Below are positions 1 through 64,000 of a stretch of 64,000 nucleotides of DNA, in pieces. Within the stretch, counting starts at the first letter, position 1. Each line of letters opens with the position of its first letter. The notes under the pieces were generated by a model. It made no database searches and was not told where the DNA came from. It saw only the letters and a list, made by a program, of their open reading frames with translations. Source of the stretch: Thermoproteota archaeon (GTDB lineage: Archaea; Thermoproteota; Thermoprotei_A; Sulfolobales; Ignisphaeraceae); assembly GCA_030550585.1 (NCBI GenBank), contig JAUQPB010000001.1, forward strand, positions 496,001 through 560,000. The letters are read 5' to 3'. A program made the translations under genes and the position numbers.

Positions 1-360
1 TATAGCTAAGATAAAAACCTTCTTGTCTATCTGCTTGTTTATGGCCTCAATCTCGTCTAGGCTTCTAACACCATCTACTACAATTATGCAGCTGGAGTTG
101 CAGGCACGAGCTATTCTCTCTAAAGCAAGTTTTGCTATGGCATCTCTTCCGAATTTTCTTCTCAATTCATTCGCAACGCTAAGCACATTTTCCAATGTTG
201 GTTCTAATCCTCTTCGCATAACTTCATCTCTTACAACATCGCCTAGGGATATAACCGGCAAACCCAGTTCCCTAGCCACATTAGCTACAACACTTTTTCC
301 AGCACCTGGCAAACCAGCTAGCACTATAATAGTCTTGCATATGGGTCCACGATCCAACAT
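1..360 (-). CDS. P-loop nucleotide kinase, UPF0200/dephospho-CoA-kinase-like (3' end truncated by window edge)
   Basis: Reverse complement reads MLDRGPICKTIIVLAGLPGAGKSVVANVARELGLPVISLGDVVRDEVMRRG..., with Walker A GLPGAGKS. The + strand ORF 23..409 is antisense to this. Confidence 0.8.
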   Translation of the reverse strand, partial: MLDRGPICKTIIVLAGLPGAGKSVVANVARELGLPVISLGDVVRDEVMRRGLEPTLENVLSVANELRRKFGRDAIAKLALERIARACNSSCIIVVDGVRSLDEIEAINKQIDKKVFILAI

Positions 361-520
361 GTTAACATCACCTTTTCCGCAAGCATCATTTGCTGTTTTT
401 ATGAATTAAGGCTCTGTAATCTATTTTTGATATGAATAATCTTGATCCGATATTTATATTTGTATAAAGATCTTCATTTGCAAATAGATTGTATTGTTTT
501 TTACTCATGGACACGTTTAA

Positions 521-530
521 TTTAAATACC
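521..530 (+). promoter_or_regulatory. Putative archaeal TATA box upstream of SAH hydrolase
   Basis: tttaaatacc, about 45-50 nt upstream of the start region. Confidence 0.4.
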
Positions 531-574
531 TAAGATGATAGACAAAACATTAGCTATATTGGGGTGTAAAAGCC

Positions 575-1819
575 TTGAGCTATAAAGTAAAGGATATGAG
601 TCTTGCTGAGAGGGGTAAAAAGCAGATTGAATGGGCCCGTATGCACATGCCTGTTTTAAGAATTATTGCAGATGAGTTTAGCAGAGAAAAGCCTTTAAAA
701 GGTATAAGAATTGCAGCTGTTTTGCATGTTACTAAGGAGACGGCTGTTCTAGTTGAGACATTGGTAGCTGGGGGTGCAGAGGTTTGGCTTGCTGCTAGCA
801 ATCCGCTCTCTACGCAAGACGATGTTGCAGCAGCGCTAGCTTCTGAGGGGGTTCATGTATATGCTTGGAGAGGTGAAACAGAGGAAGAATACTTCAATGC
901 AATAAAGACTATTGCTAGTGCAGAGCCGCAGATAGTCATTGATGACGGTGGAGATCTACATGCACATCTTCATAGCGCGGCCCAGGAAATTGCGAAGAAA
1001 GTGTTTGGAGGTACTGAAGAAACTACGACAGGGGTTCATAGGCTAAAGGCCATGGAGAGGCAGGGGATATTGAAGTACCCTGTTATAGCAGTTAACAATG
1101 CGCTAACAAAGTTCATGTTTGATAACAGGTATGGAACTGGTCAAAGTACAATAGATGGTATACTAAGAGCTACAAACATTCTCATAGCTGGTAAGATAGT
1201 TGTTGTTGCCGGCTATGGCTGGGTTGGAAGAGGTATTGCATGGAGGGCCAGAGGAATGGGGGCAAGGGTAATAGTAACAGAGGTCGATCCCATCAGGGCT
1301 CTAGAAGCTGTCATGGATGGGTTTGAGGTTATGAAAATGGATGAGGCAGCTGAAATAGGTGATGTATTTATAACGGCTACTGGAAACATAAATGTTATAA
1401 CGAAAGCTCATTTTGAAAAGATGAAGGATGGAGCGATACTGGCAAATGCAGGCCACTTTGATGTGGAGGTTAGTGTAAAGGACTTGGAGTCGATTGCTAT
1501 TTCAAAAAGAGAGATTAGGGATTGTGTAACAGAGTATGTGTTACCCAATGGGAAAAGGTTTTACCTTCTGGGGAGAGGGAGGCTCGTGAACCTAGTTTGC
1601 GCAGAGGGGCACTCAAGCGAGGTTATGGACATGAGCTTTGCGAACCAAGCATTGGCAGCTAGATACATAGTCGAGAATAGGGGGGTTTTAGAGAGGAAGG
1701 TCTATAACGTGCCACTAGAAATAGATAGGAGGGTAGCAGAGCTAAAGCTGAGATCCATGGGCATAGAAATAGATGTGTTAACAGATGAGCAGAGGAAATA
1801 TTTAGAAAGCTGGATATAG
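575..1819 (+). CDS. ahcY: Adenosylhomocysteinase (S-adenosyl-L-homocysteine hydrolase)
   Basis: Strong family signature: [64 protein letters not shown]. Confidence 0.97.
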
Positions 1820-1827
1820 TCTTAGAA

Positions 1828-2433
1828 TTATCGATTGAATTCCTTGAAATATAATCTGCCAAGCAGTGATGCGATCCTGTCTGCTACATGAAGAGGGTAT
1901 GGATAGAAATAGTATCTGCACAGTTTTTCAAGAATGGTCTCCACAAACTTCATTGGTAAGCCGATGGAGTGGTATCTCAAGTTTGTTTCCCCAATCTTTA
2001 CGACATTGGAGTGTGAATAGATATTCTCTATGATCGAAAATCTATATGTATAATCGGTAAAATGTTTCTTCAAGGCAAAACGAACTCTCTCTAGGTCAAG
2101 TGCATGTCTAAACATGGTTACCACTGGAATAGAATATATATTGTAAATTCTAAGTGGGTCGATGATATTGAACCCTGCATATGTTACACCATCCAGAAAT
2201 ATTGCATCGATCTCATATTTAGAGGTAGCATCTTCAACTATTTCTATGGCTTTTCGAGTTCCGTCTAGCGAATCTATCGTTATATAGTTTAGAAAGACAT
2301 CAACTATTTTATGATTGCATGTTACAGCACCAACTAGAAGTGTTTTTCTTTTTGGCTCTAACCTCTTATAGAGAACGTTGAAATACCCATCATCTATTCC
2401 CAGAAAGCAGTTGTGATACATATGGATCTTCAC
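1828..2433 (-). CDS. DUF99 family protein
   Basis: [11 protein letters not shown]-terminus, [16 protein letters not shown] and IPVVTMFRH motifs typical of DUF99. Overlaps the 3' end of cdc6. Confidence 0.8.
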
Positions 2434-3619
2434 TAAGCGCTTTTATTACAACATCTTCTGGGACTGCTAGGGATATAACCCTTGTTTTGCCATATCTCCC
2501 CCGGCTTATGACCCTAGCTGTTATTATGCCTGTCATATCTAGCTCACTTAGAATATCGCTAACCCTTCTCTGTGTAACGCTTTCAATCCCTATTTTTGTG
2601 CACAAGGACTTGTAATGGACGTACACCTCCCCCGTTGTCGTTTTTCCATTGCCAGCCTTCGTAAGGTTTAGAATTGCTAGCAAAACAAGCTTGCTATGCA
2701 AAGGCATAGTCGATATGACCTCGCCCGCTCTATCAACCTCTATTTCTCTTAGAGCTTTATACACATGTTCTGTCAAAACCTTCTCGCTCCCTTCTCTCTC
2801 AGCTATCTCTCCAGCAACTCTCAGTAGATCTAGTGCTCTTCTGGCATCTCCATGTTCTCTAGCAGCTAGTGCTGCACAGAGGCTAATAACAGGTTTGTCT
2901 ATAGCACCTTGTTTAAACGCTATTTTCGCACGTCTAGTGAGTATATCCTCCAACTGTACCGCATTGTAAGGTGGGAATACAAGCTCCACTTCGCCTAGGC
3001 TGCTTCTAACCCTTGGATCAATATCTTCAACAAGCTTCAAATCGTTTGTTATTCCAATTATGGCTATCTTCGAGTTGGCCAGTTCATCACTGCTTCTGGT
3101 TAATCTATATAGTATCTCATCACCACTTCTCTTTATCAAGAAATCAATTTCGTCGAGAACAGCGATCATTATAGATGACCTAGAATCCAAAACCTTTAGA
3201 AATCTTCTATATGCTTCTGCAGTAGATATTCCAGTAAATGGCAACTTCAATCCTATACATTCGGCAAGCTTGACCACAACCCTATATGTTGTATCATCTT
3301 GTCTAGTATTGACATAGCATGGAATGATGTCTACGCCAAGCTCGACGGACTTTCCATACAGTCTCTTCAAAACATATTTAGTCACAGCAGTTTTACCTGT
3401 GCCAGTCAACCCATAGATAAACACATTGCTAGGCTTAGAACCCCTTAGTGCCGGTGCAAGTATCGAACCCAGTTTAGCTATTTGCTCCTCTCTATGAGGA
3501 AGCTCATCAGGTATATACTCTGGTCTCAGAACATCTCTATTAACAAATACACTAGATCTAAGCGTATTCACAAAAATCTTGTCAAGCAAATCATTCACAG
3601 CTTCACTCATAACCCTCAA
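2390..3619 (-). CDS. cdc6: ORC1/Cdc6-type DNA replication initiator
   Basis: AAA+ Walker A ([10 protein letters not shown]), Walker B (AVLDEID), C-terminal winged helix. Confidence 0.95.
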
Positions 3620-3734
3620 TCACACTACACAAGCTTCACATAATAAAAAATAAATAATCTGTTAATATAATTAAATAGTTGAAAACAGCTTTTTAAGCTG
3701 AGTCATACAAATATCTGTGTTGATTAAATAGGTT

Positions 3735-3810
3735 GGGCCGGTAGCTCAGCTGGAAGAGCGCTCGGTTCGCACCCGAGAGGTCCCGGGTTCGAATCCCGGC
3801 CGGTCCACCA
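3735..3810 (+). tRNA. tRNA-Ala(CGC)
   Basis: Cloverleaf: acceptor GGGCCGG/CCGGTCC, anticodon arm CTCGG-TTCGCAC-CCGAG, T-arm CCGGG-TTCGAAT-CCCGG, encoded CCA. Confidence 0.95.
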
Positions 3811-3975
3811 AAACAATTCTTATCTTAGATTTTTGTAGCAGAGCTGGTTGCATTAAAACATGCTGAATAACTTTATTAGATCTTACATAGGGTAAAACTT
3901 TAGTCATAGAAATCTAAAAAGGAGTTTACAAAAAGTTGTTGATCTATAAAAAAGGATCTTGTTTTTATTATATCT

Positions 3976-6117
3976 TTATAAACCGAATAGTATTAGCGGT
4001 ATTATTACCGATGATGATACCGCCATCACTTTGATCATAATGTTTATTGCTGGTCCAGCAGCATCCTTTAATGGGTCTCCAACAGTATCTCCAACAACTG
4101 CTGCCTTATGCGTCTCCGTCCCCTTTCCTCCAAAGTTCCCTGCTTCTATGAATTTCTTTGCGTTGTCCCAAGTGTTTCCAACGTTTCCTTGGAATAGGCC
4201 GAGTAGTAGTCCAGAACCTATAGAACCGGTTAGCAACCCTCCGAGTATTGCCGCACCCTTCCATACATCACCGCTTGCAGGTCCTACTAAGGCTATGATT
4301 ATCGGCATTATTATTGCTAATAATCCTGGTGCTATCAACCTTCTCAAAGCATAGAATGTTACTATCTGTACCGCTCTTTCATAGTCTGGTCTCTCTTTCC
4401 ATTCTAGGATACCTGGCTTCTCCCTAAACTGTCTTCTAATCTCATCAACGAGCCTTCCAGCAGCTGCTGTAACAGCTTGTATAACCATTGCAACGAATAG
4501 AGCTACTGCTACGACACCTATTATTATCCCTCCTATGAAGTAGGCTCCATATTCTGGGTGCCCAGCATTAAATATGGTTTGCATGACCTTGTCTACTCCA
4601 AGATTACTTCTACTCGATAGTACGCTTGCAAAGCTGAAGAGCAATGCTAGTGCTGTTAGAGCTGCAGAGCCTATTGCATATCCCTTCGATATAGATTTCA
4701 TGGTGTTTCCAGCAGAGTCAAGCATGTCTGCAAGCGACCTTACATCTTCTTCATAGCCTGCTTGCTCAGCTAAGCCTGCTGTATTGTCGACTATTGGGCC
4801 GTAGGCATCAGCCGCGACAACTATTGGGGCTGTGGCAAGCATTCCCGTACCTGCTAGCGCAGCTGAGTATATTCCTGCCAACAGCTTTTCTGATGTGCTT
4901 AGCGTAGAGCCTATGGCATATGACCCTATGGCTGCCAACGCTATTGCGACGCTAGGTATGAATGTGCTGTAGAACCCCATGGATAGGCCACTTAGAATTG
5001 TTAGCGCTGGTCCGAACTGCGAGTTTTGGGCAACTATTTTGACTGGTCTGTACATTGGTGAGGTGAAGTAGTCTGAGGTGAATCCAACTATAGCACCAGC
5101 GATTAGCCCTAGCACCCCCACTATGAATGCTGGTGAAATAGATGGTGCTAAAGCATAGGTGATTATACCGTTTATCACAGCTGCGCCAATTATAGATAGA
5201 ATAGATGTTGTTGTCAATGTTCTTCCAGGTTGTTTGAATGGTGATATTGAGACGAATTGTGCTATCGCTATTGATGCTAGAAGAGCCGTAGCACTAAACA
5301 GAACTGGGTACGCCACTAAATCAAGGTTTCCAAGCACAGCAGCTATAGCCATTGGCGCTATCATGCCCTCTACATATGATTCGAATAGGTCTGCACCCAT
5401 TCCAGCACAGTCACCAACATTATCACCAACATTATCTGCAATAACACCTGGGTTCCTAGGATCATCTTCTGGTATCCCAACCTCAACCTTGCCAACAAGG
5501 TCTGCACCAACATCAGCAGCCTTTGTGTATATACCTCCGCCAACTCTAGCAAAGAGCGCAGCTGTGCTAGCACCAAAGGCATATCCTAGCAATATCTGTG
5601 TAACGTTTACAGGATCTGAAAACCCATTCAATGCTATGAAAAGCCCTGCTGTACCCAAAAGACCTATTCCACCAACTAGAAAACCTGTCACAGACCCGCC
5701 TCTAAATGCCAATGCTAGTGCATCTTTTAGACCCCTCCTAATAAGCATATTTAAAACTCTGATATTGCTGAGAACACCCATGAGCATACCGACAATGCTA
5801 ACCGTAGCAGAGCTCAGCCCTCCAAGGAAATACGCTACACCGGTCCATAGCACCAGACTACTGCCGGTAACCACTCCTATAACTATCAAAATTACTGACA
5901 CTATTGAAATTATGGAGAGTATTACAGTGTACTGAGCCTTTATATAGGCAATAGAAGCACTCTTTATATAGCCGTGTATCTGGGCAGCTCTTTTGCTTTT
6001 TTCATCGTCCTCCAAAATTTTAAGCCTTGTTATGTACACTATCAAACCGATGACATATAAAACACCTATTACTCCTGATATCAATCCAAGCCACATGCTC
6101 GTCTCAACTAGTGTCAT
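3976..6117 (-). CDS. hppA: Membrane-bound (H+-translocating) pyrophosphatase
   Basis: DVGADLVGKVEVGIPEDDPRNPGVIADNVGDNVGDCAGMGADLFES and DNAKKFIEAG...GDTVGDPLKDAAGPAINIMIK signatures; multiple TM segments. Confidence 0.97.
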   Translation of the reverse strand: MTLVETSMWLGLISGVIGVLYVIGLIVYITRLKILEDDEKSKRAAQIHGYIKSASIAYIKAQYTVILSIISIVSVILIVIGVVTGSSLVLWTGVAYFLGGLSSATVSIVGMLMGVLSNIRVLNMLIRRGLKDALALAFRGGSVTGFLVGGIGLLGTAGLFIALNGFSDPVNVTQILLGYAFGASTAALFARVGGGIYTKAADVGADLVGKVEVGIPEDDPRNPGVIADNVGDNVGDCAGMGADLFESYVEGMIAPMAIAAVLGNLDLVAYPVLFSATALLASIAIAQFVSISPFKQPGRTLTTTSILSIIGAAVINGIITYALAPSISPAFIVGVLGLIAGAIVGFTSDYFTSPMYRPVKIVAQNSQFGPALTILSGLSMGFYSTFIPSVAIALAAIGSYAIGSTLSTSEKLLAGIYSAALAGTGMLATAPIVVAADAYGPIVDNTAGLAEQAGYEEDVRSLADMLDSAGNTMKSISKGYAIGSAALTALALLFSFASVLSSRSNLGVDKVMQTIFNAGHPEYGAYFIGGIIIGVVAVALFVAMVIQAVTAAAGRLVDEIRRQFREKPGILEWKERPDYERAVQIVTFYALRRLIAPGLLAIIMPIIIALVGPASGDVWKGAAILGGLLTGSIGSGLLLGLFQGNVGNTWDNAKKFIEAGNFGGKGTETHKAAVVGDTVGDPLKDAAGPAINIMIKVMAVSSSVIIPLILFGL

Positions 6118-6629
6118 TACTCGCTACCCCCAAGCTTCATTAATTTGAGATTTGGTTAAGATTTTTCAATATTAAAACCTTGTCTATATACAAGTATACA
6201 CTATAATATAAAACATACCAATGTTACAAACTTTCATCATTTTGTAGCAATCCAGCTCCAATACAATAAAACGACAAACTTTGATGTAATAGGCCATAGA
6301 CTCAAGATTTGTTAATGTAGCATCTTCTATAGCAATGAAAGCGCAAATGTTTGACATGGATGCTAATGATAGAATGGTGAAGGGATGTATTAGCAAGTTC
6401 CTTGTATATCTAGGTGCTACAGTCCTTTGCCATGCTGTTAAAGTGTAGTGTGTTCTCACAAGATTCTTGTAATCTTCTACCGGGAGGGCTCTTCAACATT
6501 TCTTCTACATCTATCCAAGAGCATATTCATTACTGATGTTTGTTGAAAACGTGGAAAATAGTAGTCGTAGAAGCGCATTTTATATGGACGCAAAGAGAAC
6601 GGTGCAGATGGTGTGTATATGTGTGGTTG

Positions 6630-6706
6630 TGGCGGGCCCGCCGGGATTTGAACCCGGGACCTACGGGTTAAAAGCCCGCCGCTCTACCTAGCTGAGCTAC
6701 GGGCCC
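6630..6706 (-). tRNA. tRNA-Lys(TTT)
   Basis: Reverse complement GGGCCCG TA GCTCAGCTAGGTAGAGC G GCGGG-CTTTTAA-CCCGT AGGTC CCGGG-TTCAAAT-CCCGG CGGGCCC G CCA. Confidence 0.93.
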
Positions 6707-6826
6707 TTTCGAATCTTCGAGAGCTATTCTATGTGGTGCTGTGTTTAAAAGGTTTATATGCTTCTTTTCCAGAGTTGAGCTTATAAGCAGTATTTTGAAG
6801 TAATCTATCTCACACTCTATGTTTTT

Positions 6827-7108
6827 ATGCTGTTTTTGGTGTGGTTAATGCCTGGAAAAAGATCTTTACAGGATTTGAGCAAGGTTTTGGAGCATGAGCT
6901 TGTGCCAAAGCATGAGGTTTTAAGTGTTGAAGAAGGTTTAGAGATACTGCGAAGATATGGTATTAAACCGGAGCAATTGCCTTGGCTTCGAGCAAGCGAT
7001 CCTGTAGCAAGAGCTATTGGTGCTAAGCCTGGGGATATAGTAAGGATATATAGGAGGAGTCCAACAGCAGGCGAAATAGTTGTCTATAGATATGTTGTTC
7101 CTGGGTAG
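6827..7108 (+). CDS. rpoH: DNA-directed RNA polymerase subunit H (Rpo5)
   Basis: [11 protein letters not shown]...[33 protein letters not shown]; lies directly upstream of rpoB. True start may be the internal Met at about 6848. Confidence 0.95.
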
Positions 7109-7114
7109 ATCCAT

Positions 7115-10100
7115 ATGAGCAGCATATCCATACTAGATAAGGGCGATGTCCATGCTTCGCTAGGTCCAATACCGCAGCCGCATCCACAATCAAAAATTCT
7201 TTCACCAGATGACAGATGGGCTATAATAGAGGCTTTTATAAAGGAGAAGGGTATTACAAAGCATCATATAGAATCCTATAACACGTTTTTAGAGAGAACA
7301 TTAAGAGAAATAATAATGGAGGAGCCGATCATAGAAACTTCAATTCCCGGCTATAAACTCGTTATAAAAGACTTTAGACTAGGTGAGCCACAGGTAAGAG
7401 AAGTTGATGGGAGTATAAATAGAAACATAACGCCTATGGAATGCAGACACAGAGATCTAACATATGCTATACCAATATACCTAACAATAGTTCCTATAGA
7501 AAACAATGTTGCTGGAGCACCTGTTGAAGTTATGATAGGAGAAATACCCCTCATGGTCAAGTCGAGTAGGGATCCGATAACGAAGCTTAGTGAGGAGGAT
7601 CTTATTAAGATAGGTGAGGATCCAAGAGATCCTGGAGGATATTTCATAATAGATGGTACAGAAAGGATAATTGTTGCTCAGGAAGATCTAGCGCCAAACA
7701 GGGTTATAGTCGACTATGGTCAAGAGGGTCTAAATATTACCCATACAGCAAAGGTGATATCATCTACAACAGGTTTTAGAGTGCCTGTGATTCTTGACAG
7801 GCATAAGGATGGCACTTTACACATCTCATTTCCAGCAGTTCCAGGTAAAATACCGTTTGTTGTTATGATGCGAGCACTTGGAATGGAGACTGACAGAGAC
7901 ATTGCATTGGCTGTATCTCCCGACCCAGATATACAGAAGGAGCTATTTGCATCTTTTGTTCAAGCAAGTGATATTGCAACAGTCGATGATGCTTTAGACT
8001 ACATAGGTTCTAGGGTTGCAATAGGACAGGTAAGAGAGAGTAGAATTGAAAGAGCTAAGTATATACTTGATCACTATTTCCTCCCCCACCTGGGGACCAG
8101 ACCCGAGGATAGGGTAAAGAAAGCTCTCTTCCTAGGGCAAATGGCATGCAAATTAATAGAGTTTGTCTTGGGGAGAAGACCTGCCGATGACAAAGATCAT
8201 TATGCCAACAAGAGGATAAGGCTTGCTGGGGATATGCTAGCACTTCTGTTTAGAGTTGCTTTCAAAGCATTTCTAAGAGATCTGAGATACCAGGTTGAGA
8301 GAGCGAAGGTTAAGGAGAGAAGGGTGAACATAGGGCTATATGTTAGAAGCGACATTATTACAGAGAGAATTAGGCATGCTATGGCAACTGGCACATGGAT
8401 TGGTGGAAGAACAGGCGTAAGCCAGATAATAGACAGAACAAACTGGCTGTCATCGCTAAGCCATATGAGAAGAGTTATCTCGCCATTAAGTAGAAGCCAA
8501 CCCCATTTCGAGGCTAGAGATCTACATGGCACACAGTTTGGAAGGCTATGCCCATTCGAAACGCCTGAAGGGCCTAACTGCGGGCTTGTCAAAAACCTTG
8601 CACTAATGGTTACAATATCTGTTGGTGTACCTGAAGAGGAGGTGCTAAATGCCTTATATTCGCTAGGACTGATGCCACTTATAGAGGTTTTCAACAAGCT
8701 TAGAAACAATGAGCTAGACTATGAGACTGTGTCTAAGTGGAGTAAGGTTTATTTAAATGGAACATTAGTAGGTTATGTTGCTGATGGAGAAACATTTGTC
8801 AAGACTATCAGGGATCTGAGAAGAGCTGGGAAAATAAGTTATGAGGTTAATGTAGCTCACTACAAGACTCAATACATAAATGAGGTTTACATCAACTGTG
8901 ATTCTGGCAGAATGCTCAGACCGCTTCTCATAGTTGAGAATGGAAGATTAAAGATATCAAAAGAACATATAGAAAGGATTAGAAATGGAGAGCCTTTCGA
9001 AATTCTGTTGAAAGAGGGAGTTGTCGAGCTATTGGATCCAGAAGAAGAGGAGAATGCGCTAATAGCGGTTAACCCAGAGGATATAACCGAGGAGACAACA
9101 CATGTTGAGATATGGCCTCCTGCTATAATGGGTGTCTCAGCATCTACAATACCATATGCTGAGCATAACCAGTCCCCTAGAAACGCATACCAATCAGCTA
9201 TGGCTAAACAGGCCCTAGGTTTCTATATGGCTAACTTCCTGCTCAGGGTTGATACAAGATCACATATATTGCACTATCCACAAGTGCCACTCGTCCAAAC
9301 AAGAGCTCTCTCAATAATAGGATACAACGATAGGCCCTCTGGTCAAAACATGGTTGTAGCTGTAATGAGCTATACCGGTTACAATATGGAAGATGCAATA
9401 ATAATGAATAAATCGTCTGTAGATAGAGGGCTTGCAAGGTCGAACTTCTTCAGACTGTATTCAACCGAGGAACTCAAGTATCCGGGCGGTCAAGAGGATA
9501 GGATTGAAATTCCAGATACAAAGGTTATAGGTTATCGGGGCAAGGAGGCATACACAAAACTTGAAGAGGATGGAATGGCAAAGGTCGAGGCAATGGTTAG
9601 AGGAGGCGAGGCTGTTATAGGAAAGACAAGCCCACCAAGATTTGTAGAAGAGTTTAGAGGTTATGGAATTCTAGCACAGAGAAGAAAAGATTCTTCTGTA
9701 ACTGTTAGACATGGTGAGGTTGGGTGGGTTGACGCAGTATTCATATCGACATCTGCTGAGGGCCACAGAATAGTGAAGGTGAAGGTAAGGGACCTTAGAA
9801 TACCTGAGATAGGGGATAAGTTTGCTTCGAGACATGGACAGAAGGGTGTAATAGGAGCTCTAATACCACAATACGACATGCCATTTACAGCAGATGGGAT
9901 AACACCAGATATAATAATCAATCCACATGCGCTACCATCTAGAATGACCTTGGGTCAGCTTATGGAGAGTATAGCTGGTAAAGTAGCTGCACTAAGAGGT
10001 AGGTTTGTCGATGGCACACCATTTTATGAGGAGAGCATAGAGGATTTGAAGAAGCAGTTGTTCGTGTTTGGATATCCAATGGATGGGACAGAGCCTATGT

Positions 10101-10564
10101 ATGATGGTAGGACAGGAGAGCTTATAGGAAATCCAATATTTATTGGGATAGTCTATTACCAGAAGCTTCATCATATGGTTGCAGACAAGATACATGCAAG
10201 GCCGAAGGGTCCTGTGCAGCTTTTGACTAGACAGCCTACGGAAGGTAGGGCAAGAGAGGGTGGGTTGAGGTTTGGTGAGATGGAGAGAGATGCGATAATA
10301 GGCCACGGAGCCTCGGCATTATTGAGAGAGAGAATGCTTGATAGCTCGGATAAGACTATCATCTATGTTTGTGAGCTCTGCGGTTTTATTGGATGGTATA
10401 ACAAGAAGAGGGAGGTATATGAATGTCCAATACATGGTGATAAGGGTGTGCTACACCCGGTGGCGGTTCCATATGCATTTAAGCTATTAATCCAGGAGAT
10501 GATGAGCATGGGTATTAAACCAAGACTAATTTTATCAGATAAACATGAGAAATACGCTATATGA
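7115..10564 (+). CDS. rpoB: DNA-directed RNA polymerase subunit B (Rpo2, unsplit)
   Basis: Full-length RpoB motifs (GYNMEDAIIMNKSSVDRG, GDKFASRHGQKGVIG, C-terminal CELCGF zinc motif). Confidence 0.98.
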   Translation: MSSISILDKGDVHASLGPIPQPHPQSKILSPDDRWAIIEAFIKEKGITKHHIESYNTFLERTLREIIMEEPIIETSIPGYKLVIKDFRLGEPQVREVDGSINRNITPMECRHRDLTYAIPIYLTIVPIENNVAGAPVEVMIGEIPLMVKSSRDPITKLSEEDLIKIGEDPRDPGGYFIIDGTERIIVAQEDLAPNRVIVDYGQEGLNITHTAKVISSTTGFRVPVILDRHKDGTLHISFPAVPGKIPFVVMMRALGMETDRDIALAVSPDPDIQKELFASFVQASDIATVDDALDYIGSRVAIGQVRESRIERAKYILDHYFLPHLGTRPEDRVKKALFLGQMACKLIEFVLGRRPADDKDHYANKRIRLAGDMLALLFRVAFKAFLRDLRYQVERAKVKERRVNIGLYVRSDIITERIRHAMATGTWIGGRTGVSQIIDRTNWLSSLSHMRRVISPLSRSQPHFEARDLHGTQFGRLCPFETPEGPNCGLVKNLALMVTISVGVPEEEVLNALYSLGLMPLIEVFNKLRNNELDYETVSKWSKVYLNGTLVGYVADGETFVKTIRDLRRAGKISYEVNVAHYKTQYINEVYINCDSGRMLRPLLIVENGRLKISKEHIERIRNGEPFEILLKEGVVELLDPEEEENALIAVNPEDITEETTHVEIWPPAIMGVSASTIPYAEHNQSPRNAYQSAMAKQALGFYMANFLLRVDTRSHILHYPQVPLVQTRALSIIGYNDRPSGQNMVVAVMSYTGYNMEDAIIMNKSSVDRGLARSNFFRLYSTEELKYPGGQEDRIEIPDTKVIGYRGKEAYTKLEEDGMAKVEAMVRGGEAVIGKTSPPRFVEEFRGYGILAQRRKDSSVTVRHGEVGWVDAVFISTSAEGHRIVKVKVRDLRIPEIGDKFASRHGQKGVIGALIPQYDMPFTADGITPDIIINPHALPSRMTLGQLMESIAGKVAALRGRFVDGTPFYEESIEDLKKQLFVFGYPMDGTEPMYDGRTGELIGNPIFIGIVYYQKLHHMVADKIHARPKGPVQLLTRQPTEGRAREGGLRFGEMERDAIIGHGASALLRERMLDSSDKTIIYVCELCGFIGWYNKKREVYECPIHGDKGVLHPVAVPYAFKLLIQEMMSMGIKPRLILSDKHEKYAI

Positions 10565-10575
10565 GGTGAGGATAT

Positions 10576-13224
10576 GTGAGTGAGGAGAAGATTGTATCGG
10601 GGATAAAGTTCGGCATTCTATCTCCAGATGAGATAAGAAAAATGTCTGTTGTCCAGGTAACATCCCCTGAAACTTATGAAGAGGATGGAACGCCTAGAGC
10701 ACATTCAGTTATGGATTATAGACTAGGTGCCATAGAGCCTGGGCAGGTGTGTCCAGTATGTGGCAATACTATAAAGGGGTGTCCAGGACATTTTGGTCAT
10801 ATAGAATTGGCAGTTCCTATAATAAATGTCTTGTTTGTTAAGCACATACATGAGTTGCTCAAGGCGACATGCCCAAAATGTGGCAGGCTAAAGATTTCGC
10901 CACAAGCGTTTGAAAGATATAGAAAATATCTTGCAAAACTTAAGGATAGATACCCCTATTTAGCAAGGCTCTTCACCGAATATATCAAGAGGCAGGCAAT
11001 GAAAGCAACTGTTTGTCCGTATTGTGGGGCTAAACAGCCGAAGATAAAGCTTGAGAAGCCCACAACTTTCATAGAGCAGTACCCAGATTCAAAGGATACC
11101 ATAAGGCTCAATGCTAGAGAGGTTAGGAAGAGGTTAGAGGCTATACCGAATGAAGATCTAGAGTTGCTGGGCTATGACCCTAGGGATGCGAGACCGGAGT
11201 GGATGGTGTTTACAGCTTTTCCAGTTCCGCCAACATCTATCAGACCTTCGATACTAATTGAAACAGGTATTAGATCAGAAGACGATTTAACACACAAACT
11301 AGTGGATATTGTTAGAACAAATGAGAGGCTAAGAGAGCACATTGCATCAGGGGCGCCAGAGATCATAATTGATGATCTCTGGGAGTTGCTCCAATATCAT
11401 GTCACAACATATCTAGATAACGAGGTTCCCGGCATCCCCCCAGCTAAACACAGATCTGGAAGACCCCTCAAGACATTGGCACAAAGACTGAGGGGAAAGG
11501 AGGGAAGGTTCAGAGGCAATCTATCAGGTAAAAGGGTGGACTACTCAGCTAGAACTGTGATTAGCCCAGACCCATATCTAAGCATAAACGAGGTTGGTGT
11601 ACCCATAGACGTTGCAAAAATTTTGACCGTGCCTGAGAGAGTTAATGAGTGGAACATTGATGAGCTGAGGAGATATGTGATTAATGGACCGTTTAAATGG
11701 CCTGGTGCAAACTATGTTGTAACACCAGATGGTAGAAGAATTGATTTGAGATATGTGAGAGACAGGAAAAGCGTTGCAGAGTCTCTTGCCCCTGGATACA
11801 TTGTTGAGAGGCATCTTAAGGACGGCGATATAGTATTGTTTAACAGGCAGCCATCGCTTCACAGAATGTCTATGATGGGCCACGTGGTAAAGGTCTTGCC
11901 GGGCAGAACATTCAGATTACACTTATCTGTTTGCCCACCTTACAACGCGGATTTTGATGGAGATGAAATGAATTTGCATGTACCTCAAACAGAAGATGCG
12001 AGGGCCGAGGCAAGAACTCTGCTAAAGGTTCAGAACCACATTCTTACACCCAGATACGGAGGTGTTATAATAGGGGCCATACAAGACTATATAAGCGGCG
12101 CCTATGTCCTCACAATAAAGTCTACACTACTTGAGAAAGAAGAGGTCATAGAGCTCTTGGCAGCAGCAGGTGTTGTTAAAGAGCCTCCGGAACCAGCAAT
12201 TCTGTCACCAAGAAAGCTGTGGACAGGAAAACAGATTGTAAGCATGTTCCTGCCAGAGGACTTTAACTTCCATGGAAAAGCAAACATCTCATCAGGTCCT
12301 CTAAGATGTGATGACATCAACTGTTTCTGGGACTCGTACGTCGTTGTTAGACAGGGCAAGCTTCTTTTAGGGGTCTTAGACAAGAAGACCATTGGTGCTG
12401 AGCAACAGGATAGCGTTTTGTACTGGCTTGCCAAAGAGTATGGAGTCGAAGTAGCAGCAGCTTTTATGGACAAGCTGTTCAGATTGTTTATAAGGGTATT
12501 GGAACGGAAGGGCTTTACGCTAAGACTAGACGATGTGGCAGTAAGTGAAGATGTGCAGACACAAATTTTGAACCTGTTGAGTGAGGCATTTGAAAAGGTA
12601 AGAAACCTTGTTGAGCAGTACTCTAGAGGAACACTTGAGGTTGTTCCTGGGAGATCATTAGAGGAGAGCTTGGAGATAAGGATTTTGGAGGTTCTTGCAG
12701 AAGCGAGAGACAAGGCAGGTGAGGTGGCGGTATCGTCGCTTAACCCATTTAACTATGCGTTTATTATGGCAAGAACAGGTGCAAGAGGAAATGTATTGAA
12801 TTTAACGCAAATGGCTGCTACACTAGGTCAGATGACAGTGCGTGGTGAGAGGATATGGCGCGGATACATGGGCAGGCCATTGCCACACTTCAAACGTGAT
12901 GATCTAGGCGCTATTGCGAGAGGGTTTGTTGTGAATAGCTTCTTCAGAGGTTTGTCGGTTACGGAAATGTTTATGCATGCTGCAGGTGGTAGGGAGGGTC
13001 TGGTTGATACTGCTGTAAGAACGTCGCAAAGTGGTTATATGCAGCGCAGATTGGTCAACGCTTTGATGGATCTTTATATTGCCTACGACAATACGGTTAG
13101 AGACTCTTCCGGGTCTATAATACAGTTTGCTTATGGCGAGGATATGGCAGATCCTTCAAAGGCTCCTCACGGTAAGATAGTAAATGTTGAGAGAATTGTT
13201 GAGAGGGTCTTGGGTGAGATCTAA
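10576..13224 (+). CDS. rpoA1: DNA-directed RNA polymerase subunit A' (Rpo1N)
   Basis: Active-site motif [17 protein letters not shown]-terminal zinc motifs. Confidence 0.98.
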
Positions 13225-14423
13225 TGACATCTCCAAGCATCTCAGATGTTGGAAGCTTCAATGCTTCTGATCTCATAGAGAAGAGACTCGGTGCACGGGT
13301 TCCGAGGTCTGTTGTAGAGGAGCTAAAAGCTGTTGTGACAAAGTATAGCATATCTAAAGAACAGCTAGATAAGATCATAAGTGAGGTAGAGAAAGAGGTT
13401 GAGGAGAACACTATCGATCCCGGCGAACCTGTGGGAATGGTGGCTGCTCAGAGTATTGGCGAGCCAAGCACTCAAATGACCTTAAGAACATTTCACTATG
13501 CGGGTGTAAGAGAATTAAATGTTACACTAGGATTGCCGAGACTCATAGAGCTTGTAGATGCTAAGAAAACGCCTTCAACGCCATTGACATATGTGTATCT
13601 CAAACCAGAGTACAAGAACAGTAGAGAGAAGGCAATTGAGGTTGCAAGAAAAATTGAGATGACAAGAGTTTTAAATGTTGCTCTTCGCATTGATGTAGAC
13701 TTCTTCAACAACTCCATAAACATTCTTCTAGATAGGGACATGCTTGAGGATAAGGGGGTTGAAGTAGAGGATGTTATAAAGGTAATACAAAAATCTTTGA
13801 AGAAGGCTAGAGTAACTAAAAGCGAGGAAAATCCATATGAGGTTGTAATCCAGTTTGAGGAGCCTATAGATCCAACAAAAGTCGAGAGACTGAGGGAGAA
13901 GATACTGGGTCTGAAAATCAAAGGCGTCAAAGGGATAAACAAAGTTATTATTCAGAGAAGAGGAGACGAATATGTTCTGGTATGCGAGGGTAGCAATCTA
14001 AGCGAGCTTATGCAGATAGAGGAAATCGATTATAGAAGAATCAGAACGAATAATGTTAAAGAGGTTGAGGAGGTCTTGGGGATAGAAGCTGCAAGAGCGC
14101 TTCTCATAGAGGAGATAATGAATGTTCTCGAGGAACAGGGGCTTGAGGTGGACATAAGACATGTTATGCTAGTAGCTGATATGATGACCAGAACAGGAAC
14201 AGTTAAGCAGATAGGTAGACATGGTGTTATGGCTATAAAGGATAGCCCACTTGCAAAAGCAGCATTTGAAGTAACAGTTAAAAACCTTGTTAATTCAGCT
14301 GTAAGAGGTGAAATAGATAAGGTGACAGGCATAACGGAAAGCGTTATTGTGGGTAACTACATACCTGTGGGCACATCCAAAGTTGGAATTGTTTTCAATC
14401 CCCATATAAAAATAGAGGGGTGA
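13224..14423 (+). CDS. rpoA2: DNA-directed RNA polymerase subunit A'' (Rpo1C)
   Basis: EPVGMVAAQSIGEPSTQMTLRTFHYAGV motif; start overlaps the rpoA1 stop. Confidence 0.98.
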   Translation: MTSPSISDVGSFNASDLIEKRLGARVPRSVVEELKAVVTKYSISKEQLDKIISEVEKEVEENTIDPGEPVGMVAAQSIGEPSTQMTLRTFHYAGVRELNVTLGLPRLIELVDAKKTPSTPLTYVYLKPEYKNSREKAIEVARKIEMTRVLNVALRIDVDFFNNSINILLDRDMLEDKGVEVEDVIKVIQKSLKKARVTKSEENPYEVVIQFEEPIDPTKVERLREKILGLKIKGVKGINKVIIQRRGDEYVLVCEGSNLSELMQIEEIDYRRIRTNNVKEVEEVLGIEAARALLIEEIMNVLEEQGLEVDIRHVMLVADMMTRTGTVKQIGRHGVMAIKDSPLAKAAFEVTVKNLVNSAVRGEIDKVTGITESVIVGNYIPVGTSKVGIVFNPHIKIEG

Positions 14424-14433
14424 GCAGAACAAG

Positions 14434-14763
14434 ATGTCAGCTCAGCAATCTCTAGATAATATACTTAGATTTGTGGTGAGAACAGGCAAGATTGTAGTGG
14501 GATTCAAAGAAACGCTAAAAAATGTGAAGCTGGGAAAGCTAAAATTTGTTGTAATAGCGTCAAACATTCCGGAGACTATGAAGAGTGATTTAGAGTATTA
14601 TGCAAAGCTATCAAAAATCGAAGTCATAGTATATCCAGGTACAAACAGAGATTTGGGTGCATTGCTTGGAAAGCCATTCTCAGTATCTACTATAGGTATA
14701 ATTGATACTGGTCAGGTATCGGAGGAGGCACTAAGATCTTTTGTAGGATCTGCAACTAGGTGA
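14434..14763 (+). CDS. rpl30e: Ribosomal protein L30e
   Basis: L7Ae/L30e fold sequence with conserved operon position after rpoA2. Confidence 0.92.
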   Translation: MSAQQSLDNILRFVVRTGKIVVGFKETLKNVKLGKLKFVVIASNIPETMKSDLEYYAKLSKIEVIVYPGTNRDLGALLGKPFSVSTIGIIDTGQVSEEALRSFVGSATR

Positions 14764-15233
14764 GTATGGCCATGGCGACAAAGGTTAATGACATTAAGCC
14801 TCAGTTCAATGTTAAGCTAACTATGGAGGAAATGCGCTATATGACGATATTCCAGGATGTTACAGGTGTTACACCAAGAGATTGCGTTGTTAGTGATGAG
14901 CTCAATTCAATAATATTTATTGTTGATAGCGACAAGGTTGGGTTGGCTGTAGGCAAGAAAGGCTACAACGTTAAATACCTGTCGAAGCTGTTTGGAAGAA
15001 GCATAGATGTGGTTGGATGGGCTGACAATCTAGAGGATTTCGCTAAGAACATTTTCATACCGGCAAGAGTGTACAGAGTTCAGCTTATCGAAGGATCTGA
15101 TAAGAAAACTCTATATGTATATGTTGATCCAAAGGACAAGGGAATTGCAATAGGTAAGAATGGAAGAAATGTTGCAAGGGCTAGGATACTCATGAAGAGG
15201 TATTACAATATAGACAATGTTATAATTGCATAG
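14760..15233 (+). CDS. nusA: NusA-like KH-domain transcription factor
   Basis: Two KH GXXG-type motifs (VGKKGYNVKYL, IGKNGRNVARAR); conserved position between L30e and S12. Confidence 0.9.
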   Translation: MSMAMATKVNDIKPQFNVKLTMEEMRYMTIFQDVTGVTPRDCVVSDELNSIIFIVDSDKVGLAVGKKGYNVKYLSKLFGRSIDVVGWADNLEDFAKNIFIPARVYRVQLIEGSDKKTLYVYVDPKDKGIAIGKNGRNVARARILMKRYYNIDNVIIA

Positions 15234-15312
15234 AAAACCATGTTATAAGTTTTTAAGCTAAGACATGCCAAAAATACTTAGAGGATAAGTCAAATGTATC
15301 TGGGGAGGCTGA

Positions 15313-15756
15313 TTGCCAGGTAAAAAAGGGGGCTATGGACTCTACGCAGCAAGAAAGCTAAAGCTAAAGAGGCTAAAGTTTAGATGGTCTCAGAGGGACT
15401 TTAGAATACGAATGCTAAAGCTAAAGGAGAAGTATGATCCACTAGAGGGAGCTCCGATGGCTAGAGGAATAGTTCTTGAGAAGGTTGGTGTCGAGGCTAG
15501 GCAACCCAATGCAGCTGTTAGGAAATGTGTTCGTGTGCAGATTGTTAAGAATGGCAAGGTTGTAACAGCCTTTGTACCTTATGATGGCGGTCTAAACTTC
15601 ATAGAAGAACATGACGAAGTTATAATTGCTGGTATCGGTGGCACAAGAGGCAAGTCTATGGGCGATCTGCCAGGAGTCAAATACAAGGTTATTGCGGTAA
15701 ACGGCGTTGCATTAACAGAGTTGTTAAAGGGTAAGAAGCAAAAGCCCTTGAGGTAA
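15313..15756 (+). CDS. rps12: Ribosomal protein S12
   Basis: [34 protein letters not shown] start. Confidence 0.97.
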
Positions 15757-16376
15757 TGCATATGTCGTCTGGCGAGTTACAAACAAAGTTATCTGATATT
15801 GTGGCTGATCTAGACAATCTAAAGCTATTCGGCAAATGGAGCTACAAGGATGTAGTTGTTCTTGACCCCAGTCTCAAAAAGTATATATCGCTGAAACCTG
15901 TTGTTGTACCTCATTCAGCTGGCAAACATGCTCATAGAAGATTTGGCAAGGCTGAGGTGCCAATTGTAGAAAGGCTTATCAATAGGCTTATGAGAAAAAT
16001 GAAGAATACTGGTAAAAAACATTTGGCATTTAACATTGTTAAACATGCCTTTGAAATTATCCATGTGAGAACGGGGGAGAACCCAATACAAGTTCTTGTT
16101 AGAGCAGTAGAGAATGCTGCTCCAAGAGAGGAGACAACTAGGATTATGTATGGAGGTATAGTATATCATGTTGCGGTAGATGTTGCTCCAATGAGGAGGG
16201 TAGATTTAGCTATAAGACATTTGACTGAAGGGGCGTACAACTGCTCATTTAGGTCTGTCAAGCCTATTGAGGAGTGTCTAGCAGATGAAATAATCGCGGC
16301 AGCGGCTAATGATAGCAAGAGTTATGCTATTCAAAGAAAAGAGGAGATAGAGCGTATTGCTCTGAGCTCTAGGTAG
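15756..16376 (+). CDS. rps7: Ribosomal protein S7
   Basis: S7 core [39 protein letters not shown]. Confidence 0.97.
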
Positions 16377-16476
16377 AGAACTGGTTTTTCGTTTGATGCG
16401 ATGCAACTATACACTTATAAGTTCTACCTGCTCACTTTTTGTTTCTTAGAAGAGTATCGATGAAAGGGTTTGGAAT

Positions 16477-17823
16477 ATGAGCACAAAACCACATCTAAAC
16501 CTAGTTATAATAGGTCATGTAGACCATGGGAAAAGTACGCTAGTTGGTAGGCTGTTAGTAGAGGTTGGTGCAGTAGATGAGAAAACATGGAAAGAAACTG
16601 TTGAAGCAGCTATAAAGGCTGGTAAGGAAAGTGAGAAATATGCCTGGTTGCTAGACAGATTAAAGGAGGAGAGAGAAAGAGGGTTAACAATATCGCTTGC
16701 CTATAGAAAGTTCGAAACCAACAACTACTACTACACAATAATTGATGCACCTGGCCACAGAGACTTCGTAAAGAATATGATTACTGGTGCAAGCCAAGCT
16801 GACGTTGCTGTGCTGGTAGTCTCTGCGAAGAAGGGTGAGTTAGAGGCTGGTATGAGCCCAGAGGGGCAGACAAGAGAGCACATTCTACTAGCTAGGACTA
16901 TGGGTATAGACCAGCTCATAGTAGCTGTAACAAAGATGGATACTACAGAGCCTCCATACTCAGAGAAAAGGTTTATGGAGATTGTAGAGCTCTTGACAAA
17001 GTTCCTCAAATCTGTGGGATACAAACTAGATACAGTTACATTTATCCCAGTATCAGGCTGGGTCGGAGACAACGTCACCAAACCCAGTGCAAATATGCCT
17101 TGGTGGAACGACCAGAAGATTGCTGAGCTAAAGAAGAAATACGGTGTTAATGGTGCTAGAACACTTTTGGAGGCTCTAGATGCTGTAAAGGAGCCTCCAA
17201 AGCCCATCGACAAGCCGCTAAGAATACCAATATCAGAGGTATTCGTGATATCTGGTGTTGGCACAGTTCCTGTTGGCAGAGTTGAGACAGGCGTTCTAAA
17301 GGTTGGCGACACAGTAGTCTTTATGCCCCCCAACGTGTCTGGCGAAGTAAGGAGTATAGAGATGCATCACCAGAGAATAGAGAAGGCCATACCAGGAGAC
17401 AACATAGGATTCAACGTGAGGGGCATTTCAAAAGAACAGGTTAAGAGAGGAGATGTTGCAGGCCACCCAACAAACCCACCAACAGTTGTCGACGAATTCA
17501 CTGCTAGAGTGATGATAGTCTGGCACCCAACAGCCATAGCACCCGGCTACACACCCGTAATCCACGCACACACTGCTAGCATACCATGTAGAATAGTTGA
17601 AATTGTTGCTAAACTAGACCCAAGAACAGGTCAGCCAACAGAGAAGAACCCGCCATTCATCAAACAGGGAGATATAGCAATAGTTAGATTCAAGCCTCTC
17701 AAGCCGATGGTCATAGAGAAGTACAGTGACTTCCCACAACTCGGAAGATTCGCAATGAGAGACATGGGCAAAACCGTTGGAATAGGAATAGTAATGGATA
17801 TTAAGCCCGCTGCAAAAGCATAA
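16477..17823 (+). CDS. tuf: Translation elongation factor 1-alpha
   Basis: GHVDHGKSTLVGRLL, DAPGHRDFVKNMITGASQAD, VAVTKMD GTPase motifs. Confidence 0.98.
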   Translation: MSTKPHLNLVIIGHVDHGKSTLVGRLLVEVGAVDEKTWKETVEAAIKAGKESEKYAWLLDRLKEERERGLTISLAYRKFETNNYYYTIIDAPGHRDFVKNMITGASQADVAVLVVSAKKGELEAGMSPEGQTREHILLARTMGIDQLIVAVTKMDTTEPPYSEKRFMEIVELLTKFLKSVGYKLDTVTFIPVSGWVGDNVTKPSANMPWWNDQKIAELKKKYGVNGARTLLEALDAVKEPPKPIDKPLRIPISEVFVISGVGTVPVGRVETGVLKVGDTVVFMPPNVSGEVRSIEMHHQRIEKAIPGDNIGFNVRGISKEQVKRGDVAGHPTNPPTVVDEFTARVMIVWHPTAIAPGYTPVIHAHTASIPCRIVEIVAKLDPRTGQPTEKNPPFIKQGDIAIVRFKPLKPMVIEKYSDFPQLGRFAMRDMGKTVGIGIVMDIKPAAKA

Positions 17824-17841
17824 AGAAGGACTGAAGACACA

Positions 17842-18156
17842 ATGTCATCAATGGTTAGAATAAGGCTTTGGAGCACAGACTCCAACAATCTAAACTATGT
17901 AGTCTCACAAATAGTTGACATAGCAAAGAAAGCAGGCGTAAAAATAAGAGGACCTGTACCACTACCGGTAAAAAGACTTGTTGTGCCAGTGCCAAGACTG
18001 CCACACGGAGAGGGAAGCAAAGTATGGGACAAATGGGAGCTAAGAATACACAAGAGAATAATAGATGTTGAAGCAAACGAACATGTAATAAGACAGATAA
18101 TGAGGGTAAGAGTACCAGAAAATGTATACATAGAGATAGAGATAAGAAGAAAATAA
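17842..18156 (+). CDS. rps10: Ribosomal protein S10
   Basis: [10 protein letters not shown]...[14 protein letters not shown]...[13 protein letters not shown]. Confidence 0.96.
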
Positions 18157-18199
18157 GTATTTTTGATGTAAAACAAAATATTATAAACGTCTTTTACGC

Positions 18200-18288
18200 G
18201 CCGGGGTGCCCGAGCGGTCTAAGGGGCCGGCCTGGAGAGCCGGTGGGGCTATGTCCCCGCGCGGGTTCAAATCCCGCCCCCGGCGCCA
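18200..18288 (+). tRNA. tRNA-Ser(GGA)
   Basis: Type II tRNA with long variable arm; acceptor GCCGGGG/CCCCGGC, anticodon arm CCGGC-CTGGAGA-GCCGG, T-arm GCGGG-TTCAAAT-CCCGC, encoded CCA. Confidence 0.94.
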
Positions 18289-18534
18289 CCTCTCCGCAAT
18301 TCTATTGCCTATGCATATAGCCTTCCAAGAAAGTTTGTTGTCTTGTTATTTACTATTACTTTGAAGCTGGTGTTAGTTTGATGAACCTAGAATATGTTAT
18401 TAATTGCGTATACAAGTATGGTGTTCGAAATAGGTAATAGGTTGATGAAAGTAATCTTTCAATAAAGTTTATATTTTATGGTGCCAGTAGATTGTTGTAA
18501 CATTATGTGTTTATGAAAGAGGGTGTGACTGTTT

Positions 18535-19500
18535 TTGGCGGCAAATACTGTACTTAGTGTCAGAGATTTGAGGATATACTATTTCACTAGTAGAGGGGCT
18601 GTTAGAGCTGTTGATGGGGTTTCATTCGATGTTGGAGAAGGTGATGTTCTTGGTGTTGCCGGCGAGTCTGGCTCTGGCAAGTCCACTCTTGGCTTTGGTA
18701 TAATGGGTCTTGTTCCACCTCCTGGCAGAATTGTTGGCGGTAGTATTGTGCTTGACGGCATTGATCTCACGAAGCTTTCTGAGGATGAGCTTAGGAAGAT
18801 TAGGTGGAGCAAGGTTAGCATGGTTTTCCAAGGAGCTCTAAACGTCCTCAATCCTGTTGTTAGGGTTGGGGATCAGATGGCCGAGGTTCTAGTTATTCAC
18901 AAGGGGCTTTCTAAAGATGAGGCCATGAAAATTGTTGAAGAGCATCTAAAACTTGTTGGTCTTCCACCAGATGTTGCAAGAAGGTATCCCCACGAGCTTA
19001 GTGGTGGTATGAAGCAGCGAGTGGTTATTGCAATGGCTCTTCTTCTCAGGCCAAGACTTGTGATAGCCGATGAGCCTACAACAGCACTCGATGTTGTTAT
19101 ACAGGCTCAGATAATGAATTTGTTGAAGAGGATTAGAGAGGAGGAGAAGGTTTCAATGATATTCATAACACATGATCTAAGCCTAATAGCAGAAATAGCA
19201 AACAAAGTAGCTGTGATGTACGCTGGTAAAATAGTTGAGATGGGCTCTTCAGATGACGTATATTCACAACCCCTACACCCATACACCCAAGGACTTTTAA
19301 ACAGCATACCATCAATTAGAAGAAGAAAGGGCCTTTCATGGATACCGGGCTCACCACCAGATCTAAGAAACCCACCACAAGGCTGTAGGTTCCATCCTAG
19401 GTGCCCATATGCAATGGATATCTGTAGGAGGGAGGAACCCCCTCAAATTGATGTTGGAAACAGTCATGTTGTCTCCTGCTGGCTATATGCAAAAAGGTGA
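18535..19500 (+). CDS. Oligo/dipeptide ABC transporter ATP-binding protein (DppD/OppD-type)
   Basis: GESGSGKST, LSGGMKQRV, DEPTTALD and C-terminal GCRFHPRCPYAMDICRREEPP (oligopeptide ABC C-terminal domain). Confidence 0.95.
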   Translation: MAANTVLSVRDLRIYYFTSRGAVRAVDGVSFDVGEGDVLGVAGESGSGKSTLGFGIMGLVPPPGRIVGGSIVLDGIDLTKLSEDELRKIRWSKVSMVFQGALNVLNPVVRVGDQMAEVLVIHKGLSKDEAMKIVEEHLKLVGLPPDVARRYPHELSGGMKQRVVIAMALLLRPRLVIADEPTTALDVVIQAQIMNLLKRIREEEKVSMIFITHDLSLIAEIANKVAVMYAGKIVEMGSSDDVYSQPLHPYTQGLLNSIPSIRRRKGLSWIPGSPPDLRNPPQGCRFHPRCPYAMDICRREEPPQIDVGNSHVVSCWLYAKR

Positions 19501-19979
19501 GGGGTGGTTAGCAAGTAGATCAGTATGGAGTTTCCCAAGATAAACAACGCTAAGCTAACAGTGGACAGGATCTTGAACGGCTCCTTAAAAACCTTGGCAT
19601 GGAAATTGATTGTCGCATTGCAGTTTCTATCAGATTTTACCAAAGCTATAAACGATGTTGATGGAAGTGAGATAGTAGTTGATTTGTTAGTAGCTTCAAA
19701 GTGACTGTAGTTTCCATGTGAAGCCTCAATAGAGATGTATATAGTGCAGGAGGTGCTTTCTATCTCTATAGATGCATTATCTATCTGTATGCTTTCTCCT
19801 TGTGTGAAATTGGCTAAGGAGAGAAAATAGACTCTACCCTCTTCAAATGAAATATACAATGTATTTTGTAATATATATTCAATTCTATATAGACTAGCAA
19901 AAGCAGTTAGAAGAGCAGATAGCAATAAAACTATGGCTAATGCTAACAGCCTCTGTCTCTGCTTCAATTTACCTAGCAC
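19464..19979 (-). CDS. Hypothetical membrane-anchored protein with extracytoplasmic domain
   Basis: Two hydrophobic segments (N- and C-terminal) flanking a polar domain with several N-x-S/T sequons; fills an otherwise empty gap on the opposite strand. Confidence 0.55.
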   Translation of the reverse strand: MLGKLKQRQRLLALAIVLLLSALLTAFASLYRIEYILQNTLYISFEEGRVYFLSLANFTQGESIQIDNASIEIESTSCTIYISIEASHGNYSHFEATNKSTTISLPSTSFIALVKSDRNCNATINFHAKVFKEPFKILSTVSLALFILGNSILIYLLTTPHLFAYSQQETT

Positions 19980-20041
19980 AACGATTTTAAGCCCCCATAT
20001 AAATTTAAAACCTTTTTGAAAAACAATTTGATTTCAAGCAG

Positions 20042-22885
20042 GTGGATGGAATGAAGTTTAAAAATATAACGGTATATACTCTACTTACTGTTTTAATGAT
20101 ATCAATAATATCTCCAATAATGCTATATGCACAACAAGCAAACAAGGGGCCAGCATCAGATAGCATAACATTTGTTCAAGTGTCTACTGACAGAGTTGGA
20201 GAGGCATTCAGGTCAGGATCTATAGATGCATACATATATGGCTTGAGACCGACGCAGCTAGACCAATTCCAAGGAGTATCAAATATAAGGTTTGTCTCGG
20301 CGCCAGGAGGTCTAGTCTCAATTGTTCTAAATCCAGCACCAGTAAAAACAGTTAATCTATCTGGTGACTGGACGAAGAAGAGCTTAGATGACATAGCAAA
20401 GGCTGTTGGCTATCCAAAGGCGGTCATATCACAGATATACTATGACAAAGACAAAAATGTTACATATGTTGATCTAGCTGCCGACGGTAACAACATCAAT
20501 CCATTTGCACTAAAAGATGTTAGATATGCCATAAACTTCATAGTTGATAGGGACTTTATAGTCAAGAATATTTATAGAGGCTATGGAGCCCCCATGGTAA
20601 CATTCCTCTCATACTACGACCCAACATACATGCTAATATCAGATCTGATAGCATCGTTTGCGATAAGGTATGACCCTGCATATGCTAGAACGTTGATAGA
20701 AAAGGCATTGACAGCTGCAGGAGCAACTTTGCAAGGCGGCAAATGGTATTATGCCGGGAAGCCAATACAAATAATATTCGTTATAAGGCAAGAAGATGAG
20801 AGAAGAGACATTGGAGATCTTATTGCAACAGAGCTTGAGAACCTCGGATTTGTGGTGAATAAACAGGTTCTAACCTTTGCACAGGCACTTGAAATAGTAT
20901 ATGACTCAGATCCAAAAGAGCTTCAGTGGCATATATACACCGAAGGCTGGGGTAAAGGTGCGTTAGAGAAGTACGACTCTGCATCACCAGCTCAATTTTG
21001 TGCGCCATGGTTTGGTTATATGCCTGGTTGGCAGGTAGAGGGCTGGTGGTGGTACAGAAACGACACAATAGACAACTTAACACAGAAGCTGTACTTCGGC
21101 AAGTTCACGAGTCGTGATGACTATGTAAACACCTATAGAACTGTTGTGGCGATGTGCATGCAAGAATCTGTGAGAATATGGATTGCAACCAGAATGGATA
21201 TCCATGTTGTTAGAGCAGATATGCAAGGACTGACAGAGGATATGTCAGTGGGGCTAAGGTCGCCGTTCAATCTAAAGGGTATGTATGTACCAGGCAAACC
21301 AGATATCACAATAGGTCATCTATGGGTATATACAGCAAGAACAATTTGGAATATATATGGAGGCTTTACAGATGTTTATAGTGTCGATATAGAGAGGGCT
21401 ACATATGATCCGCTAACATGGAGAGACCCATTCAATGGAGAGCCAATACCTATTAGAACCAAGTATACAGTTGTGACAGCAGGACCCAACGGAACATTGG
21501 ATGTGCCACCCGATGCCATAATATGGGATGCTAAACAAGGCAAGTGGGTTAATGTAGCTCCTGGAACAAAAGCTATATCCGTTGTTAAATATGACATGTC
21601 AATGTTTATAGGCTCTAAATGGCACCACGGAATAAACATTACATGGGGCGACATACTGGCTGCCTGGGCACTAGGATTTGATCTAGTCTACAATGATACT
21701 AAGGCAAGCTTCGAAACACCTATATCAGGAGCGAACAAGCCATTCTTCGACACCATAAAAGGTCTGAGAATAATACCACAGAACAACACATTGGAGGTAT
21801 ATGTTAATTATTGGCACTTCGACCCCAACTATATAGCAGACTACGCAGCTTCCACGCCAATTAACCCTGCTGAGCTACTTGTTTTGCAAAACATTATAGT
21901 GTTCGACATGCAGAAATATGCGTTTACAACATCAACAGGCAGAGCAAAGAATATACCAGCTCTAAATCTAGTGCTAAGCGCCCATGCAAAAGACCTTGCA
22001 ACACTCGCACAACAAATGCTATCGGCAAACATCTTCCCAGCAAAATACTTTACAACACCGCAAGGAACTTATATGACACTTGATGAGTGGAAAACAAGGT
22101 TAAATGCATTTATAAACTGGGTTAACCAACATGGCCATGCATGGATATCGCAAGGACCCTTCTACCTAGACTCATTCGATGATAAAGCCCAGAAAGCAGC
22201 TCTAAAAGCATTTAGAGACCCATCATATCCATTTGCACCCGGTTACTGGGTGAAGGGCTCTGCAACACCAGCAACACTAACGGTGCCAGCAACCCCAAGC
22301 ATAATCGTGGGCAATACAACGACATTCCTGGTTAATGTTGTTCCTCCCACACTAACAGTTAGCGGAAGAACAACTGTTGCATCTGGAAACATATATGTGC
22401 AATACATTGTAAAGGATCTTCAAACAAATGCCGTTAAATACATTGGCGAAGCAACCCTTGTGGCAAGCGGAGCAACTCTGCTCACATACCAGATTGTTAT
22501 TCCAGCCGATGTGACAAAGTCAATGGCTCCCTACAATTATTACCAAGTGCAGATACTGGCATTTAGCGATGCTGTTGCAGTCCCAGCCTCGTACACATTG
22601 ACAATCCAGGCCCAGCCAAATATTGCTCAGATGATGTCAAGTGCGATTGCTGGGCAAATAGCTCCCCTGGCAAGCAAGATTGATGCAGTGTCCAATTCGA
22701 TAACAACAGTATCAAACAACATTATTGCTGTAGGCAATGCCATTAGCGATTTACAGAACGCTGTAAGTAATCTGAACAGCGCTGTATCATCAATGAAGAC
22801 ATACGTGATAGTGTTAATAGCGTTGCTTGTAGTATCGCTGATATCGAATGTACTGTTATTGTTAAGGCTTTTTAGAAGATCTTAA
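20042..22885 (+). CDS. ABC transporter substrate-binding protein (SBP family 5), with C-terminal coiled coil and TM anchor
   Basis: N-terminal hydrophobic segment, DVRYAINFIVDRDFIVKNIYRGYGAPM (family 5), C-terminal heptad-like region and TM. Likely start ATG at 20051. Confidence 0.9.
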   Translation: MDGMKFKNITVYTLLTVLMISIISPIMLYAQQANKGPASDSITFVQVSTDRVGEAFRSGSIDAYIYGLRPTQLDQFQGVSNIRFVSAPGGLVSIVLNPAPVKTVNLSGDWTKKSLDDIAKAVGYPKAVISQIYYDKDKNVTYVDLAADGNNINPFALKDVRYAINFIVDRDFIVKNIYRGYGAPMVTFLSYYDPTYMLISDLIASFAIRYDPAYARTLIEKALTAAGATLQGGKWYYAGKPIQIIFVIRQEDERRDIGDLIATELENLGFVVNKQVLTFAQALEIVYDSDPKELQWHIYTEGWGKGALEKYDSASPAQFCAPWFGYMPGWQVEGWWWYRNDTIDNLTQKLYFGKFTSRDDYVNTYRTVVAMCMQESVRIWIATRMDIHVVRADMQGLTEDMSVGLRSPFNLKGMYVPGKPDITIGHLWVYTARTIWNIYGGFTDVYSVDIERATYDPLTWRDPFNGEPIPIRTKYTVVTAGPNGTLDVPPDAIIWDAKQGKWVNVAPGTKAISVVKYDMSMFIGSKWHHGINITWGDILAAWALGFDLVYNDTKASFETPISGANKPFFDTIKGLRIIPQNNTLEVYVNYWHFDPNYIADYAASTPINPAELLVLQNIIVFDMQKYAFTTSTGRAKNIPALNLVLSAHAKDLATLAQQMLSANIFPAKYFTTPQGTYMTLDEWKTRLNAFINWVNQHGHAWISQGPFYLDSFDDKAQKAALKAFRDPSYPFAPGYWVKGSATPATLTVPATPSIIVGNTTTFLVNVVPPTLTVSGRTTVASGNIYVQYIVKDLQTNAVKYIGEATLVASGATLLTYQIVIPADVTKSMAPYNYYQVQILAFSDAVAVPASYTLTIQAQPNIAQMMSSAIAGQIAPLASKIDAVSNSITTVSNNIIAVGNAISDLQNAVSNLNSAVSSMKTYVIVLIALLVVSLISNVLLLLRLFRRS

Positions 22886-23073
22886 TACAATATATAAAGA
22901 ATAATTTTTTATATCATATTTTTAAACCATAATAAACCATAATCTAGACTATATAAAATTTATAAACTTCATTTATTAACTATTCCTTAAGTATTTCATT
23001 GACGTGTCATGCATGGATCGATGCCTATCTAGACTAGATTGGAATGGTATAGATATAGGATGGTGATGTATTA

Positions 23074-24174
23074 ATGTCTGTTGGCCTGGTAATTGTAAGA
23101 AGAGCGGCGTTCTTGGTCTTAGCTTTGATTATAGCAGTTTTTTTAACGGCTTTCATAATAGGTGCTACGGGGTATGTAGATAAGGTTGCTAGAGCCATTG
23201 TAAATGAGGAGGTTAGGGCCTATAGACAGGCATTGTCGAAGATGCCAAATGTCAATCAATCCTATGTAGAGGAGAAGGTGAGGGAGTATCAGCAGATGCT
23301 TATTGCGACTTATGGTCTTGATAAGCCTTGGTATTACAGGGTTCTGCCATTGGTGTATGCAACACTTATGTTCAAATTTGGTGATGTTCAGCAGGTTGGA
23401 GTTGCTGATGTTGCTGGTATGCAACTTCCTGCAAAGGCAAGTGATGTTATCTTGGCTTGTTTGCCTAGAACAATTGTTATGATAACTGTTGCCGAGCTTA
23501 TTGCAATTCTAATTGCATTAATTATAGCACCTTATGTAGCATTTAGAGTTGGTTCGTTAGCAGACAGATTCACGATAATATATGCAGCTCTAACTAATGC
23601 AATTCCCGTGTGGTGGCTAGCACTAATAATGATATTCGTTTTTAGCTATAGGCTTGGTGTTGCCCCACAGCAGTTTAGGGGTGTTATCAGAGCTTTGAGT
23701 GATATGTCAACAGCACTTCTATCCGGGGATTTAAAGGGGTTCATCATGGGTTTTGCAAATGTGTTGAACTACTCATGGTTGCCTATAGTAACCATTGTTA
23801 TTGTTCTCCTAGGACCGTGGATTTACAATGTTAGGGCCATGCTCTTAAGAGTTTCGCGAGAAGATTTCGTTACAGCAGCTATTGCGCGTGGTTTGCCGCA
23901 GAAGGTTGTTTTGCGAAGATATATTTTGAGACCAGCTTTACCGCCGGTGATAACCTCTGTGCTTCTTGGTTTGGCGGGGACTTTGGGAGGTTATATAATA
24001 ACAGAATCGGTTTTTAATTGGCCGGGCATGGGAACACTCTATTACGAAGCTATCACAAGTGGCGATCCAGCAACAATAATTGGTTTGACATATGTGTTGA
24101 CCCTTGTATATGTTATTGCAAGGCTCATACTAGAGGTTCTCTATGTTGTTCTCGACCCTAGGGTGAGACTATGA
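23074..24174 (+). CDS. Dipeptide ABC transporter permease (DppB-type)
   Basis: VTAAIARGLPQKVVLRRYILRPALPPVIT EAA-type loop; TITESVFNWPGMGTLYYEAI-type C-terminus. Confidence 0.93.
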   Translation: MSVGLVIVRRAAFLVLALIIAVFLTAFIIGATGYVDKVARAIVNEEVRAYRQALSKMPNVNQSYVEEKVREYQQMLIATYGLDKPWYYRVLPLVYATLMFKFGDVQQVGVADVAGMQLPAKASDVILACLPRTIVMITVAELIAILIALIIAPYVAFRVGSLADRFTIIYAALTNAIPVWWLALIMIFVFSYRLGVAPQQFRGVIRALSDMSTALLSGDLKGFIMGFANVLNYSWLPIVTIVIVLLGPWIYNVRAMLLRVSREDFVTAAIARGLPQKVVLRRYILRPALPPVITSVLLGLAGTLGGYIITESVFNWPGMGTLYYEAITSGDPATIIGLTYVLTLVYVIARLILEVLYVVLDPRVRL

Positions 24175-25655
24175 TGGAGAGGCTAAAAGGGTTTTGGAAG
24201 CAGATAAGAGAGACCATATGGAGCCAGACAAGCGGAAAAGCGGCTCTGATACTACTTTCAATACTCATTGTTATTGGTGTGGCAGCCGCTCTAGCAATTC
24301 CACCAAACTTTGTATCTATATGGAATGATCCTAAGTATTGGGGTGGCAAACCAAAGAATACTCCACCCAGCTGGTCATCCTTTTTTGGATATCCATGTGT
24401 GCAACATTTTGAGGAGGATTTGAGAGCCCTTGGATACAAACTAAATGTTACAACAAATGAGGTATCCTTAACATATTTATTCACCTATGACTATAAAGGC
24501 GATGGATTTCCACAAGGGGTGGCCCTAAAAATTGATGGAGTTTACGCTAATGGTGTCAGAAGTATAAGGATTGAAGCATATATTACTAGGCCGGATGGGG
24601 TTACAGTACCAGATGTTATAACATATTTGGCAACTGGGGCCAACGGATCTATATCAATTGAAAACATGCTTTTAAATCCGGACACAATTAAACTAGCATC
24701 AACGCTGATAACGCTATATCCACAGTTTCTGCAAGTAGCTGGTGTGAATGATATTGCCATGAATTATCCTATGTATCTATTCGGCAAATACTCGAATACC
24801 TCAAGGATTGTGTCTTTGGGTGGGGTATATAGGGTGTCTGTGGTTGTAAAAGCATCTACCTTAGGTGCTGTGACTATTGACGATGTGAATAAAGTTGTGA
24901 ATGCATTGAAGTCTTCTAAGGACTTTAAATTCGTTGTTGTTGGTACTTGCTATGGTTTGTTAGGAACAGATTATAGGGGTAGAGACCTTGCGCAGGCAAT
25001 GTTTTTCGGGCTTCCAATAGCTCTTTTAATAGGCTTTGGAACAGCATTCTTAACAACAATAATAGGGCTGTTTGCAGGCCTTGCAAGCGGCTATTATGGT
25101 GGTCTCATAGATGAGTTTATTCAAAGGTTTATAGATGTTTTGGGCAGTATACCGACACTTCCAATACTTATTCTAATTGCGGTCTCGGTGCAACAAGCAT
25201 ATGGTGCTAGCCCCTACAAACCTATAATAATGCTTATGGTAATACTATTCACACTTATAGTTTTTGGCTGGGGCGGTCTAGCAATAATAGTCAGGTCCAT
25301 GACCCTAAGCATAAAAGCTGAGGCATATGTTGAAGCAGCTCAAGCTGTAGGAGCATCAAATTGGTGGATCATGACAAAGCATATAATTCCACAGCTACTG
25401 CCATATATAGCGGCCCAGATGGTGTATTCAGCGCCTTCAGCAATATTAACTGAGGCCGGGCTTTCTATTCTGGGTATTCAGCATGGGCTTCCCACATGGG
25501 GTGGAATATTATCTGATGCTAGGCTCTATGGGAATATCAGTTATTGGTGGTGGATATTCCCACCTGGGATAGCCATATCGATAGTCTCTCTAACCTTTGT
25601 GCTCTTAGGCATGTCTATAGAGAGGGTTGTAGAGCCTAGACTGAGGGGGATGTAA
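24171..25655 (+). CDS. Dipeptide ABC transporter permease (DppC-type) with large extracytoplasmic insert
   Basis: LLGTDYRGRDLAQAMFFGLPIALLIG; YVEAAQAVGASNWWIMTKHIIPQLLP EAA loop. Confidence 0.93.
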   Translation: MMERLKGFWKQIRETIWSQTSGKAALILLSILIVIGVAAALAIPPNFVSIWNDPKYWGGKPKNTPPSWSSFFGYPCVQHFEEDLRALGYKLNVTTNEVSLTYLFTYDYKGDGFPQGVALKIDGVYANGVRSIRIEAYITRPDGVTVPDVITYLATGANGSISIENMLLNPDTIKLASTLITLYPQFLQVAGVNDIAMNYPMYLFGKYSNTSRIVSLGGVYRVSVVVKASTLGAVTIDDVNKVVNALKSSKDFKFVVVGTCYGLLGTDYRGRDLAQAMFFGLPIALLIGFGTAFLTTIIGLFAGLASGYYGGLIDEFIQRFIDVLGSIPTLPILILIAVSVQQAYGASPYKPIIMLMVILFTLIVFGWGGLAIIVRSMTLSIKAEAYVEAAQAVGASNWWIMTKHIIPQLLPYIAAQMVYSAPSAILTEAGLSILGIQHGLPTWGGILSDARLYGNISYWWWIFPPGIAISIVSLTFVLLGMSIERVVEPRLRGM

Positions 25656-25656
25656 A

Positions 25657-26715
25657 GTGGGTGCAAAACCGATACTAATTGTTGACAACCTGAAAAAGTA
25701 TTATGAGATTAGAGGGTCTTTTCTACAAGTGCTGGGAATTAAACCACCAACATATTTGAGGGCTGTGGATGGCATTACATTTTCCATAGATAGGGGAGAG
25801 ATCTTTTGCCTAGTCGGCGAATCTGGGTGTGGCAAGACAACAACTGGGAGATTGATAGCAAGGCTTATAACACCGACATCAGGTTCTATACTTTACAGAC
25901 CATCCGATGAACTTAAAAATTATCTTGAATCGCAAGGCTTTACAAATGAGTATATAGATCTTGGAAAGCGCTATCCAAAACAAATCGACAAGGCGTTGAG
26001 AAGAGAAATTCAGATAATATTCCAAGACCCGTACAGCTCTCTGAACCCAAGGATGAAGATCAAGGATATTTTGGAAGAGCCTCTAATCATACATGGAATT
26101 GGCGACAAACCTTCTCAGAGACTAGAGACTATCCTAAAGGCCCTTCAAGAAGTTAAGCTCGCGCCGCCAGAGGAATTTGTTGAGAGATATCCACATATGT
26201 TATCTGGTGGGCAGAGACAGAGGGTCGCAATTGCAAGAGCGTTGATACTAAAACCCTCTCTTATAGTTGCTGACGAACCTGTGAGCATGCTCGACGTTTC
26301 AATACGTGTAGAGATTCTACAGCTTATGCTAGACATTAAAAAGAGCAGAAATATATCATACCTATTCATAACACACGATCTTGCAGTAGCAAGTTATGTA
26401 TGTAACAAGATAGCTGTTATGTATCTAGGGAAAATAGTTGAAATGGGTGACGCTGAAAAGGTAGTAGAGAATCCGTTGCACCCATATACCAAAGCATTAA
26501 TAGAATCTGTTCCAGAGCCAGACCCACGCAATAGATTAGCCCTTAGGAAAATCGATATAAAGGGCGAGGTCCCCTCAGCAGTGAACATTCCACCTGGTTG
26601 CAGGTTTCACCCAAGATGCCCGTTTGCTATGGATATTTGCAGAAGGGAGGAGCCACCAATGATCGAAATAGAGAATGGTCATAAGGTTGCATGTTGGCTT
26701 TATGCGAAAAAGTGA
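25657..26715 (+). CDS. Oligo/dipeptide ABC transporter ATP-binding protein (DppF/OppF-type)
   Basis: GESGCGKTT, LSGGQRQRVAIARALI, DEPVSMLD; C-terminal GCRFHPRCPFAMDICRREEPP. Confidence 0.95.
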   Translation: MGAKPILIVDNLKKYYEIRGSFLQVLGIKPPTYLRAVDGITFSIDRGEIFCLVGESGCGKTTTGRLIARLITPTSGSILYRPSDELKNYLESQGFTNEYIDLGKRYPKQIDKALRREIQIIFQDPYSSLNPRMKIKDILEEPLIIHGIGDKPSQRLETILKALQEVKLAPPEEFVERYPHMLSGGQRQRVAIARALILKPSLIVADEPVSMLDVSIRVEILQLMLDIKKSRNISYLFITHDLAVASYVCNKIAVMYLGKIVEMGDAEKVVENPLHPYTKALIESVPEPDPRNRLALRKIDIKGEVPSAVNIPPGCRFHPRCPFAMDICRREEPPMIEIENGHKVACWLYAKK

Positions 26716-26806
26716 AAACTATTTTCTTTATAGCTTAAAAGCAGCTTCAAAATATTTTTTAAATGTTTAAAGTTATGTTTAGTCAATATGCTGATAGTGG
26801 TCTTAA

Positions 26807-27295
26807 ATGTCATCGTCAGGAGGAAGCTATAGACATATTGTAAGAATAGCTGAAACAGATATTCCAGGAAACATTAGCTTGGCCTGGGGCCTTGCAAAGA
26901 TAAAGGGTGTTGGATATAACATGGCTATAGCAATTTGTAGAAAGCTTGGTTTAGATCCCAGTTCTCTTGTAGGCTATTTAAGAGACGAGGATGTAGCACA
27001 AATAGAGGAGGTCATTAAGAATCCACTGAAGTATGGGTTTCCATCTTGGATGCTGAATAGAAGAAAGGACTATGAAACTGGGCAGGACATGCATCTTACT
27101 TCTTCCGAGTTGATATACTATGCTAGACAGGATATAGATAGAGAGATTAGGATTAGAAGCTGGAAAGGAATAAGACACTCAATGGGCTATAAGGTTAGGG
27201 GTCAGAAAACCCATACCACTGGTCGTATAGGACCTGTTGTAGGTGTGCAAAGAAAGAAGGCAGCCCAGCAGCAACAACAGCAACAACAGAAGTAG
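26807..27295 (+). CDS. rps13: Ribosomal protein S13, Q-rich C-terminus
   Basis: S13 core SWKGIRHSMGYKVRGQKTHTTGR; tail KKAAQQQQQQQQK. Confidence 0.97.
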   Translation: MSSSGGSYRHIVRIAETDIPGNISLAWGLAKIKGVGYNMAIAICRKLGLDPSSLVGYLRDEDVAQIEEVIKNPLKYGFPSWMLNRRKDYETGQDMHLTSSELIYYARQDIDREIRIRSWKGIRHSMGYKVRGQKTHTTGRIGPVVGVQRKKAAQQQQQQQQK

Positions 27296-27314
27296 TTTTT
27301 TGGTGGTGTAGGCA

Positions 27315-27836
27315 ATGGGCGATCCAAAGAAATCCAGAAGAAAGTGGGAATCACCAGGACATCCATGGATAAAGTCTAGATTAGAAAGAGAAATGGAGCT
27401 TGTTGGAACATATGGTCTTAGGAATAAGAGAGAGCTTTGGATTGCTGAAACGATGCTGAGAAGAGTAAAGCATCTAGCAAGATCTTTACTGGCTTTGCCG
27501 GAGGAGGAAAGAGAAAAGAGGCTTAATCAATTGGTGGCAAGGCTTTATAGCATGGGTATATTGCCGGCATCTAACGCCACAATCACAGATATCCTAAGCC
27601 TTTCAACAGAAGCTGTGCTGGAAAGGAGGTTACAGACAATTGTTTGGAAAAAAGGTTTGGCAAAGACAATTCATCAGGCTAGGCAGCTCATAGTTCATGG
27701 ACACATAGCTGTTAGGGGTAGGAGGGTCACATCCCCAGGATATCTAGTTAGCAGAGAAGATGAAAAATATATAGATTTTTACCCAACCTCTCCATATGCA
27801 AAAGCTGGTGCAACTAAAGCAACACAGACAGGCTGA
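27315..27836 (+). CDS. rps4: Ribosomal protein S4
   Basis: S4 domain [24 protein letters not shown]. Confidence 0.97.
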
Positions 27837-27850
27837 GGTGACTAAGATAG

Positions 27851-28252
27851 ATGTCTTTTGGAAGTAGAGAACTGAAATGGGGTATAGCACACATATATGC
27901 ATCTTTCAACAACACAATAATACATATAACAGATATTAGTGGCGCCGAGACTGTTGCCAGAGGCTCTGGAGGTATGGTTGTGAGAGCCGACAGAGAGAAG
28001 CCAAGTCCTTATGCAGCTATGATGGTTGCCTATAGAGTTGCTCAAGAGTCTATGGAAAAAGGCGTTACAGCAATACATATAAGAGTTAGGGCTCCTGGTG
28101 GTCACGGGCCCAAGATACCTGGTCCAGGAGCACAAGCTGCTATAAGAGCCTTGGCTAGGGCAGGATTTATTATCGGTAGGATAGAGGATGTAACCCCAAT
28201 ACCGCATGATACCACTAGAAGGCCTGGCGGCAGACGTGGTAGAAGGGTGTAA
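27851..28252 (+). CDS. rps11: Ribosomal protein S11
   Basis: [24 protein letters not shown]...[23 protein letters not shown]. Confidence 0.98.
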
Positions 28253-28255
28253 TTA

Positions 28256-29113
28256 TTGAATATAGTGATTAGGGAGTGGTCTAAAGAGTTCATAGAGCTA
28301 TTTGTTGATGGAGCTCCTCTACCGCTACTAAATGCTATCAGAAGATACTCCCTAGCTAAGGTTCCAACATATGCCATAGATGAGGTAACAATAGTATCAA
28401 ATACCTCAGCTATGTTTGATGAAATGCTTGCACATAGATTGGCAATGGTACCTCTACGGAGTGAGGAAAGCGTTGACAGGTTGCTAGAGGTGGATGTAGC
28501 TACCTGTGAGAAATGCTCGCTTGATTCTGAGGAGAAGCCACCCAAAGATTTATGCGATAAATGCTTTGTTAACATGTTTCTCGAGGTTGAGGCACACGAT
28601 AACGAGATTACAGTATATTCTGGAGATATAAAGTCTGAGGATCCATACGTAAAACCAGTATACGATAATATACCAATAGTTGTTCTCTCACCCGGGCAGA
28701 GAGTTGCTTTAGAGATTAGAGCCAGGATTGGTAGGGGGTTGGAGCATGCTAAGTGGAGTCCCGCAACTGTTTCTGTCACTAGACACTTGGCTAGAATTGA
28801 AGTAGACAAAGGTTTGTGCACTCTTTGTGGAAAATGTGTTGAGGTGTGCCCCAAAAAGGTTCTTTATGTGGATGGCAACGAGATCAAAATTAGAAACATA
28901 TTTGATTGTATAATATGCAAGCAATGTATGCAAGTATGCCAGCCAAAGGCAATAAGCGTTGATGGAATAGACGATAAAAATATTTTAAGGATAGAGTCTA
29001 GCGGGTCTCTAGAGCCCGAAACCATACTTAAAATATCCCTTGAAATCTTGAAAAAAGAGCTTGCAGAAATCAGAAGCTTTATTGAAGAACTTAAAAAAGG
29101 TGGTGGTAGTTGA
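28256..29113 (+). CDS. rpoD: RNA polymerase subunit D (Rpo3) with ferredoxin-like domain
   Basis: LLNAIRRYSLAKVPTYAID; CTLCGKCVEVCPKKV and CIICKQCMQVCQPKAI Fe-S motifs. TTG start. Confidence 0.96.
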   Translation: MNIVIREWSKEFIELFVDGAPLPLLNAIRRYSLAKVPTYAIDEVTIVSNTSAMFDEMLAHRLAMVPLRSEESVDRLLEVDVATCEKCSLDSEEKPPKDLCDKCFVNMFLEVEAHDNEITVYSGDIKSEDPYVKPVYDNIPIVVLSPGQRVALEIRARIGRGLEHAKWSPATVSVTRHLARIEVDKGLCTLCGKCVEVCPKKVLYVDGNEIKIRNIFDCIICKQCMQVCQPKAISVDGIDDKNILRIESSGSLEPETILKISLEILKKELAEIRSFIEELKKGGGS

Positions 29114-29472
29114 GGAGAACAGGCCCCACAAACTACATATTGAGAAAGACCATAAGAGAACTTAGGAAAGCTGCTAGAGCTAATAAAGCAGCTATTTGGA
29201 GATATGTGGCCGAATTACTCGAAAGACCTGCTAGAAGAAGGGTTGTAGTAAACATCTATAAAATAAATAGGTATACAAGTGATGGAGATGTTGTTGTGGT
29301 TCCAGGAAAAGTTCTAGGTGTTGGCAAATTAGATCACAAGGTTACAATCGCTGCTGTAAGCTTTTCTCTAGTGGCCCTAGAAAAAGTTAAGAGTGCTGGT
29401 GGAAGAGCTGTGCACATACTTGATCTTGTTAAAGAGAATCCTACTGGAAGTAGAGTAAAGGTGATCATATGA
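29110..29472 (+). CDS. rpl18e: Ribosomal protein L18e
   Basis: VVVPGKVLGVGKLDHKVTIAAVSFS; conserved operon order. Confidence 0.95.
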   Translation: MRRTGPTNYILRKTIRELRKAARANKAAIWRYVAELLERPARRRVVVNIYKINRYTSDGDVVVVPGKVLGVGKLDHKVTIAAVSFSLVALEKVKSAGGRAVHILDLVKENPTGSRVKVII

Positions 29473-29972
29473 GTATAGTGGAAAGCACATCAAAAGATCT
29501 ATATGCAAACGTATTGTCGAAGGGAATAAAGGAAGTCATTATCGATGCGGATTCCATGGTTTTGGGAAGACTTGCAAGCATAGTTGCAAAACTGGCTCTT
29601 ATGAATGTTAAAGTTCATGTTGTCAATGTTGAGAAAGCCATGTTGACAGGAGATAAGAAGAGGGTGATAGAAGGTTATAAGCTTTTATTCAATGTAAAAA
29701 CCCATAAAAATCCATATAGACACGCTATACATAGGCCGAGGAACCCTGTAACAATATTTAAAAAAGCTGTTAAGAATATGCTTCCAAAAGATAATTGGAG
29801 AGGTGTAGAGGCACTTAAAAATGTTAAGGCCTATATAGGTGTGCCAGCCAAGTTTGAGGGGAGGGAAATCGTAAGAATTATTGATGTATCTATATATAGC
29901 CGAAAAGCAGAAAAATATATTACATTAGCTGAGTTGGCTAGAGCCCTTGGCTGGCATCAGAAGGTGGTGTAA
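29469..29972 (+). CDS. rpl13: Ribosomal protein L13
   Basis: IDADSMVLGRLASIVAKLAL...MLPKDNWRGVEALKNVKAYIGVP. Confidence 0.95.
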   Translation: MSIVESTSKDLYANVLSKGIKEVIIDADSMVLGRLASIVAKLALMNVKVHVVNVEKAMLTGDKKRVIEGYKLLFNVKTHKNPYRHAIHRPRNPVTIFKKAVKNMLPKDNWRGVEALKNVKAYIGVPAKFEGREIVRIIDVSIYSRKAEKYITLAELARALGWHQKVV

Positions 29973-29975
29973 TAG

Positions 29976-30437
29976 ATGTCGCAAGAAAAGCAGGAGCTGA
30001 GACTAATTGGCGCATATCCTCAGATAGTTAGTGGGAAAAAGATTGTGATAAGTGTTGGCAAGAGAAAGACTGCTATTGCAAGGGCAATTATAAGACCTGG
30101 GCAGGGCAGGTTCAGAGTTAATGGCTATCCAGTTGAGCTATGGCCGATAGAGTTGGCAAGGTTAAAGATGCTCGAACCTCTGAATATTCTTAGTGAGAAG
30201 CTTAGAAATACTATTGATATAGATGTCAATGTTGAGGGTGGGGGTGTGATGGCACAGGCCTACGCTGTACGAACAGCTGTTGCTAGGGGTCTTGTAATGT
30301 ACTTTGAAAACCCATTAATAAAACAGCTTTTTAATGAGTATGACAGGTCAATGCTGGCTGGCGATCCTAGGCAGACAGAGCCTGAAAAGTGGATGAGATA
30401 TAGCGCTAGGAGATTTAGACAAAAATCATATAGGTGA
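29976..30437 (+). CDS. rps9: Ribosomal protein S9
   Basis: VGKRKTAIARAIIRPGQGRFRVNG...RQTEPEKWMRYSARRFRQKSYR. Confidence 0.98.
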   Translation: MSQEKQELRLIGAYPQIVSGKKIVISVGKRKTAIARAIIRPGQGRFRVNGYPVELWPIELARLKMLEPLNILSEKLRNTIDIDVNVEGGGVMAQAYAVRTAVARGLVMYFENPLIKQLFNEYDRSMLAGDPRQTEPEKWMRYSARRFRQKSYR

Positions 30438-30443
30438 GATGAA

Positions 30444-30644
30444 GTGATAATACCTGTTAGATGCTTCACATGCGGTTATCCAATAGGTGCTAAATGGGAA
30501 GAGTTTAGAAGGCGTGTGGAGAATGGGGAGGAACCAGCAAAAGTTTTGGACGACCTTGGTATAAAGAGGTATTGCTGTCGAAGGATGATGATCTCACACA
30601 TAGAATTATTTAGACATGTCATAAAATATGGTAGTGTTAAATAG
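30444..30644 (+). CDS. rpoN: RNA polymerase subunit N (Rpo10)
   Basis: [20 protein letters not shown]...[14 protein letters not shown]. Confidence 0.98.
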
Positions 30645-30653
30645 GTGTTGTAA

Positions 30654-31280
30654 ATGGAAGAGCAGAAAGCATTAGCGCAACAACAAGTGGAGCTTCTGGT
30701 GCCCCTAGAGCTATATCTCCAAGCAGGGGTTCACATAGGGACTCATACATGCACCAAGCAAATGGAGAAATTTGTTTTTAGAGTTAGACCAGATGGACTC
30801 TACATACTAGATATCAAGAAAACTGATGAGAGGTTAAGAATAGCTGGCAAATTCCTTAGCAGATACGAACCATCGAAAATAATGGTGGTTTCGACAAGGC
30901 AATATGGAAAACAGCCAGTGCTGAAATTTGCAGAGTTTGTTGGTGCGAAACCCGTAGTTGGAAGATTTGTTCCCGGCACACTTACAAATCCAAAGCTTGA
31001 CTGGTACTATGAACCAGATGTTATAATATTGACTGACCCGAGGATAGACTCGCAGCCGCTTGACGAGGCATTAATGATTGGTATACCAGTGGTTGCTTTT
31101 GTTAGTACAGATAACAGATTGGAGGGGGTTGACCTAGCAATACCCGCCAACAACAAAGGCAGAAAATCTCTAGCATTATTGTACTGGATACTAGCAAGGC
31201 AAATTCTACGAGAGAGGGGAAGTATAGGACCCACAGACAACCTGCCTGTTACTCACGAAGCCTTTGAATCTCCTACCTGA
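30654..31280 (+). CDS. rps2: Ribosomal protein S2
   Basis: [47 protein letters not shown]. Confidence 0.97.
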
Positions 31281-31297
31281 ATAAACCATGTGATTCA

Positions 31298-32116
31298 ATG
31301 AATAGAGTGCTACGTAAAAGAGTTTCAATTCCTTTTACAATAATTGGCATTCCAATAAAAGGCTTCTACACGCCATTTGTATCAGCTCCGTCAAACATTT
31401 CATGCACCTTTATAGCAAGGATTGAAAGAGGCTCAAAAAGCTATGAGAGAACCTTGGACTACAAGCACCTAGATATTAGTGCAAACATTATAAACTATGT
31501 TGGTATGGTATTAGATGAACTAGGCTATGAAGGGATTGGTGGAGAAGTTAATGTCTCTTGCGACAGAGACCCACCTACGATATCTGTGTTCTCTGTAGCA
31601 ACAATTGAAATAATAAAGGAGTTGTTGGGAATAACTGCAAGGGATTACCTGTGGGCTCTAAAAAATATGGCACCATTTGACGAGAAAGTGCTTGGATTTG
31701 ATCCAGGCTATATTGAGTCATTGAGATGTTCCCATCTCTTCAATAGTGTATGTGTAGTTAAGGGACATAATGAAATAGTTAGATTGGGTAGTGCAAGGGT
31801 TTTTATTGAAAAAGTAAAGGAGGTTTTGTGCAAAGATAGAGAATGTAACTCACTTGAATATCCATATGATAGCTATACATTGTCGCTCTTTTACAAGTTG
31901 CTAACACATGTGATAGGCCTTTTTGCGCAAACGGTTAATGCAAATGGAGAAACAGGTTTAGATAAAATAAGTAAGGTGCTTGGCTTGTACATTGCGTGGG
32001 AGAGCAAAGCTGTAAAAGACTATCTAGGTGATGAACTTGTTTATAGCGAGGTAAGCGAGGCAAAACCGGTCATGGACTACACCAAAGTGGGGTTCTATAG
32101 AATAAAATTCATGTAG
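31298..32116 (+). CDS. Hypothetical protein in isoprenoid operon; possibly degenerate GHMP-kinase-like
   Basis: Sits between rps2 and IPK; VNVSCDRDPPTISVFSVATIEIIKELLGI superficially matches the GHMP P-loop neighbourhood but lacks GLGSSA. Confidence 0.45.
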   Translation: MNRVLRKRVSIPFTIIGIPIKGFYTPFVSAPSNISCTFIARIERGSKSYERTLDYKHLDISANIINYVGMVLDELGYEGIGGEVNVSCDRDPPTISVFSVATIEIIKELLGITARDYLWALKNMAPFDEKVLGFDPGYIESLRCSHLFNSVCVVKGHNEIVRLGSARVFIEKVKEVLCKDRECNSLEYPYDSYTLSLFYKLLTHVIGLFAQTVNANGETGLDKISKVLGLYIAWESKAVKDYLGDELVYSEVSEAKPVMDYTKVGFYRIKFM

Positions 32117-32123
32117 CACAGGT

Positions 32124-32912
32124 TTGAGGTATATGATGGGCATAGTTAACATTCTAAAGATTGGCGGATCAGTGATAACAAACAAGGATGTCGAGTATTC
32201 AATAAGGTTTGACGAAATGTATAGAGTAGCTTATGAGATTAGCAAAGCATATCAGCTATGTACAAAGCAAATAATCTTGATACACGGTGGTGGGAGTTTT
32301 GGTCATGCAACTGTTGTAGAGCATGGGAATATAGAAAGTGGGCAAGCGATAACCCAGATAGTGTGGTTCATGAAAGAGCTGAACACTGTTTTCACCGATG
32401 CGTTGAATGCATATGGCGTTCCAGCACTATCTCTAGACACACACGCGGTTTTTTATCGAAGTCGTGGAGGAGAGCTAGAGTGTTTTTCTAAACCAATTGA
32501 AATGGCTCTGAAGAAAGGGGTCGTACCAATACTCTTTGGAGATATAATATTTGGGGACAATGACACAGAAATTTTGTCTGGCGATGAAATAGCGTGGAAG
32601 CTTTCAACAATTTTCAAACCGAGTAGAATACTCTTTGCAACAGATGTTGATGGTGTTTATGATAAGGATCCTAGAGACCCTAGAGCACACTTTCTAGAGC
32701 TTGTTAGAATAAGAGATATTGAGGCTATTGATACTAGTCTTCGGAAGAGAATTGATGTGACAGGAGGCATAAGGGCAAAGCTTCTATATGGTCTAAAATA
32801 TTGGAATAGTGATATAAGAGAGGTTCTTATATTCAATGGGCTTAAAAAAGATAACATCGTTAAAGCTCTTTGTGGAAAAAATGTTAGGGGGAGCAGGGTG
32901 GTGATGCTATGA
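32124..32912 (+). CDS. Isopentenyl phosphate kinase (amino acid kinase fold)
   Basis: NILKIGGSVITNK, LIHGGGSFGHA, FATDVDGVYDKDPRDP, DVTGGIRAKL. Confidence 0.93.
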   Translation: MRYMMGIVNILKIGGSVITNKDVEYSIRFDEMYRVAYEISKAYQLCTKQIILIHGGGSFGHATVVEHGNIESGQAITQIVWFMKELNTVFTDALNAYGVPALSLDTHAVFYRSRGGELECFSKPIEMALKKGVVPILFGDIIFGDNDTEILSGDEIAWKLSTIFKPSRILFATDVDGVYDKDPRDPRAHFLELVRIRDIEAIDTSLRKRIDVTGGIRAKLLYGLKYWNSDIREVLIFNGLKKDNIVKALCGKNVRGSRVVML

Positions 32913-34000
32913 GTATAGAGAATAGAAAAAAAGAGCACATAGAAATAGCCTTATCTCCAGAGTCGCAAGGACCACTAACAACGCTATTCGAGGATGTTGT
33001 CTTAGTTCATAACGCTATCCCAGATGTTTCATATGATGAAATCGATGTATCAATAAATTTCCTTGGGCACAAACTCAATGCACCGCTAATAATCTCTGGT
33101 ATGACAGGTGGAACCGAGAAAGCCTTTGAAATAAATAGGAGACTGGCAGAGCTAGCCGAAGAGTTTCGTATAGCAATTGGCGTTGGCAGTCAAAGAGCCA
33201 TGATTGAAAACCCTTCTCTTCTATACACATATAAGGTTGTAAGGGATATAGCAAAATCGGTTCCGGTTATAGCTAATATTGGCTTTGCACAGCTAAAGAA
33301 GATAGGTATTGACCAGATAGAGGGTATGGTCTCAGCAATAGAAGCTAACGCGCTTGCCATCCATTTGAATCCAGCTCAGGAACTTGTCCAAGTTGAGGGC
33401 GATAAAGACTTTAGAGGGGTGCTTGACATACTTAAGGAACTTGCATCAAAGCTTTCAGTTCCTTTAATAATAAAAGAGGTTGGAAACGGGCTTTCAAAAG
33501 AGGTTGCCGAGAAGCTGTATTCCATAGGCATAAAAATATTCGATGTTGCTGGTGCTGGCGGCACCAACTGGGTCAAGATAGAATTGTTGAGGGGTCTAAA
33601 AAGCGGTGCAGATATGACTAGATTCGGTGAGGTGTTTACAGCTTGGGGGATACCAACAGCGGCTTCAATATGTGAAGTTAGGTCGGTTGCAGAGGATATA
33701 ACAGTAATTGGAAGTGGCGGAATTAGATCCGGTCTAGACATTGCAAAAGCTATTTCTCTTGGTGCAGATCTCGCAGCCGCCGCACAGCCATTTCTCAAAA
33801 GCGTGGCTATGGGAAGAGGCAGAGAATATGTAAACACAATTTTAAGACAACTCAAAACCGCAATGGCTCTTGTGAACTCTAAAAATATAGAGGAGCTGAA
33901 GCATGCCCCCACGGTGGTGCTTGGTAGGCTTGCCCAATGGATTTGCTCTAGAAAACTGAGGCTAAGAAACAATCACATTTATATACATTGTTGCTATTAG
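32909..34000 (+). CDS. fni: Type 2 isopentenyl-diphosphate delta-isomerase
   Basis: LNAPLIISGMTGGTEKAFEINRRLAELAEEFRIAIGVGSQRAM; GAGGTNWVKIE; IGSGGIRSGLDIAKAISLGADL. Confidence 0.96.
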   Translation: MSIENRKKEHIEIALSPESQGPLTTLFEDVVLVHNAIPDVSYDEIDVSINFLGHKLNAPLIISGMTGGTEKAFEINRRLAELAEEFRIAIGVGSQRAMIENPSLLYTYKVVRDIAKSVPVIANIGFAQLKKIGIDQIEGMVSAIEANALAIHLNPAQELVQVEGDKDFRGVLDILKELASKLSVPLIIKEVGNGLSKEVAEKLYSIGIKIFDVAGAGGTNWVKIELLRGLKSGADMTRFGEVFTAWGIPTAASICEVRSVAEDITVIGSGGIRSGLDIAKAISLGADLAAAAQPFLKSVAMGRGREYVNTILRQLKTAMALVNSKNIEELKHAPTVVLGRLAQWICSRKLRLRNNHIYIHCCY

Positions 34001-34004
34001 AAAT

Positions 34005-35012
34005 ATGGGAAGCCATATGGATTTAACGAGTTATGCAAATGTTGTCGCAAAGAAAGTCGAAGATTTCATATACAATAATTTAAAGGGCTATCCACAAAAA
34101 CTATATGAAGCATCGCTACATTATATCAGAGCCGGTGGTAAGAGGCTTAGACCCCTGGTAGTTGTGCTCTCTAGCAGAATTGGTGGTGGTAGCGAAGAAA
34201 TAGCTATACCAGGTGCTGCAGCTGTAGAAGTTTTACACACATTCACACTCGTTCACGACGACATAATCGACAAGGATGAGTTTAGACGAGGCGTTCCAAC
34301 AGTACATAAACTATGGGGTGTTGAGATGGGCATCATAGCAGGAGACCTTCTGTTTGCTTATGCATATAAATGCTTGTTAAAGGCTCTGGAATACTCTGTG
34401 CCAAGCGAGAGGGTTGCCAAGGCTTTGGAAGCATTGACAGAAGCAGCTATAACAGTGGCTGAGGGACAGGCTCTAGACATGCTACTACCAGAAATGGAAA
34501 ATGCTGATATTGAGGATTACATAGACATGGTCTCAAAGAAAACAGCTGCACTATTCGCATATTCCGCAAAAATTGGTGGTATCTTGGCAGGAGCAGAGGA
34601 GAGACTGGTCTCAAACCTGTTTAATGCAATGATGAATGCAGGTATAGCATTTCAAATAAGAGACGATATACTTGGGCTAGTAGGCGATGAGAAAACACTT
34701 GGAAAACCTGTCTACAGTGATTTGAGAGAAGGCAAGAGGACTATACTGGTCATATACTCTTTGAAGAATTTAGATGAAGGTAAAAAAGCAAAGGTGCTCA
34801 GCGTTCTTGGAAACAGAAAAGCAGACATAGACTCTTTAAAAGAAGTGGCGCAGATCATTAGAGAGAGCGGAGCCATAGAATATGCAGATTCTCTCAGCGA
34901 GATGTATGCAAGCAGGGCGCTGGAGATTGTTAAGAGCATAGATTCAAACGATAGAGAAGCCCTTGAAATGTTCAAAGAAGTGATAGGATTCATGATAAAG
35001 AGAAACTATTAG
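34005..35012 (+). CDS. Geranylgeranyl diphosphate synthase-type polyprenyl synthetase
   Basis: GGKRLRP, LVHDDIIDKDEFRRG first Asp-rich motif, FQIRDDILG second Asp-rich motif. Confidence 0.95.
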   Translation: MGSHMDLTSYANVVAKKVEDFIYNNLKGYPQKLYEASLHYIRAGGKRLRPLVVVLSSRIGGGSEEIAIPGAAAVEVLHTFTLVHDDIIDKDEFRRGVPTVHKLWGVEMGIIAGDLLFAYAYKCLLKALEYSVPSERVAKALEALTEAAITVAEGQALDMLLPEMENADIEDYIDMVSKKTAALFAYSAKIGGILAGAEERLVSNLFNAMMNAGIAFQIRDDILGLVGDEKTLGKPVYSDLREGKRTILVIYSLKNLDEGKKAKVLSVLGNRKADIDSLKEVAQIIRESGAIEYADSLSEMYASRALEIVKSIDSNDREALEMFKEVIGFMIKRNY

Positions 35013-35042
35013 AACTTAGAGCTCAGCTGAGGAAAAAATTAA

Positions 35043-35591
35043 ATGTTCAAAAAGTCTTTTCAAAGGGTTGCATACCCTGTCGCATATTTAGATGAAGAAA
35101 GTATAAAGACTCTTGCTACGCAACACAACCTTCTTAGATATGTAAATCCGACCTCGAGAATCTATATAAACAGCAAGAGAAGATGTTTTGACGATAAGCC
35201 CTTGCAAGGTGGGGATAAGCAGCTCGTGGAAATAGTCTATGAGGCCCTACCTGAGCTTGCAATTGATGTAGAGAAAGGGATTGTAAAAACAAGTTTCGCT
35301 ATATACCTGCCAGAAAATGATCAATTGCTATATGTGGACACAGCTACAAAGGCTTTTATCATTGAAGCTTCAGGAAAAAATGTTTATCCACTTGTATCTG
35401 AGGGTAAAGTGGTTTCAGAGCATGAAAAAATATTTTATGTGGTGACAAACAAATTTGAGGTCAGGGTTATACGAGCAGAGGTTAGAGGAATAGTAGTCTA
35501 CATAGGTGATGCACTAGATAGCGAAACCAGTAAAATGATTTTAATAATAGTTGGTGAGGACAATGTCATCACAGTCTCTAGATGCCATTAA
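35043..35591 (+). CDS. DUF2118-like hypothetical protein (lipoyl/biotinyl-like C-terminal domain)
   Basis: Small beta-rich protein between GGPP synthase and GluRS; family call from recollection of this neighbourhood and general similarity. Confidence 0.5.
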   Translation: MFKKSFQRVAYPVAYLDEESIKTLATQHNLLRYVNPTSRIYINSKRRCFDDKPLQGGDKQLVEIVYEALPELAIDVEKGIVKTSFAIYLPENDQLLYVDTATKAFIIEASGKNVYPLVSEGKVVSEHEKIFYVVTNKFEVRVIRAEVRGIVVYIGDALDSETSKMILIIVGEDNVITVSRCH

Positions 35592-37320
35592 ACAGAGAAT
35601 AGAGAATGTAGCACTGAAATACGCTGTAGAGAATAGGCTAAGGTATGGAGAGGCAAAGCAAGGCCCTGTAATGAATAAGGTATTGGGAGAGCTTAAGGAG
35701 TTTAGACATTTGGCCAAAGAGATAGCAGGGATTGTCTCTAAGGTTCTAACATATGTTAATAGTTTAAGCATGACAGAGCTGAAGGAGCTTGCAGAAAAAC
35801 TTGGCCTTGTCGAATCACGCGAATCTAAGAAGGAGGAGAGGGTACTACCTCCACTTCCAAATGTTGATATGTGGGGAAATGTTGTAACAAGATTTGCTCC
35901 AAACCCAGATTTTCCGATACATCTTGGAAATGCTAGAGCAGCTATTTTGAGTCATGAATATGCAAGAATGTACAAAGGAAAGTTTATACTTAGATTTGAA
36001 GATACTGATCCAAGAACCAAACCACCCCTTCCATTCTCATATCTGATAATTGAAAAGGATCTAAGATGGCTTGGAATAACATGGGATGAGAAATACATTC
36101 AGAGTATGAGAATGGATAAGTATTATTCAATTGCAAAGAAGTTGATAGAATTAGGATATGCTTATGTTGATCTATGTAAAAAAGATGTTTTTAGAGAATA
36201 TAGAAACGCTGGAAAAGCCTGCCCACATAGAGATATGTCACCAGAGCAGCATCTGGAGCTTTTCGATAAGGTCATTGCAGGAGAGTTTGGAGAGGGAGAG
36301 GCTGTTATAAGAATAAAAACAGATTTGTCGCATCCAGATCCAGCTATAAGAGATTGGGTGATGTTCAGAATTATAGATACTACTAGGAATCCCCATCCAA
36401 TAGTTGGGGACAGATATAGACTCTGGCCAACATACAACTTTGCAGCAGCTGTAGACGACCACCTCATGGGGATAACACATATATTGAGAGGCAAGGAACA
36501 TGCACTAAACACTGCAAAGCAAATATACATATACAAGTATCTTGGGTGGAGATATCCAGAAGTCGTCAACTTCGGTAGAGTCGGTCTAGAAGGACTTATA
36601 CTAAGCAAAACCTGGATAAAGAACCAGCTGAAAAACAATCCTGAGAAATTCATGGGTTTCGACGACATTAGATTTGCAACTATATCCGGCCTTAGAAGAA
36701 GAGGGATAGTACCAGAAACAATCAAGGAAATTATCCTTAGTCTTGGCCTCAGCCCTGTTGATGCGAGGATTAGCTGGGTTAACCTAGCAGCAATCAATAG
36801 AAAGAACGTTGATCCAATAGCAAAGAGGATCTTCGTTATATGCAACCCTGTCAAGGTTGTGATAGAGGGTGTTGAAACGCCTAGAGAAATCGAAATACCG
36901 TTTCACCCAGCAAAGGATCTAGGTAAAAGAAAATTAGTCTTAGCAAAACCCGAGGTTTACATATCCTCAAAAGATCTTGAAAACATTAATCAAGGAGCTG
37001 TTATAAGGCTCATGGAGCTTTTCAACATCGTCATCGAAAGAAACTCAAAAGATGGTATTATTGCCAAGTATCACAGCGCATCATTGGATGAGGCAAAGAA
37101 ATGGGGAGCTCCAATCATCCAGTGGGTTCCATGCAACGATAGCATAAAAGTCGATTTGCTGAGGGTAGAGGGTATGAAGATTCGAAAAGAGCATTGCATT
37201 GGAGAGTCATCATTAAAAACGTTGAGAGAAGGGGAGATAATACAAATGGTTAGATTGGGCTTTGGAAAAATAGAGAAAATATCTAAAGCAAGGATATCGA
37301 TTATATATAGCCATGAATAA
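35563..37320 (+). CDS. gltX: Glutamyl-tRNA synthetase (archaeal type)
   Basis: FAPNPDFPIHLGNARAAILSHEYARMYKGKFILRFEDTDP. ORF opens at 35551 (TTG/GTG), ATG at 35563; overlaps the upstream gene. Confidence 0.95.
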   Translation: MSSQSLDAIKQRIENVALKYAVENRLRYGEAKQGPVMNKVLGELKEFRHLAKEIAGIVSKVLTYVNSLSMTELKELAEKLGLVESRESKKEERVLPPLPNVDMWGNVVTRFAPNPDFPIHLGNARAAILSHEYARMYKGKFILRFEDTDPRTKPPLPFSYLIIEKDLRWLGITWDEKYIQSMRMDKYYSIAKKLIELGYAYVDLCKKDVFREYRNAGKACPHRDMSPEQHLELFDKVIAGEFGEGEAVIRIKTDLSHPDPAIRDWVMFRIIDTTRNPHPIVGDRYRLWPTYNFAAAVDDHLMGITHILRGKEHALNTAKQIYIYKYLGWRYPEVVNFGRVGLEGLILSKTWIKNQLKNNPEKFMGFDDIRFATISGLRRRGIVPETIKEIILSLGLSPVDARISWVNLAAINRKNVDPIAKRIFVICNPVKVVIEGVETPREIEIPFHPAKDLGKRKLVLAKPEVYISSKDLENINQGAVIRLMELFNIVIERNSKDGIIAKYHSASLDEAKKWGAPIIQWVPCNDSIKVDLLRVEGMKIRKEHCIGESSLKTLREGEIIQMVRLGFGKIEKISKARISIIYSHE

Positions 37321-37392
37321 GCTGTTTCAAAATATCTTAAATACCCGAGTGAATGAGTAGGTTTTGTAAACAAGATGTGGAAGGGATAAAAG

Positions 37393-37779
37393 ATGTCGAA
37401 ACCATTTTACGTAAAATTTGAGGTTCCTCCAGACATAGCTGAAAAAGCATATCAGGCACTGAAAAAAGCAAGAGAGACAGGAGGGAAAATAAGAAAGGGA
37501 ACAAATGAAGTAACAAAAGGTGTTGAGAGAGGTCTATGCAAACTAGTGCTCATAGCCGAAGATGTTGACCCACCAGAGGTTGTCGCACACCTGCCTCTGC
37601 TATGTGAAGAAAAGAAAGTTCCATACCTTTATGTACCAAGCAAAAAGAGATTAGGAGAGGCGGCAGGCATAGAGGTTGCAGCAGCTTCAGCATGTATAGT
37701 GGAGCCTGGTGAGGCAAAGGCCGAGCTAGAAGAACTTGCGTCGAAGTACCAAGAGCTTAGAGCAAAAGCTGGTAAGTAG
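37393..37779 (+). CDS. rpl7ae: Ribosomal protein L7Ae
   Basis: [46 protein letters not shown]. Confidence 0.98.
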
Positions 37780-37848
37780 CAAGCAGATACAAAACACATT
37801 AACAACTTTTTATAATAGATAAAATAATCGTTTTTACATAGAATGTAT

Positions 37849-38127
37849 TTACCTCCTTACTGTAAGCTTTCTAGCCTCTCTCTCAGTTTCTCTCAGTATG
37901 ACTATATCGCCAACCCTAACAGGCCCCCTGACATTTCTGGTTAGAATTCTGCCTTTATCCCTACCCTCAAGTACCCTAACCCTCACTTGTATAACCTCGC
38001 CTGTAACACCTGTCCTACCAATTATTTGCACAACCTCAGCTGGAAAACCTATTTTTTCAACAACATTTATCTCATACTCTTTGCTCCTATCTTCTACAAC
38101 AACATTGGGCACTTCTAACACCTTCAA
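37849..38127 (-). CDS. rps28e: Ribosomal protein S28e
   Basis: [60 protein letters not shown]. Confidence 0.97.
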
Positions 38128-38205
38128 GTAATGCTACTCATAGTGGCTTAATATGTTGAAGAGAGCTTTTAAGCTTTACCAAAAGAAACTAGGCTATGAA
38201 AAGGT

Positions 38206-38400
38206 GTGGTGTTGCAAATGGTCTCGAAACATGTTTGCAGCTATTGTGGAAAAAGCATAGAGCCTGGTACTGGGCTAATGTTTGTGCAAAACGATGGTAG
38301 TATAATGTGGTTCTGCTCTAGCAAATGCTATAAGAATTATCGATTGGGTAGAGATCCAAAGAAACTGCCATGGACTAGACTATACCTTGGTAGGAGATAG
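38206..38400 (+). CDS. rpl24e: Ribosomal protein L24e
   Basis: [47 protein letters not shown]. Confidence 0.96.
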
Positions 38401-38412
38401 AGGCAGCACATT

Positions 38413-40230
38413 CTACAAATTCTTTAGCAAGATCATGTATTCAGGCTCTTTAGACGCTTTAATCTTTAGAATCTCTTTGAGCACCTCAATACTATCCGGA
38501 GTTAACATAGATCTAAACTTTGTTGCCAGCAGTTTTGCGTGCTCTAATGGAACATCTGTGTATAGAACATCCCCTTCATGGATGTGACGTCCAACCATAA
38601 CATTTCCTCTAATGGATATTGCGACCTCTTGACCCATTCTAGCCTCTTTTAAAGTTTGGCCCATGTGCTGAATCTGAAGTATCTCACCAATTCTTTTTCC
38701 ATCGGCTCTCATGAGAGGGTTGCCAGGTTTTATCAGCCCCCCAACAACCTCTACTCCAACTATTGCAGGATCGCTTCTCCTAAATACAAAGCCTGGTAGG
38801 ATTTTTATCTTTCCTGGTGGTATCACCAATTCAAACTCTCTTTGTAGCTCCATCTTCTTCTCATTTTCTACCCACTGTATATACTCCTCTACGAGTCTAT
38901 ATATGATGTTGTTTGAAAACACCTTTATACCTTCTTTTTTGGCCAGTTCTTCGGCTTCTGGCAAAGGCTTTGTGTTAAAGAGTAGAATTACACCAAGGTA
39001 TTTATCTGCTTTTGCAACAAGCGATGCTTCAATAACATCTCTCTTTGTTAATGGCCCTACATCAGCTATACGAACAGGGATTCCATTTTTGGTAAGGGCA
39101 TATACTATAGCCTCTAGAGTTCCAAGCGTATCAGCTTTAATCACAACACCATTAACATCTCTTCTGAATCGCACAGCCTCAACTTCTTCTTGCACAAGTT
39201 TCTTGTAGTTCTCCACCTCATTTTCCTGTGGAACTACATAAAGCGGAGACCCGGCTAGAGCATCCTCTAGCCCAGGTGCCACTATTCTAATTCCTGCCGC
39301 TGCTGACACCAATTCCACTGTTCTAAGCTCTGTTTTGGCAACCCTTATGTCTGTTGTAGTCTTTGGCATTAGAATGGCTCTTACCCTTGTGACTATAGAT
39401 CCGTTGGCTCCAGCCAACACTATTATATCCCTTTCTTGTATAATACCATCATATAGAATAACATCTATAGCTGTTCCATATCCTGGTTGCTCCTTAACCT
39501 CAAGCACAACACCCTTTCCAGGACCCTCAGCATACAAAAGCCTGTCACCAATATACTTCTGAGCAACTCCAGCTACGACAGCCAGAAGTTCTGCAATCCC
39601 CTCGCCTGTCTTTGCTGAGACAGGAACTATTGGTACTGTTGCCAAGAAGTCTCTGATTCTCTCAAACAAATCGGCAGAGATTCCATAGTTTGATAATTGA
39701 GCAATTAATTTGTAGAGCAGATTATCTAATTTCTTAACAACTGCTTGATCCTGTTTTTTCAAGCTTATAGAAATTGGGGTGTCAGGATTTGGCTTCCAGC
39801 CGGGTATCTTATCTATTTTGTTAGCTGCTATCACAAAGGGGACTTTTCTAGATCTTAGTATTTCTATGCTTTCCAAGGTCTGGGGCATTACACCTTCATT
39901 AATATCTATCACAAGAATTGCTATGTCTGCAACACTTCCACCTCTCTTTCTGAGATTAGAGAACAATTCATGGCCTGGGGTATCAATAAACAATAAACCG
40001 GGTATAGTCAGTTTGATGGGTATGATTTTTTTGAGAGGCTCTATAACTTTTTCGATAACTGATATCGGAATATTACTGGCACCTATATGCTGTGTCATCT
40101 CACCAGCTTCTTTCTTTACAACAGCTGTACCCCTAATCTTATCTAATAGCGTTGTCTTCCCGTGGTCCACGTGTCCAAGAACAACTACTATGGGTTGCCT
40201 AAGCCTTTTTGTTGTATTCATAATTGTCAC
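38413..40230 (-). CDS. infB: Translation initiation factor IF-2 (aIF5B)
   Basis: VVLGHVDHGKTTLLDKIRGTAV, FIDTPGHELFSNLRKRGGSVAD, AANKID. Confidence 0.98.
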   Translation of the reverse strand: MTIMNTTKRLRQPIVVVLGHVDHGKTTLLDKIRGTAVVKKEAGEMTQHIGASNIPISVIEKVIEPLKKIIPIKLTIPGLLFIDTPGHELFSNLRKRGGSVADIAILVIDINEGVMPQTLESIEILRSRKVPFVIAANKIDKIPGWKPNPDTPISISLKKQDQAVVKKLDNLLYKLIAQLSNYGISADLFERIRDFLATVPIVPVSAKTGEGIAELLAVVAGVAQKYIGDRLLYAEGPGKGVVLEVKEQPGYGTAIDVILYDGIIQERDIIVLAGANGSIVTRVRAILMPKTTTDIRVAKTELRTVELVSAAAGIRIVAPGLEDALAGSPLYVVPQENEVENYKKLVQEEVEAVRFRRDVNGVVIKADTLGTLEAIVYALTKNGIPVRIADVGPLTKRDVIEASLVAKADKYLGVILLFNTKPLPEAEELAKKEGIKVFSNNIIYRLVEEYIQWVENEKKMELQREFELVIPPGKIKILPGFVFRRSDPAIVGVEVVGGLIKPGNPLMRADGKRIGEILQIQHMGQTLKEARMGQEVAISIRGNVMVGRHIHEGDVLYTDVPLEHAKLLATKFRSMLTPDSIEVLKEILKIKASKEPEYMILLKNL

Positions 40231-40353
40231 CTCTCTTACTGGAGTAAAGGTGATTTCAGAATATAAGGTGTTATGTAAAAGATTTTCAAGATAACTTTTT
40301 AGGGTTTGTCAGATAGGATATTGTCAACTGCTGTAGTAAGGTGTTTAAGGTAG

Positions 40354-41013
40354 ATGCCAGAGTTCAAGATAGTGGTCTCCGATCCTAGAGTAAGAGAGCT
40401 GAGGATAGTGCCTGTTAAAGTTGTTGGCTCTCCCGATATCGAGTATAGCGAAAAGCATAAGGAGCAGAGAGAACTTGTTGTAGGTAAGGCAAATCCAAAG
40501 CTAATAGAATTGATAAAGCCTGAGCTAGGCGTTGCAATAATTAGAATATGGAAAAACAAGGCAAATAGAGAGAAGGTCAATATAGCGACAAAGCTAGTTG
40601 AGGATTCTTCACTTGATATTCAGACAGTGGTTGTTCCAGAGGCGCTTCTACGCGAGAAGATAGGCTCTGCAGAGGCTTTAGGAGAGATATTCCGGGCTCC
40701 AGCTTTTCAGCTAAGGGTAGGTGGTGCAGAGGCCTCTAGGCTGATTGGAATGAGGATTGGTGATAGAATAGATGGCTCGATAATAGGCCTTCCACAAATT
40801 GTTTTAGAGATTAGAGGGGGGTCAGATTTAGCAGGCTTTCCGATGAGAAAAGACATAAGCGGTGCGGTTAAAAAATATGTTCTACTAGCCTCAGGACCCG
40901 GTTTTAGACCTAAAGAAGAAGGAGAGAGAAGGAGAAAGTTAGTGAGGGGCAATACCATATCCGAGGATATTGTTCAGATAAACACAGTAGCTATTTTGAA
41001 GAGCGGAAAATAG
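40354..41013 (+). CDS. rps6e: Ribosomal protein S6e
   Basis: IGMRIGDRIDGSIIGLPQIVLEIRGGSDLAGFPMRKDISGAVKKYVLLASGPGFRPKEEGERRRKLVRGNTIS. Confidence 0.95.
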   Translation: MPEFKIVVSDPRVRELRIVPVKVVGSPDIEYSEKHKEQRELVVGKANPKLIELIKPELGVAIIRIWKNKANREKVNIATKLVEDSSLDIQTVVVPEALLREKIGSAEALGEIFRAPAFQLRVGGAEASRLIGMRIGDRIDGSIIGLPQIVLEIRGGSDLAGFPMRKDISGAVKKYVLLASGPGFRPKEEGERRRKLVRGNTISEDIVQINTVAILKSGK

Positions 41014-41068
41014 GTAACAACATTTTTATTTTGATAGGAAACCTTTCTGGCTACATAGGTGCTTTCAA

Positions 41069-42301
41069 ATGCCTGCCGTAGAAAAACCTATACCAACTAT
41101 TTCCATAGGTGTTGTGGGTCATGTTGACCATGGGAAAACCACTCTCGTGCAAGCGCTCACAGGTGTTTGGACGGCTCGGTATTCAGAAGAGCTTAAAAAG
41201 TCTATGACCATATACCTCGGCTATGCCCAAACATCCATATTCCGTTGCAACAATCTCAAACCTCCAGACTCGTACATAACATCTCCTGGTTCCTGTGGAG
41301 AAAATTCTCAGCCAGAGTATGTTAAAACAGTGTCATTTGTTGACGCCCCAGGTCACGAGATTCTCATGGCAACAATGCTTTCTGGCGCATCGCTAATGGA
41401 TGCTGCCATAGTTGTTATAGCCGCTAATGAACCTTGCCCCCAGCCGCAGACACGTGAGCATGTTAAAGCACTTGAGATTCTTGGCATAAACCAGGTTGTA
41501 ATAGCTCAAAACAAGGTTGATGTTGTTCCTAGGGAAAAGGTGTTGGAGAATTACAAACAGATAAAGCAGTTCTTAGAGAGTACACCATATTCTAATGCAC
41601 CCATAATCCCTGTGAGTGCTTTGCACAAAGCTAATATTGGAGCTATTGCAATGGCTATTGCAAAGCTCTTTAAAGAGCCTGAGAGGGTTCTTGGAAAGCC
41701 AGCTATAATGCAGATTGCTAGGAGTTTTGATGTTAACCTGCCTGGCACGCGACCGGAGATGCTTGTTGGCGGTGTTGTTGGAGGTGGGGTTATAAGGGGT
41801 GAGATTAGAGTTGGAGATGAGGTGGAGATAAAACCTGGTGTAAGAATTGAGGTAAAGGGGAAGGTCAAGTACGAACCCCTAACAACAGAGGTGGTAAGCA
41901 TTAGATATGCTGATGTGGAATCAGATTTTGCTAGACCCGGTGGGCTAGTCGCCATAGGCACAAAGCTTGATCCATCACTAACTAAAAACAATAGGCTGGC
42001 GGGGCAAGTTCTTGGACACAGTGTTCCAGACCCCGTTAACGATATTTCGATAGAGTATAGAATGCTTGACAAAATAGTTGGAGCTAGAGAGCTCGAAGCA
42101 CCTCCTCAACTTAAATCAGGAGAGAGAGTTTTGCTTATTATTGGTACAGCTAACGCTAGTGCAGTGGTTCAGAGAGTTACTAGTGATGAAATGGAGGTGA
42201 AGACAGACAATCCTGTTGTGGTGCTTGAAAAAAGTAAGGTTGCGATTCTGTCAAAGGTAAAGGGTAGATGGAGACTTATTGGCTGGGGGATTGCGAGATA
42301 G
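41069..42301 (+). CDS. eif2g: Translation initiation factor 2 subunit gamma
   Basis: GVVGHVDHGKTTLVQALTGVWTARYSEELKKSMTIYLGYAQ; SFVDAPGHEILMATMLSGASLMD. Confidence 0.98.
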   Translation: MPAVEKPIPTISIGVVGHVDHGKTTLVQALTGVWTARYSEELKKSMTIYLGYAQTSIFRCNNLKPPDSYITSPGSCGENSQPEYVKTVSFVDAPGHEILMATMLSGASLMDAAIVVIAANEPCPQPQTREHVKALEILGINQVVIAQNKVDVVPREKVLENYKQIKQFLESTPYSNAPIIPVSALHKANIGAIAMAIAKLFKEPERVLGKPAIMQIARSFDVNLPGTRPEMLVGGVVGGGVIRGEIRVGDEVEIKPGVRIEVKGKVKYEPLTTEVVSIRYADVESDFARPGGLVAIGTKLDPSLTKNNRLAGQVLGHSVPDPVNDISIEYRMLDKIVGARELEAPPQLKSGERVLLIIGTANASAVVQRVTSDEMEVKTDNPVVVLEKSKVAILSKVKGRWRLIGWGIAR

Positions 42302-42699
42302 CCAAATGTGTTATTGTTTTGGATACGAGCATACTACTTTTGGTTGCAGATGGTCTAGCATCATTTGACAACATATATGATGTAGATTATGGTTGTAGGC
42401 TAGTGGTTATCAAACCTGTTCTCCAGGAGATTATAGATATTTCGAAGCGGGATCTTGGTAAAAAGAGTAGGTTGGCAAAGTGGGTTCTAGAAAACATTAT
42501 TCCAATGGTAGAGATCGAAGACTTTATCTTTGAAGGATCTGTAGATGATGCGTTAATAGCTTTTGCAAAGGATCTCCGTGATAGAGGATTCAAAGTTTTT
42601 ATAGCTTCAGCTGATAGAAAAGTAAGAGAAAAGGCTATGAAGGAGTCCATAGAGGTTATTGTCTATAGATCTTCTGAGAAGATTTTTGAAACTCTATAA
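42268..42699 (+). CDS. PIN-domain (Fcf1/VapC-like) nuclease
   Basis: CVIVLDTSILLL start of PIN fold; DALIAFAKDLRDRGFKVFIASADRKVREKA. Overlaps the aIF2-gamma 3' end; true start may be slightly downstream. Confidence 0.8.
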   Translation: METYWLGDCEIAKCVIVLDTSILLLVADGLASFDNIYDVDYGCRLVVIKPVLQEIIDISKRDLGKKSRLAKWVLENIIPMVEIEDFIFEGSVDDALIAFAKDLRDRGFKVFIASADRKVREKAMKESIEVIVYRSSEKIFETL

Positions 42700-42738
42700 C
42701 CATAAGCTTTTAAGGTTGTTTATGTAGTAGGAAATAGC

Positions 42739-43302
42739 GTGGATAGAATTTTTGGTGAGGTCTATTTGTTTAGATTGTATAGACTGAGAGATATTGTAAG
42801 AATAGACCCATCAAAAATTAATAGGGCTATTGAAGAGGTGGCATTTGACGAGCTCAGAAAGAAGTACGAAGGGCTAAAAGATAAAAATCTTGGCATAGTT
42901 ATAGCAATAACAGATGTTAATGTAGATCCAATGGGCTATATACCTATAGGCGATGGAGCACCTTATCATAGAGTTGAATTCACTGTAGTTGCATATGTTC
43001 CTCTAGTTAGTGAGGTTGTTGAAGGGGAGGTTGCAACGGTTGGGAGAGGTGGTATAACAGTTTCTCTAGGTCCAATTGAGGGCTTTATACACATACAGCA
43101 AATAGCAGATGACGAAGTTTCATATGATGTTGCTAGAAACATTATTGTTTGCAAAAACACTAAAAGATTTGTTATGCAAGGAGATATAGTTAGAGCTAGA
43201 GTAACAAGCGTTTCTCTTGGAGCCGTTGGAAGACCGCCTAGAGTTACCATGACCATGCGTCAGCCGTATCTAGGCAAGCTTGAGTGGATTTCAAAGAAAT
43301 AG
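42739..43302 (+). CDS. rpoE1: RNA polymerase subunit E' (Rpo7)
   Basis: S1-domain GEVATVGRGGITVSLGPIEGFIHIQQI; DGAPYHRVEFTVVAYVP. Confidence 0.95.
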   Translation: MDRIFGEVYLFRLYRLRDIVRIDPSKINRAIEEVAFDELRKKYEGLKDKNLGIVIAITDVNVDPMGYIPIGDGAPYHRVEFTVVAYVPLVSEVVEGEVATVGRGGITVSLGPIEGFIHIQQIADDEVSYDVARNIIVCKNTKRFVMQGDIVRARVTSVSLGAVGRPPRVTMTMRQPYLGKLEWISKK

Positions 43303-43314
43303 TTTATATTTGAT

Positions 43315-43364
43315 ATGATGATCCTTGTAAGGGCTGACTAAAATGATGTTACCGGGGATACTGA
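43315..43364 (+). ncRNA. C/D-box sRNA (2'-O-methylation guide)
   Basis: Box C ATGATGA (43315-43321), 12-nt guide TCCTTGTAAGGG, box D' CTGA (43334-43337), 5-nt spacer, box C' ATGATGT (43343-43349), 11-nt guide TACCGGGGATA, box D CTGA (43361-43364). D' guide is complementary over 11 nt to the tRNA-Val(UAC) anticodon loop. Confidence 0.85.
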
Positions 43365-43368
43365 AGCA

Positions 43369-43764
43369 ATGGTCTGGATTAGTAAAAGAGAGATAGCCTA
43401 TTATATTATTCTAAGAAAAGTTTTTAACAACAAATCGTTTAATTTGGGCGAAGCATTAGATGTTCTTTCTCTATTTGGCTCCAAGAATATTGGAAGAAAA
43501 ACATTAAAAAAACTTGTCAAAAAAGGATTTCTTGAGAAGACCGGGGCCCTAGATTATAATATAGTTGAACTTGAAAAAGCTTTCGAAAAGCTTCTGCTAG
43601 GCTATATGATACAGAGACTCTATAGAAATTTAAAGTCAAGAGGATATAAAGTTGTAATTGATTTGAAAAACAGTTCTGTTATAGTTGAATGTGACCAAAG
43701 GCTGGAAAACATCATAGCAAACTTAAGTATTGTTGGCATAGATGTGAAGTGCAAGCAGAAATAG
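43369..43764 (+). CDS. Hypothetical winged-helix-like protein
   Basis: N-terminal FNLGEALDVLSLFGSKNIGRKTLKKLVKKGFLEKTG resembles wHTH; no firm family. Confidence 0.55.
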   Translation: MVWISKREIAYYIILRKVFNNKSFNLGEALDVLSLFGSKNIGRKTLKKLVKKGFLEKTGALDYNIVELEKAFEKLLLGYMIQRLYRNLKSRGYKVVIDLKNSSVIVECDQRLENIIANLSIVGIDVKCKQK

Positions 43765-43828
43765 CGTTGGCAATTGAGGGTACTCTAAAAAAGTTTTTAT
43801 GAAAATAATTGATAATTGTTAATCTTCT

Positions 43829-44131
43829 CTAATCCTTCTTTGTTATGACTATCTCTATTGTTGAAACTCTGCTTTGTCTACCATCGCTACCTGTTATTGT
43901 TTGGCTACCTATTGTAATGTTCTTAACTTCGATTTTTCCTGGTAGGAATCTGTTTCTAACAATTTCTATAGCGTCTACTGCTTTGCTTATTGCCCTACCT
44001 CTAGCCTTGACAACAACTTCGTTAACTCCTTGGTTTAATAGTGTCAACATTGCTAGCACATAATTCATGACAGGTTTTTTGCCAACCAATACTGTGTTTG
44101 CAGATGTGGGTGCTTGGGCTTGTGACATCAC
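43829..44131 (-). CDS. albA: DNA/RNA-binding protein Alba (Alba1-type)
   Basis: [66 protein letters not shown]. Confidence 0.97.
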
Positions 44132-44334
44132 TTATCCACCTTTTACTTCTAGATTCTTGTTTGTTTGTAGATAATTTTGAGACGGCTAGGGATTATAAAT
44201 TTATTTGCTACACGAGTTTTTTGCAACCCATTTGCATATAATGTATTTTACATCTGAAAACCTGGTTCTTCAGGGCTGGAAAGAGGCCAGAGTTGCAAGA
44301 CCAAGGCTCTCAGTTCTTTTGTATTTTTTCATGG

Positions 44335-47300
44335 ATGAGTAGAGCTTTGGCATTGGGTATCAAGTTGCTGAGGATAGAGTATAGAAACGGACTTAACGAA
44401 ACGTGTAGATCTCTGAGTGAGAGAGATGGAGTTGTAGCTATATGTGGGAGAGATAGCAATGTTTCTTCCCAATTCAACGATCTTAAAAATGTTATGGAGA
44501 AGGAGATTGAATTCTTTAAGGAGTTCTTCAAGCAGTGCACAAAGTATGAAATGAGGTCATTTCAGGAGTACTGGAGCAAGAGGCTTCTATTTGGAGAATC
44601 CTTTGCGCTTGTAGCTCCTACAGGTGTTGGCAAATCAACTCTCTTAACTGTTTACGCCCTTTACAAGGCGTTGATGTACAATAGCAAAGTTTATATAGTT
44701 GCCCCAACGAGGGAAATAGCCAAGCAACTGTATAGAAAGATATTGGACTACATCAATAACCTTGATGAGCAAGGGTATAGCGCCAACAAAATAAGGCTAG
44801 TGCTATACGACTCAACAGCTAAAAACGTTAGCGCATTGAAGAACTCTATAATCAGCGGTGACTTCGATATACTCATAACCTCTGCAGCATTTCTTTCTAG
44901 GCACCACGAACTTATAATGGACAAGAAGATCGATGTTATTATAGCTGACGATCTAGACTCTATACTAAGAAACTCTAAAAGTGTTGACAGAATTCTTCGT
45001 CTTCTCGGATTCAACGATGAAGTAATAGAAATTGGGCTGAGGCTAGTCAAAACTAAGCAGAAGATGCTTGTAGCAAAGCTTTCTAAAAATCAGGAGGAGG
45101 CTGATAAGATTCGAAGGGATTTAGTAGAGATAGAAGCACAGCTTAGAGATAGGCTATCTAAAATCACAACCCAACTAATAGTTGCGTCAGCTACTGGAAG
45201 GTCCAGAGGGATAAAGGCTATTTTGTTAAAGGAGTTGCTAGGATTTGATGCAGGGGCTGTTTTTGAGTATCTGAGAAATGTTGATGACTTTTACATTGGT
45301 CTAGACAAAATTGAAGAGATTGTAAACATTATTAAGGTTTTTGGAAGTGGCATAATCTTCGTATCTAGCTTATACAAAAACATTGTAGATGAGATATCTA
45401 CGCTTTTAGAGAGAAATGGTATTGCATTTTCTATTGCGAAGAGCGGAAACAGAGCAGTAGACAAGTTTAGGAGAGGTGAAGTCGATGTTCTAATAGGTTC
45501 GTCGTCGTATTACGGAATACTTGTAAGAGGTCTTGACGAACCCCAGAGAATTAGATTTGCAATATTCATTGGCGTTCCACACACCATAAGAAGATTGGAG
45601 GAGGCGTTAAATAATGTGAGATTCATGTTTATACTACTCAAAGCTTTAAACAAATATGGATTAGGTGTAGAGGAGGATATTAAAAAAGTTGTAGAGATAA
45701 TCCAAGGATCTTCACCTGCTCAGCTAATTCTCTACTCAAAAATGTTAAAAGGTGTAGTAGAGCCTCAGCAAGATATTGTTGAAAGAATAAATACTTTGAG
45801 AGAGCTGAAGAAAAAACTTATCTTGTTAACAAAGGACGCTCTCGATAAACATAACTATATAGTGATAGAGAATTACGGAGTTGTTGTTCGTGATGACAAT
45901 AACCAGGTCTATGTTGTTAAGCCAGATCCCTTCACCTATATCCAGGCAAGTGGTAGAACCTCTAGGATAGTTGGGAAGACCAAGTGCTATGGCGTATCAA
46001 TTGTTTTCGAAAAATACGATGAGCTTATCAAAATTCTTGAGAAGAGGCTCAAGAAGCTCACTGTGTTTAATGGGTTTAGAGAGTATAGTAGAGAGGCTTT
46101 ACGCGAATCATATGAAAAGGTTATTCAAAGCAGAAGTGGGGATAGTCGGGATGTAGAAGGGATACAAGTTGAGAATATAAAGCCTGTTCTAATAGTTGTT
46201 GAGTCTCCAACAAAGGCAAGAACAATAGCGTCGATGTTTGGCAAGCCTGTCAAGAAGATATACGGCGATGTTATTGTCTATGAGACTGTGATTCCTATGG
46301 AGGACAAGGTATATGTGGCAATGATCATGGCAACGCTAGGCCATCTAACAGATCTTGTGGTTGATGAGGGGTTTCATGGTGTTAAGGAGATAGGGTCTAA
46401 AGACTATGCAGTCATATACGACTTTATAACAAAGTGTAGGAGTTGTGGCTCTCAACATGTGGGGATCTTTGATTCATGTCCTTATTGCGGCTCTATGGAT
46501 GTTTATACATCAGCTTCTGTATACAGTGTTTTAAGGAAGCTTGCATCAGAAGTTAGCTTAGTTTTCATAGCAACTGATCCTGATACAGAAGGCGAGAAAA
46601 TAGCATTTGACATCTACAATCTCATCTATAGTTATAACAAGAATGTGTATAGAATAGAATTTAGAGAGGTTACAAAAAACGCAATACTTACAGCTCTTCG
46701 AAACCCAAGAGAAATAGATTTGAATAGGGTTCTAGCCCAAATCACTAGGAGAGTAGCTGATAGGTGGATTGGATTCGAGATTAGCATGTATCTTCAGACA
46801 GTATTCGATAAGCCGTGGCTTGGCGCTGGCAGGGTTCAATCACCTGTGCTTCTATGGACAGTCAGCAGATATAATGAGCATAAAGCGAATCAAGGCTATT
46901 CCATCAATGTGTCAGCTCTTGACTATGGATTCAAGGTGTTTTTAGGGCCTATAACTAGGTCCGAGGCAGAGGAAATTGCTGAGAAAATTCGTAGAAATGG
47001 TATTAGGGTTATCGATGTAAAGTACGAAGAGAAGGTGTTGAACCCTCAACCACCATTCACGACAGATACCCTGCTAGCCGAAGCAAATAGATTATATGGT
47101 TTCTCGGCATCGAAGACTATGACCCTTGCCCAAAACCTATTTGAGCTAGGTCTGATAACATATCACAGAACAGATTCTACAAGAGTCTCGGCAACAGGTA
47201 TTGCAATAGCTAAAGAAGCGCTAGAGAAACTGAAACTGGGTAATCTGTATACCCCCAGATCATGGGACAGAGATATAAAGGGTGAGGATGCTCATGAAGC

Positions 47301-48006
47301 CATAAGGCCTACAACATCGCAAAGTGCAGATGAAGTTGTAGAGGCCATTCTTCGTGGTGATATGGGTTTCATAACGAGAATCTCAAATGATCATCTGAAG
47401 TTGTATGACCTTATATACAGAAGATTCTTGGCAAGTCAAATGGCCCCTGCCAAGGTCTTGTACGCCACAATTGTTCTCGATCTAGATGGACGTAAATACA
47501 GCTTGTCTCTGCCTGTAGATATAATTGATCATGGGTTTACATATGTTTACCCAATTAAAATATACAAACAATTCAAGAATCTTAGTCAAGGCGCTATAGT
47601 GAGAATCGATGATGTTAAAGTTATGAAATCGTCTAGTGTATGGCTATACAGAGTCTCTGATCTAATAACAATGATGAAGAACCATGGGATCGGCAGACCA
47701 AGCACATATGCCAAGGCTATCGACAACAATGTGAGGCATGGTTATATTGTTCTAAGCAAGAAAAAGAAAGTTGCCATACCAACGAAACTGGGCATAGAGG
47801 TTGCTGAGATACTTTCAAAAGAATTTCTAGATCTCGTCGATATCGAGTTTACCAGAACCCTAGAGAAGCTTATTGATGATATTGAAAGGGGTGCTGTAGA
47901 TGTGGGTAGCGCGCTATCTCTCATTAAATCAAAAGTTGATATGATATCACCTAAAATTAGTGGGGTAATAACATCTCAACAAGCTGTATCATTAGCTATT
48001 ATATAG
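44335..48006 (+). CDS. rgy: Reverse gyrase
   Basis: Helicase-like VAPTGVGKSTLL fused to topo IA domain (VESPTKARTIASMFGKP, GLITYHRTDSTRVS, CRSCG...CPYCG zinc motif). ORF opens at 44293; ATG at 44335. Confidence 0.97.
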   Translation: MSRALALGIKLLRIEYRNGLNETCRSLSERDGVVAICGRDSNVSSQFNDLKNVMEKEIEFFKEFFKQCTKYEMRSFQEYWSKRLLFGESFALVAPTGVGKSTLLTVYALYKALMYNSKVYIVAPTREIAKQLYRKILDYINNLDEQGYSANKIRLVLYDSTAKNVSALKNSIISGDFDILITSAAFLSRHHELIMDKKIDVIIADDLDSILRNSKSVDRILRLLGFNDEVIEIGLRLVKTKQKMLVAKLSKNQEEADKIRRDLVEIEAQLRDRLSKITTQLIVASATGRSRGIKAILLKELLGFDAGAVFEYLRNVDDFYIGLDKIEEIVNIIKVFGSGIIFVSSLYKNIVDEISTLLERNGIAFSIAKSGNRAVDKFRRGEVDVLIGSSSYYGILVRGLDEPQRIRFAIFIGVPHTIRRLEEALNNVRFMFILLKALNKYGLGVEEDIKKVVEIIQGSSPAQLILYSKMLKGVVEPQQDIVERINTLRELKKKLILLTKDALDKHNYIVIENYGVVVRDDNNQVYVVKPDPFTYIQASGRTSRIVGKTKCYGVSIVFEKYDELIKILEKRLKKLTVFNGFREYSREALRESYEKVIQSRSGDSRDVEGIQVENIKPVLIVVESPTKARTIASMFGKPVKKIYGDVIVYETVIPMEDKVYVAMIMATLGHLTDLVVDEGFHGVKEIGSKDYAVIYDFITKCRSCGSQHVGIFDSCPYCGSMDVYTSASVYSVLRKLASEVSLVFIATDPDTEGEKIAFDIYNLIYSYNKNVYRIEFREVTKNAILTALRNPREIDLNRVLAQITRRVADRWIGFEISMYLQTVFDKPWLGAGRVQSPVLLWTVSRYNEHKANQGYSINVSALDYGFKVFLGPITRSEAEEIAEKIRRNGIRVIDVKYEEKVLNPQPPFTTDTLLAEANRLYGFSASKTMTLAQNLFELGLITYHRTDSTRVSATGIAIAKEALEKLKLGNLYTPRSWDRDIKGEDAHEAIRPTTSQSADEVVEAILRGDMGFITRISNDHLKLYDLIYRRFLASQMAPAKVLYATIVLDLDGRKYSLSLPVDIIDHGFTYVYPIKIYKQFKNLSQGAIVRIDDVKVMKSSSVWLYRVSDLITMMKNHGIGRPSTYAKAIDNNVRHGYIVLSKKKKVAIPTKLGIEVAEILSKEFLDLVDIEFTRTLEKLIDDIERGAVDVGSALSLIKSKVDMISPKISGVITSQQAVSLAII

Positions 48007-48084
48007 CATATACTTCCTTGGTTCTTGGAACACCCACCCAACATAGATCTAGCATATTTTGGAATTGTATTGGATTTGCTAAGG

Positions 48085-48360
48085 CTATTTTCTTCCAATA
48101 GATATCTTTATATATGAGACTCTTCTTCCCCGTACCAACATGCTTCCTATTTCAACATTTTTAAGGACTATCCTATCACCAAGTCTTGCAGCCAATGTGT
48201 TGTATAACGTAACAGCTCTATGGATATGCCTCCCTCTGCCAAGTATCTCAACAGAATCAGCATCTCTATTAAGGCTTATTATAGCTTCTAGCAAATATTC
48301 TCTTAGTGGCCTATTTCCAAGTACAATAGTTTTTATGTTGCCTGATGGCGTTGCACTCAT
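48085..48360 (-). CDS. Alba-family protein (Alba2-like paralog)
   Basis: TIVLGNRPLREYLLEAIISLNRDADSVEILGRGRHIHRAVTLYNTLAARLGDRIVLKNVEIGS. Confidence 0.9.
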   Translation of the reverse strand: MSATPSGNIKTIVLGNRPLREYLLEAIISLNRDADSVEILGRGRHIHRAVTLYNTLAARLGDRIVLKNVEIGSMLVRGRRVSYIKISIGRK

Positions 48361-48541
48361 TCTGTGACCCTCCTAGGTAATTGTAATAATGTAAATTGTG
48401 TATAGAAATATAAACTTATGATTTTTATCGTATATGTTATGTTGTTATAGACTTTAAAGCAAGTCTCTAGACATTCTATGTTATGAGAGGTGTAGGGCTA
48501 TAGAGAATAGAAATTTTCTCGTACTAACTTGGAACGATATA

Positions 48542-49081
48542 GTGGCACTTAGCTTAGAGCTATCAGAGAAAATTCTCTTGTCAGGTTTTAGACCAGGTGT
48601 GATAGTAGCCATTCTTAGAGGAGGCTACATAGTGGCAAAGCTTGTCAGCGACTATCTCGGTGTAGAGGATATAGCTACAATGGAAATAAAATTCTATAGA
48701 GGTGTTGGAGAACGAGCAGAAAGACCTATCGTATCAACACCACTTATACGTAGTATAAAAGATGAGAAGGTGCTTATAGTAGATGATGTTTCAGACAGTG
48801 GGAGAACTCTTCAAGTAGCCATAGACATTGCAAGAATTTATGGTGCCAAAGAAGTTAAAACAGCCACCTTATACCTAAAGCCATGGTCTATAACAGTACC
48901 AGACTACTACGTTGCGGAAACGAAAAGTTGGATAGTCTTCCCATGGGAGGTAAGCGAAGTTCTAAGAGAATTAGCAAAGAAGTTTGGAGGCTTTGAAAAT
49001 GCTGTGAATATGCTCAATCTAGAGATGTATTACAGCAAAGAGGTAATAGAAAAGATAGTGAGAATAGCGAGAGCCCTATAG
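48542..49081 (+). CDS. Purine phosphoribosyltransferase (Gpt-like); N-terminus probably extends upstream
   Basis: PRPP motif VLIVDDVSDSGRTL; LKPWSITVPDYYVAETKSWIVFPWE. Conserved N-terminal W lies upstream of the first canonical start. Confidence 0.88.
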   Translation: MALSLELSEKILLSGFRPGVIVAILRGGYIVAKLVSDYLGVEDIATMEIKFYRGVGERAERPIVSTPLIRSIKDEKVLIVDDVSDSGRTLQVAIDIARIYGAKEVKTATLYLKPWSITVPDYYVAETKSWIVFPWEVSEVLRELAKKFGGFENAVNMLNLEMYYSKEVIEKIVRIARAL

Positions 49082-49127
49082 CAAACATTAAAGCTTAAAG
49101 CCCCTACACACAACAACAAAGATTAGT

Positions 49128-49205
49128 GCCGCGGTAGTATAGCCCGGTCAAGTATGCGGGCCTTTCGAGCCCGTGACCCGGGTTCAAATCCCGGCCGCGG
49201 CACCA
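49128..49205 (+). tRNA. tRNA-Glu(TTC)
   Basis: Acceptor GCCGCGG/CCGCGGC, anticodon arm CGGGC-CTTTCGA-GCCCG, T-arm CCGGG-TTCAAAT-CCCGG, discriminator A plus encoded CCA. Confidence 0.94.
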
Positions 49206-49659
49206 AAAAGCCAAAGCAATCAATTATAACAATCATTTCCTAGTCTAAACATTAAAGTAGGGTAGGAGATTTGCTATCATCATCTATTTAGATAAGGTTG
49301 TACACAGCCTTCGGCAGTCAGCGTTTCAAAAACCGTCGATAACCGATAGCTGTTGAATCAAGTGTAAATGTTTGCTGAGGGGTATGAGATATGACAATCG
49401 TCGATGCAAGACCTGGATGCGCAATGCTTTGGTTTGTGATGTGATGCTAATAGTTATTTATATCTGCATAATTTTGTATGTATAAGACTTATTTATGTAT
49501 TTAAAGTTATGAATGGATGTGCAATATAGATTGTTTATACAGGCAAACAATTTTGTATAATTTTTTTTAAAACTTTATTTGTTTTTGTATAGGGTATACA
49601 CGAAAAGCCTTTATTCTGCGCTTATCTCACTCAGCTTAGGGCATTTATCGGGAAATAAT

Positions 49660-50100
49660 ATGGATAATGCTAAGCTAGTGAGATATTCACCATGGGTTGT
49701 ACACTTCAATACTGGTGCATGCAATGGTTGTGACATAGAGGTTCTTGCGTCTATAAACCCTCTTTATGATCCTGAGAGGTTTGGGATAAAGCTTGCACCT
49801 AGTATTAGGCATGGAGATATTTTGATTGTTACAGGTGCTGTTACTAAGAAGTCTGGTGAAAGACTCAAGCGACTGTATGAGCAGATGCCCTGTCCAAAGC
49901 TTGTTGTTGCTGTTGGAGCATGTGCTATCGATGGCGGTGTTTTTGCAAATTCTTATAGTGTTATTGGAGGTGCTGATAAGGTTGTTCCTGTGAACATGTA
50001 TATTCCTGGCTGCCCCCCAAGACCTGAGGCAATTCTTGATGGCATTGTCAAGCTTCTTAAACTTATTGAGAAGGGTGAGGCTAGTGGAGAGTGTAAATGA
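49660..50100 (+). CDS. Group-4 [NiFe] hydrogenase small subunit (MbhJ/NuoB-like)
   Basis: TGACNGCDIEVLA, VAVGACAIDGG, PGCPPRPEAIL Fe-S ligands; ATG at 49660 preferred over ORF start 49579. Confidence 0.92.
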   Translation: MDNAKLVRYSPWVVHFNTGACNGCDIEVLASINPLYDPERFGIKLAPSIRHGDILIVTGAVTKKSGERLKRLYEQMPCPKLVVAVGACAIDGGVFANSYSVIGGADKVVPVNMYIPGCPPRPEAILDGIVKLLKLIEKGEASGECK

Positions 50101-50539
50101 TGTTATAAAGATTGTTGAGAGATATGCTGTTGAGAAAGGCTCTATCAAACCTGATCGAATGCTTTTTGTTGTAAAGCCCGAAAGCGTGAGAAAGCTGTTT
50201 GAGGAGCTTGTTGATAAGGTTGGCTATGAACGGTTTTATCTGTCAACTGTTGTTGGGTCTGATATGAAAGAAGAGAATAGGTTTAGACTGGATTACTATG
50301 TTGTTATATTGCCAGAGGAGAGAACGATTGTCATAAGAACGTATATACCAAGAGATCAGCCGGTTATTGATAGCATCGTAGATGTTGTTCCAGCAGCTTT
50401 ATCAGCTGAGAATGAAACATATGACCTGCTTGGAATTGTATTCAAGGGTAATCCAGCTCTTAGAAGAGGATTTTTTGTATCTAGCGATGTTGTGGATAAG
50501 GGGGTGTATCCACTTAGAAAAGATGCTGCAGGTGTCTAG
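50084..50539 (+). CDS. MbhK/NuoC-like subunit
   Basis: NuoC-like C-terminus AENETYDLLGIVFKGNPALRR...YPLRKD; likely GTG start at 50084. Confidence 0.85.
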   Translation: MESVNDVIKIVERYAVEKGSIKPDRMLFVVKPESVRKLFEELVDKVGYERFYLSTVVGSDMKEENRFRLDYYVVILPEERTIVIRTYIPRDQPVIDSIVDVVPAALSAENETYDLLGIVFKGNPALRRGFFVSSDVVDKGVYPLRKDAAGV

Positions 50540-50541
50540 AG

Positions 50542-51738
50542 ATGGCAGTTACAAAAATAGTGGAGGTTCCAATATCAGCAGAGGTTCCTATAGGTCCTCA
50601 GCATCCAGCGTTACATGAGCCACTGTTGCTAAGGGTCTATGCCGATGGCGAAGAGGTTGTCAGGGTAGAGATAAACACTGGGTATAACCACAGAGGTATT
50701 GAGAAGCTCTGTGAGAAGAACACTTTCTACAAAGATATATTTATTGTTGGTAGAGTGTGTGGAATATGCAATGCGGTTCACGCTAACTGCTATGTTAGAG
50801 CAGTCGAACAAATACTTGGAATAGAGCCGAACAACAGAGCTAAATATCTTCGTGTTCTTTCCATGGAGCTAGAGAGAATACATAGCCACATGCTGATAAA
50901 CGCTGTAATGGCTGAAAACATAGGCTTTGAAAATCTGTTCATGCAGATAATGTTAGATAGGGAAATGGTTATGAAGGCAAAGGAAATACTGACTGGCTCT
51001 AGGGTGATGGCAGATTTCATGATGGTTGGTGGGGTTCGCCGTGATATAGATGATGTGAAGAGGGCTAGGTTAAAGGATATTTTGCTCAAGTTGAGACCAA
51101 AGGTAGAGTACTACAAAAAGGTTTTTGAGGAGGACGAAACGATTTTCAAAAGACTTGCAGGAGTTGGGGTAGTCAAACGTAGAGATGCGCTTGCACACGG
51201 ACTTTTAGGACCTGTTGCGAGGGCCTCGGGAATTAGGATAGATAGCAGGGCTAGCGACAAGTATGATGCCTATGGCGATATACCGTTTAAGGTTATTACA
51301 AGAGACGAGGGGGATACATGGGCTAGAATGATGGTTAGATGGGATGAAACACTCGAATCAATTGAAATGAGCATCTATATTCTGGATAAACTACCCTCCG
51401 ATGGCAATCCAGTGCCTGACGAGAGAAAGTTGCCACGTAGATTCCCTCCAGGAGAGGCCTTCACAAGGGTAGAGGCTCCAAGAGGCGAATTGACATACTA
51501 TGTTATGAGCGATGGAAAGAGTCTTAACCCATACAGAGTTAAGATCAGGACACCAAGTTTCAACAACATCATAAACTCTACATTCATGTATCTAAAGCAC
51601 ACCATAGCAGATGTCCCAGTAATACTCACTTCGCTAGATCCCTGCATATCGTGTATGGAGAGGGCAACAGTAATTGATTTGGAAAAGGGCGTGAAATACA
51701 CAGTTCCATTCAAAGTACTTGCAGGTGGAAAGCCATGA
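50542..51738 (+). CDS. Group-4 [NiFe] hydrogenase large subunit (MbhL/NuoD-like)
   Basis: GPQHPALHEPLLLRV, RVCGICNAVH, DPCISCMERA: both CxxC motifs present. Confidence 0.93.
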   Translation: MAVTKIVEVPISAEVPIGPQHPALHEPLLLRVYADGEEVVRVEINTGYNHRGIEKLCEKNTFYKDIFIVGRVCGICNAVHANCYVRAVEQILGIEPNNRAKYLRVLSMELERIHSHMLINAVMAENIGFENLFMQIMLDREMVMKAKEILTGSRVMADFMMVGGVRRDIDDVKRARLKDILLKLRPKVEYYKKVFEEDETIFKRLAGVGVVKRRDALAHGLLGPVARASGIRIDSRASDKYDAYGDIPFKVITRDEGDTWARMMVRWDETLESIEMSIYILDKLPSDGNPVPDERKLPRRFPPGEAFTRVEAPRGELTYYVMSDGKSLNPYRVKIRTPSFNNIINSTFMYLKHTIADVPVILTSLDPCISCMERATVIDLEKGVKYTVPFKVLAGGKP

Positions 51739-52130
51739 GAAGACCAAGATTATTGGAACTCACTCTGAAGAACCTATTCAGAAAGCCTGCAACCATAGAA
51801 TACCCACGTAAGAAAACGCCTGTTGAATCTGACTATAGGGGGTTACAATATGCGGATCTAACAAAGTGTACAGGGTGCTCTATATGTGCATTGGAGTGTC
51901 CTGCGAATGCAATTGCTATGACCCCTATACCACAAGGTTATGAAGCTCCGAAAACAAATCCGCGTAGACTTTATCCACTTATAAACTATGGAAAATGTGT
52001 TTTTTGTTATAGATGTGTAACAGTATGCCCATTTAACGCTTATATTACTACGCCCAAGTATGATCTTGCAAACGCTGAAAAAACTATTAATTCGAGCCCT
52101 CTTTCGTTAAGCACACTTAGGAAGGGTTAG
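51735..52130 (+). CDS. Two-[4Fe-4S] ferredoxin subunit (MbhN/NuoI-like)
   Basis: CTGCSICALECPANAI and CVFCYRCVTVCPFNAY. Confidence 0.92.
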   Translation: MRRPRLLELTLKNLFRKPATIEYPRKKTPVESDYRGLQYADLTKCTGCSICALECPANAIAMTPIPQGYEAPKTNPRRLYPLINYGKCVFCYRCVTVCPFNAYITTPKYDLANAEKTINSSPLSLSTLRKG

Positions 52131-52135
52131 CGCAG

Positions 52136-52405
52136 ATGATAGCAGAAATAATATTGGCGGTAATAATCATCTACATTATATCCATAATTTTGCTAGTCAT
52201 TAAAGCCATTAAGGGTCCTACTATTGGAGACCAGGTGCTTGCCATAGATGTAATCACATATATTACCGTAGTTCTCTTTGTGCTAACATCGATATATATG
52301 AAGGCGGCTCTTCTGATAGTAATTGCTATACCCCTTGCTCTGTGGATCTACGCTCTCGATATTTATATTGCAAAATATTTGGAGGAGGGTGATCTGGGTG
52401 CTTAG
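52136..52405 (+). CDS. MrpF-like subunit (MbhB)
   Basis: KGPTIGDQVLAIDVITYITVVLFVL; three TM segments. Confidence 0.88.
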   Translation: MIAEIILAVIIIYIISIILLVIKAIKGPTIGDQVLAIDVITYITVVLFVLTSIYMKAALLIVIAIPLALWIYALDIYIAKYLEEGDLGA

Positions 52406-52769
52406 CATAGAAGCTGTTTTAAGGGGTGTTGGCGCAGCTCTTCTATGTCTTGGAGCCTTTGCTGGTTTGGTATCAGCAATAGGATTCTATAGGTTCAAGA
52501 ACTTTTATTTGAGATTGCATGCAGCGACGGTGGGTACGATATGGGGCTGTGTCTTCCCATTGATTGGCGCATCATTAATATCTGTGACTATGGATGAGCT
52601 TGGAGAGGTTAAGTGGTTCGCTGCAGGTGCAAGCATCGTTACAGCAGCTATAGTATTTCTGCTAGCACCAGCAGGTTCACACGCACTTGCCAGGGCTGTT
52701 CATAGGGCCCATGTGGCAAGGGTACAGCCATGTATATCAGATGCTCTTGATCCAAATCTTTGTGGGTGA
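52398..52769 (+). CDS. MrpG-like subunit (MbhC)
   Basis: GAFAGLVSAIGFYRFKNFYLRLHAATVGTIWG; GTG start at 52398 overlapping the upstream stop. Confidence 0.87.
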   Translation: MLSIEAVLRGVGAALLCLGAFAGLVSAIGFYRFKNFYLRLHAATVGTIWGCVFPLIGASLISVTMDELGEVKWFAAGASIVTAAIVFLLAPAGSHALARAVHRAHVARVQPCISDALDPNLCG

Positions 52770-53038
52770 TGTGGAGAATGATTGCTGAAACAATAATATA
52801 TCTGATAATGGCTTGCACAAGCATAGCATCAACAATAGCTGTGTACTTGACTATAAAGGAGAAGGATCTCGTCAAAGCAGTTATATACTCAGCTCTTCAA
52901 AGTGCGCTTTACACAATAATATACTTCCTGCTCCTCACTCCTGACGTGGTTCTGGTATACCTACCTGTAGCTGTTGGTCTAATACCAGGGGTTTTTCTGA
53001 TACTAATCAGCAAAACTGAGAGGTGGGAAAAAGAATGA
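52769..53038 (+). CDS. MbhD-like subunit
   Basis: KDLVKAVIYSALQSALYTIIYFLLLTPDVVLVYLPVAVGLIPGVFLI; small three-TM protein in the Mrp block. Confidence 0.8.
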   Translation: MWRMIAETIIYLIMACTSIASTIAVYLTIKEKDLVKAVIYSALQSALYTIIYFLLLTPDVVLVYLPVAVGLIPGVFLILISKTERWEKE

Positions 53039-53814
53039 GGGCAGTCGAGATAGTTGTACTCATATCCATAATACTTGGCTTCGCACTTCTACTGACATTG
53101 GGTTATCAATATCTTGTGCCAGCAGATGATATAAGGGCTTTAGCCAAGTTCTATTTGCTAACAACATATTTCAATCCAAATTACACATATACAGCAGGCG
53201 CAACAGAAAGCGTTACAGCTATTGTATGGGACTACAGAGGGCTCGATACATTGTTTGAGACAACGGTATTCTACATAGCCTTGGCCGGCTGTCTCATTCT
53301 CGCTCGAGGGCTCTATAAAGAAGAGAAAGAAGCGTCAAAACCTGGTTCTGGTCTGTCTGTCATCGTTAGAAGTGTAACCAAGATTACAGCACCCATGATA
53401 ATAGCAGTAGGTGTTTCAATTGCTTTGCACGGACATCTAACACCAGGCGGAGGATTCCAGGGAGGAGCAACGATGGCCGTTCTACCACTTCTAATAATAG
53501 TGATCTTCTCACTAACACCCCTAATTAAGCGCGGCTTTACACCCTCCAGACTCGCAATAATAAGGGGGCTTGCCTTGACGGGAATAGGGCTAGTCTCCAT
53601 CATACTGGCTGTGATAGGCTTGGTGTTAGGTATCAACGCATATGTGTTTCAGAGTTTGCCAAAGCCTGACGCACCACTTGGTTTCCCATCTGAAGTTGAA
53701 GGAGCTCTGATGGGCGGAATACTATGGTTTTTCAACTTATTTGAATCTATAGCTGTTGTAGCAGCATTTACAATCGCTTTCATCGCAATCCTCCTCATAG
53801 AATCGAAGAGGTGA
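53035..53814 (+). CDS. MbhE-MbhF fusion (MrpA-C-terminal plus MrpB-like)
   Basis: N-terminal TAIVWDYRGLDTLFETTVFY (MbhE-like) followed by SIALHGHLTPGGGFQGGATMAVLPLL (MrpB-like) in one ORF. Confidence 0.87.
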   Translation: MRAVEIVVLISIILGFALLLTLGYQYLVPADDIRALAKFYLLTTYFNPNYTYTAGATESVTAIVWDYRGLDTLFETTVFYIALAGCLILARGLYKEEKEASKPGSGLSVIVRSVTKITAPMIIAVGVSIALHGHLTPGGGFQGGATMAVLPLLIIVIFSLTPLIKRGFTPSRLAIIRGLALTGIGLVSIILAVIGLVLGINAYVFQSLPKPDAPLGFPSEVEGALMGGILWFFNLFESIAVVAAFTIAFIAILLIESKR

Positions 53815-54224
53815 TGCAAGTGGACATCTCAATAATAAACACCTATCTATTGATGGTAACACTTGTAGCAATGATAGCAAACTTTGTATTGTCTCTTTAT
53901 GGCGTTTTCTTCAAGCCTCATTACATTAAGAAGATCATCGCACTATCTATGCTCTCAGATACTGCAAATACCATTACACTATACATAGGCTATAGAAGAT
54001 GGGTAGATGGGGTTCCTCCAACAATACCTGTAATTACAAATAGAAGCATAGAGGGGATATATGATGTTGTCAGAAGATCTGTTGACCCATTACCTCCAGC
54101 ACTTGTACTAACAGCTGTAGTCATAGGACTTGCAACAACACTGTTTCTGGTATACCTCGGCTATATTTTGTATACTCATTACAAAACATTGGACATGAGG
54201 GAGATAAAACGGCTCAAAGGGTGA
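53811..54224 (+). CDS. MrpC/NuoK-like subunit (MbhG)
   Basis: Three-TM protein; DPLPPALVLTAVVIGLATTLFLVYL typical of NuoK/MrpC C-terminus. Confidence 0.9.
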   Translation: MMQVDISIINTYLLMVTLVAMIANFVLSLYGVFFKPHYIKKIIALSMLSDTANTITLYIGYRRWVDGVPPTIPVITNRSIEGIYDVVRRSVDPLPPALVLTAVVIGLATTLFLVYLGYILYTHYKTLDMREIKRLKG

Positions 54225-54231
54225 AGACCAT

Positions 54232-54735
54232 ATGAAAGCCCTCGGAGCCTTTATTGTGTTTCTCCTTGCATTTGTAACATACATAGTATTCACAGGTAGT
54301 ACATCACCATATGATATCGTTACAGGCTTTGTTGCCGCGCTGATAACGGGTCTAATATTTTCACATATAACTGTTAAAAACCCTGCCAAGGTGTTTAGTC
54401 CTCGTCGCTGGCTCTACGCAATTATCTATGCATTCAAATACATTATTGTGTATGAGACGCTGGCACATGTAGATGTAATAAAAAGGATACTACATCCTAA
54501 GGTGCCTGTGAACCCAGCGGTGGTGAAGGTACCATTCTATGTAAAGACAGGCTATGGCATTACAGCTGTTGCAAATAGCATAACAAATACCCCTGGCACT
54601 GTGGTTCTCGAGGTTGATCAAAATGAGGGTGTTTTCTATGTTCATTGGATAGATGCTAAAGTGCTAGAGCCTGTTGAGGCACGCAAGCAAGTTTCTGAAG
54701 CTTTTGAAGAATATTGTAAAAAGATTTTTGAGTAG
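54232..54735 (+). CDS. MrpE-like subunit (MbhA)
   Basis: VAALITGLIFS...NSITNTPGTVVLEVDQNEGVFYVHWIDAK. Confidence 0.9.
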   Translation: MKALGAFIVFLLAFVTYIVFTGSTSPYDIVTGFVAALITGLIFSHITVKNPAKVFSPRRWLYAIIYAFKYIIVYETLAHVDVIKRILHPKVPVNPAVVKVPFYVKTGYGITAVANSITNTPGTVVLEVDQNEGVFYVHWIDAKVLEPVEARKQVSEAFEEYCKKIFE

Positions 54736-54739
54736 GGTG

Positions 54740-56335
54740 ATGGATATGGCCGATTACCTGTTACATATAGTTGGGATGGCCACACCAATTCTAGTTTTGT
54801 TGTCATTTGCAATACCAGTCATAAGCAAGGCATTCAAAAGTAAACGTGCACCGTTTGTGGCAGCTATGATAGGTGGTATATACGCTGCTGTAGCATCTGT
54901 GCTGGCTCTCTATATGGTTTACAAGGATAACAGTCCCCTGGTTTACATGTATGGAGGTTGGCCTCCACACTTTGGGATAGCCTATGAAATAGACTATTTT
55001 AATGGTCTCATAGGAGTCTTTACAGCTCTAACAATGTTAGCTATAATGCTCTACTCGCTTTGGTATGAGCACCATATAGATGAGCCAACATGGTACTTCG
55101 CGCTTCTCCTAGGGTTAGAGGCGGGCATTCTTGGATGCCTATACACGGGCGATGCATTCAACTTGTTTGTTATGATAGAAGTTCTAAGCATATCGGCATA
55201 TGGGTTGGTGGCATATCATAGAGATAGGCCAGAGGCTGTTGAGGCTGCGGCTAAATACATTTTAATAGGGGCTGTTGCCACAATAATGTATTTTATAGCA
55301 GTAGTTCTACTTTATGCAGGATTTGGCACTGTCAACATGGCTATACTATCTAGAATTGCGATGCGCCCAGAACTACCACAGTCACTAAAATATCTTGCAA
55401 TGTTATCGATTTCACTTGCGTTATGGGTCTTCACATATAAGTCAGCTTTATTCCCTAACCACTTCTGGCTTCCTGATGCCCATCCAGAGGCTCCTACACC
55501 AATCTCCGCTGCTCTTTCTGGTCTTGTTGTTAATGTAGGTGTTTATGCATCTGCAAGGTTTCTATACACGTTGTTTGGAGACGGCAGTGCCGTTTCTGGT
55601 TATAGAGAATTTGTGTTGCTAGCTCTATTTGTGCTTGGCACAGTAAGCGGGGTTCTAGGAGCTTTAATGATGATGATACAAAGAGATGTTAAGAGGCTGT
55701 TAGCATATAGCACAATATGCCATATAGGCATAATCTATGTAGGTCTTGCAGCAGGATTCGCAATTGGAAGTGCAGAAGCTGTTAAACTTGCTCTCATGGG
55801 AACATCAATTCATATTGTAGCACATGGCATCTCCAAGGCTGTTCTCTTTATGGCTAGCGGCATCTTCATAGATGCTACAGGTTCTAGAGACCTCGATGCG
55901 ATGAAGGGTGTCGGCAGAAGATATCCACTGGCGTCTCTATCGCTGATACTTGGGTTCCTAAATCTTGCTGGGCTAATACCGTTTATGGGCTTCTACTCAA
56001 AGCTTCTAATTGCTTTGAGCTATCTGAAGATAGGGTTTGTTCTAGGTACAATCCTAATTATAGTTATATCTGCTCTCTCCATACCAGGATACATGAAGGC
56101 TATTTCAGCTATAGTCTTTGGTGTTGGAGAAGCAAAGGAGGGTAGGGTTGCTGGGCGTTGGGTAGAGGTAATGCTTCTCATAATGTCTTTGTCGACACTA
56201 TTTATAGGCATATTCTTTCAACAAGCTGCATATATTTTTGACTATTCCTCCAATTCCTTGGTTTCAGGAGTTCAAAATTATGTAGATGCTGTTATTAAGA
56301 AAATACCTCCAGAACTGAGGGGGTGGATACCATGA
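54740..56335 (+). CDS. MrpD/NuoN-like antiporter subunit (MbhH)
   Basis: FNLFVMIEVLSISAYGLVAY; SALFPNHFWLPDAHPEAPTPISAALSGLVV; MMIQRDVKRLLAYSTICHIGII. Confidence 0.95.
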   Translation: MDMADYLLHIVGMATPILVLLSFAIPVISKAFKSKRAPFVAAMIGGIYAAVASVLALYMVYKDNSPLVYMYGGWPPHFGIAYEIDYFNGLIGVFTALTMLAIMLYSLWYEHHIDEPTWYFALLLGLEAGILGCLYTGDAFNLFVMIEVLSISAYGLVAYHRDRPEAVEAAAKYILIGAVATIMYFIAVVLLYAGFGTVNMAILSRIAMRPELPQSLKYLAMLSISLALWVFTYKSALFPNHFWLPDAHPEAPTPISAALSGLVVNVGVYASARFLYTLFGDGSAVSGYREFVLLALFVLGTVSGVLGALMMMIQRDVKRLLAYSTICHIGIIYVGLAAGFAIGSAEAVKLALMGTSIHIVAHGISKAVLFMASGIFIDATGSRDLDAMKGVGRRYPLASLSLILGFLNLAGLIPFMGFYSKLLIALSYLKIGFVLGTILIIVISALSIPGYMKAISAIVFGVGEAKEGRVAGRWVEVMLLIMSLSTLFIGIFFQQAAYIFDYSSNSLVSGVQNYVDAVIKKIPPELRGWIP

Positions 56336-56691
56336 GAATAGCTAAGATAGTGGATCCTTTCACAGCTATATACCTAATAACAGTTTTCACTATAGCAATT
56401 CTAGCAGTAACCATAGCAGTATATTACACATTGAAGTCTAAGCGCGTTCGCATAACATCTGTTTATCTAGGTGGGGAACCCGAAAATGTTGTATCGATGA
56501 TAACGCCAAGTGTTGGAGCATTGTACTGGGGTTTTATGAAAAGATTTGCAAAGCATTTATATGAAGCTCTTGTCGAGAAAATACATACTGGCAGTCTACA
56601 TGATTGGCAGAAATTCATATCATCTTGGCTCGCCATACTAATTATAATCTCCATAATATCCTTTGTGCTATTCACTTTATTTGCAAGGTGA
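56332..56691 (+). CDS. MbhI-like subunit (NuoL C-terminal-helix-like)
   Basis: Two terminal TM segments around a YWGFMKRFAKHLYEALVEKIHTGSLHDWQKFISSW linker; position between MbhH and MbhM. Confidence 0.78.
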   Translation: MRIAKIVDPFTAIYLITVFTIAILAVTIAVYYTLKSKRVRITSVYLGGEPENVVSMITPSVGALYWGFMKRFAKHLYEALVEKIHTGSLHDWQKFISSWLAILIIISIISFVLFTLFAR

Positions 56692-56696
56692 CAAAA

Positions 56697-57677
56697 ATGA
56701 ATGAGATAATACTCATCTTAATAAGCATTTTAATATTCCCAGGACTACTATTCCTAGTTGTACTATCTTTCCTGACGCAGTATGCTGTGAGAAAGCTAAG
56801 TGCTAGGTATCAGAGAAGGATGGGGCCAAGCTATGTTGGCCCCCTAGGGATTTTACAGCCATTCTATGACTTCTGGAAGCTACTCAGATCCAAGGAGATT
56901 GTTAAGAATAAATATAGCTTGGTAAGTGCAGCAGAGATTTCTCTGCTTATCGGAATATCCTCTATTGTCGCATCTGTAGTTCTTCTACCACTTAGCCTAT
57001 ACAACATTGTCTCTGATTTCGATATACTGATATTCTTCTACATGGCCAGCGTCGTGCCATTGTTCATGATGGTTATAGCATCTCTCTCAATGCCAGGTCC
57101 ATACACCAGCATGGGGGTTTCAAGACTCTTATCCCTAGCAACGCTATCGGAGCCAACATACTTTGCAAGTCTAATCATTCCAGTATATCTGGCAACAAGG
57201 CAAAGCGGAGTTTTCATGAGTATAAGCTCAGCATATAGAAATGTACTGAGTATATGGCTTGATCCTAGAGGAGCAGTTATAATGGTACTATGTTTAATAG
57301 CATATATTGTAGCTGTGCAGGCCAAGTCAATGTACCAGCCATTCAACATACCCGAGGCAGAGCAAGAGATTATAGCAGGCTACGAAACAGAGTTTTCAGG
57401 CCCTCTTCTAGCACTAATGAATCTATTCCATGATATGGATCTAGCGGTGTCTCTAATCATTGGAGTTTATCTATTGTTTGGAGGCCCACTTCCATATAGC
57501 CACACATCACCTCAAGGTATATTAATGATAATAATTAAGTATTTAATACTATTAGTGGTGGTAACATTGATAAAGAATATTATGGGGCGATACAGAATAG
57601 AACAAGGATTAGCACAGATTCTAAAATATGGACTGGTACCATCGATAATGGCATCAATACTAACATTTCTATTCTAA
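56697..57677 (+). CDS. NuoH-like membrane anchor (MbhM)
   Basis: RKLSARYQRRMGPSYVGPLGILQPFYDFWKLLRSKE; QPFNIPEAEQEIIAGYETEFSGPLLALM. Confidence 0.95.
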   Translation: MNEIILILISILIFPGLLFLVVLSFLTQYAVRKLSARYQRRMGPSYVGPLGILQPFYDFWKLLRSKEIVKNKYSLVSAAEISLLIGISSIVASVVLLPLSLYNIVSDFDILIFFYMASVVPLFMMVIASLSMPGPYTSMGVSRLLSLATLSEPTYFASLIIPVYLATRQSGVFMSISSAYRNVLSIWLDPRGAVIMVLCLIAYIVAVQAKSMYQPFNIPEAEQEIIAGYETEFSGPLLALMNLFHDMDLAVSLIIGVYLLFGGPLPYSHTSPQGILMIIIKYLILLVVVTLIKNIMGRYRIEQGLAQILKYGLVPSIMASILTFLF

Positions 57678-57854
57678 TCAATTTCTAGATGTAGCTTTTG
57701 TTATAGTATTTAGTATCTGCAAGAGATTAAATGTGATTAATTAGAATAGGAGAATTGACATAGTTAAAACATAAGTAGAGGCAAATTAAAGATTCGAACA
57801 AAAATAAAAAATGGTTTAAAAAGTTTTGTTTTTACATGGGTGTGTTTGTTTTGT

Positions 57855-58040
57855 TTAGCTGCATTCTGGGTAGTCGTCTGGTACCTTAGCTCTGAAGTAC
57901 TTTCCTGATGCCGGGTCTTGGAACAGCCCTATCTTAACTCCTTTCCTACCCTTTGGAGATAGGCTCCAAACCTTCTTTGGAACCAGCTCCTTCTCCCCAC
58001 CATCAGGCAGCTTAACCTTAACAGGCTTTGTACAGGCCAT
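57855..58040 (-). CDS. creN7: Chromatin protein Cren7
   Basis: [57 protein letters not shown]. Confidence 0.98.
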
Positions 58041-58383
58041 TCAAACCACCGAAAAAAGATAAAGAGAAAAACAAGCTTAAAAACATGGCGTAAAGGCATA
58101 AGCTAAAAAGTTGTGGCTGAAGACCACGTATTAGTGTTTTATGGAATCTAGTCAAATGATATAAAACATTAAATTAAGGCCGATAAACACATTCTATAGT
58201 AATAAAAAATTTTAGCCAGGACTTGAATCAAATCAATGTGTGGCATACTGATGATAGAGGGATCACTATTAGTATGAACGTAATAATGGCTAGCAACATC
58301 GTGTCAAGTTTCTGTTGACTTATTTTCCATATTTGTCCCTGTAACTCAAGATCATTTTTATTTTGAAATAAAGTAAAATTCAT

Positions 58384-58908
58384 ATGCTATATATAGGTGA
58401 TAATATGGATGTAAAGGTAAAGAAGGCTATAACATTTTCAATTATAACTATTGTTGTTCTAGCAACGGTGTTTGCACTATTGATGCTAAACACTATTGCT
58501 GTTCAAAATCAGCAGAGTAGCTTTGGACTATGTGCAATGAAGGTGGACAATAAAGTATATTTACTATATTTAGCAGACAGCCCAGCTCTATGGGCAGAAG
58601 GATACAAAAACAAAGATAGTATAGACTTTATGAAGGTTGGAGCGATCGGAATAATTTTCATGAATAAGAATGGGTGGTATGAAGATATATTGATAACCAT
58701 GGAAGACGTCAAAGTGAATTTCTCGATTTACTTGATTGTAGAAATTGGGAACAAGCTATATATCGTAAAGCCAACTGTTAGCAGAGTATCAGAATACATC
58801 TTCAAAATAAGCAACCCATATCCAATGCTAGGAGCAAAGACAGTAGCATTTGTTGAAATGGATCCAATTACTGGTGTAAAGGAGGTGGAGCTAACATGCA
58901 CAAGATAA
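58384..58908 (+). CDS. Membrane-anchored extracytoplasmic protein, DUF192-like (tentative)
   Basis: N-terminal TM, then a domain with WAEGYKNKDSIDFMKVGAIGIIFMNKNGWYEDILITMEDVKVNFSI pattern. Confidence 0.5.
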   Translation: MLYIGDNMDVKVKKAITFSIITIVVLATVFALLMLNTIAVQNQQSSFGLCAMKVDNKVYLLYLADSPALWAEGYKNKDSIDFMKVGAIGIIFMNKNGWYEDILITMEDVKVNFSIYLIVEIGNKLYIVKPTVSRVSEYIFKISNPYPMLGAKTVAFVEMDPITGVKEVELTCTR

Positions 58909-59032
58909 AACATTATTCAACTAGGATAAGGCTTAAAGAAATTATGCACGTCTCTAAACAAAGTCCAGTAGTATTGGTCGACCAAGTAACATATTCCTGG
59001 TTTTGTTAAAACAGAAACAGAACTGGGGTTAG

Positions 59033-59106
59033 TGGGCCCGCGGGGATTTGAACCCCGGACCTCCGCCTTGTAAGGGCGGCGTCCTACCAGACTAGACGAC
59101 GGGCCC
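59033..59106 (-). tRNA. tRNA-Val(TAC)
   Basis: Reverse complement acceptor GGGCCCG/CGGGCCC, anticodon arm CCGCC-CTTACAA-GGCGG, T-arm CGGGG-TTCAAAT-CCCCG; CCA not encoded. Confidence 0.94.
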
Positions 59107-59196
59107 CTTTTACCTGCACCTCTTTTTATAGTTACTAATTTGAGGTTGGGTTATTAGCTTTTTAGTTAATTTGCTTGAAAAGACAAATTAATAATC

Positions 59197-59529
59197 CTAG
59201 TATTCTCTCCATGTGTGTCCGCATTTTGCGCATTTATAGAATGTTGTTGGAGGCTCATCTGCAGCTCTTGTCTGCATTTGCCATGCATATACCTCTTCGC
59301 TTCCGCACTTTGGACACCTCACATGACCTTTCACCAATGTTGCTGTTGGCGGTGCTGAAACTGTTGACGAATCAACTACCGTTAGCCTTTCTTTTTCGTT
59401 ATGTGATATCGATTTTGTCATAACCACTTTATTACCGAGGTTTCTGGTCTCATAACCGCATTTTGGGCATCTGTAAACTTTTTTCGTTTTATCGAATATA
59501 AGTAATGTTCCGCATTTTGGGCAAAACAT
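59197..59529 (-). CDS. tfs: Transcription factor S (TFIIS/RpoM-like)
   Basis: MFCPKCGTLLI...CPKCGYE; C-terminal CPKCGSEEVYAWQMQTRAADEPPTTFYKCAKCGHTWREY. Confidence 0.96.
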   Translation of the reverse strand: MFCPKCGTLLIFDKTKKVYRCPKCGYETRNLGNKVVMTKSISHNEKERLTVVDSSTVSAPPTATLVKGHVRCPKCGSEEVYAWQMQTRAADEPPTTFYKCAKCGHTWREY

Positions 59530-59595
59530 TTTGATTTCACTACTACTTTATTTGAAGATTATATTCACTTTGTTTTTCAGCTAAAAAGCTTAAGT

Positions 59596-60168
59596 TTAAT
59601 AAAAGAACTCCTCATTTCGTATGTGAACTCCTAGATCAAATACGTTTTTAACTATTGGTGTAAGCATTTTTCCTTTCTTTAGAAGAGATTCAATTTCTTT
59701 TAGATCATGCAGGGCAATACCTATGCCTATGGCAGTATAGTCATCTCTATCTATGACTGCAACAGGCCTACCTTTTAAAATCGGTGGCAAACCCTCTTCA
59801 AAGGATGCCAAAAGCAGGTCATTACCATAAAGAAACGCCTTAACGCCTTGGGGCTTCGCTACAATGCCGCAGCCAACCTTTTTTGCAAATCCTTTTATAA
59901 AGTTATATAAATGTGGCGATGGAATGAATCTACCTCCCCATATCCAACCAGCCAACATACCTGTGCCAACAACATTAACACTGCGTAGAGATTTAAGCAA
60001 TGTGTTGTCAAATCTTGCAGGGTATAGCATAACCTTTGTCCAGCCTTTCAACGATGAGAAAAGAGCCATATGAAAATTGTTTTCAAGGCTACTTACAGCA
60101 TACTCATCAAAACATGTTCTTATGAATTCTATCAATTCGCTAAATATAGTCTCTTTTTCAAAGGCCAT
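59596..60168 (-). CDS. NIP7-like PUA-domain ribosome biogenesis protein
   Basis: AKPQGVKAFLYGNDLLLASF...PVAVIDRDDYTAIGIGIA...VFDLGVHIRNEE matches the NIP7 C-terminal layout (FLYGNHVLK...GFGVAA...DIGEYVRHEE). Confidence 0.82.
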   Translation of the reverse strand: MAFEKETIFSELIEFIRTCFDEYAVSSLENNFHMALFSSLKGWTKVMLYPARFDNTLLKSLRSVNVVGTGMLAGWIWGGRFIPSPHLYNFIKGFAKKVGCGIVAKPQGVKAFLYGNDLLLASFEEGLPPILKGRPVAVIDRDDYTAIGIGIALHDLKEIESLLKKGKMLTPIVKNVFDLGVHIRNEEFFY

Positions 60169-60526
60169 ACATTCTTTCAGCCAATTTTACTATGTATAGA
60201 AAATCCATAACAACGTTCTTGTCAACTTTCCTTTTATCTATTTTCGCATCCCATATGCTGTCCCACACATCAAGAACTTTGCTACTGCCATTCAAATAGT
60301 CGCACACAAGTTCTACAGCCTCATCCAATGTCTCTATGTCCCACTTTTCAATTTCTTTGAATCTATTGTCTACCTTTGCCGAAACTTCTTTAATAAATTC
60401 TACATAGAGATTGTATAGAGTGTCTGCATCAACATAATCTCTATTTGAGAGCATCTCAAGACTTTGCCTAATCTCCTCTAAACCCATTTTGATTTCACTA
60501 CCAGTTTCACAAAATCTTATTAGCAA
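60158..60526 (-). CDS. Hypothetical protein upstream of NIP7
   Basis: 122-codon ORF, helical, overlapping the NIP7 start; upstream promoter-like sequence. Confidence 0.6.
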   Translation of the reverse strand: MLIRFCETGSEIKMGLEEIRQSLEMLSNRDYVDADTLYNLYVEFIKEVSAKVDNRFKEIEKWDIETLDEAVELVCDYLNGSSKVLDVWDSIWDAKIDKRKVDKNVVMDFLYIVKLAERMYGL

Positions 60527-60527
60527 G

Positions 60528-60565
60528 CGAATAGCTTATATCTCTACACAAAAATAAGCTATTCG
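60528..60565. repeat. 12-bp perfect inverted repeat containing opposed TATA-like elements
   Basis: CGAATAGCTTAT (60528-60539) and ATAAGCTATTCG (60554-60565), 14-nt loop. Confidence 0.85.
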
Positions 60566-60573
60566 GTGATTTT

Positions 60574-60969
60574 ATGAGTGTAGACTATGCAGAGCTTGGA
60601 GACCTGAAAGAAGGAAGCTATGTTGTCATAGATGGGGAGCCCTGCAGGGTAGTCGAAATATCAAGAGCTAAAACGGGGAAGCATGGTAGTGCAAAGGTTC
60701 ATTTGGTTGCAATAAGCCTGTTTTCCGGTTCTAGAAAAACGCTTGTAGGGCCAGCCGACCAAAGAGTGGAGGTTCCGATAATAGATAAGAGGATAGGGCA
60801 GGTTGTAGCAGTATTGGGAGACAAAATACAGGTTATGGACACTGAAACATTTGAAACATTCGAAGTTGATGCGCCATCAGATGAGAGTGTTAGGGCTAAG
60901 ATAGCTCCAGGAGTTGAAGTCGAGTACTGGAGTGCCATGGGAAGAAGATTCATTGTCAGAGTCAGGTAG
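60574..60969 (+). CDS. eif5a: Translation initiation factor 5A
   Basis: [26 protein letters not shown] with hypusination-site loop. Confidence 0.97.
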
Positions 60970-60988
60970 GCATTGATAGGATTGCGAA

Positions 60989-62344
60989 ATGAGCTCAGTC
61001 TTAGACTCTCTAAAAAAACTTGTCGCGGATTTTTTGCGTGGTAAAGACCCTTATGAGGTAGCCGTTGAAAACTTTATTAAAGAGCTTCAAAAAACGCTTT
61101 TAAAAGCCGATGTAAATGTAAAGCTTGTTATACAACTTACAAACTCGATTAAAGAAAGAGCACTCAAAGAGAAGCCACCCCCACTTGTTTCAAGGAATGA
61201 GTGGTTCATAAAAATAGTATATGATGAGCTATCAAATCTTTTTGGTGGTGATGTAAAGCCTCAGATATTTCCACAGAAAACACCATATGTAATAATGCTT
61301 GTGGGCGTTCAAGGATCAGGTAAAACAACTACAGCAGCAAAGATAGCATATTTCTATAAGCGGTATGGATACAAACCCTGCCTCATATGTGCCGACACAT
61401 ATAGACCTGCAGCCTATGACCAGCTTAGTCAGCTCAGCAAGCAAATTGATGCACTTTTTTGTGGAGACCAAAAATCAAGTGATGCTGTGGAAATTGCTAG
61501 GAAATGCGTTGATTGGTGTATAAAGCAGGGCTCTAATATTGTAATAATAGATACTGCTGGCAGACATGGATATGGGGAAGAGGAGTCGCTGCTAAAGGAG
61601 ATGCAAGAAATAGCCAAGGCTGTGAACCCTGATGAGATAATGATGATTCTCGATGCGTCCATGGGGCAAAAAGCATATGAGTTAGCACTTAGATTCCACT
61701 CAGCAACGCCAATAGGCTCCATAACTATTACAAAACTCGATGGAACTGCTAAGGGTGGTGGCGCATTATCAGCTGTTGCAGCAACAAAAGCAACTATAAA
61801 GTTTATCGGAACTGGTGAAAAGATACCAGAGATAGAGGTTTTCGAGCCTAGAAGATTTGTTGGAAGGTTGCTGGGCTTAGGAGATATATCCTCGCTAATA
61901 GAGAAATTCAAATCGATTGAACATAGTGAAAAGATCGAGAAGAGATTTGCAAAGGCGCTGTCTACAGGCAAGATAACTCTTGCTGACATATACCTCCAGT
62001 TACAGACAATGAAAAAGCTTGGCCCCTTAGCCAAAATAATCCAGTTAATACCAGGTCTATCAATGCTGCCGATAGATGATAAGCAGATGAAACTCACTGA
62101 AGAGAGGATGAAGAAATGGCTAGCCATAATGGATTCTATGACATTTGAAGAGCTTAGAAATCCAAACATAATTGATAAGAATAGAATGCTAAAAATCGCT
62201 ATAGGATCTGGAACAACAGTTGAGGATGTCAAAGAGCTCCTCAAATACTATGAGCTTATGAATACCATGATAAAGAATGTCAAGAGAAGAAAAACATTAT
62301 TAAGGAGATTTGGAATAGATCTAACAAAAATTGAAGAAGAGTAG
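60989..62344 (+). CDS. srp54: Signal recognition particle 54 kDa protein
   Basis: LVGVQGSGKTTTAAKIAYFYK, DTYRPAAYDQL, IDTAGRHGYGEE, TKLDGTAKGGGALSA. Confidence 0.98.
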   Translation: MSSVLDSLKKLVADFLRGKDPYEVAVENFIKELQKTLLKADVNVKLVIQLTNSIKERALKEKPPPLVSRNEWFIKIVYDELSNLFGGDVKPQIFPQKTPYVIMLVGVQGSGKTTTAAKIAYFYKRYGYKPCLICADTYRPAAYDQLSQLSKQIDALFCGDQKSSDAVEIARKCVDWCIKQGSNIVIIDTAGRHGYGEEESLLKEMQEIAKAVNPDEIMMILDASMGQKAYELALRFHSATPIGSITITKLDGTAKGGGALSAVAATKATIKFIGTGEKIPEIEVFEPRRFVGRLLGLGDISSLIEKFKSIEHSEKIEKRFAKALSTGKITLADIYLQLQTMKKLGPLAKIIQLIPGLSMLPIDDKQMKLTEERMKKWLAIMDSMTFEELRNPNIIDKNRMLKIAIGSGTTVEDVKELLKYYELMNTMIKNVKRRKTLLRRFGIDLTKIEEE

Positions 62345-62367
62345 CAAAATATATTCATGGGAAGAAA

Positions 62368-63663
62368 ATGGAAAGCGTAATAGACACTACCATAAAGCTT
62401 CTGGAAAAGTACCCACTATGCAATAGATGCTTAGGTAGACTATTTGCACGTTTGGGAAGGGGCCTTGGTAATGATGAGCGTGGGAAGGCACTGAAAATAG
62501 CGTCTCTGCTTGAACTACACAAAAAGATCTTAAACGGCAACAAGGAGTTAATCGATACGGCGAAAAGAGTTGCATTGAATAGCAAGCTCGAGTCAAAAGA
62601 GCTTCTCAAACTTTTTGGTGTTGAGCCCCCCACAAATCCATTAAAGTGTTATATATGTGAGGATAGACTTGATAATATCATTAATAGTTTTGCAGAGATT
62701 GTTACAAAGATAGTGAATGAAAAGAATATAGAGAGCTTCATTATAGGGGTGAAGGCTCCAGAGGATCTAATCAAAAGAGAAAACATCTTAGTAAGAGAAT
62801 ACCGGTTAGCGTATTGGGAGAGTATAAAAAGAGAGATAAAGAGGGAGGTAGGAAAAAGGGTTCAGACAATTACAAAGGCTAGGGTCGATTTTGACGACCC
62901 TCAGACAATATTCATAATAGATTTAAATGATAATACTGTTAAGGAAGAGGTGAGATCTCTTCTTGTCTATGGAAAATATAGAAAATTGGGTAGATTGATT
63001 TCGCAGAATATATGGATTGGAAAGGATGGGAAGAGGAAGTATTCTTTATCAATAGAAGATGTTGCAAAACACTCGCTTGAATATGTTAAAGCCTCTAGCG
63101 TTGTTTTGCATATTGGGGGTAGGGAGGATACTGATGTCAGGGTAATCGGGGATGGAAGGCCAATAGTTCTGGAATACAAATCTCCGAATAGAAAAGATAT
63201 TGATTTGGCTTATCTAAATAAGGTGCTGAACTCCTACACCCCATGGATTCAGTTCAACATCAATATGAGAGTCAAAAAAGCCTTTGTCTCGCGACTAAAA
63301 AGCTTTGCTGGGCAAGCATACAAAATTTATAGAGCTCTGATATTCTCCGAGCAGGAAATTACCGTAGAAAAGCTTCAATCACTAGAGAAATTCTTTGAAA
63401 ATAAGTTGATTCTGCAGAGAACCCCTACGCGGGTTCTTAGAAGAAAAAGTGATAGGCTTCGCAAAAAGATGGTGCACCAAGTAAAAACAATTCTTATTTC
63501 GCCACATATCTTCCTAGCACTTATAAAATGTGATGGAGGCTTATATGTGAAAGAATTGATAACAGGCGATAATGGTAGGACATCGCCAAGTTTCTCAGAA
63601 TTTCTAGGATCGCCACTACAATGCTTAATGCTAGACGTGATGCACGTTCATGAATATATATAA
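62368..63663 (+). CDS. pus10: tRNA pseudouridine synthase Pus10
   Basis: LCNRCLGRLFARLGRGLGNDERGKAL; GGREDTDVRVIGDGRPIVLEYKSPNR. Confidence 0.93.
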   Translation: MESVIDTTIKLLEKYPLCNRCLGRLFARLGRGLGNDERGKALKIASLLELHKKILNGNKELIDTAKRVALNSKLESKELLKLFGVEPPTNPLKCYICEDRLDNIINSFAEIVTKIVNEKNIESFIIGVKAPEDLIKRENILVREYRLAYWESIKREIKREVGKRVQTITKARVDFDDPQTIFIIDLNDNTVKEEVRSLLVYGKYRKLGRLISQNIWIGKDGKRKYSLSIEDVAKHSLEYVKASSVVLHIGGREDTDVRVIGDGRPIVLEYKSPNRKDIDLAYLNKVLNSYTPWIQFNINMRVKKAFVSRLKSFAGQAYKIYRALIFSEQEITVEKLQSLEKFFENKLILQRTPTRVLRRKSDRLRKKMVHQVKTILISPHIFLALIKCDGGLYVKELITGDNGRTSPSFSEFLGSPLQCLMLDVMHVHEYI

Positions 63664-63717
63664 GGGTATTCAAAAGGTTTTTATGTAGTTAACGATTTTT
63701 TGTAGGTTGTTCGGATT

Positions 63718-64000
63718 ATGGTCAAAGCACCCCAAGGATTGAGACACAGAACAAGAAAACTGATGAAGAAGAGTGTTAGAGAGAGGGGAGCAATCCCTCC
63801 ACTTAGCAGAGTGCTAATCGAGTATAGAGTAGGTGATAAAGTCTACATAGATGTTAATCCAGCGATACACAGAGGGATGCCCCACAGAAGATACATTGGA
63901 AAAGTTGGCAAAGTAGTTGGGTTTAGAGGTAGAGCACTTATAGTAGAGGTAGAGGTTGGCTCAAAAATCAAGAAACTTTTCTTGTTGCCGGAACATGTAA
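63718..64000 (+). CDS. rpl21e: Ribosomal protein L21e (truncated at window end)
   Basis: MVKAPQGLRHRTRKLMKKSVRERGAIPPLSRVLIEYRVGDKVYIDVNPAIHRGMPHRRYIGKVGKVVGFRG. Confidence 0.95.
   Translation, partial: MVKAPQGLRHRTRKLMKKSVRERGAIPPLSRVLIEYRVGDKVYIDVNPAIHRGMPHRRYIGKVGKVVGFRGRALIVEVEVGSKIKKLFLLPEHV

Follow-up and report, generated by a model that had tools for sequence, protein, structure and literature searches.

We propose that a short plus-strand element at positions 43315-43364 of the window (the whole 64,000-nt stretch of DNA analysed here) is a box C/D methylation guide sRNA, whose D' guide would direct 2'-O-methylation of U34 of tRNA-Val(UAC). The box geometry, the complementarity to this tRNA and its conservation make this reading highly probable, with the first anticodon base of tRNA-Val as the most likely methylation site. 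By analogy with archaeal C/D guides, we infer RNP assembly, methylation and processing of the sRNA. Within its archaeal family, the element also keeps close company with the gene for a conserved 131-aa protein (ORF131), and this association raises the question of whether the RNA has a second role in cis.

Layout of the C/D locus

The element contains box C, a guide, box D', a spacer, box C', a second guide and box D, in that order (Table 1). A preliminary description, made from the sequence alone, had proposed this layout, with guides of 12 and 11 nt and a 5-nt D'-C' spacer, and had placed it between rpoE' and a 131-aa ORF; on re-reading, the layout proved exact to the base, and the same neighbors flank the sRNA in all 11 genomes of the genus, the named relatives of which are Ignisphaera MAGs. 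The box order and the guides of about 10-12 nt are those of archaeal box C/D guide sRNAs, with AUGAUGU as the C' box. An Rfam search of the locus, in a collection whose sR and snoRNA families are guide-specific, gave no family at the cut-off (the best archaeal model, sR2, scored 16.1 bits against 42).

Table 1. Features of the sRNA locus, its predicted target and sibling guides (window positions unless a contig is named)
Feature	Position	Strand	Remarks
rpoE' (RNA polymerase subunit Rpo7)	42739-43302	+	immediately upstream; stop codon to box C, 12 nt
Box C, ATGATGA	43315-43321	+	[AG]TGATGA in all f1 copies, [AGT]TGATG[AT] in family f7
D' guide, TCCTTGTAAGGG, 12 nt	43322-43333	+	conserved ten, nt 43323-43332 (N+11 to N+2), pairing with tRNA-Val nt 31-40
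Box D', CTGA	43334-43337	+	sequence read
D'-C' spacer, CTAAA, 5 nt	43338-43342	+	sequence read
Box C', ATGATGT	43343-43349	+	final base deviates from RUGAUGA
D guide, TACCGGGGATA, 11 nt	43350-43360	+	target uncertain; best candidate 23S rRNA C875 (numbering of nearest relative, G009)
Box D, CTGA	43361-43364	+	4 nt upstream of ORF131 start codon
ORF131, conserved 131-aa protein	43369-43764	+	start codon just after box D
tRNA-Val(UAC) gene	59033-59106	-	tRNA gene call
Target, nt 30-40 of tRNA-Val(UAC)	59066-59076	-	predicted methylated residue U34 at 59072
Sibling guide, predicted for U34 of tRNA-Lys(UUU)	G000:C3:180368-180398 (own genome)		10 Watson-Crick pairs, N+2 to N+11
Sibling guide, predicted for U34 of tRNA-Arg(UCU)	G000:C3:231076-231111 (own genome)		10 Watson-Crick pairs, N+2 to N+11
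Sibling guide, predicted for U34 of tRNA-Leu(UAG)	G000:C7:233909-233940 (own genome)		10 Watson-Crick pairs, N+2 to N+11

Since the boxes are short, TGATG and CTGA words might fall into this arrangement by chance and yield no RNA product, but this is vanishingly improbable. The window contains one match to the C...D'...C' pattern, compared with a mean of 0.04 in shuffled sequence, and the C-guide-D'-spacer-C' pattern occurs 31 times in the 1.76-Mb genome compared with none for the reversed pattern; moreover, the retention of the element throughout the genus and in a second family already refutes a chance origin. The contrast between 31 and zero matches also indicates that the genome has a large C/D repertoire, of which this locus is one member.

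Inspection by eye for an sRNA promoter gave no TATA box that was both consistent and suitably spaced. Because just 12 nt lie between rpoE' and box C, the sRNA, with an expected length of roughly 50-60 nt, would probably be trimmed from a longer transcript running from rpoE' into ORF131. Elsewhere in the window, an L7Ae motif lies near position 37555.

Pairing of the two guides and its conservation

Guide nucleotides 43323-43333 can form a perfectly matched 11-bp duplex with nt 30-40 of tRNA-Val(UAC), in which U34 (window 59072) stands opposite N+5, the fifth nucleotide of the guide counted upstream from D'. The preliminary description had claimed exactly this match to the anticodon arm and had named U34 as the predicted residue by the fifth-nucleotide rule, and both the pairing, which has no mismatch, and the register were found to be correct. 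The scan against tRNAs and rRNA that it had in view likewise puts tRNA-Val(UAC) first, as the top match of the D' guide when 42 tRNA sequences and the rRNA of relatives are compared. Relatives had to stand in for the source genome here, as 5000 bases of its rRNA operon region read N (L033 positions 1002-6001), which makes a scan of its own 16S and most of its 23S rRNA impossible. The other valine tRNAs do not fit the guide: the CAC isoacceptor is mismatched at nt 34 itself, and GAC carries both G34 and G37.

The anticodon arm of tRNA-Val(UAC) reads CCGCC-CUUACAA-GGCGG. It counts against the reading that the mature tRNA has nt 30-31 and 39-40 paired in the stem, so that the guide must open this arm. 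We envisage a duplex, 10 bp or longer, between the D' guide and nt 31-40 that would open the anticodon arm and place U34 opposite the fifth nucleotide upstream of D', leading to 2'-O-methylation (Um34). The likely benefit would be a stiffer wobble nucleotide that pairs more precisely at high temperature.

Positions N+2 to N+11 pair unbroken with the genome's own tRNA-Val(UAC) in every one of the 11 genus genomes (three of which have a single G.U), whereas N+1 and N+12 differ from genome to genome; this agrees with the ten-nucleotide recognition limit announced in the title of Yang 2016 (cited in PMC6313347). Beyond the genus, relatives of the sRNA are present in four more genera of the same family (f1), in five genomes altogether. 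The exact guide, sought in 214 genomes of the order, turned up in nine members of the genus and in ten genomes of a second family (f7), its reversed control matched nowhere, and a relaxed pattern applied to 398 genomes of the phylum added nothing outside these two families, so that at this stringency the sRNA looks lineage-limited. Exact-guide matches in the bacteria Nitrospirae, Ruminococcus, Paenochrobactrum, Methylomonas and Clostridia were dismissed as chance, as the flanks that were read have no C'/D half. Together, the box geometry, the genus-wide duplex and the same-guide sRNA in f7 support the original reading of the locus as a C/D sRNA.

Variation within the duplex gives a more mixed picture. 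Guide position N+8 is C instead of T in four genomes (G004, G010, G016 and G017), and nt 37 of tRNA-Val is G in all four, a rule already formulated when the G016 and G017 tRNAs were examined. Overall, C at N+8 occurs in 4 of 12 genomes with G37 and in none of 8 with A37 (one-sided P of about 0.10, the genomes being related); on its own, this co-change is weak. The expectation of U31 in the tRNA-Val of G016 failed, with the A at guide N+2 facing C31 in a mismatch, and the guide of G142 is mispaired at nt 38.

The D guide behaves differently from the D' guide. Counting the adjacent T at 43349, it forms 12 bp, including 2 G.U, with 23S rRNA around C875 of G009, a pairing that could mean that the working guide is the D guide, aimed at ribosomal RNA, and that the D' match to tRNA-Val is incidental. 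This is extremely unlikely, given how strongly the D guide differs among members of the genus, with no one target kept, whereas the D' core is almost invariant. A common rRNA target for the D guide was sought and rejected, with both 23S C875 and 16S position ~1305 (relative's numbering) fitting only partly in the source genome (G000), G009 and G003; most relatives do not retain the C875 pairing. The guide that we expect to matter thus remains the D' guide, directed at tRNA-Val.

Several relatives carry a D guide that can pair with the D-loop of tRNA-Val, the tRNA addressed by the D' guide. With N+5 on C17, the fit spans 12 bp with one G.U in G142, 9 bp with one G.U in G150 and 9 bp in G016, and with N+5 on C16 it spans 8 bp in G148; these fits are equalled by 0 to 15 of 1000 shuffled guides. 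In G148, the guide changes from CCAGG to CCGGG alongside a change from CCTGG to CCCGG in the tRNA. Both guides thus fit a single tRNA in these four relatives but not in the source genome. These D-loop fits hint that both guides of the sRNA may originally have served one tRNA, a double function that the genus may since have lost.

Association with ORF131

ORF131 has homologs in 92 of the 214 genomes of the order and is thus a real protein, for which searches gave no Pfam or NCBIfam family at cut-off (with zero NCBIfam matches) and no convincing PDB relative. The link of the sRNA with this gene, like the match of the relatives' second guide to the D-loop, goes beyond the preliminary description. 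A homolog was detected in 16 f1 genomes, and in every one of them the end of the sRNA lies 0-14 nt from the ORF131 start codon that follows it. This holds even in five genomes (G001, G012, G015, G016 and G017) where ORF131 and rpoE' lie on different contigs and the sRNA is found with ORF131; we accordingly rejected rpoE' as the conserved partner, since other genera keep the sRNA beside ORF131 and not beside rpoE'. In these same five genomes, the stretch downstream of rpoE' looks like a short zinc-ribbon protein, taken by eye as Spt4. It should be noted that this order, rpoE' and then a Spt4-like gene, is seen in other f1 genera, and that the sRNA and ORF131 occupy that place in the genus of the window. 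Outside f1, the stretches read around ORF131 homologs contain no strict C/D motif.

This close spacing, kept where rpoE' lies on another contig, would suit an element that is mainly a cis-acting leader of ORF131, in which translation would be controlled, or a leaderless mRNA made, by L7Ae bound to its k-turns or by processing at box D. Published work offers some precedent: a RIP-Seq study suggests, by its title, translational regulation by L7Ae in Archaea (PMC5539422), and C/D genes that overlap the 5' end of an ORF, which make up 7% of archaeal C/D genes, depress expression of the downstream gene (Tripp 2017, as summarized in PMC7994747). We nevertheless consider a primarily regulatory element very unlikely, and just as unlikely that the tRNA complementarity is secondary, because nothing in a pure leader calls for ten guide nucleotides that match tRNA-Val throughout the genus, and because f7 carries an sRNA with the same guide in genomes where no ORF131 homolog was detected. 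The guide and leader roles can coexist, and a guide for tRNA-Val remains our preferred reading of the element.

As the published 5' overlaps are a small fraction of C/D genes and depress the downstream gene, the persistent pairing of this guide with an intact ORF131 is unusual. A more speculative proposal, which we regard as doubtful, is that, in this family, the guide for tRNA-Val belongs with ORF131 in a fixed two-part unit: maturation of the guide or assembly of its RNP would set the start of the ORF131 message, coupling ORF131 expression to guide production, and the ancestral sRNA would have directed methylation of both C17 and U34 of tRNA-Val. Whatever its basis, the lasting association makes this locus a natural place to ask if one leader can be common to a guide RNA and an mRNA.

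Guides for the wobble position: predicted in this genome, known in other archaea

The tRNA-Val guide has company in its own genome. Among 60 guides from 30 C/D candidates, four form at least nine Watson-Crick pairs with a tRNA with N+5 exactly on nt 34, compared with 0.05 nt-34 matches per set of shuffled guides and none of 500 such sets reaching four. The four targets, Val(UAC), Lys(UUU), Arg(UCU) and Leu(UAG), are all wobble uridines, and the pairing runs from N+2 to N+11. As one Ignisphaera genome has four or more guides that would address wobble uridines, U34 ribose methylation becomes a testable general strategy in these hyperthermophiles. Five further C/D candidates of the genome (L049, L056, L057, L059 and L074) have guides that fit conserved D-arm or T-arm stretches common to several tRNAs.

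C/D guides for the wobble position, including U34, are already described (PMC7668247, PMC7994747), so the valine sRNA adds to a known kind. As a C/D target, U34 of tRNA-Val was not found in the literature searched, which left out the main Pyrobaculum survey (Lui 2018); the novelty of this exact target is for that reason not established. What the sRNA contributes is a further predicted target for archaeal C/D guides, U34 of tRNA-Val(UAC).

A close parallel is in Sulfolobus acidocaldarius, where a C/D guide for U34 of tRNA-Gln(UUG) is reported (PMC7668247, citing Ziesche 2004 and the Lowe lab database) and where Um34 or s2Um34 has been observed in Gln(UUG) and Leu(UAG) (PMC7668247). Both guides address the wobble uridine of one tRNA, but the tRNA and the guide are different, and methylation has been observed in the Gln case and is predicted in the Val case. 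In Pyrococcus, C/D sRNAs target nt 34 of tRNA-Leu(CAA), Leu(UAA), Met and Trp, and are thus also aimed at the first anticodon position; these are other tRNAs, however, and the Trp guide resides in a tRNA intron while the Val guide lies between protein genes (PMC7994747). The 5'-overlapping C/D genes of Tripp 2017 resemble our locus in having a start codon just 3' of box D, but such overlaps can lead to downstream pseudogenes, whereas ORF131 is intact and its pairing with the sRNA extends across five genera (PMC7994747). Finally, in the tRNA-targeting C/D families of Pyrobaculum (Lui 2018, as cited in PMC7994747), one guide per sRNA matches a tRNA around position 34, as here, and the other guide is reported to be targetless; in several of the relatives examined here, by contrast, the second guide matches tRNA-Val too, in its D-loop.
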